Assembly: GCF_000420485.1 (NCBI RefSeq) | Contig: NZ_ATVA01000018.1 | Coordinates: 62,001 to 126,000, forward strand | Direction of reading: 5' to 3' | Origin: Paucidesulfovibrio longus DSM 6739 | Lineage (GTDB): Bacteria; Desulfobacterota; Desulfovibrionia; Desulfovibrionales; Desulfovibrionaceae | DNA: 64,000 nucleotides | In this document: positions 1 through 64,000 of the stretch, piece by piece | How positions within the stretch are numbered: position 1 is the first letter of the stretch | Layout of the letters: every line of letters begins with the position of its first letter | Translations under genes and position numbers: made by a program | Notes under the pieces: generated by a model | Told to the model about the DNA's origin: nothing | The model's database searches: none | Seen by the model: only the letters and a program-made list of their open reading frames with translations

Positions 1-390
1 GCGGGCCAGGGATAGGCAGTCCTTGAGGGTGCGCACGCCGTGGCCAAGGTCCAGGCCCAGATCCCAGAGCGGGTGGAAGAGCGAGGCGGAGAGCTGTTCG
101 GCCTCGGCGGGAATGCGGCCCTTGAAGAGCAGCAGCACGTCCACGTCCGACGCCGGGCAGAGTTCGTTGCGCCCGTAGCCGCCCACGGCCACCAAAGCGA
201 ACGGGACCGCCCGGAGGCCGGGACAGGCGTCCACGGTCTCCTCCAGGCGGTCCCGGAAGTAGTCGTCCATGAGGCGGGCGGCCTTGGCCGGGAATCCCTC
301 GACATTGCCCTGGCGGGCGAATTCGGCGAGGCGTTCCCGCTCGCGGCCCAGTGTCGTGGCCGGGCCGGGCCTCCCGTCAATTTCGGTCAT
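1..390 (-). CDS. glnD: Bifunctional uridylyltransferase/uridylyl-removing enzyme GlnD (N-terminal part, cut by window edge)
   Basis: Only the first 130 residues are present; the gene continues beyond position 1. Translation from the ATG at 390 gives a protein beginning MTEIDGRPG. The nucleotidyltransferase motif GGYGRNELCPASDVDVLL (about residues 69-86), with the metal-binding Asp pair of the DVDV segment, is typical of GlnD. The family adds and removes UMP on the T-loop tyrosine of PII proteins in response to glutamine. The gene starts 24 nt after the PII gene stop in the same direction, so an amtB-glnK-glnD operon is likely, placing the modifying enzyme beside its substrate. The C-terminal HD and ACT domains lie outside the window and cannot be checked. 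Confidence 0.93.
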   Translation of the reverse strand, partial: MTEIDGRPGPATTLGRERERLAEFARQGNVEGFPAKAARLMDDYFRDRLEETVDACPGLRAVPFALVAVGGYGRNELCPASDVDVLLLFKGRIPAEAEQLSASLFHPLWDLGLDLGHGVRTLKDCLSLAR

Positions 391-414
391 GGCGCGCAGC
401 GTTTCCGGTCTGGG

Positions 415-780
<366 letters not shown>

Positions 781-2001
781 TTACAGCTGGTAGCCGGTTT
801 CGCTGTGCAGGGTGTTGTCCAGGCCCTTCATCTCTTCTTCATCGGTGGCGCGCATGCCCACAACGGCGTCCACGATCTTGAAGAGGACCACGCTGGCGAT
901 GAAGCAGAAGGCCCAGGTGATCACCACGGAAACGAACTGTATCCAAAGTTGATTCGGATTGCCATAGAAGAGGCCCAACTGCGGCACGCCGTCGAATTCG
1001 ACGATGCCGGAGGCGAAAAGGCCGGTGGCCAGCGCTCCCCAGGTTCCGCCCACGCCGTGGATGCCGACCACGTCCAGGGCGTCGTCGTAGCCGAGCTTGT
1101 TCTTGAGCATGATGCCGCCGAAGCAGATCACTCCGGCGAGGCCGCCGATGACCAGGGAAGCCCAGGGATCGACGAAGCCCGCGGCAGGGGTGATGGCCAC
1201 GAGTCCGGCCAGCGCGCCCGAGGCCGCGCCCAGGGTGGTGGGCCTGCCGGAGTGCAGCCACTCCACGACGACCCAGACCACGCAGGCGGCGGCAGCGGCC
1301 ATGTGCGTGGTCACGAAGGCGTTGGCCGCGATGCCGTCCGCGGCAAGAGCCGAGCCCGCGTTGAAGCCGAACCAGCCGAACCAGAGCATGCCCGCGCCCA
1401 GGGCGGTCATGGGCAGGTTGTGCGGGATGAAGGCTTCCTTGCCGAAGCCGCGGCGCTTGCCGAGCAGCAGCGCGCAGGCCAGGGCCGCCGCGCCGGAGCT
1501 CATGTGCACCACGGCGCCGCCGGCGAAGTCGAGCGCGCCCATCTGACCGAGCAGGCCGCCGCCCCAGACCATGTGGCACATGGGCGCGTAGACCACGAGC
1601 AGCCAGAGCGAGGAAAAGAGCACGAAGCCGCTGAATTTGATGCGTTCGGCATACGCGCCGGAGATCAGCGCCGGGGTGATCACCGCGAACATGCACTGGA
1701 AGATCATGAAGGTCAGATGCGAAAGGTTGCCGCCTTCCTGGGCCGGGCCCATGCCCACGCCGCTGAGGAAGAGGTAGTCCAGCCCGCCGATGACGCCGCC
1801 GATGTCCGAGCCGAAGGACAGCGAATAGCCGACCAGCGCCCAGAGCACGGAAACCAGACCCATCATGAAGACGCTGTGCATCACGGTCGAGAGCACGTTT
1901 TTGCTGCGGACGAGACCGCCGTAGAAGAGAGCCAGCCCGGGCGTCATGAAGAGCACCAACGCGGCACAGATCAGGATGAAGGCATTGTCCACCGGATTCA
2001 T
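781..2001 (-). CDS. amtB: Ammonium channel AmtB
   Basis: 406 residues with about eleven hydrophobic segments. The two pore histidines of the Amt family are visible as His166 (GGAVVHMSSG) and His315 (VVGIHGVGGTWG). The Amt signature near residues 190-220 (IPHNLPMTALGAGMLWFGW) is intact. The protein conducts ammonium/ammonia across the inner membrane and is blocked by GlnK under ammonium excess. It begins at the ATG at 2001 with AAGGAGG about 9 nt upstream. Unlike the Escherichia coli protein it starts directly with the first membrane helix (MNPVDNAFILICAAL), without an obvious cleaved signal peptide. It heads the presumed amtB-glnK-glnD operon. Confidence 0.97.
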   Translation of the reverse strand: MNPVDNAFILICAALVLFMTPGLALFYGGLVRSKNVLSTVMHSVFMMGLVSVLWALVGYSLSFGSDIGGVIGGLDYLFLSGVGMGPAQEGGNLSHLTFMIFQCMFAVITPALISGAYAERIKFSGFVLFSSLWLLVVYAPMCHMVWGGGLLGQMGALDFAGGAVVHMSSGAAALACALLLGKRRGFGKEAFIPHNLPMTALGAGMLWFGWFGFNAGSALAADGIAANAFVTTHMAAAAACVVWVVVEWLHSGRPTTLGAASGALAGLVAITPAAGFVDPWASLVIGGLAGVICFGGIMLKNKLGYDDALDVVGIHGVGGTWGALATGLFASGIVEFDGVPQLGLFYGNPNQLWIQFVSVVITWAFCFIASVVLFKIVDAVVGMRATDEEEMKGLDNTLHSETGYQL

Positions 2002-2446
2002 GCGGGAGTTCCTCCTTGCATTATTGCAATTTCGTTATTTTGCGCAATAAAGTCGAATTGCTGAAAAGCGTAATTGCCGTTTTCGTAAATTGCCGTTGCC
2101 AAATATGTTCACAACTGAAACAGATTTGCAAAAAATTGAAATACGAAGTTTTTTCAGTCGCTTGCAATGTACCCATGCCGATCCGGGGCGGGGCGGTCGC
2201 AGCGCCCCTCAGGTGCGGCCATGTGCCTTCTTTGTGAAGATCGGGCCGCGTCGACAAGGTTCGGAGGAATAAGGCAAGGGGCGTGCCAAATGCGGAATCG
2301 GACACCGGGAAGTGCCGAAAGGGGGGGGGATGGATGCGGATTTGGGGATCGGGATGGCCGGGGCGGGAATATAAAATAGGATGGCCCGGGCCGTGACGGG
2401 CTGCGAAGCGACCGAAGGCGCGTCTCCGCAGCCCGTCGGGGCGCGG
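2002..2446. other. Gene-free region between amtB and the acylphosphatase gene
   Basis: The 445 bp hold no convincing gene. The amtB-proximal 150 bp are AT-rich and contain short palindromes (TTGCATTATTGCAA at 2016-2029, TTGCGCAA at 2040-2047) that may belong to the amtB control region. I looked for a sigma-54 promoter (GG and GC ten bases apart) reading toward amtB and found no good match. The distal part contains a hairpin described separately. Confidence 0.6.
2395..2437 (-). terminator. Hairpin downstream of the acylphosphatase gene
   Basis: An 11-bp perfect stem (GACGGGCTGCG at 2395-2405 with CGCAGCCCGTC at 2427-2437) closes a 21-nt loop just after the stop codon of the minus-strand gene. 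A T-rich stretch follows only about 20 nt later on that strand, so it is a weak intrinsic terminator or a 3' stabilising hairpin. Confidence 0.45.
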
Positions 2447-2722
2447 TCAGCCGCGCATGTCGAACTTGTCGAAGCTCTTGTCGTATTCGATGAATTCGCA
2501 GTGCATTTCATGCACCTCGGGCAGCGGGGCTTCCGCGACCATCTTGTCCTTGAAGCGGGAGCACTGCATCATGTCGCCCTGGAGCAGAATCTCGGCCTTG
2601 CCGTCTTCGATGTAACGAACCCAGCCCGTCAGATTCATTTCCTGGGCGGTGTCCATGACCCAGGACTGGAAGTTGCCCCCCTTGACCTTGCCGTCGACTA
2701 CGCAGTGAAAACTCTTGGTCAT
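2447..2722 (-). CDS. Acylphosphatase-fold protein with substituted catalytic residues
   Basis: 91 residues from the ATG at 2722, which follows an AGGAGAA ribosome binding site; a longer frame upstream is not needed. Length and layout match acylphosphatases, with the loop VDGKVKGGNFQ (residues 9-19) and GWVRY (33-37). In the family the loop ends in an essential Arg and the second motif reads GWVxN with an essential Asn. Here these positions are Gln19 and Tyr37, so both catalytic residues are replaced. Acyl-phosphate hydrolysis is therefore unlikely, and a binding or regulatory role is possible. It is a single-gene unit upstream of, and divergent from, the zinc operon. Confidence 0.85.
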   Translation of the reverse strand: MTKSFHCVVDGKVKGGNFQSWVMDTAQEMNLTGWVRYIEDGKAEILLQGDMMQCSRFKDKMVAEAPLPEVHEMHCEFIEYDKSFDKFDMRG

Positions 2723-2936
2723 AGATGTTCTCCTTGAGTCTGCGCGCCGATTCCCCTTGGGGACGTTGGGCGCGTTGGTTGCTTTCAGAGGAAGCATACC
2801 AAAAAAATCCGTCATATGCACGGGGTTAGAATGGAGCGGGAGGAGATTATCCTGGCCTGCGCTGCGAGCCGGTGGGGTGGGCTTCCGGCGTTGCGGGCGC
2901 GCTGCGCGCAAATCCATGTTTCGCGCTTGACTTGCG

Positions 2937-2968
2937 TGCAACCCTGTTGCATCAAGCAACCGAGTTGC
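2937..2968 (+). promoter_or_regulatory. Candidate zinc-regulator operator upstream of znuA
   Basis: Four alternating half-sites GCAAC/GTTGC fall at 2938-2942, 2946-2950, 2956-2960 and 2964-2968. They form two adjacent dyads, TGCAACCCTGTTGCA (2937-2951) and GCAACCGAGTTGC (2956-2968). The element directly follows a TTGACT -35-like hexamer (2927-2932), so a bound protein would cover the promoter. It lies 22 nt before znuA, in an operon ending in a Fur-family gene. I infer that this regulator binds here. Confidence 0.7.
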
Positions 2969-2990
2969 ACACGCCACGAGGAGGAGAAGT

Positions 2991-4001
2991 ATGTTCAAGC
3001 ACGTCATGTTTTTCGGAGCCTTGCTCGCGGTGGTTCTCTTCTTCATCATCGGGGCGGCCACGGCCCGCAGCGCCGAAGCCGCGCCCGTGGTCGCCGTGAG
3101 CGTGGAGCCGCAGCGCTACGCCCTGGAGAAGATCGCGGGCGACTCCCTGGAGTGCGTGGTGTTCGTGCCTGCGGGCGCGGACCCGCACACCTACGAGCCG
3201 AAACCCTCCCAGGTGGCCGTGCTGGCGCGGGCCGACATCTACCTGAGCATCGGCCTGGAATTCGAGAAAGCCTGGCTGGCGCGGCTTGCGGGGGTCAATT
3301 CGCATCTGCGGGTGCTGCCCATGAACGCGGGGCTGGAATTTTCCGCGCGCCATGACGCCGGACATGACGCCGGACATGACGCCGGACATGACGACGTACA
3401 CGATGCCGGGCAGGCGGACGGCCACATGGCGCAGGCCGCAGCCAAGCATGAGCATCATGCCGACGCGGACGAACACGCGGAGGAGGCCGAGCATCACCAT
3501 CATCATCACGGCATGGATCCGCACGTCTGGACCGCGCCCGCCGGGATGCGCGTCATGGCCGCGAACGCGCTGAACGCGCTCCTGGAGCTTGATCCGGCCA
3601 ATGCCGCGCGCTATCGGGCCAACTGCACGGCCTTTCTCGCGGAGATCGACGCGCTGGACGCCCGGATCCAGGGGCTGTTTCAGGATGTTTCCCCGGAGCG
3701 GCGCACGTTTCTGGTCTTCCATCCGGCCTGGGGGCATTTTGCCGAAGCCTACGGCCTGACCCAGCTTTCCATCGAGGTGGACGGCAAGGAGCCAGGCCCG
3801 GCCGAGCTGGCCGGAATCATCACCGAGGCCCGCGAACACGGGGTGCGCGCGGTCTTCATCCAGCCCCAGATGTCCAAGCGTACCGCCCTGTCCGTGGCCG
3901 GGGCCGTGGGCGCGCAGGTCGTCGAGGCCGATCCCCTGGCCGCCGACTGGGAGGCCAACCTGCTTTCCGTGGCCGAGAGCTTCCGCAACGCCATGAAATA
4001 A
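2991..4001 (+). CDS. znuA: Zinc ABC transporter periplasmic binding protein
   Basis: 336 residues with an N-terminal signal peptide (hydrophobic to about residue 22, cleavage near Ala-Arg-Ser-Ala-Glu-Ala). It belongs to the cluster A-I metal-binding proteins. Likely zinc ligands are His66 (DPHTYEP), His178 (MDPHVW), His244 (FHPAWGH) and an acidic residue near 317 (EADPLA). Between residues 121 and 173 is the histidine- and aspartate-rich loop typical of ZnuA, including a run of six His. Part of this loop is encoded by a 12-bp tandem repeat. Ribosome binding site GAGGAGAAG precedes the ATG. First gene of znuA-znuC-znuB-zur. Confidence 0.95.
   Translation: MFKHVMFFGALLAVVLFFIIGAATARSAEAAPVVAVSVEPQRYALEKIAGDSLECVVFVPAGADPHTYEPKPSQVAVLARADIYLSIGLEFEKAWLARLAGVNSHLRVLPMNAGLEFSARHDAGHDAGHDAGHDDVHDAGQADGHMAQAAAKHEHHADADEHAEEAEHHHHHHGMDPHVWTAPAGMRVMAANALNALLELDPANAARYRANCTAFLAEIDALDARIQGLFQDVSPERRTFLVFHPAWGHFAEAYGLTQLSIEVDGKEPGPAELAGIITEAREHGVRAVFIQPQMSKRTALSVAGAVGAQVVEADPLAADWEANLLSVAESFRNAMK
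3351..3398 (+). repeat. 12-bp tandem repeat inside znuA encoding His-Asp-Ala-Gly units
   Basis: The unit CATGACGCCGGA occurs three times exactly (3351-3362, 3363-3374, 3375-3386) and once imperfectly (3387-3398). In frame it encodes repeated HDAG. Slippage could change the length of the metal-binding loop without breaking the frame. Confidence 0.9.
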
Positions 4002-4015
4002 CGTATGAGCGGAAT

Positions 4016-4828
4016 ATGACCGAACCCGCCGTCGAGATCAAAGACCTCGCCTTTTCGTATAACGGCCGTCCCGCCCTCGCCGGCGTGAACCTTCGCGTGG
4101 AGCGCGGAGAGTTCATGGCCGTGATCGGCCCCAACGGCGGCGGCAAGACCACCCTGGTCAAGCTCATGCTCGGCCTGCTCCAGCCGGACGCCGGGAGCAT
4201 TCGCGTCCTGGGGCAGAGGCCGCCGCGCGCGTCCAGGCGCATCGGCTACGTTCCGCAGCACACCCACGCCCGCGCGGGCTTCCCCATCACCGTGCTGGAC
4301 ACGGCGCTCATGGGCGTGGACCGGGCGCGCCAAGGTCTCTTCGGCCGCTCTCGCGCCGCGCGGGACAAGGCCCTGGAAGCGCTGGCCCGCGTGAACATGG
4401 GCGAACACGCGGATCGGCTCTTCGGCGAGCTTTCCGGCGGGCAGAAGCAGCGCGTGCTCATCGCCAGAGCCCTGGCCGCGGACGCCGAGCTGCTCATCCT
4501 GGACGAACCCACGGCCAGCATCGATCCCCACGGCTCGTTCTGCTTCTTCGACTTTCTCTGCAAGATGGGCGAGGCGCGCAAGCTGACCACGGTGGCCGTG
4601 AGCCACGACATGAGCCTTCTGACCACGCGCATTTCCGCAGTGGCCGCCGTGAACCGCAGCGTCATCTCCAGCCAGGGGCCGGAACTGAGCAAGGAGATGC
4701 TCGAACTGCTCTACGGGCAGCACGAACACACCTGCGCCATGGACGACTACATCGCCCAGCTCAGCCTGCGCCACGGACCGCATGGAAAGCCGCTGGACAT
4801 TTCCGCAAGGGAGGCCGGGCATGAATGA
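4016..4828 (+). CDS. znuC: Zinc ABC transporter ATP-binding protein
   Basis: 270 residues. Walker A GPNGGGKTT (about 39-47), ABC signature LSGGQKQR (about 140-147), Walker B LLILDEPT and the switch histidine in VAVSHDM are all present. It supplies ATP hydrolysis for the ZnuABC importer on the cytoplasmic side. The gene begins 14 nt after znuA and overlaps znuB by 8 nt. A C-terminal tail with several His residues (GQHEHTC and RHGPHGK) is a common trait of zinc-transport ATPases. Confidence 0.95.
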   Translation: MTEPAVEIKDLAFSYNGRPALAGVNLRVERGEFMAVIGPNGGGKTTLVKLMLGLLQPDAGSIRVLGQRPPRASRRIGYVPQHTHARAGFPITVLDTALMGVDRARQGLFGRSRAARDKALEALARVNMGEHADRLFGELSGGQKQRVLIARALAADAELLILDEPTASIDPHGSFCFFDFLCKMGEARKLTTVAVSHDMSLLTTRISAVAAVNRSVISSQGPELSKEMLELLYGQHEHTCAMDDYIAQLSLRHGPHGKPLDISAREAGHE

Positions 4829-5651
4829 CCTCCTGACGCTCTTTTCCTTCGATTTCATGCAGAACGCCCTGGCCGCAGGCGTGCTGGCCAGCGTGGCCTG
4901 CGGGCTGATAGGCACGCTGGTGGTGGTCAACCGCATGGTCTTCCTGGCCGGGGGCATCGCCCACGCGGCCTACGGGGGCATCGGCCTGGCCTTTTTCATG
5001 GGCTGGCCCGCGCTGCCCTGCACCCTCGGCTTCACGGCCGGAGCCTCGCTGCTCATGGGCTGCGTCACCCGCAGGCGGGGCGAGCGCACCGACACCGTGG
5101 TGGGCGTGCTCTGGGCCGCGGGCATGGCCACGGGCATCATCCTCATCGACCTTTCTCCGGGCTACGCATCGGACCTGATGAGCTTTCTCTTCGGGTCCAT
5201 CCTGGCGGTCCCGGCCTCGGACCTCTGGGTCATGCTCGCGCTGGACGCACTCGTGGCCGCGCTGACGCTGTTTTTCTACAAGGATCTGCTGGCCATGAGT
5301 TTCGATCCGGAATTCGCCGAGGCGCGCGGCGTGCCCGTGGGCTTTCTGCACTACCTCCTGCCGCTGATGACCGCGCTCTGCGTGGTCATGATCGTGCGCG
5401 TGGTCGGGCTGATCCTGGTCATCGCCCTGGTGACGATTCCGCCCTACCTCGCGGAGCGCCGGGCGCGCTCCCTGGGCGGGATGATGCTCCGGGCCTGCGC
5501 CTGGAGCCTGTTTTTCTGCCTGGCCGGGCTGCTGCTCTCGGCCCGGTTCGACCTCACCTCCGGCGCGTGCATCATCGCGGTGGCCGCAGCCAGCTTCTTC
5601 GCGCTCACGGCCTGGGACGCGCTGGGGCGTCGCCGGGGAAGGAGCGGCTGA
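4821..5651 (+). CDS. znuB: Zinc ABC transporter permease
   Basis: 276 residues from the ATG at 4821, with AAGGGAGG just upstream; this start overlaps the end of znuC (ATGAATGA), a sign of translational coupling. A longer frame starting at 4782 lacks a comparable ribosome binding site. The protein has about eight membrane helices and matches the ABC-3 family, with the cytoplasmic coupling segment around EFAEARGVPV. It forms the inner-membrane channel of ZnuABC and overlaps the next gene by one base. Confidence 0.93.
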   Translation: MNDLLTLFSFDFMQNALAAGVLASVACGLIGTLVVVNRMVFLAGGIAHAAYGGIGLAFFMGWPALPCTLGFTAGASLLMGCVTRRRGERTDTVVGVLWAAGMATGIILIDLSPGYASDLMSFLFGSILAVPASDLWVMLALDALVAALTLFFYKDLLAMSFDPEFAEARGVPVGFLHYLLPLMTALCVVMIVRVVGLILVIALVTIPPYLAERRARSLGGMMLRACAWSLFFCLAGLLLSARFDLTSGACIIAVAAASFFALTAWDALGRRRGRSG

Positions 5652-6049
5652 TGGTCCGGGAGACATTGCTTCGATCCGGGGTCGATCCCACGGAGCGCCG
5701 GGTCATGGTTTTCGAGGCCGTGGCCGGGGCCGAGGGCGCGGTCAGCGCGCCGGAGCTGCTCGCCGCCCTGGGCGGGAGCATGAACAAGGTCACGCTCTAC
5801 CGCATTCTCGATCTGCTCGTGAGCAGCGGGGTGCTTGCCCGCCACACCGGGCCGGGCCGCACGGCCCACTATTGCCTGGGCCGGGGCCATGGCCACTTCC
5901 ATTGCACCCGCTGCGGCCGCTGCATCTGCCTGGGGCTGGAGGACGCCAACCTGGAACGGTTGGCCGGACCGGAGCTGGCCGGGCTGGGCCGGGTCGAGGA
6001 TGTGGAGCTGCGCGTGGAGGGCGTCTGCCGCGAGTGCCTGAAAAGCTGA
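5651..6049 (+). CDS. zur: Fur-family transcriptional regulator, likely zinc-responsive
   Basis: 132 residues from the ATG at 5651, overlapping the znuB stop. The N-terminal winged helix (RRVMVFEAV to YRILDLLVSSG) is followed by the dimerisation domain with the structural zinc motifs CTRC (85-88) and CREC (126-129), plus His80, His82 and His84. Fur proteins repress metal-uptake genes when metal is bound. Its place as last gene of the znu operon makes Zur the natural assignment, with autoregulation through the palindromes at 2937-2968. The short N-terminus resembles Zur/PerR-type members. Confidence 0.88.
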   Translation: MVRETLLRSGVDPTERRVMVFEAVAGAEGAVSAPELLAALGGSMNKVTLYRILDLLVSSGVLARHTGPGRTAHYCLGRGHGHFHCTRCGRCICLGLEDANLERLAGPELAGLGRVEDVELRVEGVCRECLKS

Positions 6050-6122
6050 TTCGGCCTTGTCTTTGCGTCCCTCCCCGGCTATTTTCCTCCGAACCATACC
6101 ATTTCAGATCAGGAGAACCGCC

Positions 6123-6872
6123 ATGCGCCGTTTCGCCGCCCCTGCGCTCTGCCTCTTGCTGCTTTCGTTTCTGCCGGTTTCGCTTGCCGGAGCCGTGAGC
6201 TATTCCATCGACACCGATCCGGCGAACGACGTCCTCTACCAGATCTCGACCCTGGCCAAGCTCAAGGCCGGATATTACGATTCCGAGCAGACCGTGGGCG
6301 ACCTCAAGAAGCGCGGCGACTTCGGCATGGGCACCTTTCAGGGCCTGGACGGCGAGATGTTCTTCTACCAGGGCCGCGTCTGGCAGATTCCGGTCACGGG
6401 CGTGCCCAGGCTGATGCCGGACGACGCGGGCGTACCCTTCGCGCAGGTCACGCATTTCGAGCCGGACCTGGTCTTCACCCTCAAGTACGTCAAGGACTAC
6501 GCCGACTTCGAGCGCAGACTGCTCAAGGAGCTGCCCGGTCCGGACATGCTCTACGCCGTGCACGTCAAGGGCAACTTCCAGTTCGTCCAGGCGCGCAGCG
6601 TGCCCAAGAGCGAGAAGCCCTTTCCCCCGCTGGCCGAGGTCATCAAGAAACAGGCGATCTTTCCCCTGAAGAACGTGACCGGAGACATGGTCGGCTGGCA
6701 CACTCCCGCCTACATGACCGGAGTGGGCGCGCCCGGCCTGCACCTGCACTTTCTGGACTATACCGAAACCATGGGCGGCCACGTGCTCGACTTCAGCGCC
6801 GCCGAGGTCACGGTGGAGCTGGACGTGACCCCGGACCTGGAAATCCATCTGCCCAAGAACACGGCCTTCTGA
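6123..6872 (+). CDS. budA: Acetolactate decarboxylase with signal peptide
   Basis: 249 residues. A signal peptide is evident (MRR, then hydrophobic to about Ala23). The zinc ligands of the family are seen as His207, His209 (GLHLHF) and His220 (GGHVLDF). The enzyme converts acetolactate to acetoin. The chosen ATG at 6123 follows AGGAGAA. The protein appears exported, which is known for some family members, but the usual cytosolic partner acetolactate synthase is not next to it. It is transcribed after the zur gene with a 73-nt gap and ends at a strong terminator, so it may be read together with the znu operon or alone. Confidence 0.9.
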   Translation: MRRFAAPALCLLLLSFLPVSLAGAVSYSIDTDPANDVLYQISTLAKLKAGYYDSEQTVGDLKKRGDFGMGTFQGLDGEMFFYQGRVWQIPVTGVPRLMPDDAGVPFAQVTHFEPDLVFTLKYVKDYADFERRLLKELPGPDMLYAVHVKGNFQFVQARSVPKSEKPFPPLAEVIKKQAIFPLKNVTGDMVGWHTPAYMTGVGAPGLHLHFLDYTETMGGHVLDFSAAEVTVELDVTPDLEIHLPKNTAF

Positions 6873-6896
6873 TCCGGCTGCCCACGGCACGAAGCA

Positions 6897-6936
6897 CGCC
6901 CCGGAAGACGCGTTCTTCCGGGGCGGTTTTTCTTTG
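6897..6936 (+). terminator. Intrinsic terminator after acetolactate decarboxylase
   Basis: A perfect 12-bp stem (CGCCCCGGAAGA at 6897-6908 with TCTTCCGGGGCG at 6914-6925) and 5-nt loop are followed by GTTTTTCTTT. Confidence 0.93.
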
Positions 6937-7098
6937 AGAACGTTGCGCGGCGCGGCGGCCCCTGTACTAAGAGTATAGTAACCGATTACTGCAGTTAAGC
7001 GTGAATGAGAGAAATGAACAATGCTATGGCTAATTCTTCGTTGTCGATTGCAACGCAGAAGTTCGAGGTGCAGAAAAAAACAAAAAACAAACACTTGT

Positions 7099-8655
7099 TT
7101 AGCGTCGCAATTTATTGCGGAGCGAGAATGCGAGTAGCGAAGCCTGGAGTGTTATACAAACTTGAAAGAGTAAATACGATACTTTTCTGAGGATTGAGTA
7201 TTCTTCATAGGGACTGAACTTAGACAGGGGAAGACAGTTATACCAATCTGTGAAAACATTGCAGAATATTGACCAACTTATCTTGGACTGATCAGAATAT
7301 TGGAATGGTTCGAAGTATGCAAAAAGTATTACTGGTAAGGCTAAAAGGGCAATCAGCACCCAAAAAGCTCTTTGAGGTTCTTCTCCGTAGCCGCTGAGAA
7401 ATCTATAAAAAATAAGAAAATAATATGTTACAGGTGGTGTTGTTTTCGTCTTGAGCAGCATCTCTTTTTCTTGCCAATGCCAATCAGATGCTCTTAACTC
7501 GTCGTGATTAAGCTTCGATATTTTTTTTTGGCGACGGTAAACATCTATAAGGTCGTTCGGTTTCGAAGTAGAATGATTCGCTACCCGGAAGTGACCATCC
7601 GCTTGCGGCCATACGCAGTTTGTGAAGCAGAATGCTTCGATTGGAGCGTTATTCAGTATAATTTTATGCATGTTAATCCAACTGAGTTGGATGGTTTTGT
7701 TAGCGGTAAAGGCACCAAAATCAACAGACTCTGCGAATTCGACCCGCTCAAAATATATAGTTTCCTTGGCGCAGGCTTCATTGAAATTTAAATTTGAACT
7801 AAATTTTGAAAAGCGCAATGATGTGAAATCGTTAAATCGTGTCCGAGCAAAAGAAGCACTCCCGGTACAATCAACATTGTTAAAATATACACCAGCATTA
7901 CAGATGTTATTTTCAAATTTAAATGAACCTAAAATATTAGTGTTGTAGAACTCTGCATCACCAGCAAAATAATTATGATTAAAATTGATATAGTCCTGAC
8001 ATGTATTATAAAAATGAATATTGCTTAAAAATTTTGAATTCACAAGTTCAAAAGTAACAAGCATTGTATTTTCAAAAAAAGTATTTCCATAAAAATCAGA
8101 AGCAAGGACTGTGATATTTGAACATTGTCCATTTTTGATAAAAAATCTCTTATTGAAGCGTGTATTAGCAATCAATAATCCCTTAGTGAGATCTGCACTA
8201 TCAAAGTAGACATTGTCTTGGAAAGTGATGTCAAGTAAGTCAAATTTAGAAATAAATTTTGTATTGCTAAAAAAAACCTCCTTGCAAAATTCTGACTGAT
8301 TGCAGTTAAATGCGTTTCCATTAGTTAAGTCAGAAAAATATACATCTTCGACAAAGGTACAATTTGTAAGATTGATAAATGAATTATCCAAATTCTGGAA
8401 CAAGTCGGCAAAACGCAGTTTGTGCGGGAAGATTGCTCCGCTCAGATTGATATAGTGTGCTTGATTTTGATTTAGTAATTTTTTAATATGTAGCTTTAAT
8501 TGAAAATTGAAATTGTTGATATCCGCTTTTTCTTCGGCGGGTGCATGCAGAATACAATATGTCTCTTCTTTCTTTGCGTTGCGCCAATTACGAGGAGGAT
8601 CGTCATACACTCTATATTTTCTACATTTTGGACAAGCCGGTATAGCTGTTCTCAT
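7099..8655 (-). CDS. Pentapeptide-repeat membrane protein in an AT-rich islet
   Basis: 518 residues. The N-terminus has a possible zinc site (CPKC at 8-11, further Cys near 34). Residues about 65-340 consist of pentapeptide-like units rich in Phe, Asn and Leu (for example NLTNCTFVED, NTRFNKRFF), predicting a right-handed quadrilateral beta-helix. The C-terminal 130 residues hold about two hydrophobic segments (FWVLIALLALPVILFAYF and a final one), so the helix is tethered to the membrane. Base composition is strikingly AT-rich compared with both neighbours and codon use differs, which points to horizontal acquisition. No integrase or repeats flank it. Function unknown; a defence or effector role is only a guess. 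Confidence 0.85.
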   Translation of the reverse strand: MRTAIPACPKCRKYRVYDDPPRNWRNAKKEETYCILHAPAEEKADINNFNFQLKLHIKKLLNQNQAHYINLSGAIFPHKLRFADLFQNLDNSFINLTNCTFVEDVYFSDLTNGNAFNCNQSEFCKEVFFSNTKFISKFDLLDITFQDNVYFDSADLTKGLLIANTRFNKRFFIKNGQCSNITVLASDFYGNTFFENTMLVTFELVNSKFLSNIHFYNTCQDYINFNHNYFAGDAEFYNTNILGSFKFENNICNAGVYFNNVDCTGSASFARTRFNDFTSLRFSKFSSNLNFNEACAKETIYFERVEFAESVDFGAFTANKTIQLSWINMHKIILNNAPIEAFCFTNCVWPQADGHFRVANHSTSKPNDLIDVYRRQKKISKLNHDELRASDWHWQEKEMLLKTKTTPPVTYYFLIFYRFLSGYGEEPQRAFWVLIALLALPVILFAYFEPFQYSDQSKISWSIFCNVFTDWYNCLPLSKFSPYEEYSILRKVSYLLFQVCITLQASLLAFSLRNKLRR

Positions 8656-8916
8656 ATATCACCGATATTCATTCTGTAGCTGCAAGTTCGGAAGAAACAA
8701 GTTCTATGTACCCTTTGAATGAATTAGCGGTATCGAATGTCTGCTTCCGAATCAAGGTTTGAATGAGCGCGCTTGCTCAACCCTACTTCTTCCGCAGCTC
8801 ACCGGACCATATCGACCGTTCACCCCTCCTGCGCTGGACGAGGCCGCCGGGCCGGTGCTATCGAAAAAGCGAAGCCGGTCGCGCCGGTTAGGGGCGCGCC
8901 AGTACAGGAGTGCCCC

Positions 8917-10614
8917 ATGTATCTCGGAATCGACGTGGGCGGGACGCACACGGACGCAGTGGCCCTGGATCTATCCGGGCCGGGCGTGGAGGTGGTCGCC
9001 GCTTGCAAGGTCAAGACGCGCCATGACGATCTGCTCGGCTCGGTGAACGAGGCGCTGGAGCGCATCCTCCGGGGCGTCGACCGCAAGCTGGTCCGGCGGC
9101 TGAACCTTTCCACCACCCTTTCCACCAACGCCATCGTGGAAGGCCGCGCCGAGGACGTGGGCGTGCTCGTGGTGCCCGGACCGGGCATGGACCCCAGCGA
9201 ATACATGCTCTGCAAGGATTTTCACGTGCTGGACGGGGCCATGGACCACCGGGGCAACGAAACCGCCCGGCTGGACAAGGCCCAATGCAGCGCGGCCCTG
9301 GAAGCCTGCCGCCGGGACGGGGTGCGCGCCTTCGCCCTTGTCGGCAAGTTTTCCGTGCGCAATCCCCTGCACGAGAACACCCTGCGCCACTGGCTCTGCC
9401 ACACCAAGGACGAGAAGGGCTGCGAGCGCGCCGACTTCGTCACCCTGGGACACCACCTCGGCGGGCGGCTGAACTATCCGCGCCGGGTGGCCAGCGCCTA
9501 CTTCAACTGCGCGGTCTGGCGGCTCTACAACCAGTTCGCGGACGCGGTGGAGGCCAGCCTCGGCCGCATGGGCCTGGGACATGTGCGGGTCAACGTGCTC
9601 AAGGCCGACGGCGGCACCATGCCCCTGGCCTACTCCCGCAAGATGCCGGTGCAGTCCATCTTTTCCGGCCCGGCCGCCTCGGTCATGGGCATCATCGCCC
9701 TTTGCGAGATCATTCATGATTCCGTCATTCTGGACATCGGCGGCACCACCACGGACATCGCCGTGTTCGCGGACGGCGCGCCGCTCCTGGAGCGGGCGGG
9801 CATCGAGATCGGCTCCCATCCGACCCTGGTGCGCGCGCTCAAGGTCAAGTCCATCGGGGTGGGCGGCGATTCGGCCCTGTCCATGATCGGCGACCTGGTC
9901 CGGGTGGGGCCGCGCCGCCTGGGACCGAGCATGGCCGAGGGCGGCAGGCACCCGACCCTGACCGACGCCCTGAACTGCCGGGGGCTCTGCGAGGTGGGCG
10001 ACCTGGAAGCATCGCGCCGGGGCGTGGCCGCCTATGCGGAGTCCCATACCATCAGCCCGGAAAAGCTCGCGGCCCAGGCTGTGGAAGCCGCGGCCCGGAC
10101 CATCCACGAGGAGACGCGCTCCCTGGTGGCCGAGATCAACGACCGGCCCGTGTACACCATCCACGAGCTCATCGAGGGCAAGCGCATCGTGCCGCGCAAG
10201 CTCTACCTCATGGGCGGCCCGGCCAAGGCCATGCGCATGCCGCTCTTCGGCTGCTTCCAGCTGGCCAGCGAGGCGCCGGAGCATTTCGCCGTGGCCAACG
10301 CCATCGGCGCGGCCCTGACCCGGACCACCACGGACGTGGAGCTTTTCGCCGACACGCAAAAGCACGTCATGTTTTTGCCGGGACTGGGGCACCACGAAAA
10401 CATCCCCGCGAGCTACAACCTCGAAAACGCCAAGCGGGACGCCATGAACCATCTCCTGGCGCACCTCGCGGACCTCAAGCTGGCCTCGGACGCGGAGCGC
10501 GCCGAGATCACCCATGCGTCCAGCTTCAACATGGTCGAGGGCATGAACACCGTGGGCCGCAACATCCGGGTCAAATGCCAGATCAAGCCGGGCGTGGAGC
10601 GCACGCTCCGATGA
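8917..10614 (+). CDS. Hydantoinase A/oxoprolinase family protein
   Basis: 565 residues from the ATG at 8917, preceded by AGGAG; the upstream extension of the frame is not supported. Two phosphate-binding loops of the ASKHA fold are visible: GIDVGGTHTD (4-13) and DIGGTTTD (from about 273). The family contains ATP-dependent ring-opening amidohydrolases such as N-methylhydantoinase and 5-oxoprolinase subunits. The usual B subunit is absent here. Instead an HDAC-fold enzyme follows after 19 nt, suggesting a two-step pathway on an amide or acyl-amide substrate that I cannot name. Confidence 0.88.
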   Translation: MYLGIDVGGTHTDAVALDLSGPGVEVVAACKVKTRHDDLLGSVNEALERILRGVDRKLVRRLNLSTTLSTNAIVEGRAEDVGVLVVPGPGMDPSEYMLCKDFHVLDGAMDHRGNETARLDKAQCSAALEACRRDGVRAFALVGKFSVRNPLHENTLRHWLCHTKDEKGCERADFVTLGHHLGGRLNYPRRVASAYFNCAVWRLYNQFADAVEASLGRMGLGHVRVNVLKADGGTMPLAYSRKMPVQSIFSGPAASVMGIIALCEIIHDSVILDIGGTTTDIAVFADGAPLLERAGIEIGSHPTLVRALKVKSIGVGGDSALSMIGDLVRVGPRRLGPSMAEGGRHPTLTDALNCRGLCEVGDLEASRRGVAAYAESHTISPEKLAAQAVEAAARTIHEETRSLVAEINDRPVYTIHELIEGKRIVPRKLYLMGGPAKAMRMPLFGCFQLASEAPEHFAVANAIGAALTRTTTDVELFADTQKHVMFLPGLGHHENIPASYNLENAKRDAMNHLLAHLADLKLASDAERAEITHASSFNMVEGMNTVGRNIRVKCQIKPGVERTLR

Positions 10615-10633
10615 AGAAAAAGGACCACTAGCC

Positions 10634-11959
10634 ATGCGCAAGGCGGAACGATCCCTCGGCGTGGTGCTCTTCCCCGCGTTCGACTGGGCCATCTCCCCGA
10701 CCCACCCGGAACGGGAGGAGCGGCTGCTCTACACCCAGGACCAGCTCCACGAGGAAGGCCTCTTCGACGTGGAGGGAGTGCGCGAATACAAGCCGGACGT
10801 GGCCACGCGCGAAGACGTGGAACGCACGCATTTCTGTTTCCCGGACGTGGACGCCGTGACCACGCGCTCGCATCTCGTGTCCGCGGGCGGGGCCATCCGC
10901 GCGGCCCGGCTGGTCATGGACAAGGAAGCCGAGCGCGCCTTCGCCCTGGTCCGGCCGCCCGGCCACCACGCCATGAAGTGCGTGCGCGGCGCGCGCGGCT
11001 TCTGCAACGTGAACATCGAGGCCATCATGGTCGAGTGGCTGCGCGAGCATTACGGCGTGCGGCGCGTGGCCATCGTGGACACGGACTGCCACCACGGGGA
11101 CGGCACCCAGGACATCTACTGGCACGACCCGGACGTGCTCTTCATCTCCCTGCACCAGGACGGCCGGACCATCTTTCCGGGCACGGGCTTTCCCATCGAG
11201 TCCGGCGGGCCCACGGCCAGGGGCCGGACCATCAACATCCCCCTGCCGCCGGGCACGGGCGACCAGGGCGTGCTCACGGTCATGCGCGAGCTGGTCCTGC
11301 CGCTGCTGGCCGAGTTCCAGCCGGAACTGGTCATCAACTCCGCCGGGCAGGACAACCACTACACCGATCCCATCACGGACATGAAGGTTTCGGCCCAGGG
11401 CTACGCCGAGCTGAACGCCCTGCTCAACCCGGACATCGCCGTGCTTGAGGGCGGTTACGCCATCCAGGGCGCGCTGCCCTACGTCAACCTCGGCATCTGC
11501 CTGGCCATGGCCGGCATGGACTACAGCGCCCTGCGCGAGCCGGACTACCACGCGGAAGCCCTGCGCCAGGACGAGCGCATCACGGCCTACGTGGAGGAGC
11601 TTTGCCGCCAGATGCCCCGCGTGTATCACGACCCGCCCGCCGCGCCGGAAAATCCCCGGAACGGCATGCGCGAAGGGGATTGGTGGATGCGCAACAAATC
11701 CATCTTCTACGATACCGGGGGGTTCCAGGAGACGCAAAAGGAAGGGCTGCACCTTTGCGGCAATTGCCGGGGGCTGCTCAAGATCGAGTCCCAGGTGGAC
11801 TCGCTGCGCTGCCTGGGCGTGGAGATTCCGCACGGAGCCTGCACGGCCTGCCAGAACCTCGGCCATTCCATTGTCGAGGAATCCCAGCTCAAGAGCGCCT
11901 TCCGCTACGTGCAGCTCATCGACCGCGTGAACAAGGAATATTCTCGTTACGGCTTCTAG
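10634..11959 (+). CDS. HDAC-family deacetylase with C-terminal zinc-ribbon-like extension
   Basis: 441 residues. The arginase/deacetylase fold is shown by the catalytic pair His111-His112 (PPGHHAM), zinc ligands Asp151 and His153 (DTDCHHGDG) and Asp240 (AGQDNHYTDP). Bacterial members deacetylate polyamines, small amides or proteins. After about residue 330 there is an added segment with CGNC and CTAC pairs about 30 residues apart, which looks like a zinc ribbon and is not part of the catalytic core. The gene is 19 nt after the hydantoinase-like gene. Substrate unknown. Confidence 0.88.
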   Translation: MRKAERSLGVVLFPAFDWAISPTHPEREERLLYTQDQLHEEGLFDVEGVREYKPDVATREDVERTHFCFPDVDAVTTRSHLVSAGGAIRAARLVMDKEAERAFALVRPPGHHAMKCVRGARGFCNVNIEAIMVEWLREHYGVRRVAIVDTDCHHGDGTQDIYWHDPDVLFISLHQDGRTIFPGTGFPIESGGPTARGRTINIPLPPGTGDQGVLTVMRELVLPLLAEFQPELVINSAGQDNHYTDPITDMKVSAQGYAELNALLNPDIAVLEGGYAIQGALPYVNLGICLAMAGMDYSALREPDYHAEALRQDERITAYVEELCRQMPRVYHDPPAAPENPRNGMREGDWWMRNKSIFYDTGGFQETQKEGLHLCGNCRGLLKIESQVDSLRCLGVEIPHGACTACQNLGHSIVEESQLKSAFRYVQLIDRVNKEYSRYGF

Positions 11960-12114
11960 CCGTGGTTGACAAATATGGAGCGATTACGTTCTTGTAGGCG
12001 GCAGGTACCGTTGCGGACACCGGCCCGTCGCACATGCTTCGGCCGCGAACGGAACTGCGGCGCGTGTCGCCCCGACGCGGCGCAGCAACAGGACCGAATC
12101 CGGGAGATGCCCGT

Positions 12115-12606
12115 ATGGACGCATTCCGGCTTTACCTCGGCCACCATTACAGCGCCACGGCCCGGCTGATCGAGTCGGCCCGCAAGGCGCTGCCGTTGCT
12201 GCATCGGCCCATCGACTGCGCCCACGGCAGCCTGTTCGGCCTGCTGGCCCACATCGTGGGCGCGGACAAGCTCTGGAGCCTGCGCTGCCGCGAGGGCGTC
12301 TCCCTCGACCATCTGCCCGGAGAGGCCGACTTCGACGATCTGGACGCGCTGCACGCCGCGCTCAAGGAGCAGGAACAGGCCATGACCGCGTTCCTGCTCG
12401 TCATCTCCCGCGCGGACCTCGCCCGCACCATCACCTACCGCAGCACCGAAGGCAAAAAGCACGCCGACCCCCTGGACGGGCTGCTCCTGCACATGGCCGA
12501 CCACGGCACGCGCCACAGGGCGGAATTCGTCGCCTTCATGCGCCTGCTCGGCCACCCCCTGCCGGACGACGACTTCATAACGTATCTTCGCGAGCAGCGG
12601 ATCTGA
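12115..12606 (+). CDS. DinB-like putative metal-dependent enzyme
   Basis: 163 residues from the ATG at 12115. The pattern of a four-helix bundle with widely spaced His (HGSLFGLLAHIVGADKLW near 40-58 and HMADHGTRHRAEF near 128-140) matches the DinB/DUF664 superfamily, in which three His bind a metal. Some relatives are thiol-dependent transferases, but most have no known role. It lies 155 nt after the deacetylase gene, probably with its own promoter, and ends at a bidirectional terminator shared with htpG. Confidence 0.75.
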   Translation: MDAFRLYLGHHYSATARLIESARKALPLLHRPIDCAHGSLFGLLAHIVGADKLWSLRCREGVSLDHLPGEADFDDLDALHAALKEQEQAMTAFLLVISRADLARTITYRSTEGKKHADPLDGLLLHMADHGTRHRAEFVAFMRLLGHPLPDDDFITYLREQRI

Positions 12607-12651
12607 TCGCCACTGCCTGTTCGAGGATATTGAAGAAGGCCGGAGGCATGC

Positions 12652-12685
12652 AAAAGGCCTGTCCGCATTGCGCGGGCAGGCCTTT
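12652..12685. terminator. Bidirectional terminator between the DinB-like gene and htpG
   Basis: A 14-bp stem with one wobble pair (AAAGGCCTGTCCGC with GCGGGCAGGCCTTT) has A and T runs at its two ends and separates two convergent genes. Confidence 0.85.
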
Positions 12686-12745
12686 GTGATTCTCTTGCGC
12701 GCCGGTTCATCCGGCGCAGGGGGCGCGGCGATGGCCGCTCTGCGA

Positions 12746-14665
12746 TCAGTCCTCGACCTTGCCCTTGCTCTGCTCGTACCAGCCGCTGGCGTCGGTGAGC
12801 AGGGTCTGGATGCGGCCCACCAGGGCGTGCGGGTCGCTGAGGTAGCCCTCGAGCAGCAGGGCGGACTCGTAGAGCTGCTCGGCGGCCTGGGCGATGAAGG
12901 GATCCTTGCGGTCCTTCTTGTAGATCTCGATGAGGTTGCGCACGAGCGCGTGGTCCGGGTTCACTTCCAGGGCCTTTTTGGGGATGGAGGTGTCCTTGGT
13001 CATCACGCGCATGATCTTGTCCATGGAGCTGGTCACGTGGCCGTCCGGATTCACGAGGCAGACCGGGCTGTCCGAGAGGCGCTTGGAGGCGCGCACGTCC
13101 GTGACGCGGTCGCCCAGGGCGTCCTTGATGCGGCCCAGCACGCCGGGCAGGGCGGCCTCCTGGTCGGCGGTGAGGCGCTCGGCCTTGCTTTCGGCTTCGG
13201 CGTCCTCGAACTTGTCGAGCTGGGCCGAGTCCGCGTGCTCGGCGGAAACCAGCTTGAACTCCTTGTACTCCCGCACGGCGTCCATGATGAATTCGTCGAT
13301 GGGCTCGTATAGGTAGAGCACCTCAACGCCCTTTTTGCGGAAGATTTCCGCGTGGGGCGAGAGCTTGCAGGCCTCGCGGCTGGGGCCGTAGAGGTAGTAG
13401 ATTTCCTTCTGGCCTTCCTTGGCCCGCTCGATGTAGCCGTCCAGCCCGGTCAGCTCCAGGTGGTCCTCATGCACGGAGGAGTTGAAGCGCACGAGTCCGG
13501 CGAAGCGGTCGCGGTTGCCGAAGTCCTGATACCCGCCCTTGAAGATTTCGCTGTGCGCGTCCCAGAAGAGGAAGTATTTCTCCTCGTTTTCCTTGGCCAG
13601 CTTTTCCAGCTCGCCGAGAACGTGCTTGGTCAGGGTCGAGCGGATCTTGCCGAGGAGCAGGTTGTCCTGGAGCGTCTCGCGGGAGATGTTCAGGGGCAGG
13701 TCTTCGGTGTCCACGACGCCCTTGACGAAGCTGAGGTATTCCGGGAGCAGCTCCTTGTTCTGGCGCTGGATGAGCACGCGGCGCACGTAGAGGTCCAGGC
13801 CCCAGTTGTCGCGCTCCAGGGGCAGGAAGCCGTTGCCCGTGGCCGGGATGAAGACCAGGGCGTTGAACTGCACGGGCGCGTCCACGGACTGGTGGACCAC
13901 GCTGAGCGGCTCGGCCTGGTCGTAGGTCAGGAAGGTGTAGAATTCGTTGTATTGTTCCGGCTTGATCTGGAACTTGGGTTCGCGCCAGAGCGCGGACACG
14001 GTGTTGACCCGGTCCTCGTCCACGAAGATGGGGTAGCGCACGAAGTTGGAGTGGGTCTTGATGATGCGCTTGAGCGTGGCCGGGTCCGTGAACTGGTCGG
14101 CCAGGTCGGGCTTGAGCCGGATTTCGATGCGGGTTCCGCGCGCGGGCGCGTCGTCCCCGGCCTCCTCGATCTCGTAGGAGCCTTTGCCGTCCGAGGTCCA
14201 GACCAGGGCCGGGCCGCCGGTGTGAGAGCGGGTGGTCAGCCGGACCTCGTCCGCGACCATGTAGACGGAGTAGAAGCCCACGCCGAAGCGGCCGATGAGG
14301 TCGGCCACGGCGTTTTCGCTCTTGTCCTTGGCCTCGGCCAGCTCCCGCATGAAGGTGGCCGAGCCGGAATGGGCGATGGTGCCGATGTTGGCGATGATCT
14401 CGTCGCGGGTCATGCCCACGCCCGTGTCTTCGATGGTCAGGGTCTTGGCGTCCTTGTCCGGACGGATGCGGATTTCAAGATCGGGGCCTTCTTCCGAGGC
14501 TTCGGCGGAGTGGCCCGTGGAGTGGCGGTATTTGTCCAGGGCGTCGGACGCGTTAGAAACCAGTTCGCGCAGGAAGATTTCCTTGTTGGTGTAGAGCGAG
14601 TGGACGAGGATGTCCAAAAGCTGTCGTATTTCGGCTTTGAACTCGAAAGTGTCCTTGGATGCCAT
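12746..14665 (-). CDS. htpG: Chaperone protein HtpG (Hsp90)
   Basis: 639 residues, full family length. The N-terminal GHKL ATPase motifs are clear: NASDALDKYR, DTGVGMTRDEI and FGVGFYSVYM. The middle domain contains the catalytic-loop region around SRETLQDN. The C-terminal dimerisation domain ends with a short acidic tail. It is a cytosolic ATP-dependent chaperone. The ATG at 14665 has AAGGAGGC upstream. The MerR-type regulator upstream is in the same orientation, 112 nt away. Confidence 0.97.
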   Translation of the reverse strand: MASKDTFEFKAEIRQLLDILVHSLYTNKEIFLRELVSNASDALDKYRHSTGHSAEASEEGPDLEIRIRPDKDAKTLTIEDTGVGMTRDEIIANIGTIAHSGSATFMRELAEAKDKSENAVADLIGRFGVGFYSVYMVADEVRLTTRSHTGGPALVWTSDGKGSYEIEEAGDDAPARGTRIEIRLKPDLADQFTDPATLKRIIKTHSNFVRYPIFVDEDRVNTVSALWREPKFQIKPEQYNEFYTFLTYDQAEPLSVVHQSVDAPVQFNALVFIPATGNGFLPLERDNWGLDLYVRRVLIQRQNKELLPEYLSFVKGVVDTEDLPLNISRETLQDNLLLGKIRSTLTKHVLGELEKLAKENEEKYFLFWDAHSEIFKGGYQDFGNRDRFAGLVRFNSSVHEDHLELTGLDGYIERAKEGQKEIYYLYGPSREACKLSPHAEIFRKKGVEVLYLYEPIDEFIMDAVREYKEFKLVSAEHADSAQLDKFEDAEAESKAERLTADQEAALPGVLGRIKDALGDRVTDVRASKRLSDSPVCLVNPDGHVTSSMDKIMRVMTKDTSIPKKALEVNPDHALVRNLIEIYKKDRKDPFIAQAAEQLYESALLLEGYLSDPHALVGRIQTLLTDASGWYEQSKGKVED

Positions 14666-14777
14666 TGTCGTGCCTCCTTGCTGGTCGGCGCTCCGGCGGG
14701 CCGGGCGCGGGAATGATGTGGTAGGGGCCGAGGCGTCCCGGCGGAAGGGAAGAAAAAGGGGAGCCCGCGGCTGCGGG

Positions 14778-15437
14778 TCAGGTAGTCACTTTCCGTATCT
14801 TGTCAAGAAGATACTTCTCCAGTTCGCGGCGATCCTTGCGCAGCCGGACCATCTCGGCCTCCATGACCTCCAGCTTGGCCCGCAGGACTTCGTTTTCCTG
14901 GCGCAGCTCGCTCAGCTCCTCGTGCTGGCCCTCGACCAGGGCGCAGGTGCGGTCCAGCTCGGTGCGGACCATGAGCATGTCTTCTTCGGTCTGGTTGGGG
15001 TCGTGGCGTCCGTTGCCGGGGTCGTCGTCGCCCTGGGTGCGGGGCAGCGCGCGCAGGGCCTCGCTCAGGGAGCGTCCGATCTCCTGGCCCACGGCCTGGG
15101 CGATCTGCATGACCTGCTCCGGTCCGAGGCCGGGAAGCGCGGGAGCCTGCGCCGCGACGAGGTGTTCCGGGCCGCCGGGATACTCGGCGGCCTGGGGGGT
15201 GATGGCGCAGGTGGCGGCCAGCTGGTCCATGACGTCCTTGGCGGTGTGTCCTTCCTTGAGCATCCGGGCGATGACCGCGAAGACCTCCACGGCTTCCGGC
15301 TTGAAGCGCTTCTGACGGTTCTGGCCCACGCTCGGCAGATACTGGGCGAAACGGTTCTTCCAGTAGTGCACGGTGGATTCGGGCACGTCGAGCTGCCGCG
15401 AAATTTCGGCCACGGAAAGGAGCTTTTTGGTCGTCAC
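14778..15437 (-). CDS. MerR-type regulator with coiled-coil C-terminus
   Basis: 219 residues from a GTG at 15437 that has GGAG five nt upstream. A longer ATG start at 15503 would place the likely -35/-10 pair (TTGTAT and TAGGTA) inside the gene, so I prefer the GTG. The N-terminus holds a MerR-like helix-turn-helix (LSVAEISRQLDVPESTVHYW). A central linker with Pro and Gly follows, and residues about 155-215 form a charged heptad-rich coiled coil. No effector-binding cysteines are seen. Similar proteins occur as DNA-binding factors of unknown signal. Confidence 0.78.
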   Translation of the reverse strand: MTTKKLLSVAEISRQLDVPESTVHYWKNRFAQYLPSVGQNRQKRFKPEAVEVFAVIARMLKEGHTAKDVMDQLAATCAITPQAAEYPGGPEHLVAAQAPALPGLGPEQVMQIAQAVGQEIGRSLSEALRALPRTQGDDDPGNGRHDPNQTEEDMLMVRTELDRTCALVEGQHEELSELRQENEVLRAKLEVMEAEMVRLRKDRRELEKYLLDKIRKVTT

Positions 15438-15601
15438 GCTTTCTCCGCACGGGGTCGTTGGGACACTGCCTTCGTACCTAACCGAATCCGCACGTGGATA
15501 CAAGGGGAGCGGTTTCGTTCATAGCCGGGAGCTATGGAGATTTCAGCAGGGCATCATAACAAGCGATTTGTCGCGCGAAGCCCGCCGGAGTACAAGAAAA
15601 T

Positions 15602-16123
15602 ATGGAAAAAAGCCCTTTCATGGACGTGGTCCTGCATCCCCGGCTGGATGCGGCGCTGCGGCTTTGCCTTGCGGGGGTGTTTCTCTACGCGGCGCTGGGC
15701 AAACTTGCCGATCCGCATGCTTTCGCACAGATCATCGGCGGCTACGGCCTGGCTCCGCGCCCGGCGCTGCTGCCGCTGGCCGTGCTCCTGCCCGCGCTGG
15801 AAATCGCGGCGGCCCTGGGGCTGCTGCTGAACCTGCGCGGCGCCCTTTCGCTCTATGCGGGGCTTTTGCTCCTGTTCATCTTCGTGCTGGGATACGGCAT
15901 CTGGCTCGGGCTGGATGTGGATTGCGGCTGTTACGGTCCCGGCGATCCTGAAGGCGAGGCCTATCACGGCCTTTGGAGCGCCATTGCGCGGGACGCGCTG
16001 CTCCTGGCCGCCTGTGGCTACATTCATGTCCGGAGGAAGGCGACGGGCTCCGGCCCCCGCCCCTGGCCCCTGCGCCGCAGCGAGGGCAAAACGATCATTC
16101 TGGAGGGAGAGAGGAATGCGTAA
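15602..16123 (+). CDS. MauE/DoxX-family membrane protein
   Basis: 173 residues with four hydrophobic helices and the segment DCGCYGPGDPE after helix three, which is characteristic of MauE/DoxX-like proteins. MauE helps supply reducing equivalents or disulfide handling in methylamine dehydrogenase maturation; here no mau genes are present. The paired cysteines in DCGC face the periplasm if the N-terminus is inside. It overlaps the following rhodanese lipoprotein by 8 nt, so the two products probably work together in periplasmic sulfur or thiol chemistry. Confidence 0.82.
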   Translation: MEKSPFMDVVLHPRLDAALRLCLAGVFLYAALGKLADPHAFAQIIGGYGLAPRPALLPLAVLLPALEIAAALGLLLNLRGALSLYAGLLLLFIFVLGYGIWLGLDVDCGCYGPGDPEGEAYHGLWSAIARDALLLAACGYIHVRRKATGSGPRPWPLRRSEGKTIILEGERNA

Positions 16124-16643
16124 GGTATGTTTTGCCGCTGCCGTGTCGGCGGTGCTGCTGCTTGGGCTGGCGCTCGTCGGTTGCGGCGGCGCGGACAAGT
16201 TCAAGCAGGAAGTGGAGAAGGAAGCGGGGGCCATCAAGCTCGTGCACGAAGTGCAGCGCGGCGGCTACGACGTCATCGGCACCGAGGAACTCAAGGCCCT
16301 GATCGACAATAAGCAGGACATGCTCATCGTGGACACCATGCCCTACGAGGACAGCTACAAGAAGGAGCACGTGCCGGGCGCGGTGCAGTTCCTGTTCCCC
16401 ATTCCCGACATGACCGAGTGGAACAGCGAGGAAACCGCCGGAAAGAGCGTCGAGGACTACGAGGCCCTGCTCGGACCGGACAAGGACAAGCTCATCGTGG
16501 TCTACTGCGGTTTCGTGAAGTGCACGCGCAGCCACAACGGCGCGGCCTGGGCCGTGAAGCTCGGTTACAAAAACGTCAAGCGTTACCCCGGCGGCATTTT
16601 TGCCTGGAAGGGCGCGGGGTATACCGCGGAGAGCGCGAAGTAG
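16116..16643 (+). CDS. Rhodanese-like lipoprotein
   Basis: 175 residues from the ATG at 16116. A lipobox (LALVGCGG, Cys near residue 23) marks it as a lipoprotein. The rhodanese domain spans about residues 45-172, with DTMPYEDSYKKEHVPGA and the active loop VYCGFVKCTRSH. The loop has a second Cys five positions after the catalytic one, an arrangement seen in some sulfurtransferases. It lies in one unit with the MauE-like protein. A periplasmic sulfane-sulfur or persulfide carrier role is inferred. Confidence 0.88.
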   Translation: MRKVCFAAAVSAVLLLGLALVGCGGADKFKQEVEKEAGAIKLVHEVQRGGYDVIGTEELKALIDNKQDMLIVDTMPYEDSYKKEHVPGAVQFLFPIPDMTEWNSEETAGKSVEDYEALLGPDKDKLIVVYCGFVKCTRSHNGAAWAVKLGYKNVKRYPGGIFAWKGAGYTAESAK

Positions 16644-16670
16644 CATCCCGAACGCCGTTTTCGTCGAATC

Positions 16671-16703
16671 AAGGCCCGGACATTTCTTGTCCGGGCCTTT
16701 TTC
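16671..16703 (+). terminator. Intrinsic terminator after the rhodanese gene
   Basis: Stem AAGGCCCGGACA with TGTCCGGGCCTT and a 5-nt loop, followed by a T run. Confidence 0.92.
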
Positions 16704-16771
16704 ATGGCCTGCCGCGCCGTCCGCATAATAATTGACGTAAACGTGATTTTAATGAACTAATGAAAAAAATG

Positions 16772-16800
16772 TTGACCGGAATTTTTCAGATAGATAGAAA
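16772..16800 (+). promoter_or_regulatory. Sigma-70-type promoter for asnC-ald
   Basis: TTGACC (16772-16777), a 17-bp spacer and TAGAAA (16795-16800) lie in an AT-rich stretch 45 nt before the AsnC-family gene. Confidence 0.6.
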
Positions 16801-16845
16801 TGAACTCGGCAATTTTCATATAGCAAAGGTCGTCGTGAAGTGAAA

Positions 16846-17367
16846 ATGAAGAAAGCACCGGATCAGCTGGACATGAAGATCGTCTCGGCGCTGTCGGACG
16901 ACGGGCAGATGCCCGCCGGACAGGTGGCCGAGCGACTCGGCGTGACCGCGCCCACAGTGCGTTCCCGCCTGCGCGGGCTGCTTTCGTCGAGCATGCTGCG
17001 CGTGGTCGGCGTGGTGGACCCCTACCGCATGGGCGGCATGACCGTGGCCCTGGTGGGCGTGACGTTGCAGAGCCATTCCCAGCTGGGCGAAAAGCTCGAC
17101 CAGATCGCCGCGCTGGAAGGGGTCAGCTGGACCGCCGTGGTCACGGGCCGCTACGACATCATCGTGGAAGTCATCCTCACCGAGGAGATCGGCGACCTCT
17201 ATCGTTTCCTGGATGAAGACCTCTCCCGCGTGGGAGGCATCGCCTCAAGCGAATCGTTTGTGATCATGAAGGCGCGTCGCAAATGGACCTACCTGCCCAA
17301 GAAATTCCGGCGGCTGTTCGCCGGCGGGATCAGGCCCACGGCCGCACAAGACGAAAGGAGCGCGTAA
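16846..17367 (+). CDS. AsnC/Lrp-family transcriptional regulator
   Basis: 173 residues from the ATG at 16846; a GTG at 16840 in frame is an equal alternative. The N-terminal helix-turn-helix (GQVAERLGVTAPTVRSRLRGL) and the C-terminal RAM ligand domain (VALVGVTLQ to VVTGRYDIIVEV) are typical. It overlaps ald by one base, so it most likely senses an amino acid such as alanine and controls the operon. The C-terminus carries a basic extension (KARRKWTYLPKKFRR) beyond the usual RAM end. Confidence 0.9.
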   Translation: MKKAPDQLDMKIVSALSDDGQMPAGQVAERLGVTAPTVRSRLRGLLSSSMLRVVGVVDPYRMGGMTVALVGVTLQSHSQLGEKLDQIAALEGVSWTAVVTGRYDIIVEVILTEEIGDLYRFLDEDLSRVGGIASSESFVIMKARRKWTYLPKKFRRLFAGGIRPTAAQDERSA

Positions 17368-18473
17368 TGGTTATCGGTATTCCCAAGGAAATCAAGAAGA
17401 TGGAAAACCGGGTGGCCATGACCCCCGGCGCGGTGCAGACCCTGGTCCGCCAGGGCCACAAGGTTCTCGTGGAAGCCGGAGCCGGTCTCGGCAGCGGCTG
17501 CACGGACGAGCAGTACGAGGTCGCCGGAGCCGAGCTGGTTTCCGCCGCCGAAGCCTGGGGCGCGGAAATGGTCATCAAGGTCAAGGAGCCGGTGGACACC
17601 GAGTACGGCTTCCTGCGGGACGATCTGCTGCTCTTCACTTACCTGCATCTCGCTCCGAACCGTCCGCTCACCGACGCGCTGCTCGCCTCCGGGACCACTG
17701 CCGTGGCCTACGAGACGGTCAAGGGCCGCGACGGCTCCCTGCCCCTGCTGACGCCCATGAGCGAAGTGGCCGGACGCATGGCCACCCAGGTCGGCGCGCA
17801 CTTTCTGGAAAAGGCCCAGGGCGGCCGCGGCGTGCTGCTCGGCGGCGTGCCGGGCGTGAACCCCGGCATGGTCCTGGTGCTCGGCGGCGGCGTTGTCGGC
17901 GCCAACGCCACCCGCATCGCCGTGGGCATGGGCGCCCGCGTGACGGTCATGGACGTGAGCCATGCCCGCCTGCAATATCTCGACGACATCTACAAGGGCC
18001 GCGTGGTGACCATGAGCTCCAACGAGCCGAACATCCGCGAAGCCGTGAAGCAGGCCGACCTGGTCGTGGGCTCCGTGCTCATCCCCGGCGCCAAGGCGCC
18101 GCACCTCGTCACCCGCGACATGCTCTCCACCATGAAGGAAGGCTCCGTCATCGTGGACGTGGCCGTGGACCAGGGCGGCTGCGTGGAAACCATTCACGCC
18201 ACCACCCACGACGCCCCGACCTACGAGGTTGACGGCGTGGTCCACTATGGCGTAGCGAACATGCCGGGCGCGGTGCCCCGCACCTCGACCTTCGCCCTTG
18301 TGAACCAGACCCTGCCGTACGCCATGCGCCTTGCGGCCAAGGGAATCGACGCCCTGCGCGACGATGCGGGTCTGGCTCTCGGCCTGAATACCTTCAAGAA
18401 GCAGTTGACCTGTCCCGCCGTGGGCGAAGCCTTCGGCCTGGGCAGTTTGACGCCGGAACAGGCATTGGCTTAA
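17367..18473 (+). CDS. ald: Alanine dehydrogenase
   Basis: 368 residues, the family length. It catalyses NAD-dependent interconversion of alanine with pyruvate and ammonia. The N-terminal signature [18 protein letters not shown], the NAD-binding [18 protein letters not shown] and the motif [10 protein letters not shown] are intact. The start at 17367 overlaps the AsnC-family stop and follows AAAGGAG. In sulfate reducers this enzyme can feed alanine into pyruvate oxidation. A strong terminator follows. Confidence 0.97.
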
Positions 18474-18506
18474 GGGACGGAAACCTGTACAGCCTACCCC
18501 TCGGCT

Positions 18507-18542
18507 GCGGCCCGCTGAATTGCCAGCGGGCCGCTTTTTTTT
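18507..18542 (+). terminator. Intrinsic terminator after ald
   Basis: Perfect 11-bp stem GCGGCCCGCTG with CAGCGGGCCGC, 6-nt loop, then eight T. Confidence 0.95.
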
Positions 18543-18669
18543 GTGCGCGGAATTACGGAAACAAGGCGAGGGCGGATATGAAATGAAAAGGGCGGAGCGG
18601 ATCAACCGCCCCGCCCGCCCTTGTCCGGCTCGTTGGGGGACCACTCCTACCAACGGGCAGGAGGGAACG

Positions 18670-19065
18670 CTACTTCTTGGTCCGGCGCTCCCAGAGCTTC
18701 ATTTCCTTCATCTTCTTGCGGCGCTCGCGTTGCAGGCTCTTGCAGACCAGCGGCGTCTTCTTGGGGTAGCCCCACTTTTCGCGGTACTCGTCCGGGGTCA
18801 GGCCGAACTTGGCCAGATGGCGCTTGGTCAGCACCTTGAAAGCCTTGCCGGATTCGAGGCAGATGATGCTCTTTTCCCGGATGGCTTTCTTGGGATCCAC
18901 GGGAGCGTCCTGGGTTTCCGCGCTGGCGATGACGCCGCCGTCCATGATGGCACGGATGCCCGTGGCGAGGTTCTGAACCATGGAGGTGATTTCATCCTCG
19001 GTCATGGTGCGGACGCTGGCCTGGGCTCGGACGATCTCCAATGCTTCCTTCAGGTGATCTTCCAT
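18670..19065 (-). CDS. MucR/Ros-family transcriptional regulator with altered zinc finger
   Basis: 131 residues. The C-terminal region matches the Ros/MucR DNA-binding domain (CLESGKAFKVLTKRHL, then GLTPDEYREKWG). In the canonical finger the ligands are C-x2-C and two His. Here Cys69 and His83 remain, but the second Cys is Ser72 and the second His is Phe87, so zinc binding is doubtful. Some family members are known to fold without zinc. Basic C-terminal tail RRKKMKEMKLWERRTKK. Ribosome binding site AAGGAGGC precedes the ATG. The target genes are not evident from context. Confidence 0.9.
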   Translation of the reverse strand: MEDHLKEALEIVRAQASVRTMTEDEITSMVQNLATGIRAIMDGGVIASAETQDAPVDPKKAIREKSIICLESGKAFKVLTKRHLAKFGLTPDEYREKWGYPKKTPLVCKSLQRERRKKMKEMKLWERRTKK

Positions 19066-19460
19066 GTTGCCTCCTTAATGCAATTTAGAGAATCAATTCT
19101 GTAGAGCTAATAACGTACCGGATTCGCTATGGTCAAACGAAATCTTCCTTTGTACATTGGAAAATAACGTCTTCACAGTCAATTTGAATTTAAAAAGAAC
19201 GAGAAAAGCAAGCCTGCAAAGTGTAAAATGCGATGGCGTCGATGAAACTGGACTCCGGACCGAAAATGCGTGGGCTGAGTGGAACGCAAGGGTAACGAAC
19301 ATCCTGCCGAATTGTATGTCCGCTGCATTGCGCCGGGAATTGCGTGCTCCGCCGGGGCAGAGGGCAACATGCTCCGGCCGCGAAAACGAACGGAATGCCG
19401 GGACGCTTATGCCTGCGAAGCAACGGCGGTTCGGAAGAGGTCCGGTCGAATGCGGAGCGG
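19066..19460. other. Gene-free control region upstream of the MucR-type gene
   Basis: About 395 bp with no credible gene. The half next to the MucR-type gene is clearly AT-rich and holds its promoter. The half next to moaA is GC-rich with nothing I recognise. Confidence 0.6.
19107..19136 (-). promoter_or_regulatory. Candidate promoter of the MucR-type gene
   Basis: Read on the minus strand: TTGACC (19136-19131), an 18-bp spacer and TATTAG (19112-19107), about 40 nt upstream of the start codon. Confidence 0.45.
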
Positions 19461-20453
19461 CTACCCGCCGATGCTGAGCATGCCCTTGGAACAGACGAGT
19501 TCCGTCTCGCGGCGTGCGCGCAGAAGCTCCTCGCCGATGGGCTTGTCCAGGGTGGCCCGGCGCATGACCTCGGCCGCGAAGGGCAAGCCCAGCTTCGGGT
19601 GCCGCAGGATGGGGCGCAGGCGGTATTCCTTGTCCGAGAACAGGCAGGTGCGCAGGCGACCGTCCGAGGTCAGGCGCAGCCGGTTGCAGATCGAGCAGAT
19701 GTGTCCGGAAAGGGGGGAAATCAGTCCCAGTCGTCCCTTGCCGCCCTTGATCCGATAGACCCTGGCCGGGCCGCGCGTGGGATCGGTGTCCTGGACTTCT
19801 TCCAGGGGCGCGATCTTCATGGCCCGCTGCAAAATGGCCTCGGAGGGCCAGACCGCATCCGGTCCCCAGCGGCCGCAGCCGCCCATGGGCATGAACTCGA
19901 TGTAGCGCACGTCGATGGGCTGTTCGCTCGCAAGTTCGAGGAAGGCGGGCAGTTCGTCGTCGTTGATGCCGCGCAGGCCCACGGCGTTGATCTTGACGTC
20001 GTAGCCCAGTTCCAGGGCGCGCAGGATGGAGCCGTGCACCTCGTCGAAGAGATCGCGGCCCGTGATCTCGGCGAAGCGCTCGCGGTCGAGCGTGTCCAGG
20101 GAGATGTTCAGGCGCCTCAGGCCCGCCTGGCGCAGGCTATCCAGGTGGGGGGCCAGCAGCGTGGCGTTGGTGGTCACGCGCAGGTCGATGCCGGGATGCC
20201 GGGCCAGCACCGCGCGCACGAAGTCCGGAAAGCCCAGGCGCATGAACGGCTCGCCGCCTGTGAGCCGGACCTTGGACACGCCCAGGTCCAGGGCGGTGTC
20301 GATGATGCCGTGAAGCTCTTCGTAGCGCAGGATGTCGTCGTGCGAGATGAATTTCTTGATCCCGCCCGTGCAGTAGCGGCACCGCAGGTTGCAGCGGTCC
20401 GTGACTGAAATGCGCAGATAGCTGATGCGGCGTCCCCGCCGGTCCGCGAGCAC
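19461..20453 (-). CDS. moaA: GTP 3',8-cyclase MoaA
   Basis: 330 residues from a GTG at 20453, chosen because GGAAGG lies nine nt upstream and the frame above it is shadow to purE. The radical SAM motif CNLRCRYC binds the first iron-sulfur cluster, and ICSICNRLRLTSDGRLRTC binds the second. The protein ends in the conserved Gly-Gly needed for the reaction. It makes the first intermediate of molybdopterin cofactor synthesis from GTP. It sits 5 nt after purE, so it is probably the last gene of a purD-purE-moaA operon, an unusual pairing. Confidence 0.95.
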   Translation of the reverse strand: MLADRRGRRISYLRISVTDRCNLRCRYCTGGIKKFISHDDILRYEELHGIIDTALDLGVSKVRLTGGEPFMRLGFPDFVRAVLARHPGIDLRVTTNATLLAPHLDSLRQAGLRRLNISLDTLDRERFAEITGRDLFDEVHGSILRALELGYDVKINAVGLRGINDDELPAFLELASEQPIDVRYIEFMPMGGCGRWGPDAVWPSEAILQRAMKIAPLEEVQDTDPTRGPARVYRIKGGKGRLGLISPLSGHICSICNRLRLTSDGRLRTCLFSDKEYRLRPILRHPKLGLPFAAEVMRRATLDKPIGEELLRARRETELVCSKGMLSIGG

Positions 20454-20458
20454 CGGGA

Positions 20459-20947
20459 CTAGCCTTCCAGCTCGGCTGCGGCCTGCTCCACGGCCTCGAT
20501 GAAGCCCTGGCGCTTGGCCCGCAGGCGCGCGGCCAGGTCGTCGTCGTGCAGGGCCAGGATCTGCGCGGCCAGCCAAGCCGCGTTGCGCGCGCCGACCTTG
20601 TCCAGGGCCAGGGTGCCCACGGGGAAGCCCGGCGGCATCTGCACCGTGGCCAGGAGCGCGTCCATGCCGCCCAGGGGCGACGCGGTCAGGGGCACGCCCA
20701 GCACGGGACGGATGGTCTTGGCGGCCACGGCTCCGGCCAGGTGCGCGGCCAGTCCGGCCCCGCAGATGAAGATCTGGCAGCCGCCCTTTTCCAGCTCGGA
20801 TACGAGCTTGGCGGTGCGTTCCGGGGTGCGGTGGGCAGAGGTGATGGTGAAGCGGTAGCTCACGCCGAGGGTGTCGAGCACTTCGGCGCAGGGGCGCATC
20901 TTTTCCTCGTCCGACGCGCTGCCCATGAAAATGGCGACTTGCGGCAT
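20459..20947 (-). CDS. purE: 5-(carboxyamino)imidazole ribonucleotide mutase PurE
   Basis: 162 residues. The motif SAHRTPER near 37-44 and the segment GAGLAAHLAG are typical of class I PurE, which moves the carboxylate from N5 to C4 of the imidazole in purine synthesis. Class I enzymes need PurK, which is not in this window. The start follows AAGGAGAGGAC. Together with purD 46 nt upstream it forms a purine unit. Confidence 0.96.
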   Translation of the reverse strand: MPQVAIFMGSASDEEKMRPCAEVLDTLGVSYRFTITSAHRTPERTAKLVSELEKGGCQIFICGAGLAAHLAGAVAAKTIRPVLGVPLTASPLGGMDALLATVQMPPGFPVGTLALDKVGARNAAWLAAQILALHDDDLAARLRAKRQGFIEAVEQAAAELEG

Positions 20948-20993
20948 GTCCTCTCCTTGCGCCGCCCAGGCGGCATGAGATGATTCTGCTGTT

Positions 20994-22283
20994 CTACTTG
21001 AGCCTTTTCAGGCCTTTGTCCCCGATGTCACGGCGGAAATGGCATTTGTCGAAACGCACCTTGGCCACGGCCTCGTAAGCGCGCTTCTTGGCCTCGGCAA
21101 GATCCTCGCCCAGGGCCGTGACGCAGAGCACGCGCCCACCGGAGGTCAGGGTCTTGCCCTCCTGGTCCCCGGTTCCCGTGCGGGTGCCCGCCTGGAAGAC
21201 CTTCACGTCCGGTTCGGACTCGGCATCGGCGATGCCCGTGATTTCCATGCCCTTGGGGTAGCTTCTGGGGTAGCCCTCGGCGGCCATGACCACTCCGAGC
21301 GCGGCTTCGGGCCGGGCCTTGACCCGGACCTCGGACAGGCGTCCCTCGATGCAGGCGAGCATGATCTCCAGCAGGTCGCCGTCCAGGCGCATCAGCAGGG
21401 GCTGGCATTCCGGGTCGCCGAAGCGGACGTTGTATTCGAGCACCTGGGGGCCGTCCGCCGTGTACATCAGTCCGGCGTAGAGCACGCCCTTGTAGGGCTG
21501 TCCCTTTTCGGCCATGTGCCGCAGGATGGGCCGGATGGCCAGCTCGGCTGTTTCCTCGAACTTTTCGCGGGGCAGGATCGGGGCCGGGCTGTAGGCGCCC
21601 ATGCCGCCGGTGTTCGGGCCGGTATCGCCCTCGCCCACGGCCTTGTGGTCCTGGGAGGAAGGCAGCACGGCGTAGTGCCGGCCGTCGCAGAAGGCCAGGA
21701 ACGAGGCCTCCTCGCCCGCGAGGGTCTCCTCGACCACCACGCGGTCGCCCGCGGAGCCGAAGGACTTGCGGACCATCATGTCTTCCAGGGCCTCCACGGC
21801 CTCGTCCACGGTCCGGGCCACGACCACGCCCTTGCCCGCGGCCAGGCCGTCGGCCTTGATCACGATGGGCGCGCCCTTTTCGCGCACGAAGTCGCGGGCC
21901 AGCTCGAATTCGTCGAAGATGCGGAACGGGGCCGTGGGCACGCCGGATTCGCGCATCACGGTCTTGGAAAACGCCTTGGAGCCTTCCAGGTTGGCGGCGT
22001 AGGCATTGGGGCCGAAGCAGGGGATCTTCTCGCGGGCCAGGGCGTCGGCCAGGCCGAGCACCAGGGGCAGTTCCGGTCCGGCCACCACGAGGTCGATTTT
22101 CTTGTCCTTGGCAAAGGAGATCAGGGCGGGAATGTCGTCGTCCTTGATGGGCACGTTCACGCCCTCGGCGGCGGTGCCGCCGTTGCCCGGCGCGCAGTAG
22201 ATCTCGCTGACGCGGGGACTTTGACGCAGCTTCCAGCAGATCGCGTGTTCGCGTCCGCCCGAGCCGACCACAAGTATCTTCAT
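20994..22283 (-). CDS. purD: Phosphoribosylamine-glycine ligase PurD
   Basis: 429 residues from the ATG at 22283 (MKILVVGSGGREHA), which has CGGAG at a better distance than the ATG two codons upstream. The ATP-grasp fold is shown by GLAAGKGVVVA, EEASFLAFCDG and the metal site VRFGDPECQPLL. It joins glycine to phosphoribosylamine. It is the first gene of the minus-strand purD-purE-moaA group, downstream of the LysR gene at 22385 by about 100 nt. Confidence 0.96.
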   Translation of the reverse strand: MKILVVGSGGREHAICWKLRQSPRVSEIYCAPGNGGTAAEGVNVPIKDDDIPALISFAKDKKIDLVVAGPELPLVLGLADALAREKIPCFGPNAYAANLEGSKAFSKTVMRESGVPTAPFRIFDEFELARDFVREKGAPIVIKADGLAAGKGVVVARTVDEAVEALEDMMVRKSFGSAGDRVVVEETLAGEEASFLAFCDGRHYAVLPSSQDHKAVGEGDTGPNTGGMGAYSPAPILPREKFEETAELAIRPILRHMAEKGQPYKGVLYAGLMYTADGPQVLEYNVRFGDPECQPLLMRLDGDLLEIMLACIEGRLSEVRVKARPEAALGVVMAAEGYPRSYPKGMEITGIADAESEPDVKVFQAGTRTGTGDQEGKTLTSGGRVLCVTALGEDLAEAKKRAYEAVAKVRFDKCHFRRDIGDKGLKRLK

Positions 22284-22384
22284 GGGCATCTCCGTGAGGT
22301 GTCTTTGGCAAAGGTGTAAGGGAAACGCCCCCGGAAGGCAAGACGAGCGCGGCTTGCGCCGGAAATGGCACCGGCGCGGCCGGA

Positions 22385-23347
22385 TCAGGGGGCGACAGGG
22401 CCTTTGGCGGAACCCGCGCCCGGAGCGGGCGACGCGGCCTTGGCCTTGGCTGCGTCCACGGAGCAGGAATCCGTTTCCCAGACGTCCGCCACCACGGAGC
22501 GCAGCGCCACCAGCAGAGGATCGTCCGAGCGGGCGTGGGAATGGACGAGATAGGCCCGCAGGGGAATGGACTCGCGGGGCCAGCGGACCATGAGCCCGGC
22601 GGCCTCGGCGGTGCGGGCCTCGTCCTCGCGCACCAGGGAGATGCCCTTGCCCGCGCAGATCAGGTCGTTGACCACGCTCTCGTTGTCCGCCTCGATGGTC
22701 TTGGTCAAGGTCAGCTTGCGGCGTTTGAACATCTCCTCGCCGATCTGGTAGCAGGGGCAGTGCGGCGGGGTCCAGATCCAGGGCAGCCGCGCCAGCTCCT
22801 TCCAGTCCGCGTTCTCGATGCGTTCGCGCCAGGAGGCCGGGCCCATGATCAGCAGTCGGAAGGAACAGAGCGGCAGAAAGGAGAATTCCACGGGATCGAC
22901 TTCGTTGAAGATGAATCCCGCGTCCAGGGTTCCGGCGCGCAGAGCTTCCATGATCCGGCCCGTGACGCTGGTGGAGAGGCTCAGCTCCACCTGGGGATGG
23001 CGCTCTTCCAGGAGGGCGGCCGTGCGGCTGACGCGCAGGAAGATGGAATCGGTGTTCAGGCCGAGGCGCAGGGTGCCGCGCACCTCGCGGCGCAGGCTCC
23101 GCGCCTTGAAGAGCAGGCTCCCGGCGGCGTCCAGGGCCTGGCGCGCGTGCTCCAGCAGCACCCCTCCCTCCGGGGTCAGCTGCATTCCCCTGGGGGTGCG
23201 CCGGAAGAGCGGCAGCCCCAGTTCTTCCTCCAAAGCCTTGACGTGCGCGCTCACGGACGGCTGGCTGATGAACAGCCGCTCAGAGGCGCGGGTCAGGTGC
23301 CCTTCCTCGGCCACGGTCACGAAGGTGCGCAGATGATAGAGTTCCAC
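22385..23347 (-). CDS. LysR-family regulator A of the duplicated LysR/small-membrane-protein locus
   Basis: 320 residues from a GTG at 23347. The winged helix-turn-helix is at 1-60 (HLTRASERLFISQPSVSAHV), and the effector domain spans about 90-295. It is a clear paralogue of the LysR at 24107-25135: both share ELYxLRTFV, LGLNTD, LPWIWT and AGKGxxLxREDE. A short Ala/Gly/Pro-rich tail follows residue 298. It is divergent from a 61-residue membrane protein gene, with a duplicated dyad element in the 148-bp gap. The LPWIWT and CPCY segments replace the usual pattern of known LysR effectors, and the ligand is unknown. Confidence 0.93.
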   Translation of the reverse strand: MELYHLRTFVTVAEEGHLTRASERLFISQPSVSAHVKALEEELGLPLFRRTPRGMQLTPEGGVLLEHARQALDAAGSLLFKARSLRREVRGTLRLGLNTDSIFLRVSRTAALLEERHPQVELSLSTSVTGRIMEALRAGTLDAGFIFNEVDPVEFSFLPLCSFRLLIMGPASWRERIENADWKELARLPWIWTPPHCPCYQIGEEMFKRRKLTLTKTIEADNESVVNDLICAGKGISLVREDEARTAEAAGLMVRWPRESIPLRAYLVHSHARSDDPLLVALRSVVADVWETDSCSVDAAKAKAASPAPGAGSAKGPVAP

Positions 23348-23381
23348 GCACCCTGCATACGATCATTCGGCGTGATGCACA

Positions 23382-23423
23382 ATCGGATAATCCGAACCCC
23401 CGCTTCGGACAATGCGATTGGAT
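23382..23423 (+). promoter_or_regulatory. Copy 1 of a 42-bp dyad element before the first small membrane protein gene
   Basis: 36 of 42 positions match copy 2 at 23728-23769. It contains the palindrome CGGATAATCCG (23384-23394), the dyad TCCGAA/TTCGGA (23391-23396 and 23404-23409) and ends in GATTGGAT (23416-23423). A -10-like TAGAGT follows at 23443-23448. The dyad and its place between LysR and the divergent gene fit a LysR recognition site overlapping the -35 region. Confidence 0.8.
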
Positions 23424-23495
23424 CGTTGGGCGGACGCCGGGCTAGAGTGCGCTTGAAATCGGGGAACCGATGCAACCGCAACCTTGGGGGTCGAG

Positions 23496-23681
23496 ATGAA
23501 TGCGCGGGAATTCAGGGATCTGGGACTGTTCATCGTGGGCGTGGAGGATTCGGACCGTCTGACGCGGCTGCTGCTGCGGGGCTGGAGCCGGGCCGCGCAG
23601 GTGCGCGCGGGCAGGACCAAGGCTGTCTTCTGGGTGGCCATGTCCATTCTCTGCTCCATCGGCATCGGCCAATTGCACTAG
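23496..23681 (+). CDS. Small single-helix membrane protein, paralogue 1
   Basis: 61 residues from the ATG at 23496. An N-terminal soluble part (DLGLFIVGVEDSDR) and basic middle precede a C-terminal membrane helix KAVFWVAMSILCSIGIGQLH. It shares its architecture with the products of 23844-24035 and 25379-25546: a start like LxLV, then Lys-x-x-FW, a Ser-containing helix and a terminal G(L/I)xQL. The basic side before the helix predicts the N-terminus in the cytoplasm. It is divergent from LysR A and follows copy 1 of the dyad element by 72 nt. I recognise no known family. Confidence 0.75.
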   Translation: MNAREFRDLGLFIVGVEDSDRLTRLLLRGWSRAAQVRAGRTKAVFWVAMSILCSIGIGQLH

Positions 23682-23727
23682 CGGGGCAGGGACCGCTCCG
23701 GTCGCGGACCGGGACCGCGCCCGCTCC

Positions 23728-23769
23728 ATCGGATAATCCGAACTCCGTGTTCGGAGATTGCGATTGGAT
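23728..23769 (+). promoter_or_regulatory. Copy 2 of the 42-bp dyad element before the second small membrane protein gene
   Basis: Same layout and length as copy 1. Here the central dyad is perfect: TCCGAAC (23737-23743) and GTTCGGA (23749-23755) around a 5-bp spacer. CGGATAATCCG (23730-23740) and GATTGGAT (23762-23769) are conserved. A -10-like TAGAAT is at 23789-23794, with the same 19-bp distance from TTGGAT as in copy 1. Confidence 0.8.
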
Positions 23770-23843
23770 GCGGCCGCCCCGGCGGCGCTAGAATCCGGAC
23801 GTTGCTTGGAAAAAAATCACGAAGCATTCCAGGAGGAAACTGC

Positions 23844-24035
23844 ATGACTCTGCGCACCGTTCGCAATCTGGGATTGTATCTCGTGCGGCCCGAGGGCGAG
23901 GACCACGCCCGCTGCATCGAGCCGCTGCTCTACGGCTGGGGCGAAGCGGGCCGATTCTGCGCCATGCAGCTCAAGACCGTGTTCTGGCTGGGCATGTCCG
24001 TCTTCGTCTCCGTGGGGCTCAGCCAGCTGCGCTAG
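23844..24035 (+). CDS. Small single-helix membrane protein, paralogue 2
   Basis: 63 residues from the ATG at 23844, preceded by a strong AGGAGG. Sequence begins NLGLYLVRPEGEDHAR, has a middle with GWGEAGRFC and ends in the helix KTVFWLGMSVFVSVGLSQLR. It shares YLVxPEG and FWxGxSVxxxxGLSQL with paralogue 3, and the overall plan with paralogue 1. It lies 162 nt after paralogue 1 with its own copy of the dyad element, so it is separately controlled, and it is convergent with LysR B. No known family recognised. Confidence 0.8.
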   Translation: MTLRTVRNLGLYLVRPEGEDHARCIEPLLYGWGEAGRFCAMQLKTVFWLGMSVFVSVGLSQLR

Positions 24036-24106
24036 GCCCGGCCCGCGGGGGCTATTCGCGGAATCGCGCCGGGCGAGGCCGTCCTGCACGGCCAGGGCGA
24101 TGGCGT

Positions 24107-25135
24107 CTACTCCGTCCGTTTCGCAGGGGCTTTTTTCGCGGTTTTGCGTTTCGCCGCAGCCTGTTCCGCCATTTTTTCAGAATCCGGCGCGATCTCGCGC
24201 ACTTCTCCGGCCTCGTCCGGATTTTCCGCATACATGCCGCGCAGCGGTCCAAGCTGCGCCCCTTCCCACATCTCGGCCACGCAGTGTCGCACGGCGCGGA
24301 TCATGGGATCCTTTTCCCGCGCGAGCAGGTAGATGAAATAGGCCTGGACCTCGTGCGACTCGCCGGGCCAGACCGCCAGCCCGCCCAGGCGCGAAAGCGT
24401 TTCCACCTCGTCCTCGCGCAGCAGGGCCAGCCCCTTGCCCGCGCTCAGCAGCGAACGCACCACGGCCTCGCTGTCCGCCTCGATGATCTGCGCCGGGGTC
24501 AGGTTGTGGCCGTCGAAGATCTTGCGCACCAGCCGATGGTACGGGCAGTTGGCCGTGGTCCAGATCCAGGGCAGGGCGGCCAGGTCGGGCCAGTCCGCGT
24601 TCTGGAGGGCGTCGCGGAACTTTTCGTGCCCGGCCACGTAGAGCCGGAAGGTGAACAGCGGCATGGCCGCCAGTTCGGTGTAGCGCGGCGGGGTGAAGAC
24701 GAAGCCCGCGTCCCAGTTGCCCGCGGCCACCTGCTCGGCGATGCGCGCGGAAGTGGAGTGCAGCAGGGTCACGGCCACGCGCGGGTGCTTTTCCATCATG
24801 CAGGAGAGCAGCGCGTTCAGCCGCAGGAAGTCCACGTCCGTGTTCAGGCCGAGCTTGAAGTTGCCCACCAGCTCGTCGCCCATGGCCCGCGCCAGGAAGA
24901 CCAGCTCCCGCGCCGAGGCCAGGACCGCGTCGGCCTTGGGCTTGAGCGCGTCCCCTTCCCGCGTCAGCTCCATGCCTCTGGCCGTGCGCCGGAAGAGCTT
25001 GACCCCCAGTTCCTTTTCCAGGGCCTTGATGTGGGCGCTGACCGCGGGCTGGCTGACGAAGAGCCGTTCCGAGGCGCGGGTGAGGTGCTTTTCCTCGGCC
25101 ACGGCCACAAAGGTGCGAAGCTGGTAGAGTTCCAT
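24107..25135 (-). CDS. LysR-family regulator B of the duplicated LysR/small-membrane-protein locus
   Basis: 342 residues from the ATG at 25135 (GAGAGGGAC upstream). Helix-turn-helix HLTRASERLFVSQPAVSAHI and effector domain to about residue 298, clearly paralogous with LysR A. The last 45 residues form a hydrophilic extension ending in a Lys/Ala-rich histone-like tail (AAAKRKTAKKAPAKRTE), absent from LysR A. Such tails can add nonspecific DNA contact, but the role here is unknown. It is divergent from the third small membrane protein at 25379. Confidence 0.93.
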   Translation of the reverse strand: MELYQLRTFVAVAEEKHLTRASERLFVSQPAVSAHIKALEKELGVKLFRRTARGMELTREGDALKPKADAVLASARELVFLARAMGDELVGNFKLGLNTDVDFLRLNALLSCMMEKHPRVAVTLLHSTSARIAEQVAAGNWDAGFVFTPPRYTELAAMPLFTFRLYVAGHEKFRDALQNADWPDLAALPWIWTTANCPYHRLVRKIFDGHNLTPAQIIEADSEAVVRSLLSAGKGLALLREDEVETLSRLGGLAVWPGESHEVQAYFIYLLAREKDPMIRAVRHCVAEMWEGAQLGPLRGMYAENPDEAGEVREIAPDSEKMAEQAAAKRKTAKKAPAKRTE

Positions 25136-25291
25136 GTCCCTCTCCTACGTTGTTTCCGGGACGGGTTCAATCGCTGCGGGGCGTTGCCACGGACGATCGG
25201 CGCGCGCGGAGGCCGCTTCGGCGTCCGGCAGCCGGGTTCTGCGCGAAGCGGGGATGATCAGCAAAACTGAAAATGCAATGCGTAAAAAAGT

Positions 25292-25299
25292 GATTGGAT
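25292..25299 (+). promoter_or_regulatory. GATTGGAT motif before the third small membrane protein gene
   Basis: The same octamer that ends both copies of the 42-bp element lies 79 nt before the start codon, close to the 72 and 74 nt seen for the first two genes. The upstream dyad is not conserved here. An 8-mer match alone is weak; the positional agreement is what supports it. Confidence 0.4.
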
Positions 25300-25378
25300 T
25301 TTTCGTCGTCGCGCGGGCAAATCGAAATCAAGAGAGCAACGCGGCATTTCGCCGCGACAAATATCGGAGGTAAAAAGC

Positions 25379-25546
25379 ATGGAAATGGTCCGCTATCTTG
25401 TGAGCCCCGAAGGCTCCGGCCTGATCTGGCAGAGTGAGCGGTTCTCCAACCGTTTCTTCCAGTCCCGCGCGGCGGGAACCCTCAAGATCCTCTTCTGGGT
25501 GGGCGTGTCCGTGGCGGTTTTCGCCGGGCTGAGCCAGCTCCAGTAA
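25379..25546 (+). CDS. Small single-helix membrane protein, paralogue 3
   Basis: 55 residues from the ATG at 25379, preceded by CGGAGG. It reads MEMVRYLVSPEGSG, then a middle rich in Ser, Arg and Phe, then the helix KILFWVGVSVAVFAGLSQLQ. Shared residues with paralogue 2 are YLVxPEG, K-x-x-FW, G-x-SV and the terminal GLSQL. It is divergent from LysR B across 243 bp, mirroring the LysR A/paralogue 1 arrangement. It is short enough to be missed by standard gene calling. Confidence 0.78.
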   Translation: MEMVRYLVSPEGSGLIWQSERFSNRFFQSRAAGTLKILFWVGVSVAVFAGLSQLQ

Positions 25547-25604
25547 CCCCGCAAAAGAACGCCGCGGCCACCTGACGGGCCAAGGCGTCCTTTCTTATAA
25601 ATCG

Positions 25605-25630
25605 GCCCCGGAACCTCTCGGTTCCGGGGC
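25605..25630 (-). terminator. Intrinsic terminator of the aminotransferase gene
   Basis: Perfect 11-bp stem GCCCCGGAACC with GGTTCCGGGGC and a TCTC loop. On the minus strand it is followed by CGATTTATAAG. It also faces the end of the small gene at 25546. Confidence 0.8.
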
Positions 25631-25659
25631 TGTCGCATTTCCGAAGTCTGAAGGCCGCT

Positions 25660-26850
25660 CTAGCGGAAGCGGGCCGCGGCGCGCTGGAAGCCCTCGGCGC
25701 TGCGCTCGATGATGGACTTGTCGCAGCAGAAGGCCAGGCGCATGAAGCCGGGCGTGCCGAAGCCCCGTCCGGGCACCGCCAGGATGCGCTCTTCCTGGAG
25801 CGCGGCGCAGAAGGCCACGTCGTCCCCGCCGGGAACGCGCGGGAAGAAGTAGAACGCGCCCTTGGGCGTGGCGTACTCGATGCCCGCCGCGTCCAGCACG
25901 GCGGCCATGGCCGCGCGCCGCTCGGCGTAGACGCCCGTGTCCACCTGGGAGCCCAGGGACCGGGCCATGAGCCGCTGGCCGATGGCCGGGGCGTTGACGA
26001 AGCCGAGGATGCGGTTGGTCAGCACGAGGCCGGCCATGAGTTCCTTCTTGCCCGGCATGTCCGGGTTCAGGGCCGCGTAGCCCACGCGCTCGCCCGCCAG
26101 GGCCAGGTTCTTGGAGAAGGAGCTGCACAGCACGGTGTACGGGTAGAGGCCCAGGGCCGGGGGAACCGCCGCGCCGTCGTAGGTCAGGAAGCGGTAAGGC
26201 TCGTCCAGGAGCAGGAAGATCGGGCGTTCGCGGCCGGCGGATTTGCGCGCCAGCAGGTCGGCCAGGGCCTGCATCTGCCCGGCGGTGTAGATCGCGCCCG
26301 TGGGGTTGTTCGGGGAGTTCACGAGCAGCACGCGGGTCTTGTCCGTGATGGCCGCTTCCAGGGCTTGCATGTCCGGGGAAAAGTCTTCGGGATGGGTGGC
26401 CACGGGCTTGAGCACGCCGCCGTGGTTCTCGGCGTAGAAGCCGTATTCCACGAAAAAGGGCGCGAGGCAGATGACTTCGTCGCCCGGCTCCAGCACGGCG
26501 CGGTAAAAGGCGTTGATGGCTCCTGCCGCGCCGCAGGTGATGATCAGATCATCGGCCGTGAGCGCCACTTCCTGCTCGCGCACGAGGTGGGCCGCCAAAG
26601 CCTCGCGGGCAAAGGGATAGCCCGCGTTGGGCATGTAGCCGAAGATCATGGGCTGATCGGCCTGCCCGGCCAGCTCGCGCACGGCTTCGACCATGACCGC
26701 GGGGGGAGCCAGGTCCGGGTTGCCCAGGCTGAAGTCGCAGACCGCGTCTTCGCCGAATTTGCGTTTGAGTTCGGTCCCGGCCTCGAACATTTTCCGAATC
26801 CAGGACGCCCGTTCCAGATACCCGCTGATCTGCGATGACAAGATGCTCAT
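25660..26850 (-). CDS. PLP-dependent class I/II aminotransferase
   Basis: 396 residues. Fold type I features are clear: substrate loop SLGNPDLAPP, NSPNNPTG, LLDEPYRFL and the PLP lysine in SSFSKNLALAGERVGY. Arg in FMRLAFC binds the substrate carboxylate. It resembles aspartate/alanine-type aminotransferases of sulfate reducers, but the specific substrate cannot be told from sequence. Single-gene unit, ended by the terminator at 25605-25630. Confidence 0.93.
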   Translation of the reverse strand: MSILSSQISGYLERASWIRKMFEAGTELKRKFGEDAVCDFSLGNPDLAPPAVMVEAVRELAGQADQPMIFGYMPNAGYPFAREALAAHLVREQEVALTADDLIITCGAAGAINAFYRAVLEPGDEVICLAPFFVEYGFYAENHGGVLKPVATHPEDFSPDMQALEAAITDKTRVLLVNSPNNPTGAIYTAGQMQALADLLARKSAGRERPIFLLLDEPYRFLTYDGAAVPPALGLYPYTVLCSSFSKNLALAGERVGYAALNPDMPGKKELMAGLVLTNRILGFVNAPAIGQRLMARSLGSQVDTGVYAERRAAMAAVLDAAGIEYATPKGAFYFFPRVPGGDDVAFCAALQEERILAVPGRGFGTPGFMRLAFCCDKSIIERSAEGFQRAAARFR

Positions 26851-27029
26851 GAGCCTATCCGTCTCCTGTCGGTTGTGGTGTGAGCGGGCAGGATACGCAA
26901 AATCGCGGCCGGAAGGAAGCGTTCGAGAGGGGCCGGAGAAATATTGAATTTTACGTTCGGCGTTGCTATTGGAACAGGGGATTTTACTTTTGTATTCACG
27001 GTTCGCAACGCAACAAGGAGTATGAAACG

Positions 27030-27626
27030 ATGAAGCGCATGTTGTCCTGTCTGCTGCTGTTCCTGTTCTGCATCGTCTGCGCGCTTCCCGCCCTCGCCGG
27101 GACCGAGGGCAAGAAGGCCGTGATGATCGTGACCTACAACGGGTTCGAGGATACCGAATACAAGGATACCCGGGCCAAGCTGGAGGACGCGGGCATCGTC
27201 GTGTCCGTGGCCGCGGCCGAGCTGGGCACGGCCAAGGGGCAGAACGGCAAGAAGGTCGAGGTGGACCTGACCCTGGCCGACGTGAACGTGGCCGACTTCG
27301 ACGCCGTTGTCTTCATCGGCGGCAAGGGCTCGCGCACCCTGGTGGACAGGCCGGAGGCGCAGCGCATCGCCCGCGACGCCATGGACCGGGGCATGGTGCT
27401 CGGCGCGATCTGCTATTCGCCCGTGGCCTTGGCCAAGGCGGGCGTGCTCGAAGGGCGGCAGGCCACCGTGGCCGACGGCTGGTCCGGGCCGCAGATTCTC
27501 AAGGCCAACGGCTGCGACTACAAGAATTCCAGCGTGGTCGTGGACGGCAAGCTGGTTACGGCCAACGGCCCCAAGGCCGCCAAGAAGTTCGGCGCGGCTG
27601 TGGTCGAGGTTCTGGCCGCCGAGTAG
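27030..27626 (+). CDS. Exported DJ-1/PfpI-family protein
   Basis: 198 residues from the ATG at 27030 (CAAGGAG upstream). A signal peptide of about 23 residues ends at ALPALAG. The DJ-1 core follows, with the nucleophile Cys in GAICYSPVALAKAGVL and an acidic residue in the FEDTEY segment. Most relatives are cytosolic glyoxalases, proteases or stress proteins; export is unusual and suggests a periplasmic function. Flanked by a bidirectional terminator shared with yegP. Confidence 0.88.
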   Translation: MKRMLSCLLLFLFCIVCALPALAGTEGKKAVMIVTYNGFEDTEYKDTRAKLEDAGIVVSVAAAELGTAKGQNGKKVEVDLTLADVNVADFDAVVFIGGKGSRTLVDRPEAQRIARDAMDRGMVLGAICYSPVALAKAGVLEGRQATVADGWSGPQILKANGCDYKNSSVVVDGKLVTANGPKAAKKFGAAVVEVLAAE

Positions 27627-27661
27627 TGGCCCCGAGGAGCGGGCCGCCGCGTGAAAAAGCA

Positions 27662-27700
27662 AAAGGCCGATGCGGGGACGATCCGCATCGGCCTTTCTTG
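27662..27700. terminator. Bidirectional terminator between the DJ-1 gene and yegP
   Basis: Perfect 14-bp stem AAAGGCCGATGCGG with CCGCATCGGCCTTT, 7-nt loop, T run on the plus strand and A run before it. Confidence 0.9.
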
Positions 27701-27716
27701 CTGGCGAAATAAGGGA

Positions 27717-28052
27717 TCAGAGCGTCTCGTCGCGAATGTCCGTGGTGGGGCCGTTGGTCTTGACGGATTCGATGCCAGTCTCCCGGGCGCCCGCGCTGGA
27801 ATACATTTCGCTGGTGCCGATGACCTGGTGGTTGGCGGCCTTGAGGTTGAAGTAGGGCTGGCCCGCGGTGCTGTCCTTGCGGTCGTAGCGCTCGTCCAGG
27901 GGGCTGTTGGTCTGCACCGAGGCGATGCCGTTCTCTGCGGCGCTCTTAGTGGTGTACATCTCGCTGTTCAGGATGATCTCGTGGTTTCCGGCCTTGAGCA
28001 GAAAGTAGAACTGGTCGTTCTTGGATTTTTTCAGCACATAATATCCCGCCAT
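27717..28052 (-). CDS. yegP: YegP-like DUF1508 protein
   Basis: 111 residues made of two copies of the DUF1508 unit: FYFLLKAGNHEIILNSEMYT (about 16-35) and YFNLKAANHQVIGTSEMYSS (about 67-86), each followed by a GIxSVxTN segment. Small cytosolic family with no firmly established role. Start at 28052 follows CGGAGG. Convergent with the DJ-1 gene. Confidence 0.93.
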   Translation of the reverse strand: MAGYYVLKKSKNDQFYFLLKAGNHEIILNSEMYTTKSAAENGIASVQTNSPLDERYDRKDSTAGQPYFNLKAANHQVIGTSEMYSSAGARETGIESVKTNGPTTDIRDETL

Positions 28053-28365
28053 GATTCCTCCGTTTGCTTTCGCGTCCGCCGCTGCGGCTTCCGCATGGAC
28101 TATTCACGAATACTCCGTTCAAGGGGCGAGCGGTGTTATAATCTCGCATCGGCGAACCTTGTCCTTGCTTCGGCATTGCAGCCCCGCCAGTCGAAGCGGC
28201 CGCTGCAACCGCTGCCCGGTCATGTTTTGCCGCGCCCTGCCGCGTCGTCGGCAACGAAAAAGGGGGCCTTGCGGCCCCCTTGCGGTTTCGTTGCGGGATT
28301 GCGGTCCTGTTGGCGTCCGTTGACGATCCGTTGCGGTTCGCCCTGGTCCGCAGTCCTGTCGCGGT
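28053..28365. other. Gene-free region between yegP and the cytochrome operon
   Basis: 313 bp without a gene. It contains the yegP control region, the cytochrome terminator and a run of TTGCGG hexamers at 28269, 28280, 28291, 28299 and 28331, the first three spaced exactly 11 bp apart. Confidence 0.6.
28257..28280 (-). terminator. Intrinsic terminator of the CydA-like cytochrome operon
   Basis: Stem AGGGGGCC with GGCCCCCT around TTGC; on the minus strand it is followed by five T. It lies about 85 nt after the stop codon. Confidence 0.75.
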
Positions 28366-30978
28366 CTATTGCAGTTGGTTCTCGTGGTGCGCGCCGTAGT
28401 CCATCTTCACGGTATGGCAGACGCAGCCGCCGCCCGTGCCCATGGTTCCGGCCTCGCCCTGGAACTGGAGCGGCGGGATGTTGTCGCGGTCCGCGCCGTA
28501 GATGTTGCGCGCGGGGTAGATGGCATGGGGGCTGTTGTGGCAGCCCGCGCAGGCGATCACGCCCATGTCGTCGTGGCGGTTGCGGTAGAGCATGTCGCCG
28601 CCCTCGGTCCACTTGTTGAACGCGTCCAGGCCCGGATCGGTGAAGTTCACGTGGCAGTTCAGGCAGTCCGGCTCGTTCAGCCACGGGATGCGCGGCTTGA
28701 TGTCGTCCGCGACCTCGTAGTTGCGGGGCTTGATCTGGCTGAGCAGCAGGTCGCGGCCCTTCTTGCCGTCCTGCGCGCGCAGCAGGGAGATGGCGTGATC
28801 CTCCATGGTTCCGTGGCAGTCCGTGCAGGTGGCGAAGTCCGCGTGGCGACCGCGCAGGCAGCGGGTCGGGCCGTCCTCGCGGTTCGGGTGGCAATAGGTG
28901 CAGGCCTCGGCTCCCCTGTCGGTCAGGTATTGCGCGTGCAGCCCGTGCAGGGCCGCGGGCAGGTTCAGCAGTTCGGGATTGCCCTTGGCACCGAGCACCG
29001 GGTCGGGGTGGCAGCTCTGGCAGAGCACGGGCTTTCCGGCCTTGGCCCGTTCCACGAGGTCGGTTCCGTTCATGCGGTCGTGCACGCTGATGACGTCGCG
29101 TCCGGTCGCGTCGGAGATGCCCGCGAGGCCGCCCACCTTCCAGGGGCCGCCGTGGCAGTTCTTGCAGCCCATTTCCGTGGAGGTCGGGGCCACGACGCGC
29201 GTCTCGGCCAGGAGCTTGCCCGAGGCGTCGTGGGCCTGGATGGTGAAGAGCGGGTAGGGATTGTAATCCATGTCGTCCGGATAGGGCACCACGGGAATCA
29301 GCTTGGCCTCGAACCAACCCGCCTCCTGTTCCAGCTTCATGTCGCCGTTCATGCCGTTGCCCGCGAGGCCCACGTTCTTTTCCAGGGGCGCGGGCAGGCC
29401 GAAGATGGCCTGGGCGTAGTCCCAGAACTCGGAGTGGGCCGAGGGGTTGGCGAATTCCGGCTGGGCGGCGTAGCTCAGGGTCACGCCCTCGGTGACCAGG
29501 GTCGGCGGATCGCCGCGCTTCACGAGCTGGGCGAAGATGTCGTTGGCCGGGGGCAGCAGCACCCAGTTGCGGTCCGAGTCGGAAATGCAGTGCATGCCCA
29601 GGTTGTTCCAGGCCAGGAGCACGTATTCGTCGTTCTTTTCCGGGATGTCCAGGGGCAGGTCCACTTCCTCGAAGACCTTGTTTTCCTCGCCCGTTCTTCC
29701 GTGCAGCCCTTCCACGATGTACGCGGCCAGGGCCTTGCGTTCGTCCAGGGTGCCCATGAAGGGCGGCATGTAGCGGTTGACCTTGCCCAGGCCGTCCAGC
29801 ATGGCGTCCATGCCCGTGAGCGAGAATTTCGCCGTGCGCGGCAGAATGTCGTTCATGGGCCCGGCGATGGAATGGCAGCTGGCGCATTCCAGCTGGAAGA
29901 GGAATTCGCCCGCCGTCACGGGATCGGCCACGGGGTCGAGTCCTTCCGGAGCCCACTTGGCCCTGGCGATGGCTCCTGTATCGTTGATGCTCTCGACCTC
30001 CGTCCGGAGGATGGAGTTGGAGTAGATCTCGTTCCAGATCAGGTAGGGCTTGCGTCCGGCCTCGCGGATGAATTCGAAGGAACCCGCGAGCCCCAGGCCC
30101 AGGGCCAGGATGACGAAGGCGACCGGGAAGGACACGGAACGGGGCATGCGCACGGCCATGACCAGGCCGCTGAGGACCACCAGGGGCGAGAAGACCCAGA
30201 AATAGCGGAAGAACACGGACACCCGGTGCGACTTGGCCACGATCAGGGCGTGCTGCGGGTCGGGCATGGCCGCGACGTACCACCAGCCGGAAAGCAGGAA
30301 GAGCGCGAAGGGGGCCAGGGTCCAGAGCGCGCAGATGCGCACCATGCGCGTGCGCGCGGCCTCGTCCTTGATGCGGGTGGCCGTGAGGAAGCCGAAGAGG
30401 CCCGCGATCATGAAGGCCAGGAAGCTGCGGAAGAAGAGCGACGGCCAGAACGAGGGGTTGAAGAAGCCGTCCCAGAAGCTTTCGGTCTGGGTCCAGTCTC
30501 CCGGAGTGAGCATGTAGCCGATGATGCCGTTGACCAGGAAGAGCGAGAGCCAGGCAAAGGCGAAGTAGAGCCAGCCCACGGCCATGTGCTGGCTCCGGTT
30601 GAGCCGCTTCCAGCCGTAGAAATAGACGAGCAGGGCCACGATCTCGCCCAGGAAGCAGACCCACTCCGAGGCCCAGCCGAAGACGAAATGGTGGATCAGG
30701 GTGATGGTCGCCTGGGGCGAGAGCAGGGCGATGGTGAACCAGATGCCCACGCCCGTGACCCCGCCGAAGACCATGGTCAGCAGGAGGAAGAATTTGGAGT
30801 GCTTCTTGACGTATTCAAGGATGTCCGGGGAGTCGTGACGATAGGCGTAGCGCTCCGTGAGCACCAGGAAGAGGCCGCCGCCCACGGCGAACTGGGCCAC
30901 GTAGACGTGCACCGTGGCGATGAGCGCGATCCAGAAGCCCCCGCCCAGGGTCGTCAGTTGCCAGATGGGATATTCCAT
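28366..30978 (-). CDS. CydA-like membrane protein fused to multihaem cytochrome c
   Basis: 870 residues. Residues 1-310 are a cytochrome bd subunit I-like membrane domain of about eight to nine helices, with candidate haem ligands His24 and His96/97 and the CydA-like segments GVGIWFTI and NGIIGYMLTPGDW. A monohaem cytochrome c domain follows (CASCH at 365, Met in YMPPFMG). After a haem-free stretch (440-600) come six more CXXCH motifs at about 605, 653, 693, 718, 772 and 810, and a contracted CVCH at 852. The large C-terminal part should lie in the periplasm. Overlaps the upstream membrane-protein gene by one base. Substrate and electron direction are not known. Confidence 0.9.
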   Translation of the reverse strand: MEYPIWQLTTLGGGFWIALIATVHVYVAQFAVGGGLFLVLTERYAYRHDSPDILEYVKKHSKFFLLLTMVFGGVTGVGIWFTIALLSPQATITLIHHFVFGWASEWVCFLGEIVALLVYFYGWKRLNRSQHMAVGWLYFAFAWLSLFLVNGIIGYMLTPGDWTQTESFWDGFFNPSFWPSLFFRSFLAFMIAGLFGFLTATRIKDEAARTRMVRICALWTLAPFALFLLSGWWYVAAMPDPQHALIVAKSHRVSVFFRYFWVFSPLVVLSGLVMAVRMPRSVSFPVAFVILALGLGLAGSFEFIREAGRKPYLIWNEIYSNSILRTEVESINDTGAIARAKWAPEGLDPVADPVTAGEFLFQLECASCHSIAGPMNDILPRTAKFSLTGMDAMLDGLGKVNRYMPPFMGTLDERKALAAYIVEGLHGRTGEENKVFEEVDLPLDIPEKNDEYVLLAWNNLGMHCISDSDRNWVLLPPANDIFAQLVKRGDPPTLVTEGVTLSYAAQPEFANPSAHSEFWDYAQAIFGLPAPLEKNVGLAGNGMNGDMKLEQEAGWFEAKLIPVVPYPDDMDYNPYPLFTIQAHDASGKLLAETRVVAPTSTEMGCKNCHGGPWKVGGLAGISDATGRDVISVHDRMNGTDLVERAKAGKPVLCQSCHPDPVLGAKGNPELLNLPAALHGLHAQYLTDRGAEACTYCHPNREDGPTRCLRGRHADFATCTDCHGTMEDHAISLLRAQDGKKGRDLLLSQIKPRNYEVADDIKPRIPWLNEPDCLNCHVNFTDPGLDAFNKWTEGGDMLYRNRHDDMGVIACAGCHNSPHAIYPARNIYGADRDNIPPLQFQGEAGTMGTGGGCVCHTVKMDYGAHHENQLQ

Positions 30979-32039
30979 TACGCGTCTCCTTCAACGTTCT
31001 CGGGTCGGACGTAGATCCGGATCATCCAGACCACGCAGGGCAGGCCCACGGCCAGGAAGAAGAGGAAGAGCATCAGCGTGGAATACTCTCCTGTGACGGG
31101 CAGGTCCGAGGAATCGAACCAGGGGGCGAGGTAGAAGGCCCGCAGCAGGTGCCGGGTCACGGCCATGAAGACCACCGTGGCGACAGTGAGCCCCGCCGCC
31201 AGCAGCGGCTTTCTGCGCAGTCCGGCCCAAAGCAGGCCGACGGCCCCGGCCAGCGCGGCCAGAAGCAGGGCCGAGGCCATGGTGTCGCCGCCCATGAACT
31301 TGAGCAGGATGGGCCGGGGCAGGGACATCAGGAACCACGCGCCCACGACGATATTGAGCATGGTCGCGCGGGCGAACCACTTCATCCCGGCGGCGGTCCT
31401 GTCGGCGTCCTTGGCGAAGTGGCCCATGAGCGCCACGAAAAGCCCGCCCACGGCCAGGGAGGCGACCATGAAGTGCAGGTAGCGGGGCGCGAGGGCCGGG
31501 TCGTCCAGGTTCAGGAAGGACGCGCCCTCCAGCTTGAAATAGTCGAGCCACTTCTCGGGCCGCAGCATCAGGGTCACGTTGTTGGAGAACATGAACCCGA
31601 TCCAGAGCATCATGCAGAGGCTGGCGAGCAGCAGCACGGAGCGGGCTCCGCCGAGGGCGTCGTACTTGAAATCATAGATGTACAGGCCGTAGTAGGCGGC
31701 GAGCAGCAGGCCGATGACCGCCAGCCAGTAGCCGGCCATGAGCACCGAGCTGGTGTAGTCGAACTGGCCGTAGACCACCTGGAGGAAGAGCAGCGGAGCC
31801 ACTCCCAGGTTGATGGTCAGGGCCAGGATCGTGGGCATGCGCTTGGAGAGCGTCCGGGAGAGGCCGCTTCCGGAGGCGCCAAAGTGTCCGGCGAGGCTGA
31901 TGGCCGCGCAGCCCACGGCCACGTTCATGAACAGGATGTGGATCACGAAGGTGGCCACGAGCAGAACGTCGAACCACGGTCCGGGGATGGGGATCGGGTC
32001 CACCACGGGTATCAGCGTTGTCGGGTCCATTCCGTTCAC
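30978..32039 (-). CDS. Polytopic membrane partner of the CydA-like cytochrome
   Basis: 353 residues with about nine hydrophobic helices and several membrane-embedded His (for example VIHILFMNVAVG, RYLHFMVAS and TRHLLRAFYL), which could be b-haem ligands. It does not look like CydB. It resembles a second diverged CydA-like subunit, but this is only by general pattern. Translational coupling to the downstream haem fusion (TAATG) makes a two-subunit complex likely. First gene of the pair, divergent from coaX. Confidence 0.78.
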   Translation of the reverse strand: MNGMDPTTLIPVVDPIPIPGPWFDVLLVATFVIHILFMNVAVGCAAISLAGHFGASGSGLSRTLSKRMPTILALTINLGVAPLLFLQVVYGQFDYTSSVLMAGYWLAVIGLLLAAYYGLYIYDFKYDALGGARSVLLLASLCMMLWIGFMFSNNVTLMLRPEKWLDYFKLEGASFLNLDDPALAPRYLHFMVASLAVGGLFVALMGHFAKDADRTAAGMKWFARATMLNIVVGAWFLMSLPRPILLKFMGGDTMASALLLAALAGAVGLLWAGLRRKPLLAAGLTVATVVFMAVTRHLLRAFYLAPWFDSSDLPVTGEYSTLMLFLFFLAVGLPCVVWMIRIYVRPENVEGDA

Positions 32040-32235
32040 TCCTTGCGTTTCAGGGATTCCGTATTCCCGCCTGCATATCGCAGCCGTCTTTTGCTGGCAA
32101 CTGCTGAAAGCGATATTCTTGATAAATCCCTACCTGATAGGCCGGAAAATAACGCCCGCTTGCCTTTTCGGGCGGGCAGGGTACTCTCGGCGGATCAAGC
32201 GGCAGGGAGCCGAACGAGGTGCGGAAGTGAGCGAG

Positions 32236-35284
<3,049 letters not shown>

Positions 35285-35299
35285 AAGACAACGACACCT

Positions 35300-35335
35300 G
35301 CGGGGGCGCCGTCACGGCGTCCCCGCTTTTCTTTT
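35300..35335 (+). terminator. Intrinsic terminator after eno
   Basis: Stem GCGGGGGCGCCG with CGGCGTCCCCGC (one wobble pair) and a TCA loop, then TTTTCTTTT. Confidence 0.85.
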
Positions 35336-35347
35336 CAGGGGATGAGC

Positions 35348-36220
35348 ATGACGACGATTCTTGACGGCAAGAAGACCTCCGCCACGATCCGCGCGGAAGT
35401 GGCGGCCGAGGTGGCTGAACTCACGGCGCAGCAGGGCCGCGCGCCCGGACTGACCGTGATCCTCGTGGGCGAGGATCCCGGCTCCCAGGTCTACGTGCGC
35501 AACAAGGAACGCGCCTGCGCCGAGGCCGGGATCGTCTCCGTGGCCCACAGACTGCCCGCGTCCACGACCCAGGCCGAGCTGGAGGCGCTCGTCGATGCGC
35601 TGAACGCGGACGATTCCGTGGACGGCATCCTGCTTCAGCTGCCCCTGCCCCAGGGGCTGGACTCGCAGAAGCTGCTGGACCGCATCGATCCGGACAAGGA
35701 CGTGGACGGCTTCCATCCCGTGAGCGTGGGGCGGCTGGCCCTGGGCCTGCCGGGCTTCCGCTCCTGCACGCCCGCGGGCGTGATCGAGCTGCTGGACCGC
35801 CACGGCATCGACCCGTCCGGAAAGAGGGCGGTCATCGTGGGCCGCTCCAACATCGTGGGCAAGCCCCTGGCCCTGCTCCTGATGCAGGGCTGGAAGGGCG
35901 GCAACGCCACGGTCACGGTCTGCCACACGCGCACCCCGGACCTGAAGAAGGAATGCCTGGACGCGGACATCCTCGTGGCGGCCGTGGGGCGGCCCCGGAT
36001 GATCAGCGGGGACATGGTCCGCGAGGGCGCCGTGGTGGTGGACGTGGGCATCAACCGCACCGAGGAGGGCCTCTGCGGGGACGTGGACTTCGAGTCCGCA
36101 AAGGAAAAGGCCGCGGCCATCACGCCCGTGCCCGGCGGGGTCGGACCCATGACCATCGCCATGCTCCTGAAGAACACCCTGCGGGCCTACAAGCTCCACC
36201 AGGGCCTGGAAGCCTGGTAG
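35348..36220 (+). CDS. folD: Bifunctional methylenetetrahydrofolate dehydrogenase/cyclohydrolase
   Basis: 290 residues from the ATG at 35348; an ATG at 35342 would be too close to the AGGGG site. The active-site Lys lies in YVRNKERACAEAG, and the signatures DGILLQLPLPQ and GRSNIVGKPLALLL are intact, with PVPGGVGPMT near the C-terminus. It converts methylene-THF to formyl-THF with NADP. It starts immediately after the eno terminator, whose readthrough may supply transcription. It is followed by the DUF3592 gene after 9 nt. Confidence 0.97.
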   Translation: MTTILDGKKTSATIRAEVAAEVAELTAQQGRAPGLTVILVGEDPGSQVYVRNKERACAEAGIVSVAHRLPASTTQAELEALVDALNADDSVDGILLQLPLPQGLDSQKLLDRIDPDKDVDGFHPVSVGRLALGLPGFRSCTPAGVIELLDRHGIDPSGKRAVIVGRSNIVGKPLALLLMQGWKGGNATVTVCHTRTPDLKKECLDADILVAAVGRPRMISGDMVREGAVVVDVGINRTEEGLCGDVDFESAKEKAAAITPVPGGVGPMTIAMLLKNTLRAYKLHQGLEAW

Positions 36221-36229
36221 GCGGCGCGG

Positions 36230-36739
36230 ATGCCGATCCACGAGGGCCTGTTTCGCTTCAGCCTGCTGCTGCTCTTCGTGCCCGTGCTGCTGGGCGCGGG
36301 CTTCGGGTTTTTCCTGACCTGGAACGGCCTGCGCCGCCGCGCAGAGCTGCGCTCCTGGCCCAGCGTGGAGATCCGCGTGCTCTCCAGCGAGGTGGAGAGC
36401 ACCGAGTACCGCAGTTGGTATTTCACCCGGACCCGGTCCTGGGATTTCATCATCGATTTCGAATACGACTATGCGGGGCGGGACTACCGTTCCCGGGTGC
36501 GCCTGGAGGCGGACGTTCCGGGCGGGGGCGAGCCCGATCCGCAGGTGCTGGAAAACGCCATCGCCCAGGCGCGCAGGCGTCTATTGGAAAAACTGGTCAT
36601 GGTCAGGGTCAACCCGGACAATCCGTCCGAGACGGCCTGGATCAGCGAACCGGCGGGCCGGGCACAGCTGCGTCTGGCGGTTTTCGCCGCTGCCGCGCTC
36701 TGTTCCCTGGCCGTGCTGTTCTCGATATTCACGAGCTGA
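36230..36739 (+). CDS. DUF3592 membrane protein
   Basis: 169 residues with one helix at each end (SLLLLFVPVLLGAGFGFFL and LAVFAAAALCSLAVLFSIF) and a soluble beta-rich centre. The centre has the DUF3592 pattern, including RAELRSWPSVEIRVLSSEVE, FEYDYAGRDYRSRV and VNPDNPSETAW. The family is widespread and uncharacterised. It lies 9 nt after folD and 9 nt before the NmrA-like gene, so it is likely cotranscribed with both. Confidence 0.83.
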   Translation: MPIHEGLFRFSLLLLFVPVLLGAGFGFFLTWNGLRRRAELRSWPSVEIRVLSSEVESTEYRSWYFTRTRSWDFIIDFEYDYAGRDYRSRVRLEADVPGGGEPDPQVLENAIAQARRRLLEKLVMVRVNPDNPSETAWISEPAGRAQLRLAVFAAAALCSLAVLFSIFTS

Positions 36740-36748
36740 GGAGGCATG

Positions 36749-37612
36749 ATGGGCAAGATTCTGGTCACCGGGGCCACGGGCAACGTGGGCGGCGCTGCGC
36801 TGCGGGCGCTGTTGGACAAAGGCGCGGACGTGGCCGCCGCCGTGCATGATCCCGCCAAGGCCGAAGCGCTGCGGAAGGCAGGGGCCGAAACGCGGCTCAT
36901 GGACCTGGCCGACCCGGACAGCGTGGCCAAGGCCCTGGAGGGCGTGGAGCGGCTGTTCTTCCTCCTGCCGCTGCATCAGGAAATGCGCCGCTGGGGGGCC
37001 GAGCTGCTGCGCTGCGCGCGCGAGGCGGGCGTGTCCCTGATCGTGCGCTCCTCCGGCATGGGCGCGGACCTGAGCGCCCACTACCAGCTCGGCAAGCTCC
37101 ACGGCGGGGTGGACGCCGAGATCGAGGCTTCGGGCGTGCCGCACGTGATTTTGCGGCCCTGCACCTTCATGCAGAACTATCTGCACCTTGCTCCGCTGCT
37201 CAAGGAGACCGGCGTGCTGCCCGTGCCCGAAGGCAAGGGGCGCAGCAGCTTCGTGGACGCCCGCGACGTGGGCGCGTGCGCTGCCGAGGCCCTGCTCCGG
37301 CCCGACGATTTCGCGGGCACGGTCACGGTGGTCACCGGGCCGGAAGCCCTGGACAACTACCAGGTCGCGCAGATCCTTTCCGGCGCGAGCGGGCGCGAGA
37401 TCGCCTACCGCGAAGGGGACATCGAGGAAATGGGCATGTTCCTGGAAGGGGCGGGCTTGCCGGAGTGGAACGTGCACATGATCCTCAGCGTGCACCGCTA
37501 CGCCCGCAACGGCTACACTTCCTTCGTGACCAAAGCCGTGGAGCACATGCTCGGCCGCCCGGCCACGAGTTTCGCGGACTTTGCGCAGGAGCACGCCGCC
37601 GTCTGGAAGTAG
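36749..37612 (+). CDS. NmrA-like NAD(P)-binding protein
   Basis: 287 residues from the ATG at 36749 (GAGGAGG upstream; the ATG one codon earlier is too close). The Rossmann motif GATGNVGGAAL at the N-terminus, the segment RSSGMGAD and the C-terminal substrate part resemble atypical short-chain dehydrogenases of the NmrA/SDR family, such as NAD(P)H:quinone-type reductases or redox sensors. The usual catalytic Tyr-x3-Lys is only partly present (YQLGKLHGG), so activity is uncertain. Ends at a terminator-like hairpin. Confidence 0.87.
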   Translation: MGKILVTGATGNVGGAALRALLDKGADVAAAVHDPAKAEALRKAGAETRLMDLADPDSVAKALEGVERLFFLLPLHQEMRRWGAELLRCAREAGVSLIVRSSGMGADLSAHYQLGKLHGGVDAEIEASGVPHVILRPCTFMQNYLHLAPLLKETGVLPVPEGKGRSSFVDARDVGACAAEALLRPDDFAGTVTVVTGPEALDNYQVAQILSGASGREIAYREGDIEEMGMFLEGAGLPEWNVHMILSVHRYARNGYTSFVTKAVEHMLGRPATSFADFAQEHAAVWK

Positions 37613-37656
37613 GGCTGCAAGAACGTGCAATACGCAGGCCCGGCTTTGGGGCAGAG

Positions 37657-37693
37657 AGGTTCGGTCAAGCGGCGATGCTTGATCGAACCTTTT
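37657..37693 (+). terminator. Hairpin terminator after the NmrA-like gene
   Basis: 14-bp stem with one wobble pair (AGGTTCGGTCAAGC with GCTTGATCGAACCT), 6-nt loop, TTTT tail. It ends 17 nt before the cupin gene. Confidence 0.75.
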
Positions 37694-37709
37694 GCCGAGG
37701 AGCCGGACC

Positions 37710-38108
37710 ATGACGAAGAATTCTGATTTGGCCGCCTGTCTCGCCGCCGGGATGGTGGCGCGCTGCGACGGCACGAGCGCGAACGTGGAATCCCTGCCCT
37801 GGAACGCGCATCCCGCGTTTCCGGGCGTGGAGCTGAAGCATCTGGTCACGGGAGCGGACACGGACGGCGGCACCAGCCTGCATCTGGTGCGCATCGCGCC
37901 CGGCTGCGCCATCGGCTCGCACGCGCACGACCCGCAATGGGAGGTGCACGAGGTGCTGGCCGGGAGCGGGGCCTGCGTCATGGACGGCCGGGAAGTGGTT
38001 TATGCGCCCGGCGTGGCGCGGGTCTTGCCGCCCCGGCTGCCCCACGAGGTCCGGGCCGGGACCGAGGGGCTGCGGATGCTGGCGGTGTTTTCCCCGGCGC
38101 TGCTCTGA
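37710..38108 (+). CDS. Small cupin-domain protein
   Basis: 132 residues from the ATG at 37710. The cupin motif 1 is visible as GSHAHDPQWEVHEVLAGSG (His, His, Glu, His as metal ligands) and motif 2 as LPPRLPHEVRA. Such small cupins bind metals and sense or isomerise small molecules. It directly precedes an AraC-type regulator that has a cupin-like sensor itself. Confidence 0.88.
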   Translation: MTKNSDLAACLAAGMVARCDGTSANVESLPWNAHPAFPGVELKHLVTGADTDGGTSLHLVRIAPGCAIGSHAHDPQWEVHEVLAGSGACVMDGREVVYAPGVARVLPPRLPHEVRAGTEGLRMLAVFSPALL

Positions 38109-38179
38109 CCCCGCGAGGGGAGCCGGGCGGACGCCTCGTGAGCGGATGCGGGCCGTTTCGGTTTGAACATGGGGACTGC

Positions 38180-39079
38180 ATGGGCGATGCTTCCTGCCGC
38201 ACGGGCGGCATGCGTTTTCTGCTCGCGCCGGGAATGCCCGGCCTGGAGGTGGTGCGCCTTGCGGGCGCGCCGCGCTCCGGCGGCGTGGGGCTGCATGCGC
38301 ACGATTCCCTCATCGTCGCGGCGGTGCATGCGGGCGCGCGGCGCTTGCGTCTGGCCGTTCCCGGTTCCCCCTCCTTGAGCGTGGAGCATGTGGCCGGGCC
38401 GGGCCGCTGCTGCGTGATCGATCCCGGCCGGATGCACGTCTGCTCATGGGACGCGGGAAGCGCGGCTGATTGTCTTTGCATCAAGCCTATTCTTCTGAAA
38501 TCATATGGGATTGATTTTGCCGGCGGCGTTTCGGATCCCGTGCCCGTGCCTGTGTCCGGGGACGCCCGTCTGCATGCGGCGGTGCGCGCCTGCGCCGAGG
38601 CCTGCGAATCCCGGCCGGAACGGGTCGCGGAGCTGCTGCGCGACGTGCTGCGCCTTTTGGAGGAGCTGCGTCTTTTGGGCGGGCTGGCCCGGCCGTCGCG
38701 GGCCGCCGAAGAGATGCCGCCGGATTCCTCCGCGAAATCGCTGGACCGGGCGCGCGCTCTGCTGGAGCGGGACATCGAGGAGTCGGACGGCCCGGCGCGC
38801 TGCGCGGAACTGGCCCGCGCCGTGGGGCTTTCGCCTTGGGCGCTCAGCCGGGGCTTTGCCCGCGCATTCGGCGCGCCGCCCCGCGACTACGCCCTGGACC
38901 TGCGCGTGCGGGCCGCCAAGAAACGGCTTGCCCAGGGCGATTCTCCGGCGTATGTGGCTTTGGAGACGGGATTTTTCGACCAAAGTCACCTTACCCGGCG
39001 CTTTCGCGCCCTGGTCGGCCTGACGCCCGGCCAGTACGCGGCAGCCTTTGGCCCGCCCTCCGATCCGGACGACGAATAA
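38180..39079 (+). CDS. AraC-family transcriptional regulator
   Basis: 299 residues from the ATG at 38180; a GTG at 38138 would add 14 residues. The N-terminal cupin-like ligand domain contains MPGLEVVRLAG and GLHAHDSLIVAAVHAGARR. The C-terminal 100 residues hold two helix-turn-helix units (LARAVGLSPWALSRGFARAFGA and VALETGFFDQSHLTRRF), ending in the AraC signature near GLTPGQYAA. The MFS exporter gene downstream is the likely target. Confidence 0.9.
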   Translation: MGDASCRTGGMRFLLAPGMPGLEVVRLAGAPRSGGVGLHAHDSLIVAAVHAGARRLRLAVPGSPSLSVEHVAGPGRCCVIDPGRMHVCSWDAGSAADCLCIKPILLKSYGIDFAGGVSDPVPVPVSGDARLHAAVRACAEACESRPERVAELLRDVLRLLEELRLLGGLARPSRAAEEMPPDSSAKSLDRARALLERDIEESDGPARCAELARAVGLSPWALSRGFARAFGAPPRDYALDLRVRAAKKRLAQGDSPAYVALETGFFDQSHLTRRFRALVGLTPGQYAAAFGPPSDPDDE

Positions 39080-39122
39080 GCCCGGACAGGCGGGGCAGGG
39101 CGCACCGCAACCGGAGTTCGCC

Positions 39123-40271
39123 TTGACCCGTTCCGAACGCGCGACCCTGGCGGCGACCCTGTTCGCCACGGTCTGCGCCATCGCCACCCTCTACGCCCCC
39201 CAGCCGCTGCTGCCCGTGCTGGCTCTGGAATTCGGCCTGGGCAAGGCCGCCGCGTCCCTGGCCGTGACCATGACCCTGCTGCCCCTGGCCTTCGCGCCCG
39301 TGGCCTACGGCCTGATGCTGGAATCCCTGCCTGCGGCGCGGCTCGCGCGCTGGGCCGTGCTGGTGGTGGCCCTGGGCCACGCCGGGGTCTATCTGGCCCC
39401 GACCTGGGAGCTGGTCCTGGCCGCGCGGCTCGTGCAGGGGCTGGCCATTCCCGCGGCCCTGACCTCGGTGATGACCCTGCTCGCCAGCAAATGCGCGCCG
39501 GAGCGCATGCGCCGGGTCATGTCCTGGTACATCGCCACCACCATCGTGGGCGGCTTTTCGGGCCGCTTCTTTTCCGGACTCATGGCCGAGGCCTGGGGCT
39601 GGCGCGCGCCTTTCGCCGTGCTGGGCGTGCTGCTTTTGGCCGCGTTTCTGCTGCTCGGCAGGCTGGGCGGCGCGGATTCGCCCGGCTACGAGCGCCCGCG
39701 CGCCGCGCACGTTCGCGCGGCCCTGGCGCGGCCTTTGTTCCTGCGCGCCTATTCCATGATTTTCTGCTGCTTCTTTACCTTCACGGCCACGCTCAACTAT
39801 CTGCCCTTCCGGCTGGCCGAGCTGGAAGGGGGCGTCTCCCCCGGCCGCGCCGGAACCATGTATCTCGGCTACCTCGTGGGCGTGGCCACCTGCCTGGCCT
39901 CGCCGCGCATCGTCTCCTGGCTCGGCGGCGAGGGCCGGGCCTTTCTGGCCGGGCTGGCCCTGTTCGGAGCGTCCGTCGCGGCCTGTCTCGCGCCCGACAT
40001 CAGGGTCGTTTTCGCGGCGCTGTTCCCCTTCTGCGCGGGCTTCTTCCTGATCCAGACCGTCGGCCCCGCATTCGTGAACGCGCGGGCAGACGAGCACAAG
40101 GGCGTGGTCAACGGGCTCTACATCGCCTTCTACTACGCGGGCGGGACGCTCGGCTCCTTTGTCCCCGGCCTGATCTACAACGCCTTGGGCTGGAACGTGT
40201 TCATCGGCTGCCTGCTGGCCGTGCTCGGCGTCGCTGTTTTTCTCGCCGCCGGGCTTTGCAGGAATTCCTGA
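39123..40271 (+). CDS. MFS transporter
   Basis: 382 residues from a TTG at 39123 (LTRSERATLAATLF), which has CCGGAG seven nt upstream; a longer TTG start at 39048 overlaps the AraC gene. Twelve helices with the MFS intra-loop motif only partly kept. It resembles drug/metabolite exporters of the YnfM type. It follows the AraC regulator by 43 nt, which suggests regulated efflux of the regulator's ligand. Confidence 0.85.
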   Translation: MTRSERATLAATLFATVCAIATLYAPQPLLPVLALEFGLGKAAASLAVTMTLLPLAFAPVAYGLMLESLPAARLARWAVLVVALGHAGVYLAPTWELVLAARLVQGLAIPAALTSVMTLLASKCAPERMRRVMSWYIATTIVGGFSGRFFSGLMAEAWGWRAPFAVLGVLLLAAFLLLGRLGGADSPGYERPRAAHVRAALARPLFLRAYSMIFCCFFTFTATLNYLPFRLAELEGGVSPGRAGTMYLGYLVGVATCLASPRIVSWLGGEGRAFLAGLALFGASVAACLAPDIRVVFAALFPFCAGFFLIQTVGPAFVNARADEHKGVVNGLYIAFYYAGGTLGSFVPGLIYNALGWNVFIGCLLAVLGVAVFLAAGLCRNS

Positions 40272-40534
40272 TTGCGCTAAGGTCGTTGCCGATTCCCGCG
40301 TAGCGGAACGCGGGCGCAGTCAGCGCCGCGCATGGCGCGCTTTCCGGGAGGGCATCCCCAGGACGGTTCCTGTCGGTCGGGAGCCGCTCCGCCGCCGTTC
40401 GGGTCAATCCAGGGGGAACGGCGGCCACAGGGAGGATGCCGGACGGATTCCGTTGCGGACGCATCGGGAGCTTCTCATTGCATTTCCGGCGCTTCGGGCG
40501 TATTCCCATCCGGCCCGCCGGGCAAGGAGGAGCG

Positions 40535-41419
40535 ATGCTGCGCGGTCTGGTCTATTCCGTGATATCCGCCATGGCTTTCGGGTTTCTGCCCATTTTCGGC
40601 AGGCTCGGCTACGACTGCGAAATGGGCGTCTTCGAGATGCTCCAATACCGTTTTTTCTTTGCGGCGCTGATGCTGCTGGTCTGGTTGCTGCTGACCCGGC
40701 CCGCCACGCTCAAGCCCGGCCCGCGCACCCTGGCCAAGGCCGCCGTGCTCGGTCTGATCTTCTACCCGATCCAGTCCTGGTGCTTCATCAGCGCGGTGCG
40801 CACCGTGCCCGCGGCCGTGCCCACCCTGATCCTGTACTTCTATCCGGTCATGGTCACGCTGCTCTGCGCCGTGATCTACCGCCAGCCCATCACCCGTTCC
40901 ACCGTGCTTTCGCTCGTGCTCGTGACCCTGGGCTGCTGCCTCGTGTTCTACGAGGCTTTCCTCATGCGCCTGGACGCCACCGGGCTTCTGCTCTCCGTGG
41001 CCGCCATGGTCATCTTCTCGCTCTACCTCACGGCGGTGCAGTATGCGCTCAAGGGCGAGAATCCCCTGCCCCTGACGTTTTACCTGATTCTCTTCGCGGG
41101 CAGTGTGCATTCCGTGCTCGCGGGCGGTCCCACCACCATCCTGCGCCTCTCGCCCCACTGCCTCGGCGTGGCCGCCGGGTTCGGCCTCGTCTGCACCATC
41201 ATCGCCGTGATTTTCCTCTACAAGGCCGTGGAACTCATCGGCAGTCCCTACACCTCCATCTTTTCCACGGTGGAGCCCGTGACCGCCGTGCTCGCCTCCT
41301 GGCTGATCCTCGACGAACCCATCCTGCCCGTCAGCGTGGTCGGCATGGTCCTCGTCATCGCGGGCATCGTCCTGCCCAACCTGCACCTGCTGCGCATCCG
41401 GCCCGAAGTCCAGTCCTGA
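40535..41419 (+). CDS. EamA-family (DMT) transporter
   Basis: 294 residues from the ATG at 40535 (AAGGAGGAG upstream). Ten membrane helices in two EamA repeats (second near SVHSVLAGGP to PEVQS, ending with YTSIFSTVEPVTAVLASWLILDE split over the last helices). Members export amino acids, metabolites or drugs. The 263 bp before it hold no gene or clear regulatory site. Substrate unknown. Confidence 0.9.
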   Translation: MLRGLVYSVISAMAFGFLPIFGRLGYDCEMGVFEMLQYRFFFAALMLLVWLLLTRPATLKPGPRTLAKAAVLGLIFYPIQSWCFISAVRTVPAAVPTLILYFYPVMVTLLCAVIYRQPITRSTVLSLVLVTLGCCLVFYEAFLMRLDATGLLLSVAAMVIFSLYLTAVQYALKGENPLPLTFYLILFAGSVHSVLAGGPTTILRLSPHCLGVAAGFGLVCTIIAVIFLYKAVELIGSPYTSIFSTVEPVTAVLASWLILDEPILPVSVVGMVLVIAGIVLPNLHLLRIRPEVQS

Positions 41420-41492
41420 GCGGACGGCGGATGCGGACCCGCAAGCGACGGGATCCCGCAGCGTGGCCGGGCGGCAATATTTTCCGGATCGA

Positions 41493-41536
41493 TTCTTGCA
41501 GATTCCCTCAAGAAAAGAACATCTTACTTGAGGGAA
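41493..41536 (+). promoter_or_regulatory. Switch-like pair of overlapping hairpins covering the ribosome binding site at 41530
   Basis: A perfect 10-bp dyad, TTCCCTCAAG (41503-41512) with CTTGAGGGAA (41527-41536), places the GAGGG ribosome binding site of the next gene in its 3' arm. A second dyad, TTCTTG (41493-41498) with CAAGAA (41509-41514), uses the same CAAG bases, so the two hairpins exclude each other. This is the layout of a translational switch, though a DNA operator is also possible. Confidence 0.6.
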
Positions 41537-41540
41537 ACAC

Positions 41541-42095
41541 ATGAACGTCTCAGCCGGTTCTGGTGCGGCGTTTTTCGAGGCGCCGAAATCCCTGCAACGA
41601 ACCTCGTCCGGCCGGGAGAGGTTCGAAGGTCTGGTCACGCGCAACATCGATGCGCAGGAAGAGGAGAAGCGGCAACAGGGTTCCGCCGGGATCGCCTTTC
41701 CCAACAAGCTGACGGGCCGGGAACGGCAGGAAGTCGCTCAGCTCAAGAGCCAGGCCATGGAGATCGCCGCACGGGCAACGGACGGTCTCACGCCCGGACA
41801 GTTGTCGCAGATCAAGTCCATCGAGCAGAAGATACGCGATCTCGGCGGGATGGCGATGTCCGAAAGCCTGACCGAAGCCGCGAAGCAGACGGCGGAACAG
41901 AGCAGGGCCGAGCAGCGGGCGGCGGATGTGTGCGAGGCACAGACCCGGGAGCAAACCGAAGCATTTCAGACGGCGGACGGCGGACGGCTCGACCTCGACA
42001 GCCATCCCGGCATGGCCATGCTACAGCAGAAGGCGCTGGTGACCGCCATCAGATGTATGCCGAAGTCCTTGGGCGCCATGGGCGGAATCGGCTAG
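41541..42095 (+). CDS. Unrecognised hydrophilic protein with switch-like leader
   Basis: 184 residues, no signal peptide or membrane helix, rich in Gln, Glu, Ala and Arg. The segment LTGRERQEVAQLKSQAMEIAARA (residues 57-79, shown split here as LTGRERQEVAQLK and SQAMEIAARA) weakly recalls the N-terminal part of SprA-related proteins, but the HExxH-type motif of that family is missing. A central helical region (about 80-140) looks coiled-coil prone. Its ribosome binding site is buried in the hairpin at 41503-41536. Single-gene unit; function unknown. Confidence 0.65.
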   Translation: MNVSAGSGAAFFEAPKSLQRTSSGRERFEGLVTRNIDAQEEEKRQQGSAGIAFPNKLTGRERQEVAQLKSQAMEIAARATDGLTPGQLSQIKSIEQKIRDLGGMAMSESLTEAAKQTAEQSRAEQRAADVCEAQTREQTEAFQTADGGRLDLDSHPGMAMLQQKALVTAIRCMPKSLGAMGGIG

Positions 42096-42228
42096 GGCGA
42101 CTTCCGTCGCGAACCGGTCCGGGCCTCGGCGTTCCGGGCCGCTCCCCGGGCGCGGCCTGACCGCGCATCCGGGATTTGCGCGTTCCCGCGTTCCTGGAGT
42201 ACGGTTCTCCGAACCACACGGGGGGGAA

Positions 42229-42684
42229 ATGATCGAGGTGCAACGCGCAACGCCCGGCGACTTCCTGGAGATCGCCGCCCTGGACAGGACGGCCTGGAAA
42301 GGCAACCGCAACAACGCCTTCATCCCGGACGGGGAGCATGTCTGGCGGCTCTGGGCCGAGCACGCCCTGACCTTCACGGCCCGGAGCGCGGGAAGGCTCC
42401 TGGGGGCCATCGTGGCCTTTCCCTGCCTGGACGGGCGCTTCTGCGTGCACAAGGTCATGGTGGAGCCTGCGGAACGCGGCCAGGGCGTGGGGAGCCGACT
42501 GTTCGAGCGGCTTCTCAAGGAGCTGGACGCGCGGGCCGAGGACGCCTTCCTGACCGTGGACCCGGAAAACAAGGCCGCGCTGGCGCTCTACGCCAAGTGG
42601 GGCTTTGACGAGCGGAGCTTCGTGCCCGGATTCTACCGGGCCGAGGAGGACAGGTACGTGCTGCTGCGCCGGGCGCGGTTTTAG
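42229..42684 (+). CDS. GNAT-family N-acetyltransferase
   Basis: 151 residues. The acetyl-CoA binding motif A is visible as KVMVEPAERGQGVGSRLF, and the fold ends with FLTVDPENKAALALYAKWGF. This arrangement matches GNAT acetyltransferases acting on small molecules or protein N-termini. Monocistronic, convergent with the next minus-strand gene (6 bp between stops). Substrate unknown. Confidence 0.92.
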   Translation: MIEVQRATPGDFLEIAALDRTAWKGNRNNAFIPDGEHVWRLWAEHALTFTARSAGRLLGAIVAFPCLDGRFCVHKVMVEPAERGQGVGSRLFERLLKELDARAEDAFLTVDPENKAALALYAKWGFDERSFVPGFYRAEEDRYVLLRRARF

Positions 42685-42690
42685 GTCTTC

Positions 42691-43590
42691 CTATTCCAGC
42701 ATCAGGGTCAGCCCGGTGAGCGTGGCGGCCTCCGCGCCGACAACGCCCGCAAAAGAGCGGAGCAGGCCGGGGGCGTGCGAGGCGTAGGCCGAGTCGTCGT
42801 CGGCGAGGTCGCGCGCGGCCTGGCGCTGCCCGCGGTCGCAGCCGTAGAGATACAGCCCCGTGAGCGAGGCCGCGAAGAAGAAATTGGCCCAGGCCATGCC
42901 GAACATGGCCGGGAACACGGTGCGGGCCATGCCGTGCGCGGTTTCCGGTCCGTAGACGCGATCCAGCAGTTCCGGTCCCAGCATGCCGCCCGCGCTCAGC
43001 GCGCAGAAGAACGACCAGGCCATGTCCTTGGCCTGGCGCAGTTGCAGGAGGCCGTGCAGCTTGCGCCATTGGCGCGTTTCGGGCGTGTCCGGCGCGTCGT
43101 CCTGCGGCCCCAGGCCCGCCAGGCGCTGGATGCGGACCTGCTCCATGAGATGGTCGTGGGCGCGTTTTTCGGTCCAGCCTTCGGATGCCCAGCCCAGCTT
43201 GCGGCAGATGTTGATTTCGCCGTGGTGATAGAAAACCGCCATGAGCTTGTCCGGCTCCGGGTCGTGGGGGTGCCTGCGGACTTCGCGGTAGGCGACGTGC
43301 GGCAGGAAGGAGCGGATCCACTGGCCTCCCTGCTCGCGCAGCAGGGCGCGCAGATGCTCGTAGGCCTTGCGCGCTGTCCAGCCTTGCGAGGCCCGGCCCA
43401 CCATCTCGCAGATCTTCAGGCCGCCGCGCTTGTAGTAGATGGCGAAGCAGGCGTCGGCCGCATCCGCGAACGCGCCGGAAGCGGCTTGTCCCAGCCCGCC
43501 TTCCGCGCACAGAGGGTGGTTGACCTGCCCGCCGCCCGCCAGGGCGCAGGCCGCCACATAGGGATAGTCCGTCTTGACCCAGTTGCCCAT
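42691..43590 (-). CDS. Unrecognised protein with an internal Cys/Trp repeat and C-terminal membrane segments
   Basis: 299 residues from the ATG at 43590 (GGGAGG upstream). Two copies of a motif of about 35 residues lie at 49-80 and 118-149; both read as aromatic-Tyr, Gly, x-Ile-Cys, Gly-x-Ala-Ser-x-Gly-Trp-Thr, and end in His-Leu. One Cys and one His per repeat recur at the same places. The C-terminal half (about 185-299) has hydrophobic stretches around FPAMFGMAWANFFFAAS and a final GLTLMLE. I know no family with this repeat. The 5' end was chosen from the first ATG after the ribosome binding site. Confidence 0.72.
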   Translation of the reverse strand: MGNWVKTDYPYVAACALAGGGQVNHPLCAEGGLGQAASGAFADAADACFAIYYKRGGLKICEMVGRASQGWTARKAYEHLRALLREQGGQWIRSFLPHVAYREVRRHPHDPEPDKLMAVFYHHGEINICRKLGWASEGWTEKRAHDHLMEQVRIQRLAGLGPQDDAPDTPETRQWRKLHGLLQLRQAKDMAWSFFCALSAGGMLGPELLDRVYGPETAHGMARTVFPAMFGMAWANFFFAASLTGLYLYGCDRGQRQAARDLADDDSAYASHAPGLLRSFAGVVGAEAATLTGLTLMLE

Positions 43591-43904
43591 GCTGCCTCCC
43601 GCGCTCCGCAGGGCGCGAAACGAGATTCCCGCAGGACGCGGAAAAGCCGCGCCGCAGAAAAGGGAAGGCCGGGCTTGCGGGAGCGGGAAGGGGAGGACGA
43701 GGTTCGCGGAAACGTACTCCGGGATCCTGAAATATCGGTCCATGCCGCGCGCAAAAGCCGTTGGTGGAAGCGGGTACTCCCTTCGTAGCGCAAGTCGGGC
43801 GGTCTGGGCAACGCCGGAATCGAAAAAATAAAGGAAGGTGCTTCGCGGCCGGAATGATGTAGGAAAACCTGCGACAGCGGGAATGGGGAGGGTGCTGCCC
43901 GCGC
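43591..43904. other. Gene-free region upstream of the repeat protein
   Basis: 314 bp, GC-rich in the first half. I see no gene, dyad or promoter worth naming. Confidence 0.5.
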
Positions 43905-44087
43905 CTATTTGTCGGCGGTCAGGGCCAGGGCCAGGATGATCGCCGCCAGGACCAGCAGCACCAGGACCACCACGAGGCAGAAGCCCTGGGACGAGGAGAC
44001 GCCTGTTCGGAGCGCACGTTCCGGGGCAGGGGCGGAGCCGCGTCCGGACCGTGGGCGTGCGGCAATGTATCGATAGGCGTCGGTCAT
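43905..44087 (-). CDS. Small membrane protein, 60 residues
   Basis: An Arg/Pro/Ser-rich N-terminal half (AARPRSGRGSAPAPERA) is followed by one C-terminal helix CLVVVLVLLVLAAIILALAL and a short polar end. Tail-anchored topology with the N-terminus in the cytoplasm is likely. No clear ribosome binding site; the only support is the intact frame and a typical helix. It is divergent from uvrA. Confidence 0.45.
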   Translation of the reverse strand: MTDAYRYIAARPRSGRGSAPAPERALRTGVSSSQGFCLVVVLVLLVLAAIILALALTADK

Positions 44088-44230
44088 GGTCGTGAGTATC
44101 CCGGCGAACAAAGTTGCGCAAGTATCCATCATCTGAATCCTTGTGACCAAGATTTGCAAGAAGGCGCGGCTGGTTGCGCAAAGTTGCAATCCTGTCTTGC
44201 CATCCTTCCGGGAATGATTACCATCGCGGG

Positions 44231-47041
<2,811 letters not shown>

Positions 47042-47224
47042 TCGCAAAAGCCTCTTCTCGCACAGCGTATGTGCGTGCGCTCACTCACTAAATCATACTT
47101 TTGTAGGGTTGCGAAAAGCGGTCTTCTTGTGGAATAATTCACAATTCCGGCACGAAATGTTTGGAAGAGGCGGACCGTTTGAGTTTTCACCCTGCAATTG
47201 CTTTGTTTCGTGAGTAGGTACTGC

Positions 47225-47494
47225 ATGAGATGTTTTCTTGTTCTTGCCTTTCTGCTGTTGTCTCTGGCTGCGTGTGCTCCGGCAAATATCGTTACGGTTT
47301 GGGAAAAAGAAGGCGTAACTCCGGAGCAGGAGAAATTGGACCTCGCGGATTGTGAATTCCAGGCGAAGGCGCATACCGAAGATGGCTTGTATAGAAAAGA
47401 TGTCGCGGAGGAGCGCTACAGAGAGTTGAGGGACATGTGTCTGAAGGCAAAGGGGTACAGGATTATTTCAAGAGAAACGAAGCCTGCGTTCTAG
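47225..47494 (+). CDS. Small lipoprotein
   Basis: 89 residues from the ATG at 47225. Signal sequence MRCFLVLAFLLLSLAACAP has a lipobox with Cys17. The mature part is hydrophilic, with three Cys and the segment LDLADCEFQAKAH. It resembles small entry-like lipoproteins of unknown function. Base composition is lower in GC than neighbours, especially in the 180 bp upstream. Monocistronic. Confidence 0.75.
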   Translation: MRCFLVLAFLLLSLAACAPANIVTVWEKEGVTPEQEKLDLADCEFQAKAHTEDGLYRKDVAEERYRELRDMCLKAKGYRIISRETKPAF

Positions 47495-47751
47495 ACCAAT
47501 TGAGATTTTGGATGGGTACCGACGGCGCGTCGCCAAATGGAGGCTCATGAGGAGCCGTTGTTGGAGATGCGAAGAGGCTTCGTCTGTGGTTTATCTCTGA
47601 AGCAACCCCTCGGTCTTTGTCTCGTCAATGTTCTGTCTGCCTGGAGCCGCCGAAAAGACCTCCCCGCGAAACCGGGTTGTCTATGCTCTGCGTATCGTGT
47701 TAGCATTTGCTCGTACGCGTGAGAGAAAACGGACGTATCCGGAGGAAATGC

Positions 47752-48120
47752 ATGAGCGAGGACAAGCGCAGACGCAGCCGGGTCAAGGCGGGTTTCGAGG
47801 CGTCGCTGGTCGTGGACGGCAAGGCGGTTCCGGCCAGGACCAGGGATTTGAGCCTCAAGGGCGCTTTGGTTTCCTGCGACAAGGAATATCCCGCGAACAC
47901 GCCCTGCGTATTGCGGCTGGGCCTCGGCCCCGGACTGCGGCTGTCCGTGGACGGCAAGGTGGCCCGCAAGACCCCGCAGGGACTGGCCGTGGAATTCGAG
48001 GGCATGGACGATCAGAGTTTCGGCCACCTGCTGCAGATCGTGCGGCTGAACGCGGAAGACCCCGACCAGATCGAGGACGAGCTGGCCGAGCCCGCCTTCG
48101 GCACGGACCAGGACGGCTAG
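47752..48120 (+). CDS. PilZ-domain protein, predicted c-di-GMP receptor
   Basis: 122 residues from the ATG at 47752 (GGAGG upstream). A single PilZ domain: RRRSRVKAGFEASL supplies the RxxxR element and RDLSLKGALV the DxSxxG element, so the ligand site looks intact. The barrel ends with FEGMDDQSFGHLLQIV. An acidic tail of about 18 residues follows. No output domain is present, so it probably acts by binding a partner. Terminator downstream. Confidence 0.9.
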   Translation: MSEDKRRRSRVKAGFEASLVVDGKAVPARTRDLSLKGALVSCDKEYPANTPCVLRLGLGPGLRLSVDGKVARKTPQGLAVEFEGMDDQSFGHLLQIVRLNAEDPDQIEDELAEPAFGTDQDG

Positions 48121-48140
48121 CCGCGTCGGCTCATCCGAAA

Positions 48141-48186
48141 AGCCCCGCCCCCGCGCAGAAATATCGCGCCGGGGCGGGGTTTTTTG
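48141..48186 (+). terminator. Intrinsic terminator after the PilZ gene
   Basis: Long GC-rich stem (CCCCGCCCC and GCGC arms) with an AGAAATAT loop and six T. Confidence 0.9.
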
Positions 48187-48237
48187 TTTTCCGGAAACAG
48201 GCAACCGCATCCCTGCCCCCGGCGGAGCGGCACGGAC

Positions 48238-48263
48238 GAAAAAGGCCCCGCCGAAGCGGGGCC
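48238..48263 (-). terminator. Intrinsic terminator of the class II aldolase gene
   Basis: Stem GGCCCCGC with GCGGGGCC around CGAA, followed on the minus strand by five T. Confidence 0.85.
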
Positions 48264-48294
48264 ATGTCGCGTCATTTTATCAGGCGTGAGCGGA

Positions 48295-49560
48295 CTAGTC
48301 GTCGAAGTCGCCCTTGGGGCCTTTGTCGCTGTCCAGGGCGGCGGCGCGGGCGCGGAACTTCTCTTCGGTCCATTCGTCCGGATCCTCGATGACTCCGGCT
48401 TTCAGCCCCATGTCGTGGCTGCCCTTTTCCGCGATCATGTCCACGGCCAGGGAGCCGGTGCCCTTCGCGTTGAAGACGTTCACGAGCAGGTCGTAGACGA
48501 AGTCTTCGACAGCCTGGGCCATGCGCTCGCGCACCTCGGCGGTCTGCGCTTCCATGCGGCGCTCAAAGGGCAGGTTGAGCTTTTTCCAGTCGCCGCCCTT
48601 GAGTCCCTTGCCGTCGGCGTAGGCCTTGATTTCGGCGTAGAGTTCTTCGGAAAGGCCGAGGCCCGGCACCTTGGCGAACTCGCCGTTCTCCATGATGGCG
48701 TTGCCGTATTCGTTGACCTTGATGCCCCAGCCGATCATCTGCAGTGCCGTGGCCACGTTGGCCTTGGTGGTGCGGGTCTGTTCCGCGATCTCGCGCAGGC
48801 GGTCCGAGTTGTTGCCGGAGGTGCCGTGCTGCGCGCCGCTGATGCCGTAGGGGGCCAGGGCTTCGTGGATCTTGCGGGTCAGGTCCACCTGGATGCCCGC
48901 GCCTGTGGCCTCGATGCCGTGGGTGGTGCCGTTGTTCAGGGCGATCCAGTCCGGGAAGATGCCGTGGGCGTTGAGTCCCTGGATCAGGAAGAGGGCTTCG
49001 TCCGGGGTGGAGAGGCCCTGGGAGCCCTTGATTTCGCCCACCTCGGTCTCGTAGCCTGCCCAGGTCGGGATCAGCGGGCCGAGGCCGATGTTGGTCACGA
49101 GGTTTTCCGCGTCGGGCAGGTGCGAGGCGTCGATGGCGATGGAGGTGATGCCCGCGTCGAACAGGGCGGGAATCTCGGTCAGGGCCTGATCGTAGTCGGC
49201 CTGTCCCTTGATGAAGTAGTGGTCGGCGTGGATGGCCACGGGCACGGTGATGCCGAGCTTGTTCATCAGCGCGTCCGTGCGGCGGGCGATGTTGAACATG
49301 GTCGTGGGGCAGTAGGTGGATTCCGACTTGGCGATCTCGATGATGATGGCGGCGTCGGCCTTCTGCGCGGCCCGCAGCGCGCCTTCGATGACGAAGATGT
49401 TGCGTCCGTTGGCCGCGATGGTCATGCATTTGCCCTTTTGGAGCATGGCCTGGTCAACGACCTTGCCGGAGACGATCAGGGCCTTGGAGTTGGGGAAGAG
49501 CTTGCAGATGTTCGGCGGCCGTCCGACGGAAAGCGCCTTGTCGAAATTCTTGCTGGCCAT
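48295..49560 (-). CDS. fba: Class II aldolase, probably fructose-bisphosphate aldolase
   Basis: 421 residues. Zinc-site and active-site elements of class II aldolases are present: AIHADHY, DASHLPDAENL, NGTTHGIE and GAQHGTSGNN. It is longer than the common 280-350 residue enzymes, with an extended C-terminus ending KGPKGDFDD. This long form is seen in sulfate reducers and related anaerobes. It cleaves fructose 1,6-bisphosphate; a relative acting on another phospho-sugar cannot be excluded. Start at 49560 after GGAGGAC. Confidence 0.87.
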   Translation of the reverse strand: MASKNFDKALSVGRPPNICKLFPNSKALIVSGKVVDQAMLQKGKCMTIAANGRNIFVIEGALRAAQKADAAIIIEIAKSESTYCPTTMFNIARRTDALMNKLGITVPVAIHADHYFIKGQADYDQALTEIPALFDAGITSIAIDASHLPDAENLVTNIGLGPLIPTWAGYETEVGEIKGSQGLSTPDEALFLIQGLNAHGIFPDWIALNNGTTHGIEATGAGIQVDLTRKIHEALAPYGISGAQHGTSGNNSDRLREIAEQTRTTKANVATALQMIGWGIKVNEYGNAIMENGEFAKVPGLGLSEELYAEIKAYADGKGLKGGDWKKLNLPFERRMEAQTAEVRERMAQAVEDFVYDLLVNVFNAKGTGSLAVDMIAEKGSHDMGLKAGVIEDPDEWTEEKFRARAAALDSDKGPKGDFDD

Positions 49561-49814
49561 GTGTCCTCCTCGGGGCTTGCATCGCCCCTCTTGTATTCGG
49601 TGCGGGTCTGCTTCGCCGTGCCGCCCCGGCGGCGCAATGCGTCGTCGCGGGCAACGGCAGCTTGATGATATACATTTTTTTTTGCCGGGCTTCCACCCCC
49701 GCGCAGCGGCTCCATCCGATTAATAACGCGGTGTTGTATAGTCCCGGCCTTTGCCGGAGTCCAGCGCTGCGCGCTTGCATTTCACGGTTCGCGGGCCTAC
49801 CTTGCGCCTTCACC

Positions 49815-50972
49815 ATGACAGACGACAGATCGCGCAAAATGTACGTTTTCCTGCTTGTGCTGACCGTGGCCGCCTACGGCGCGTTCCAGGGCTGGCGCAC
49901 GCTCTTCAACAACTTCGCCGTGGAAGTCGCCGGGCTGAACGGCGCGCAGATGGGGCTGATCCAGTCCGTGCGCGAGGTGCCGGGCTTCCTGGCCCTGCTC
50001 GCGGTCTACGTGCTCTTCATCATCAGCCAGCATCGGCTGGCCGCGCTTTCCGTGGTCGTGCTCGGCCTGGGCGTGAGCATCACGGGCCTTTTGCCCCATT
50101 TCGCGGGGCTGACCTTCGCCGTGCTGCTGATGTCCTTCGGCTTCCACTATTTCGAAACCATGAACCAGTCCCTGACGCTGCAATATTTCGGCGTGCGGCA
50201 GGCCCCGCTGGTCATGGCGCGGCTGCGCAGCATCGGCGCGGCCACGAACCTCGCGGTGGGCGGGCTGGTCTGGCTCTTGGCCACCACCCTGGGCTTCACG
50301 TCCATGTTCGCCGTCATGGGCGCGGCAGCCATGGCGGTCGGGCTCTGGGCCTTGCCGCAGGATCCCACCCGGCAGGATCTGACCCCGCAGCACAAGAAGC
50401 TCATTTTTCGGCGCAAATACTGGCTCTTCTACATCCTGACCTTCCTTTCCGGCGGACGGCGGCAGATTTTCGTGGCCTTCGCGGTCTTTCTGCTGGTGCA
50501 GCGCTACGGCTACACCGTGCAGCACATCACGCTGCTGTTCGTGCTCAACAACGCGATCAACTGGGCGCTGAACCCGCTGATCGGCCGGGCGGTGAACCGT
50601 TTCGGCGAGCGCTGGGTCCTGTCGCTGGAATACGGCAGCCTGATCTTCATCTTCCTGGCCTACGCACTGGTGGACAACGCCTTGGTGGCGGGCGCGCTCT
50701 ACGTCCTGGACAACATCTTCTTCAACTTCGCCATGGCCATCCGCACCTACTACCAGAAGATCGCGGAACCGGGGGACATGGCCTCGGGCATGGCCGTGGG
50801 CTTCACCATCAACCACATCGCGGCGGTCTGCATTCCCGTGCTGGGCGGCCTGGCCTGGATGGTGGACTACCGCACCGTGTTCTTCGGCGCGGCGGGCATG
50901 AGCCTTGTCTCCCTGGCGCTTTCCCAGCTCGTGAATCCGCCCGCGCAACAGGAAGAGAGCGAGTCCGATTGA
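49815..50972 (+). CDS. MFS transporter
   Basis: 385 residues from the ATG at 49815 (MTDDRSRKMYVF), without a strong ribosome binding site. Twelve helices in two six-helix halves with a cytoplasmic loop near residues 175-200 (PQDPTRQDLTPQHKK). No clear substrate motif. It lies in the same direction as, but 227 bp before, cheD. Base use is typical of the window. Confidence 0.85.
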   Translation: MTDDRSRKMYVFLLVLTVAAYGAFQGWRTLFNNFAVEVAGLNGAQMGLIQSVREVPGFLALLAVYVLFIISQHRLAALSVVVLGLGVSITGLLPHFAGLTFAVLLMSFGFHYFETMNQSLTLQYFGVRQAPLVMARLRSIGAATNLAVGGLVWLLATTLGFTSMFAVMGAAAMAVGLWALPQDPTRQDLTPQHKKLIFRRKYWLFYILTFLSGGRRQIFVAFAVFLLVQRYGYTVQHITLLFVLNNAINWALNPLIGRAVNRFGERWVLSLEYGSLIFIFLAYALVDNALVAGALYVLDNIFFNFAMAIRTYYQKIAEPGDMASGMAVGFTINHIAAVCIPVLGGLAWMVDYRTVFFGAAGMSLVSLALSQLVNPPAQQEESESD

Positions 50973-51199
50973 CGCGCATCGCCCGAAACGGTTATGTATT
51001 TTAATCTTGCGGGCGACACCGGCAGTGGACAGGAGCTGCGCACGTCCGGGCAAGTGATCGGCGCTTTGGGAAATGCGGCAGGCCCGCGAAGCATTGTGCT
51101 TGTTTTTCCTGGCCCTTGTCCAAAGGACGCCGCAGAGGGCCATGCCATCGATATCATAGCGGACGCAAGGCGGAGTCGCCACAGGGCCGAGGGCTGATA

Positions 51200-51754
51200 A
51201 TGCAGGAGTTGGACAAGTATCCCCGCGTCTTTTTGCAGACCGGCGACTGTTTTTTCGGGGTCATGCCCACTCTGGTGACCACGGTGCTCGGCTCCTGCGT
51301 GGCCGTTACGCTGTTCAGCCCGGAAAAGCGCATGAGCGCCATTTGCCACGCCTTCCTGCCGGACAGCAAGGAAGACCGCACCCAGGGGCGCGATCCCCAG
51401 ACCTGCCGCTATGTGGATACGGCCCTGAGGAACATGCTCGACGCCATGGACAAGCTCGGAGCGCGGCGCTCGGCCCTGGAGGTCAAGATCATCGGCGGCG
51501 CGGCCGGGCTCGGAGCGGCCCTGGACAAGGGCAGCAGCTTCCGCATCGGCGAGCGCAACGTGAACATGGCCCGGCGCATCCTCACCGCCGAGGGATTGAC
51601 CATCTCCAAGGTGGATGTGGGCGGCAACCAGGGCCGCAAGGTGCTGTTTCTTTCCCATACCGGCGAGGCCTGGATCAAGCGCCTGAGCCCCATGGCCGCC
51701 GCGCGCGAGACCCTGGGCAAGGGACCGCTGGGACGCATGAACGGCTCGTTGTGA
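51200..51754 (+). CDS. cheD: Chemoreceptor glutamine deamidase CheD
   Basis: 184 residues from the ATG at 51200. The catalytic Cys (VLGSCVAVTLF, near 34) and His (AICHAFLP, near 51) and the downstream EVKIIGGAAGLG element match the family. CheD deamidates Gln residues of chemoreceptors and interacts with CheC. No other che gene is nearby. The next gene starts 7 nt after its stop, so the two are cotranscribed. Upstream frames in the 227-bp gap are not credible. Confidence 0.9.
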   Translation: MQELDKYPRVFLQTGDCFFGVMPTLVTTVLGSCVAVTLFSPEKRMSAICHAFLPDSKEDRTQGRDPQTCRYVDTALRNMLDAMDKLGARRSALEVKIIGGAAGLGAALDKGSSFRIGERNVNMARRILTAEGLTISKVDVGGNQGRKVLFLSHTGEAWIKRLSPMAAARETLGKGPLGRMNGSL

Positions 51755-51761
51755 GGCTGGC

Positions 51762-52868
51762 GTGCGCATAGTGCACTTCTCCACCAATTCTCTGGCCGGG
51801 ATGCCCCTGCGGCTGGTGCAGGGGCTGAACGCCCACACCCCCCACGAGGCCCGGCTCGTGGACCTCGAACGCTACTCCCTGGAAAAGCTCGGCTGGTACG
51901 AGCACGACATCGTCTTCGGCGAAACGCCCGAAGCCGCCGTGCGGGCCGCCGAAGAAGCCGACGTGCTGCACCTGCACAACTATCTCGACCTGGACTCCCG
52001 CGCGTTCGCGCCCATCGACTTCCGCGCGCTGCAACGGCGCGGCAAGCTCGTGCTGCGCCAGTTCCATTCCATTCCCGAAGTGGTCGCGGACCGCATGGGC
52101 GCGCCCCTGGCGCGGGTGCTCGGCTGCGAGCTGCCCGCCCTGGTCATCAGCCATTACCCGGAACGGTTCTATCCGCAGGCGCGGGTGGTGCCGAACTTCG
52201 TGCCCCAGGACGAGCCCGCCTACCGGCCTCCGGCGGAGGATGCGCCGTCCGGCTGCGATCTTTTCTTCAGCCCCACCAAGCTGACCAGCGCCTGGGAAAA
52301 CCGCTGGAACACCAAGGGCGCGCCCGAAGTCGAGGCCTTGATGCTGGCGCTGGCCGCGGAGACGGGCTGCACCTGCGAGACGGCGCACGGCCTGCCCCTG
52401 GCCGAGGTGCTGCGCCGCCGGAGCCGGGCGCGCATCGTGCTCGACGACATGTCCAACGGATCCATGCACCTTTCCGGGCTGGAGGGCATCAGCCAGGGCA
52501 AGCCGGTTCTCGCCTATCTGGACGAGCGGCAGCTGCGGGTGCTGGCCGAGATGGCGGGCGTCAGCTCCCAGCCCTATCTGAACGTCCGCCTGGAGGACGC
52601 CCGGCCCGTGCTGCGGCGGCTGCTGGCCGCGCCGGACGAGGCCCGCGAAATGGGCGCGGAGGCGCGGCGCTGGCTGGTGCGCCATTTCTCGGACCGCCAG
52701 CTCGTGGGCCGCTATGTGGATGCCTACGAGGAGCTGGCAGGCGGCGGCGGGCTCTCGCGGCAGAAATCCCTGCGCCTGGACGGCGCGCTGGCCCGCTTCC
52801 AGGCCGTGGAATTGCCGGAGCTGGCCTGGCGGGCCAGGGCTGCGCGCCGAGGCGGCGGCGAGCATTGA
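51762..52868 (+). CDS. Glycosyltransferase-like protein downstream of cheD
   Basis: 368 residues from a GTG at 51762. N-terminal Rossmann-like part HFSTNSLAGMPLRLVQGLN and ADVLHLHNYLDLDSR is typical of the acceptor lobe of GT-B enzymes. The C-terminal lobe contains the segments LDDMSNGSMHLSGLEGISQGKPVLAYL and RRWLVRHFSDRQLVGRYVDAYEEL, which resemble the Glu-containing nucleotide-sugar lobe. No membrane helix. The coupling with cheD hints at a role in flagellar or surface glycan modification, but this is inferred. Confidence 0.75.
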   Translation: MRIVHFSTNSLAGMPLRLVQGLNAHTPHEARLVDLERYSLEKLGWYEHDIVFGETPEAAVRAAEEADVLHLHNYLDLDSRAFAPIDFRALQRRGKLVLRQFHSIPEVVADRMGAPLARVLGCELPALVISHYPERFYPQARVVPNFVPQDEPAYRPPAEDAPSGCDLFFSPTKLTSAWENRWNTKGAPEVEALMLALAAETGCTCETAHGLPLAEVLRRRSRARIVLDDMSNGSMHLSGLEGISQGKPVLAYLDERQLRVLAEMAGVSSQPYLNVRLEDARPVLRRLLAAPDEAREMGAEARRWLVRHFSDRQLVGRYVDAYEELAGGGGLSRQKSLRLDGALARFQAVELPELAWRARAARRGGGEH

Positions 52869-53003
52869 TTTTTTCGCGCCCGGCGTGGGGCAGGGGACGG
52901 GAGGAGCCGGACGGAAATGGAACGGCGGCTCTTTTCCCTCTTTGCGTTTGCGCCGCATTTGCCCTAAGATGACCAGAACCAAAGATACAATTCGGGATAC
53001 GGG

Positions 53004-53693
53004 ATGCGCAGACGAGATTTGAAATTGACCATGCTTTCGGCGGTTCTGGCGCTGACGCTCTGCTGCGGCGCGGCCCTTGCCGCCGGGGACGAGACGCCCT
53101 GGAAGGTGCGGCGGCCCGCCGACAACACCGTCCTGCCCTCGGAGTTCGTGCACCGACCCGGTGCGGGAGAGCCGCTCCCGGCAGACGCCGGAACCGATGC
53201 TCCGGACGGCCGCTCCGAAACCGAGGGGGGGGATGCCGTGGCCGCGGCCAAACCCGCGCAAGAAGCTGAAAGCAAGGCCGAAAAACCGGAACGGGACACC
53301 GCGTCCGAGGAACAGGCCCGGCCCGCGCCGACTCCTTCCGCATCCTCCGGGACGCCTGCGGCGGACATGGGCCGCGCCGGCAACCTGGAATCCGTGAACC
53401 TGGCCAAGGGCGTGGCGCTGTTTCTGCCGCTGGACCGTCCGGCGGCCGAGCCGCGCACCTTCGTGCTCAAGCAGCCCGCGCGGATGGTCTTCGACCTCAT
53501 GGGCGCCTGGGACAACGTCGGCTCCAACGTCTACCGCCTGGATTCCCCGCTGGTCGAGAAGGTCGTGATGGGCGAGCACGCGGAGTTTCTTCGGCTGGTG
53601 GTCTATCTCAACGAAGCGGCGGGCGTGACGAGCCTTGCGGCCAAGACCACCTTCACTCCGGAAGGGATGCGGCTCGAACTCGACGCGGAATAG
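53004..53693 (+). CDS. AMIN-domain periplasmic protein
   Basis: 229 residues with a signal peptide of about 27 residues (ending GAALAAGDE). Residues 45-125 are a low-complexity Ala/Pro/Glu linker. The C-terminal 100 residues match the AMIN domain ([45 protein letters not shown]). AMIN domains direct proteins to the cell envelope, binding peptidoglycan or outer-membrane secretins. No catalytic domain follows, so it is a stand-alone form. It lies 135 nt after the glycosyltransferase. Confidence 0.87.
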
Positions 53694-53720
53694 CGCTTCT
53701 TTTTGCTCGTTTCCCAAATG

Positions 53721-53749
53721 TAACAATCGGGTCATTGGATCGTAACGAG
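53721..53749 (+). promoter_or_regulatory. Candidate Pho box upstream of pstB
   Basis: Three 7-mers with exact 11-bp period: GTAACAA (53721-53727), GTCATTG (53732-53738) and GTAACGA (53743-53749). The period and the GTMA-type core fit PhoB boxes, which have 7-bp repeats separated by 4 bp. Located 75 nt before pstB. Confidence 0.6.
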
Positions 53750-53824
53750 ATCCGGCTAACAGAGGCAGAGCCGCGACGCCCCGGATCGGGCGGCGCACAA
53801 GCGAATCGCCAAAGGGAGAGCAAA

Positions 53825-54583
53825 GTGCCCGAAATAAAAGTTTCTTCGGTCAATCTCAATTTCTTTTACGGGGACTTCAAGGCCCTTGAGGACATCAGCC
53901 TGGACTTCGAAGCGAACCAGGTCACGGCCCTCATCGGCCCCTCCGGTTGCGGAAAAAGCACGTACCTGCGCTGCATCAACCGCATGAACGACCTCATCGC
54001 GGGAACCCGCGTGGAAGGGCGTCTGACCCTCGACGGCGAGGACGTCTACGCGCCCGGAATCGACGTGGTCGCCCTGCGCAGACGGATCGGCATGGTCTTT
54101 CAGAAGCCGAACCCCTTTCCCAAGACCATATATGAAAACGTGGCCTACGGCCTGCGCGTCAACGGCGTGAGCGACAAGCGCCTGCTCGACGCCCGGGTCG
54201 AGGAAAGCCTCAAGGGCGCCGCGCTCTGGGACGAGGTCAAGGACCGGCTGCACTCCTCGGCGCTGGGCCTTTCCGGCGGCCAGCAGCAGCGGCTCTGCAT
54301 CGCCCGGGCGCTCGCCGTGCAGCCGGAAGTGCTGCTCATGGACGAGCCCGCCTCGGCCCTCGACCCCATCGCCACCCAGAAGATCGAGGATCTGATCCAC
54401 GAACTGAAACGCGACTTCACGATCATCATCGTGACCCACTCCATGCAGCAGGCGGCGCGCGTTTCCGACCGGACGGCCTTTTTCTACATGGGCAGGCTCA
54501 TCGAGGTGGACACCACCAAGTCCATGTTCACCAAGCCCAAGAACAAGCAGACCGAAGACTATATCACAGGCCGCTTCGGCTAG
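53825..54583 (+). CDS. pstB: Phosphate ABC transporter ATP-binding protein
   Basis: 252 residues from a GTG at 53825 with GGGAGAG upstream; the longer ATG frame from 53735 would overlap the Pho-box-like repeat. Walker [12 protein letters not shown], signature [15 protein letters not shown] and Walker [12 protein letters not shown] are intact, with the PstB-typical [11 protein letters not shown]. It powers phosphate uptake. The other transporter genes pstS, pstC and pstA are not in this window; here pstB is followed 14 nt later by phoU. Confidence 0.97.
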
Positions 54584-54597
54584 AGAGAGAGGGACGC

Positions 54598-55263
54598 ATG
54601 GAACAGAGAGCGCATTTTTCGCATAAGCTCGAAGAGTTGAAGATGCTCGTGCTGCGCATGGCCGCCTTGAGCGAAAAGGCCGTGCACAACGCGATCAAGG
54701 GCATGTTCGAACTCGACGGCGAACTGGCCGAGGAAGTCATCAACCATGACTGCGACATCAACAATCTCGAGGACGAGATCGACCGCTTCGTGGTCGAGAC
54801 CCTGGCCCTGGACCAGCCCATGGCCACGGACCTGCGCTTCCTCGTGGGCGTGAGCCGCATCACCATCAACCTGGAGCGCCTGGGCGACGAGGCCGTGAAC
54901 CTGGCCCACAGGACGCTGTTTTTGGCCACCCGGCCGCCCCTGCCGTTCAACCAGAAGATGGAAATGCTCGCCGAGACGGCCAAGAACATGGTTTCCCTGG
55001 CGGTGAAGGCTTTTGTGGACCGCGACGTGAAGCTGGCCGAAAAGGTCTGCGTCATGGACAACGAGGCCGACGAGCTGAACATCAAGCTGCTCAAGGAATA
55101 CATCTCCAGCATGGTCACCGAGACGCGCATCGTCGAGCGCGGGGTGCATTCCATCCTCAGCGCGCGCCACCTGGAGCGCGTCGCGGACCTGGCCACGAAC
55201 ATTTCCGAGAGCGTGATATTCATCGTCGAGGGCGTGAACGTGAAGCACCGCTGCAAGGCCTGA
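54598..55263 (+). CDS. phoU: Phosphate signalling protein PhoU
   Basis: 221 residues forming two three-helix bundles. The metal-binding E/D-rich signatures are RLGDEAVNLA in the first half and HLERVADLATNISE in the second. PhoU links Pst transport to PhoR activity and controls phosphate uptake. It is 14 nt after pstB and ends with a strong terminator. Confidence 0.97.
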   Translation: MEQRAHFSHKLEELKMLVLRMAALSEKAVHNAIKGMFELDGELAEEVINHDCDINNLEDEIDRFVVETLALDQPMATDLRFLVGVSRITINLERLGDEAVNLAHRTLFLATRPPLPFNQKMEMLAETAKNMVSLAVKAFVDRDVKLAEKVCVMDNEADELNIKLLKEYISSMVTETRIVERGVHSILSARHLERVADLATNISESVIFIVEGVNVKHRCKA

Positions 55264-55307
55264 CCCGCTTCGGATCGTCCTTGCAATCCGCACAAGGCGA
55301 TATTGGG

Positions 55308-55334
55308 AAAACGGCCGCGCAGAGCGGCCGTTTT
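55308..55334 (+). terminator. Intrinsic terminator after phoU
   Basis: Perfect 11-bp stem AAAACGGCCGC with GCGGCCGTTTT, GCAGA loop. Confidence 0.92.
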
Positions 55335-55425
55335 CATTGGCGAAGTCTTGCGGGCCGGGCGCTTGCGGCAAGCTTTCTTCAGGTGGAAAACGGTTTACAG
55401 GCAACCTATTTTCAGATAGTGACGT

Positions 55426-55530
55426 GTGTTCGTGCCGGTGCGCTTCGCCCCGGTACAACACAGCCGCATCGCGGCGCTGGGCGTCGGCCTTCGGGCCGTC
55501 CGGGCAATCAAGGCTTCGCCGACCTCGGAG
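55426..55530 (+). promoter_or_regulatory. Possible structured leader of rpsA
   Basis: Hairpins can be drawn at 55426-55461 (GTGTT and CCGG arms pairing with CCGG and AACAC) and at about 55484-55502 (GGCC with TTCG). S1 mRNA leaders are structured in some bacteria. No known element recognised. Confidence 0.3.
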
Positions 55531-55612
55531 CGATTCCAAGCCATGATTGCGGACCGGGCTCCGGTCGCGGTGCAAAAATACACTGTCCGAGGTTATGTCG
55601 TGGAGGTAACCC

Positions 55613-57386
<1,774 letters not shown>

Positions 57387-57397
<11 letters not shown>

Positions 57398-58289
57398 GGC
57401 TGGATTCTCCGCGCGACATCCGCTTCTCTTCGGATTTGCGTTACTATTGATGGCCGTGGTCCTCTTTACGGGGGCCTCGGCCATTTTTCGTGCGCTCCGG
57501 GTGGGGCAGGACGGCGTGGGCGGGCGCACCGTGGGCGTGGTCCATCTCACGGGCATGATCCTGGACGGCAGGGACGTTGTCGATTTCCTGCGGGAGCTGC
57601 GCGAGGACGACGCCGTGGAAGGCGTGCTCCTGCGCGTGGATTCGCCGGGTGGAGCCGTGGCCCCCTCCCAGGAGATGTTCCGGGCCGTGCGCGAGCTGGC
57701 CGAGGTCAAGCCCGTGGTGGCTTCCTACGGTTCGGTCGCCGCTTCGGGCGGATACTACGCCTCTTGCCCGGCCACCCTCATCGTGGCCAACCCCGGCAGC
57801 GTGACCGGGTCCATCGGCGTGCTCATGGAATACGTCGATTTCAGCGACCTTGCCGGCGATCTCGGCGTGCGCCGGGTGCTGCTGGCCTCCGGCGCGAACA
57901 AGGGCGCAGGCTCGCCCCTGGAGCCGCTGACCCCGGCGCAGCGCGACCAGCTCATGGGGCTGATCATGGACATGCACGACCAGTTCGTCTCGGACGTGGC
58001 CGTGGCCCGGCACATGCGCAAGGACGCCGTGGCCGCGCTGGCGGACGGGCGCGTGTTCACGGGTCGGCAGGCCAGGGACAACGGGCTGGTGGACGAACTC
58101 GGCGGGTACGAGGTCGCCTTGCAGCGGCTCATGGACCTTTGCGGCATGACCAAGCGCCCCAATCTTTACGAAGGCCCCCCGGTGGACGTGCCGCTTCTGG
58201 ACAGGCTCATGGGCGCGGGCGCCTCCGCTGGGCTGGCCACGTTCTGGAACGAGAGACTCGCGCCCGGCGCACGCTTTCTGTATAGATAG
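57387..58289 (+). CDS. sppA: Signal peptide peptidase SppA, short form (S49 family)
   Basis: 300 residues from the ATG at 57387, inside the end of rpsA. One N-terminal signal-anchor helix (LLFGFALLLMAVVLFTGAS) precedes the periplasmic protease domain. Catalytic Ser in YGSVAASGGYYAS and Lys in ASGANKGAGSP match the Ser/Lys dyad. It degrades cleaved signal peptides in the membrane. The 11-nt overlap means translation depends partly on rpsA, giving high expression for a protease. Confidence 0.93.
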
Positions 58290-58346
58290 AGCGCGTCGCC
58301 CCGGCAGGCGGGACCGGCCCTCTCCCGCGCAAGACCCCGGAGCAAA

Positions 58347-59636
58347 ATGTCCCTGACCATCGCCTGCATCGGCCCATCCGATTCTCTCGCCGTCATCGGC
58401 GAAGCCTTTGGCCGCTTTTTCCCGAACCTCGGCTTCCGGGCCTACGTCCGCGAGCGTACCGAGGATTCCTGGGAGGTGCTGGAGCAGAGCCAGAGCGAAT
58501 GCGACGGCATCCTCTTCTCCGGCATCGGCGTGCAGGAGGCGGCCAAGGCGCGCGGCAGCGTCACCAAGCCCCATGCCCAGATCGAGCGCGGAGCGTACAG
58601 CCTGCTCCGCGTCTTTTCCGAGATACAGCGCAGCGGCCAGCCTTTCGGCCGGGTCAGCATCGACGTGGTCGCGGATCAGGTTCTGCGGGAGGTCATCCGA
58701 GAATTCGGCGTTCCGTTCGACCAGGTCCATTCCATGCCCTTTGCCGTGCACCACAGGGAACAGGAATACCGCGACCGGCATCGGGAACTGCTGGATTCCG
58801 GCCAGGCGGATCTGGCCATAACCGGCTTCGGCTCGGTTTTCCGGGAACTTCAGGATACGGGTTATCCTGTTTTCCGTATGCTTCCCAGCGCGTTGCAGGT
58901 GCGCGAGACCGTGGAGCTGTTGCTGGCCGATATTTCGACCCGCAACCTGCGCTCGGCAGGCATCGCCATCCAGATCGTCCGGCTGCACGGCGAAGCGGAG
59001 CAATCCGTGAACCAGTACGATCAGATGAAGGACGAAGGCCGCTTCTACCTGCAACTGCTGGAATACGTGCGCATGATCCAGGGCAGCCTCTTCAGCTTCG
59101 GAAAGCGCGAATACGTCATCTTTTCCACCCGTGGGGTCATTGAAAGCCCGGTCCACCTGGATATGTTCACCCGGCTCCTGGCCTGGGGCCGAAACAACAA
59201 CCTGCTGTTCTCCTCCGGCATCGGCATCGGGGCCACGGCCTTCGAGGCGGAAAAGGCCGCGCGCAACGCCCTGGCCAACGGTCGCCGGCTGCCGCAGGGC
59301 GGAGTGTTTCTCATGCACGGGGAGCAACTGCGCGGCCCCCTGGGCGAAAGCGACGAGCTGCGATTCCGGACCCGCGTCCAGGATGCGGCGCAGCTGCGCA
59401 TGGCCGAGGAGATCGGCATCAGCCCCAGCGCCCTGGACCGCATCCGCTCGATCATGGAGTCCACGGGCAAAAGCACCTTCGACTCGGCGGATCTGGCCGC
59501 CTGCCTCGGCATCAGCGAGCGCAGCGCCCGCAGAATGCTTAAGAAATTTCTGGACGGCGGCCATGCCAGGCTGGTCGGCAAGGAAAATGCCCACCAGGTC
59601 GGGCGGCCCAAAAATTTGGTCCGGCTCATGATTTAG
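58347..59636 (+). CDS. Transcriptional regulator with a GGDEF-like fold and C-terminal winged helix
   Basis: 429 residues. Residues 1-200 resemble a sensor domain of PrpR/periplasmic-binding type (GPSDSLAVIGEAFGRFFPN). Residues about 205-345 look like a nucleotidyl-cyclase/GGDEF-type fold (SLFSFGKREYVIFSTRG and GIGIGATAFEAEKAARNAL) but lack the GGDEF signature, so it should be non-catalytic. The last 70 residues form a winged helix (FDSADLAACLGISERSARRMLKKFLDGG). It heads, 229 bp upstream, the four-gene group at 59866-63493 and probably regulates it. Confidence 0.78.
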   Translation: MSLTIACIGPSDSLAVIGEAFGRFFPNLGFRAYVRERTEDSWEVLEQSQSECDGILFSGIGVQEAAKARGSVTKPHAQIERGAYSLLRVFSEIQRSGQPFGRVSIDVVADQVLREVIREFGVPFDQVHSMPFAVHHREQEYRDRHRELLDSGQADLAITGFGSVFRELQDTGYPVFRMLPSALQVRETVELLLADISTRNLRSAGIAIQIVRLHGEAEQSVNQYDQMKDEGRFYLQLLEYVRMIQGSLFSFGKREYVIFSTRGVIESPVHLDMFTRLLAWGRNNNLLFSSGIGIGATAFEAEKAARNALANGRRLPQGGVFLMHGEQLRGPLGESDELRFRTRVQDAAQLRMAEEIGISPSALDRIRSIMESTGKSTFDSADLAACLGISERSARRMLKKFLDGGHARLVGKENAHQVGRPKNLVRLMI

Positions 59637-59659
59637 TAGCGCGACGATATTTTTTTTGC

Positions 59660-59860
59660 TAGTTTCGGACCTGTTTTTGACATGGCTGAAATTGTCGGCC
59701 CGGCAAACGGGTCGGCCCAAGGAGGGAAACTCCAACCCCAAGGGAGGCAGTGCATTCGTTGTCCAGGGAGCCCCGCGCGGGGACCGGCCGAGCTCCCTTC
59801 CCGACGGGGAGGGCCGGACGCGCAGGTGACGCCGTAATGGTTTTGATCGGGAGGGAATAC
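59660..59860 (+). promoter_or_regulatory. GC-rich structured leader before the DUF3100-type genes
   Basis: The 229-bp gap contains TTGACA (about 59677) and several nested inverted repeats: GGCCCG with CGGGTC (near 59697), CCCCGCGCGGGG inside GGAGC/GCTCC (59768-59800), and CTCCC with GGGAG. I could not match a known riboswitch class. GGGAGGG precedes the start codon. Confidence 0.35.
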
Positions 59861-59865
59861 ATACG

Positions 59866-60663
59866 ATGACAGACGCAATCAAAAACGTGAAGGTCCATCT
59901 CGTCGTGCTCGTGCTGGTGTGCGTGTCCGAGCTGATCGGGATACTCAAATTCGATGTGGGGCCGGGCACTCTGGTGCTGCTGCCCATGCTCTACGCCGTG
60001 TTCCTCGGCACCTTTCTCGGCCCCAAGTTTCTCAAGGTCGTCAACGACAAGGACATGCTGGATTCCAGCACCCTGGTCAGCCTGACCCTGATGCTGCTCA
60101 TGGCCCGCTACGGCACGCTCGTCGGCCCGAAGTTCTTCGAGATCCTCAAGGCCGGGCCTGCGCTGATTCTTCAGGAGTTCGGCAACATCGGCACCCTCGT
60201 GATCGGCATTCCCATCGCCATGTTCCTGGGCCTGCGGCGCGAGGCCGTGGGCGCGGCCCACTCCATCGCCCGCGAGCCCAACGTGGCCCTCATCGGCGAC
60301 ATCTACGGGCTGGATTCCCCCGAAGGGCGCGGCGTCATGGGCGTGTACATCTGCGGCACCGTGTTCGGAACCATCTTTTACGGCCTTGCCGCCTCGTTCC
60401 TGAGCGTGCTGGACGTGTTCCACCCCTATGCCCTGGCCATGGCCGCGGGCGTCGGCTCGGCGAGCATGATGACCGCCACCGTGGGCAGCCTCAGCGCCCA
60501 CTATCCGGCCATGGCGGACAAGATCCAGGCGTTCGGCGTTGCCAGCAACACCCTCTCCGGCCTGGACGGCGTGTACATGTCCATGTTCATCGCCCTGCCC
60601 CTTTCCAACAAGCTCTACAACCTGCTGTACCGGCTCAGGTTCGGTAAGACCGAGGAGGCCTAG
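59866..60663 (+). CDS. DUF3100-type membrane protein
   Basis: 265 residues with about eight helices. The pattern PGTLVLLPMLYAVFLGTFLGP near residues 33-53, the segment IAREPNVALIGDIYGLDSPEGRG and the glycine-rich GVGSASMMTATVGSLSAHYP resemble DUF3100 proteins, thought to be secondary transporters. It couples with the next small membrane gene (2-nt gap). The start at 59866 follows GGGAGGG. Likely the main transport subunit of a two-part permease. Confidence 0.75.
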   Translation: MTDAIKNVKVHLVVLVLVCVSELIGILKFDVGPGTLVLLPMLYAVFLGTFLGPKFLKVVNDKDMLDSSTLVSLTLMLLMARYGTLVGPKFFEILKAGPALILQEFGNIGTLVIGIPIAMFLGLRREAVGAAHSIAREPNVALIGDIYGLDSPEGRGVMGVYICGTVFGTIFYGLAASFLSVLDVFHPYALAMAAGVGSASMMTATVGSLSAHYPAMADKIQAFGVASNTLSGLDGVYMSMFIALPLSNKLYNLLYRLRFGKTEEA

Positions 60664-60665
60664 TC

Positions 60666-61112
60666 ATGCGCAAGATCGTTGAATCCGCCATCGTGCTGGT
60701 CCTGGTCGGCGTGATCACCCTCATCGGCAACCGCATCGGCTACGGCTTCGGCCTGCTGGAAGCGTTGCCGGGCATGGCCGTGCTCGTGGCCATCTGCCTT
60801 CTCGGCGTGCTCGCCAATGCCTACGTCTTCAAGCTGCCCACGGTGCTCTACGTCATCACCTTCGGCATGATCGTGACCCTGCCTGGCTTTCCGGGCAGCG
60901 AACAGTTCGCCGCCTGGGTCGGCAAGGTCAACTTCCTGGCCCTGACCACCCCCATCCTGGCCTACGCCGGGGTCGGCATCGGCAAGGATCTGCCCGCGCT
61001 GAAGAAGACCGGCTGGCGCATCGTCGCGGTCAGCCTGTTCGTCATGGCCGGAACCTACCTCGCCTCGGCGGGAATCGCCCAGGTGACGCTGAAATTCCTT
61101 GGAGAGATCTAA
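60666..61112 (+). CDS. Small four-helix membrane partner of the DUF3100-type protein
   Basis: 148 residues with four to five hydrophobic helices (AIVLVLVGVITLIGNRIGYG, then LEALPGMAVLVAICLLGVLA and others). The gene starts two nt after the previous stop and ends directly before the amidohydrolase start (stop 61112, next start 61113). It shares no clear motif with known families except general resemblance to the partner of DUF3100. Two-component permease inferred. Confidence 0.7.
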   Translation: MRKIVESAIVLVLVGVITLIGNRIGYGFGLLEALPGMAVLVAICLLGVLANAYVFKLPTVLYVITFGMIVTLPGFPGSEQFAAWVGKVNFLALTTPILAYAGVGIGKDLPALKKTGWRIVAVSLFVMAGTYLASAGIAQVTLKFLGEI

Positions 61113-62258
61113 ATGCCTTTGAATGCGGAGATCGCGTCCTGGATAGCGGACATGAAGGCCGTCCGGCACCGCCTGCACACCAATCCCGAGGTGGGCACGG
61201 GCACCGTCGGCACCGTGGCCTTCGTCAAGGAGCAGCTCCGGTCCTACGGCGTCGGATTCGAGGACATCGGAGAGAATTCCCTGCTGGCCCGGATCGAAGG
61301 ACGCGGTCCGGGCAAGACCGTGGCCCTGCGCGGAGACATGGACGCCCTGGAAACCCAGGAGGAGACCGGACTTCCCTACCAGTCCGCGGTCAAGGGACGC
61401 GCGCACGCCTGCGGACACGACGGGCACACCGCCACGCTGCTGGCCGTGGCGCGCCACCTCGCGGGCCATAGGGACTTCGACGGCGCGGTGCTGCTGCTCT
61501 TCCAGTCCGGCGAGGAAGGCTACGACGGCGCGCTGAAGGTCATCGAGGACGGGCTGTTCGAGAAGCATGACATCGACTTCATCTTCGGCCTGCACAACTG
61601 GCCAGGATACGCCACGGATCAGGTCGTGGTCCACTTCGGCGCGGCCATGGCCTCGGAAGACCGCTTCGAGATTCTGGTTCGCGGCAAGAGCGGCCACGCC
61701 TCCATGCCCCACGGCTGCGTCGAGCCCTTCGCCGCGGTGGCGGACATCGTCAAGAGCGCGCAGTCCATCGTGGGGCGGAAGGTTTCCGCCCACGACAAGG
61801 CCGTGGTCAGCATCACCCAGGTGCACGGCGGCAGCGCGGACAACATCATCCCGGACGAGGTCGTCATCCACGGCAACGTGCGCACCTGCGACGGCGCGGT
61901 GCAGGATCTCATCGAGGAGTCTCTCGGCCGGGTGGCCGAGGGCGTGGCGCGCATGTACGGGGTCGAGGCGACCCTGACCTATCGCCGCAAGCATCCCGTG
62001 CTCGTGAACACCATGCCGGAACCGGCCCGCGCCGCAGCGGCCGCCGTGGTCGGGGAGGACAACGTGCTCACCGGGGAACTTCCGGTCATGGGCTCCGAGG
62101 ACTTCGCCTTCTACCTCCGGCACGTTCCGGGCTGCTTCCTCTGGGTCGGCAACGGCAAGGATTCCGCTCTGCTGCACAACAGCAAGTACGACTTCAACGA
62201 CGAGGTCATCCTGGTGGGCGCTTCCGTGTTCGTGGAGCTGGTCCGTCAGGTTCTCTAA
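61113..62258 (+). CDS. M20-family metallo-amidohydrolase
   Basis: 381 residues. The dinuclear metal motifs of the M20/IAA-amino-acid hydrolase group are present: RGDMDALETQEETGLPY, HACGHDGHTATLL, GEEGYDGAL and HADGG-like HGGSADNIIP. They remove N-acyl groups from amino acids or act on indole conjugates and hippurate-like substrates. The gene abuts the membrane protein gene and precedes a serine dehydratase by 17 nt, so an N-acyl-amino-acid substrate, perhaps an acyl-serine, is a reasonable guess. Confidence 0.93.
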   Translation: MPLNAEIASWIADMKAVRHRLHTNPEVGTGTVGTVAFVKEQLRSYGVGFEDIGENSLLARIEGRGPGKTVALRGDMDALETQEETGLPYQSAVKGRAHACGHDGHTATLLAVARHLAGHRDFDGAVLLLFQSGEEGYDGALKVIEDGLFEKHDIDFIFGLHNWPGYATDQVVVHFGAAMASEDRFEILVRGKSGHASMPHGCVEPFAAVADIVKSAQSIVGRKVSAHDKAVVSITQVHGGSADNIIPDEVVIHGNVRTCDGAVQDLIEESLGRVAEGVARMYGVEATLTYRRKHPVLVNTMPEPARAAAAAVVGEDNVLTGELPVMGSEDFAFYLRHVPGCFLWVGNGKDSALLHNSKYDFNDEVILVGASVFVELVRQVL

Positions 62259-62275
62259 CAAAAGAAAAGCGAAGC

Positions 62276-63493
62276 ATGGATTCCCTGCAACAGCTCTACA
62301 AGGTCGGCAACGGCCCTTCCAGCAGTCATACCATGGGGCCGCAAAAAGCGGCCCTGCGGTTTCTGGAACGCACGCCCCAGGCGGCGGGCTACCGCGTGAC
62401 CCTGCTCGGCAGCCTCGCGGCCACGGGCCGGGGCCATCTGACGGACATGACGATCCAGCGCACCCTCGGTGAGGAGCGCACGGAAATCGTCTGGAAACCC
62501 GAAGAAATCCGGCCTTTCCATCCCAACGCCCTCGTCTTCGAGGCGCTGGACAGGGAGGGAGCGCCGCTGGATCTGCCCGGCTCTGTCTGGGAGGTCTACA
62601 GCGTGGGCGGCGGAACCATCGTGGAGGCGGGCGAACCACGGCGCAAGGCCGTGGACGTCTACCCGCACACGACGCTCACGGAGATCATGGAGCATTGCCG
62701 CTCCGAGAATCTGGAGCTGTGGGAATACGTGGAATCCGTCGAAGGGGCCGAAATCTGGCCGTTTCTGGAAGACAGGTGGCGGGACATGAACCACTCGGTG
62801 GTGCAGGGCCTCTCCCGTACGGGAGTGTTGCCCGGAGCGCTTCGCTACCCGCGCAAGGCCAATTCCTTTCTGAGGAAGGCGCGATTGCAGACCGGCGCGC
62901 TGCGCTCCACGGGCATGACGTTCGCCTATGCCCTCGCCGTTGCGGAAGAAAACGCATCGGGCGGACGAGTGGTCACGGCGCCTACCTGCGGTTCCGCCGG
63001 GCTGGTTCCCGCCGTGCTTCGCTCCATAGCCGAGGACCATGGCCTTGAGGAGTGCGAAATCCTCAGGGCCATGGCCGTCGGCGGACTCGTCGGCAACCTG
63101 GTCAAGGAGAACGCGTCCATCTCCGGGGCCGAGGTGGGCTGCCAGGGAGAGATCGGCACGGCCTGCGCCATGGCCGCCGCCATGACGGCGTTTCTGTTCG
63201 GCGGCTCCCTCCGGCAGATCGACTACGCCGCGGAAATGGCACTGGAGCACCATCTGGGCATGACCTGCGACCCGGTCGGCGGCTACGTCCAGGTGCCATG
63301 CATCGAGCGCAACGCCGTTTCCGCCGTCCGCGCCGTGAACACCGCGCAGTACACGCTCTTCACGGACGGGGAGCATCGCATCAGCTTTGATCAGGTCGTG
63401 CGGACCATGGGCGAGACGGGGCGGGATCTCAAGTGCGGCTACCGGGAGACTTCCCTGGCCGGATTGGCCAAGCACGGCTGCGGCCCGGCCTGA
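62276..63493 (+). CDS. sdaA: Iron-sulfur L-serine dehydratase, fused form
   Basis: 405 residues. The beta domain leads (YKVGNGPSSSHTMGP), and the alpha domain follows with the cluster cysteines in APTCGSAG, EVGCQGEIG and MTCDPVGG. These bind an oxygen-labile [4Fe-4S] cluster. The enzyme deaminates L-serine (possibly other beta-hydroxy amino acids) to pyruvate and ammonia. It is the last gene of the group and shares the context of uptake plus deacylation. A C-terminal single-chain form is normal. Confidence 0.93.
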   Translation: MDSLQQLYKVGNGPSSSHTMGPQKAALRFLERTPQAAGYRVTLLGSLAATGRGHLTDMTIQRTLGEERTEIVWKPEEIRPFHPNALVFEALDREGAPLDLPGSVWEVYSVGGGTIVEAGEPRRKAVDVYPHTTLTEIMEHCRSENLELWEYVESVEGAEIWPFLEDRWRDMNHSVVQGLSRTGVLPGALRYPRKANSFLRKARLQTGALRSTGMTFAYALAVAEENASGGRVVTAPTCGSAGLVPAVLRSIAEDHGLEECEILRAMAVGGLVGNLVKENASISGAEVGCQGEIGTACAMAAAMTAFLFGGSLRQIDYAAEMALEHHLGMTCDPVGGYVQVPCIERNAVSAVRAVNTAQYTLFTDGEHRISFDQVVRTMGETGRDLKCGYRETSLAGLAKHGCGPA

Positions 63494-63593
63494 GCGGCAT
63501 TCTGGTATTATGTGTTGCGAGGCACGATAAGAGATACGATGCCGTGTTGCCGCGCCCCACGAATTGAGTTACTCAATGGAGTGGGGGAAATGA

Positions 63594-64000
63594 ATGATAC
63601 AGACCGCACGATACGACAGCATCGTTCTGGAATATCTTGAAAAGCCGAACTGCACCATTTTCATCGTTTCCGACGATGAGCTTTTCAAAAAGAATCTTCG
63701 GGCGACCCTGAACAAGACTCTGGGGCTGAAGCAGGATCTGCTCGAGAGCTACGAATCGCCCGCTCTGGTGGCCAAGCCGCTCAAGGCGCGGCTCGACCAC
63801 GGACATCCCGTGCTGCTCTTCGTGGAAGGATTGCTTCACGGCAAGCTGACCACCGACTTCATCGTCACGCTCAAGTCCCAGAGCCCCGAAGTCAAGATCA
63901 TCGCCCTGGTTTCCGAGGGGCGGCGCGAGGACATCGCCTACCTTTACGAGGTCGGCGCCAACAACGTCATCGCCAAGCCCGCGTCGGTGAACAACATCAT
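63594..64000 (+). CDS. Pseudo-receiver domain protein (N-terminal part, cut by window edge)
   Basis: 135 residues are visible from the ATG at 63594; the gene runs past the window end. The receiver fold is clear: IFIVSDDELFKKNL (acidic pocket at strand 1), strand 3 VLLFVEGLL, strand 4 IIALVSEG and strand 5 NNVIAKPAS with the conserved Lys. At the phosphorylation site the usual Asp is Glu (VEG), so phosphotransfer is unlikely and the domain may be constitutively active-like. GTGGGGGAAA precedes the start. An upstream dyad ATTGAG/CTCAAT (63563-63577) may be an operator. The output domain lies outside. Confidence 0.8.
   Translation, partial: MIQTARYDSIVLEYLEKPNCTIFIVSDDELFKKNLRATLNKTLGLKQDLLESYESPALVAKPLKARLDHGHPVLLFVEGLLHGKLTTDFIVTLKSQSPEVKIIALVSEGRREDIAYLYEVGANNVIAKPASVNNI

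Follow-up and report, generated by a model that had tools for sequence, protein, structure and literature searches.

A putative LysR-type operator-promoter duplicated together with its small gene in Paucidesulfovibrio longus

Within a 64,000-nt stretch of the Paucidesulfovibrio longus DSM 6739 genome (contig NZ_ATVA01000018.1, positions 62,001 to 126,000 of the forward strand), hereafter called the window, two copies of a 42-bp element stand in front of two small genes that lie close to the genes for two LysR-type regulators. This arrangement raises the question of what the element is and why it occurs twice. Our answer, to which we assign a probability of roughly 0.8, is that each copy represents a LysR-type operator-promoter that was duplicated with its small gene, and that LysR A is the putative regulator. 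Here we establish the architecture of the element, its conservation, its specificity, its co-inheritance and the recurrence of its duplication.

The 42-bp repeat and its surroundings

LysR A, a 320-aa protein and probably the regulator of both copies, is encoded from a GTG start on the minus strand (22385-23347), divergently from small gene 1 (23496-23681, plus strand), which encodes a 61-aa PED-family peptide. Small gene 2 (23844-24035, plus strand; 63-aa PED-family peptide) follows in tandem with its own copy of the element in front. The gene for LysR B (24107-25135, minus strand; 342 aa) runs towards small gene 2 and away from small gene 3 (25379-25546, plus strand; 55-aa PED-family peptide), and the LysR B protein shares 49% identity with LysR A across 291 residues. 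Both regulators exceeded the cut-offs for the HTH_1 and LysR_substrate domains (26.6 and 28 bits), with 90.5 and 104.6 bits for LysR A and 86.9 and 106.5 bits for LysR B. Further along the window, a minus-strand ORF of 870 aa (28366-30978) combines an N-terminus like that of cytochrome bd subunit I (PF01654) with several CxxCH haem motifs, which is an unusual fusion.

A gapless comparison of copy 1 (23382-23423, plus strand) with copy 2 (23728-23769, plus strand) returned the 36 identical positions out of 42 that had been claimed in the original prediction. The claimed 19-bp spacing was likewise borne out in both copies: on the plus strand, TTGGAT at 23418-23423 precedes a -10-like TAGAGT (23443-23448) for small gene 1, and TTGGAT at 23764-23769 precedes a -10-like TAGAAT (23789-23794) for small gene 2. 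Counting confirmed the distances of 72 and 74 nt between the elements and the ATG codons at 23496 and 23844. Random sequence had been proposed as a control, and it upheld the repeat: at distances of 100-999 nt, the best gapless 42-nt match was 27-29 in ten Markov-1 resamples of the window and 36 in the window itself. A second pair with 36 of 42 matches (56304, distance 258) was discarded as a coding repeat of an rpsA-like ORF (55613-57397), whose repeats account for direct repeats every 255-261 nt at 56240-57125 and are ordinary.

In the decamers that flank the element, identity between the copies drops to 2-4 of 10 positions. Copy 1 is an interrupted dyad over its full length, with 17-nt arms, of which 14 of 17 positions are complementary, and a spacer of 7; dyads of this type number three in the window and none or one in each of 20 resamples. 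Copy 2 has a weaker left arm, with CCATC where copy 1 has CAATC, and has no divergent LysR gene. On the minus strand, a possible LysR A promoter (TTGTGC-N17-TATGCA, 23354-23382), picked out by eye, overlaps the left end of copy 1, which is separated from the LysR A start by 34 nt.

A two-box core conserved beside LysR relatives

Relatives of LysR B at E ≤1e-45 were found in 109 of the 247 genomes of the family. Using a subset of LysR matches chosen for spread over genera (105 regions from 15 genera, including that of the window), we compared the 400 nt preceding each of 140 LysR starts, among them those of both window LysRs. The TCCGAA/TTCGGA dyad of the original prediction does not define the element more widely: a literal CCGAA-N5-9-TTCGG with one mismatch allowed was found in just 17 of the 140 upstream regions. 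The dyad letters were therefore abandoned as a definition, and a position matrix was built. A site scoring above the threshold of 8 occurred upstream of 116 of 140 LysR genes, and 420 shuffled regions gave a best score of 8.5 and a 99th percentile of 0.4. Second LysR genes, which start 881-994 nt behind another LysR start on the same strand, made up 14 of the 24 misses. The other ten, with no preceding LysR gene, comprised three LysR B genes from the window's genus, all five genes of genus g10, one of g27, where the upstream sequence runs into N, and one of g32. With leave-one-genus-out training, 111 of 140 regions in 12 of 15 genera still passed and none did in g10, g27 and g32, although this control is not fully independent because the site positions were chosen using all genera. 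In g10 (L165-L169), a right-box sequence resembling TTCAGGCATTGCGATTGG is kept upstream of the LysR relatives, which have neither a complete operator nor a recognised small gene.

The element also extends to another family of the order, in which three loci scored 29.2 where the operator would be expected, against at most -5.5 for the other best values shown; the three operators are identical and thus count as one datum. PED genes adjoin LysR relatives in five genomes of this second family. A scan of named genomes returned one close relative, L080 (82%), and the next reached 44%. The only neighbors recurring in at least three genera were LysR genes, antisense ORFs, and purD-like and aminotransferase genes (three genera), so synteny points to no partner gene.

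Among 110 distinct operators, the most constant columns besides the -35 were T7 (105 operators), A19 (105), T29 (109) and A41 (103), and all four letters were present together in 97. They form two T-N11-A boxes that are 22 bp apart and mirror images about one axis, the right one continuing into the TTGGA of the -35. In copy 1 these are a left box ATC-N9-GAA (23382-23396, with T23383 and A23395) and a right box TTC-N9-GAT (23404-23418, with T23405 and A23417); in copy 2 (matrix score 38.6), the corresponding boxes lie 346 nt further at 23728-23742 (T23729 and A23741) and 23750-23764 (T23751 and A23763). An anchor filter applied before the dyad and -10 counts retained 108 of the 110 operators, and a TA followed the -35 at a spacer of 18 in 45 of these and of 19 in 52, together 97 of 108, with each remaining spacer within 12-25 accounting for 0-10 operators. 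The T-N11-A motif and the scheme of a recognition site and an activation site are presented for LysR-type regulators in PMC11739112, and the present element has T-N11-A boxes near a promoter, a second box at the -35, and a spacing of whole helical turns (22 bp). Judged from these alignments, the conserved core is the pair of T-N11-A boxes and not the CGGATAATCCG palindrome, which had been noted correctly in the window copies but is read as CAAGAAATCCG in both sister genomes.

In front of small gene 3, we found a variant of this architecture (25257-25299, plus strand; matrix score -8.8). Its left box ATC-N9-GAA (25257-25271, with T25258 and A25270) and a -35 TTGGAT (25294-25299) are present, while the right half is extended by 1 nt and lacks a T-N11-A, so that the pair of boxes 22 bp apart is absent; both the left box and the longer right half are also found in the two sister genomes. 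The earlier suggestion that small gene 3 answers to a different site agrees with this variant, but the description of that site as having only GATTGGAT overlooked the left box. Because the left box is kept and the right half is altered, LysR B appears to use a variant operator.

These comparisons bear on an alternative that we consider unlikely, namely that LysR B, alone or together with LysR A, acts on copy 2 and that small gene 2 answers a signal other than that of small gene 1. Small gene 2 sits between the two LysR genes, and the helix-turn-helix regions of LysR A and LysR B, including the recognition helix, differ very little, which means that the assignment of either LysR to either copy is not readable from sequence. 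However, copy 2 resembles copy 1 and the sites at LysR A in two sister genomes in having both T-N11-A boxes and A-type letters, whereas the operator of LysR B itself lacks a right box, in the window as well as in both sister genomes, which argues against this alternative.

The inner letters of the dyad vary in a partly coordinated manner. In eight genera (g1, g24, g25, g28, g29, g53, g55 and g56; 30 operators), changes at inner pairs are compensated: Watson-Crick pairing is seen at 17/31 in 24 operators, at 15/33 in 18 and at 21/27 in 23, against at most 17, 16 and 21 in 300 shuffles. Within g25 alone there are three variants, CCGAA/TTCGG, CGGAA/TTCCG and CTGAA/TTCAG. Over all 108 operators, solely pair 15/33 beat every shuffle (46 vs 42), pair 17/31 reaching 62 against a shuffle maximum of 64, and in g5 alone no inner pair exceeded the shuffles. 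The inverted repeat of copy 1 might be taken for a terminator, attenuator or leader hairpin that works as RNA rather than as a protein site. We regard this as very improbable, since the element precedes the -35 and extends into it, with 19 nt between it and the -10, and should be outside the small gene transcript, and since the constant letters are those of T-N11-A rather than of a stem.

The duplication extends to the genes behind the element. Small proteins 1 and 2 are identical at 26 of 63 aligned positions and score 117 against each other. Two sister genomes each have one LysR A-linked orthologue, against which the scores are only 66-77, so the operator-gene copy most likely arose in the window's lineage. 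The window and five g5 loci (L120, L125, L138, L141 and L149) have a second operator with a second PED gene behind it, making the tandem layout a feature of 6 of the 116 operator-bearing loci. Two further second operator matches, 1.4 kb away, were set aside as operators of neighboring LysR genes. That the copies are products of chance or passive remnants of gene duplication with no regulatory role would suit the paralogy of small genes 1 and 2 and the restriction of the element to two copies in this genome, but is hardly credible given that resamples stay below the observed 36 of 42, that the element is still alike though its flanks and the proteins have diverged, and that the tandem layout is repeated at the five other loci. 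The idea of a LysR-recognised promoter copied with its gene is therefore supported comparatively, by the held-out recovery of the operator in most genera, its two boxes, the protein scores, and the confinement of the operator to this locus in the window's genome, described below.

Genome-wide specificity, possible distal targets and the small peptides

A genome model of the operator, built from 41 of 67 operators, was run on 23 genomes. In the window's genome it detected both copies, with E values of 1.8e-9 and 3.3e-8, and, owing to dyad symmetry, matched both again on the opposite strand (E 0.009 and 0.19); matches elsewhere had E values of 0.19 and 0.73, leaving just the two copies below E 0.1. 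In ten relatives, 22 matches at E ≤0.1 corresponded to 20 places, of which 19 are LysR/small-gene loci. The genome-wide search proposed in the original prediction thus revealed further copies at such loci in the relatives, and in the genome itself the two copies only. A pattern match with three mismatches at C13:59206 was rejected, as it overlaps a transporter-like ORF, has no LysR gene in its 3-kb locus and has a matrix score of 0.2.

In g29, a LysR-linked operator was present in 12 of 12 genomes, and nine of these (L267-L275) have a distal operator 71-95 nt before a methyltransferase ORF. The encoded proteins are 54-100% identical to that of L268, for which the methyltransferase assignment was made with Pfam on the first 230 aa; a C-terminal stretch of this 388-aa protein is 59% identical to a C_GCAxxG_C_C protein of genome G145. 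By sequence, a methyltransferase/C_GCAxxG_C_C fusion gene is the predicted second target of the operator in this genus. The C_GCAxxG_C_C protein of G145 (PF09719) is itself preceded by an operator with all four T/A letters (G145:C1:637907-637951, L254, minus strand), which is a possible distal target, there being no LysR gene within the 2.9-kb stretch. The distal site L278 also precedes a C_GCAxxG_C_C protein, and L277 has no target in the right orientation; distal matches in G157:C104, G085:C5 and G184:C184 were left out of this reading of targets. Loci resembling those for C_GCAxxG_C_C proteins had no operator at L284, the best in the window's genome, or at L281 and L282 from other genera, which counts against a general regulon.

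Eight further g29 regions carry a LysE-family gene (PF01810), and in seven of them (L188, L191, L195, L197, L199, L201 and L205) a PED gene lies 15-39 nt behind it; no operator was found for these PED genes. A tblastn search for a LysE-family gene returned none in the window, nor in the remaining fetched regions to which it was applied. The methyltransferase/C_GCAxxG_C_C and LysE contexts suggest an exporter-accessory or redox role of the peptides.

The three small proteins of the window are mutually related members of a family marked by a PED motif, and neither they nor eight small proteins from relatives gave a Pfam or NCBIfam match above cut-off. At the 119 loci that remained after 21 of the 140 LysR regions scoring below -9.5 were removed, we counted 65 PED, 31 DTRL and 10 Cys-rich small proteins and 13 loci assigned to no type; two labels were corrected by hand before the type and tree counts. 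The types track the LysR tree, with 18 changes vs 67.5 for shuffled labels, a figure that is inflated by close relatives. Behind the operators of L176-L181 and L207-L209 (g25 and g53), proteins of about 100 aa that have a hydrophobic stretch at the N-terminus and CxxC...CxxxC-like motifs at the C-terminus replace the PED peptide. Glu17, Lys44 and Trp48 are invariant among 32 aligned PED proteins, and dN was lower than dS in all 14 pairs computed, two of 16 having been skipped for unequal length. A regular expression for the C-terminal part of the peptide picked out no more than the window proteins and one relative. AlphaFold predicted helices at residues 3-14, 21-28 and 34-61 of small protein 2 (mean pLDDT 86), which together with the hydrophobic C-terminus suggests that PED peptides are probably tail-anchored in the membrane. 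They may tentatively be viewed as small accessory peptides of an exporter or redox system that answers a thiol, a metalloid or another reactive compound.

A proposed mechanism and its place among LysR systems

Our preferred reading, in which LysR A acts on both copies, leads to the following model. A LysR A tetramer would hold the two T-N11-A boxes, 22 bp or about two helical turns apart, with its right box overlapping the -35 of the small gene and its left box anchoring the regulator, as in the usual LysR scheme. A ligand would shift the second dimer on the right box and allow polymerase to start at the small gene, and the complex on copy 1, only 34 nt from the LysR A start, would probably repress LysR A. 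Copy 2 would bring a second, diverged membrane peptide under LysR A, because the operator and the small gene were duplicated as a unit. We infer binding of LysR A to both copies, activation and autorepression.

At its widest, the model would describe a LysR module for small membrane peptides in Desulfovibrionales, in which one regulator lineage and one two-box operator control exchangeable, unrelated targets (PED, DTRL and Cys-rich), operator and gene are duplicated as a unit, the regulon in some genera extends to methyltransferase/C_GCAxxG_C_C genes, and the peptides assist exporters as accessory subunits when the cell responds to thiols, metalloids or electrophiles; taken as a whole, this picture is speculative and rather doubtful. 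The regulator-peptide module is conserved in 12 of the 15 genera examined and in a second bacterial family, and the specificity of its operator allows whole genomes to be probed for the regulon; in one genus it has already pointed to a second target. The operator also gives a way of approaching small membrane proteins whose sequences do not reveal their affiliation, and the related LysRs with their operators form a natural series for studying LysR specificity. Among open-licence PMC full texts on LysR, small membrane proteins, Desulfovibrio and C_GCAxxG_C_C, we found no account of a LysR/small-peptide module.

Position 197 of LysR A corresponds to the place of Cys199 in E. coli OxyR. In an alignment with an OxyR sequence, LysR A, LysR B and 98 of 140 relatives have a Cys at this place, which is a possible sensing residue, and LysR A, LysR B and 109 of 140 relatives have Phe at the place of Cys208. 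An OxyR-type thiol sensor with a Cys199/Cys208 pair was rejected, since the second position is Phe and not Cys. BenM/CatM and OxyR-type LysRs are the nearest solved structures by sequence, consistent with a LysR fold, but no catabolic or peroxide genes lie behind the present operator. Membership in the selenium-metabolism LysRs (LysR_Se/HrsM, named in PMC9312934) was also rejected: NF040786 was the best NCBIfam match of both LysRs, at 119.3 and 122.5 bits, far under its 250-bit cut-off. The seven g29 regions in which a PED gene follows a LysE-family gene (PF01810) liken the peptides to partners of LysE-family exporters, but those PED genes are without the operator, and tblastn placed no LysE-family gene in the window. 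In architecture, the present system resembles the general scheme of a divergent, autoregulated LysR-type regulator with a recognition site and an activation site (PMC11739112): regulator and target diverge, and two T-N11-A boxes are spaced by about two turns, with the proximal box at the -35. It differs from that scheme in that the target is a lone gene for a small membrane peptide, that the operator has been copied jointly with its target, and that unrelated peptide types share one operator.
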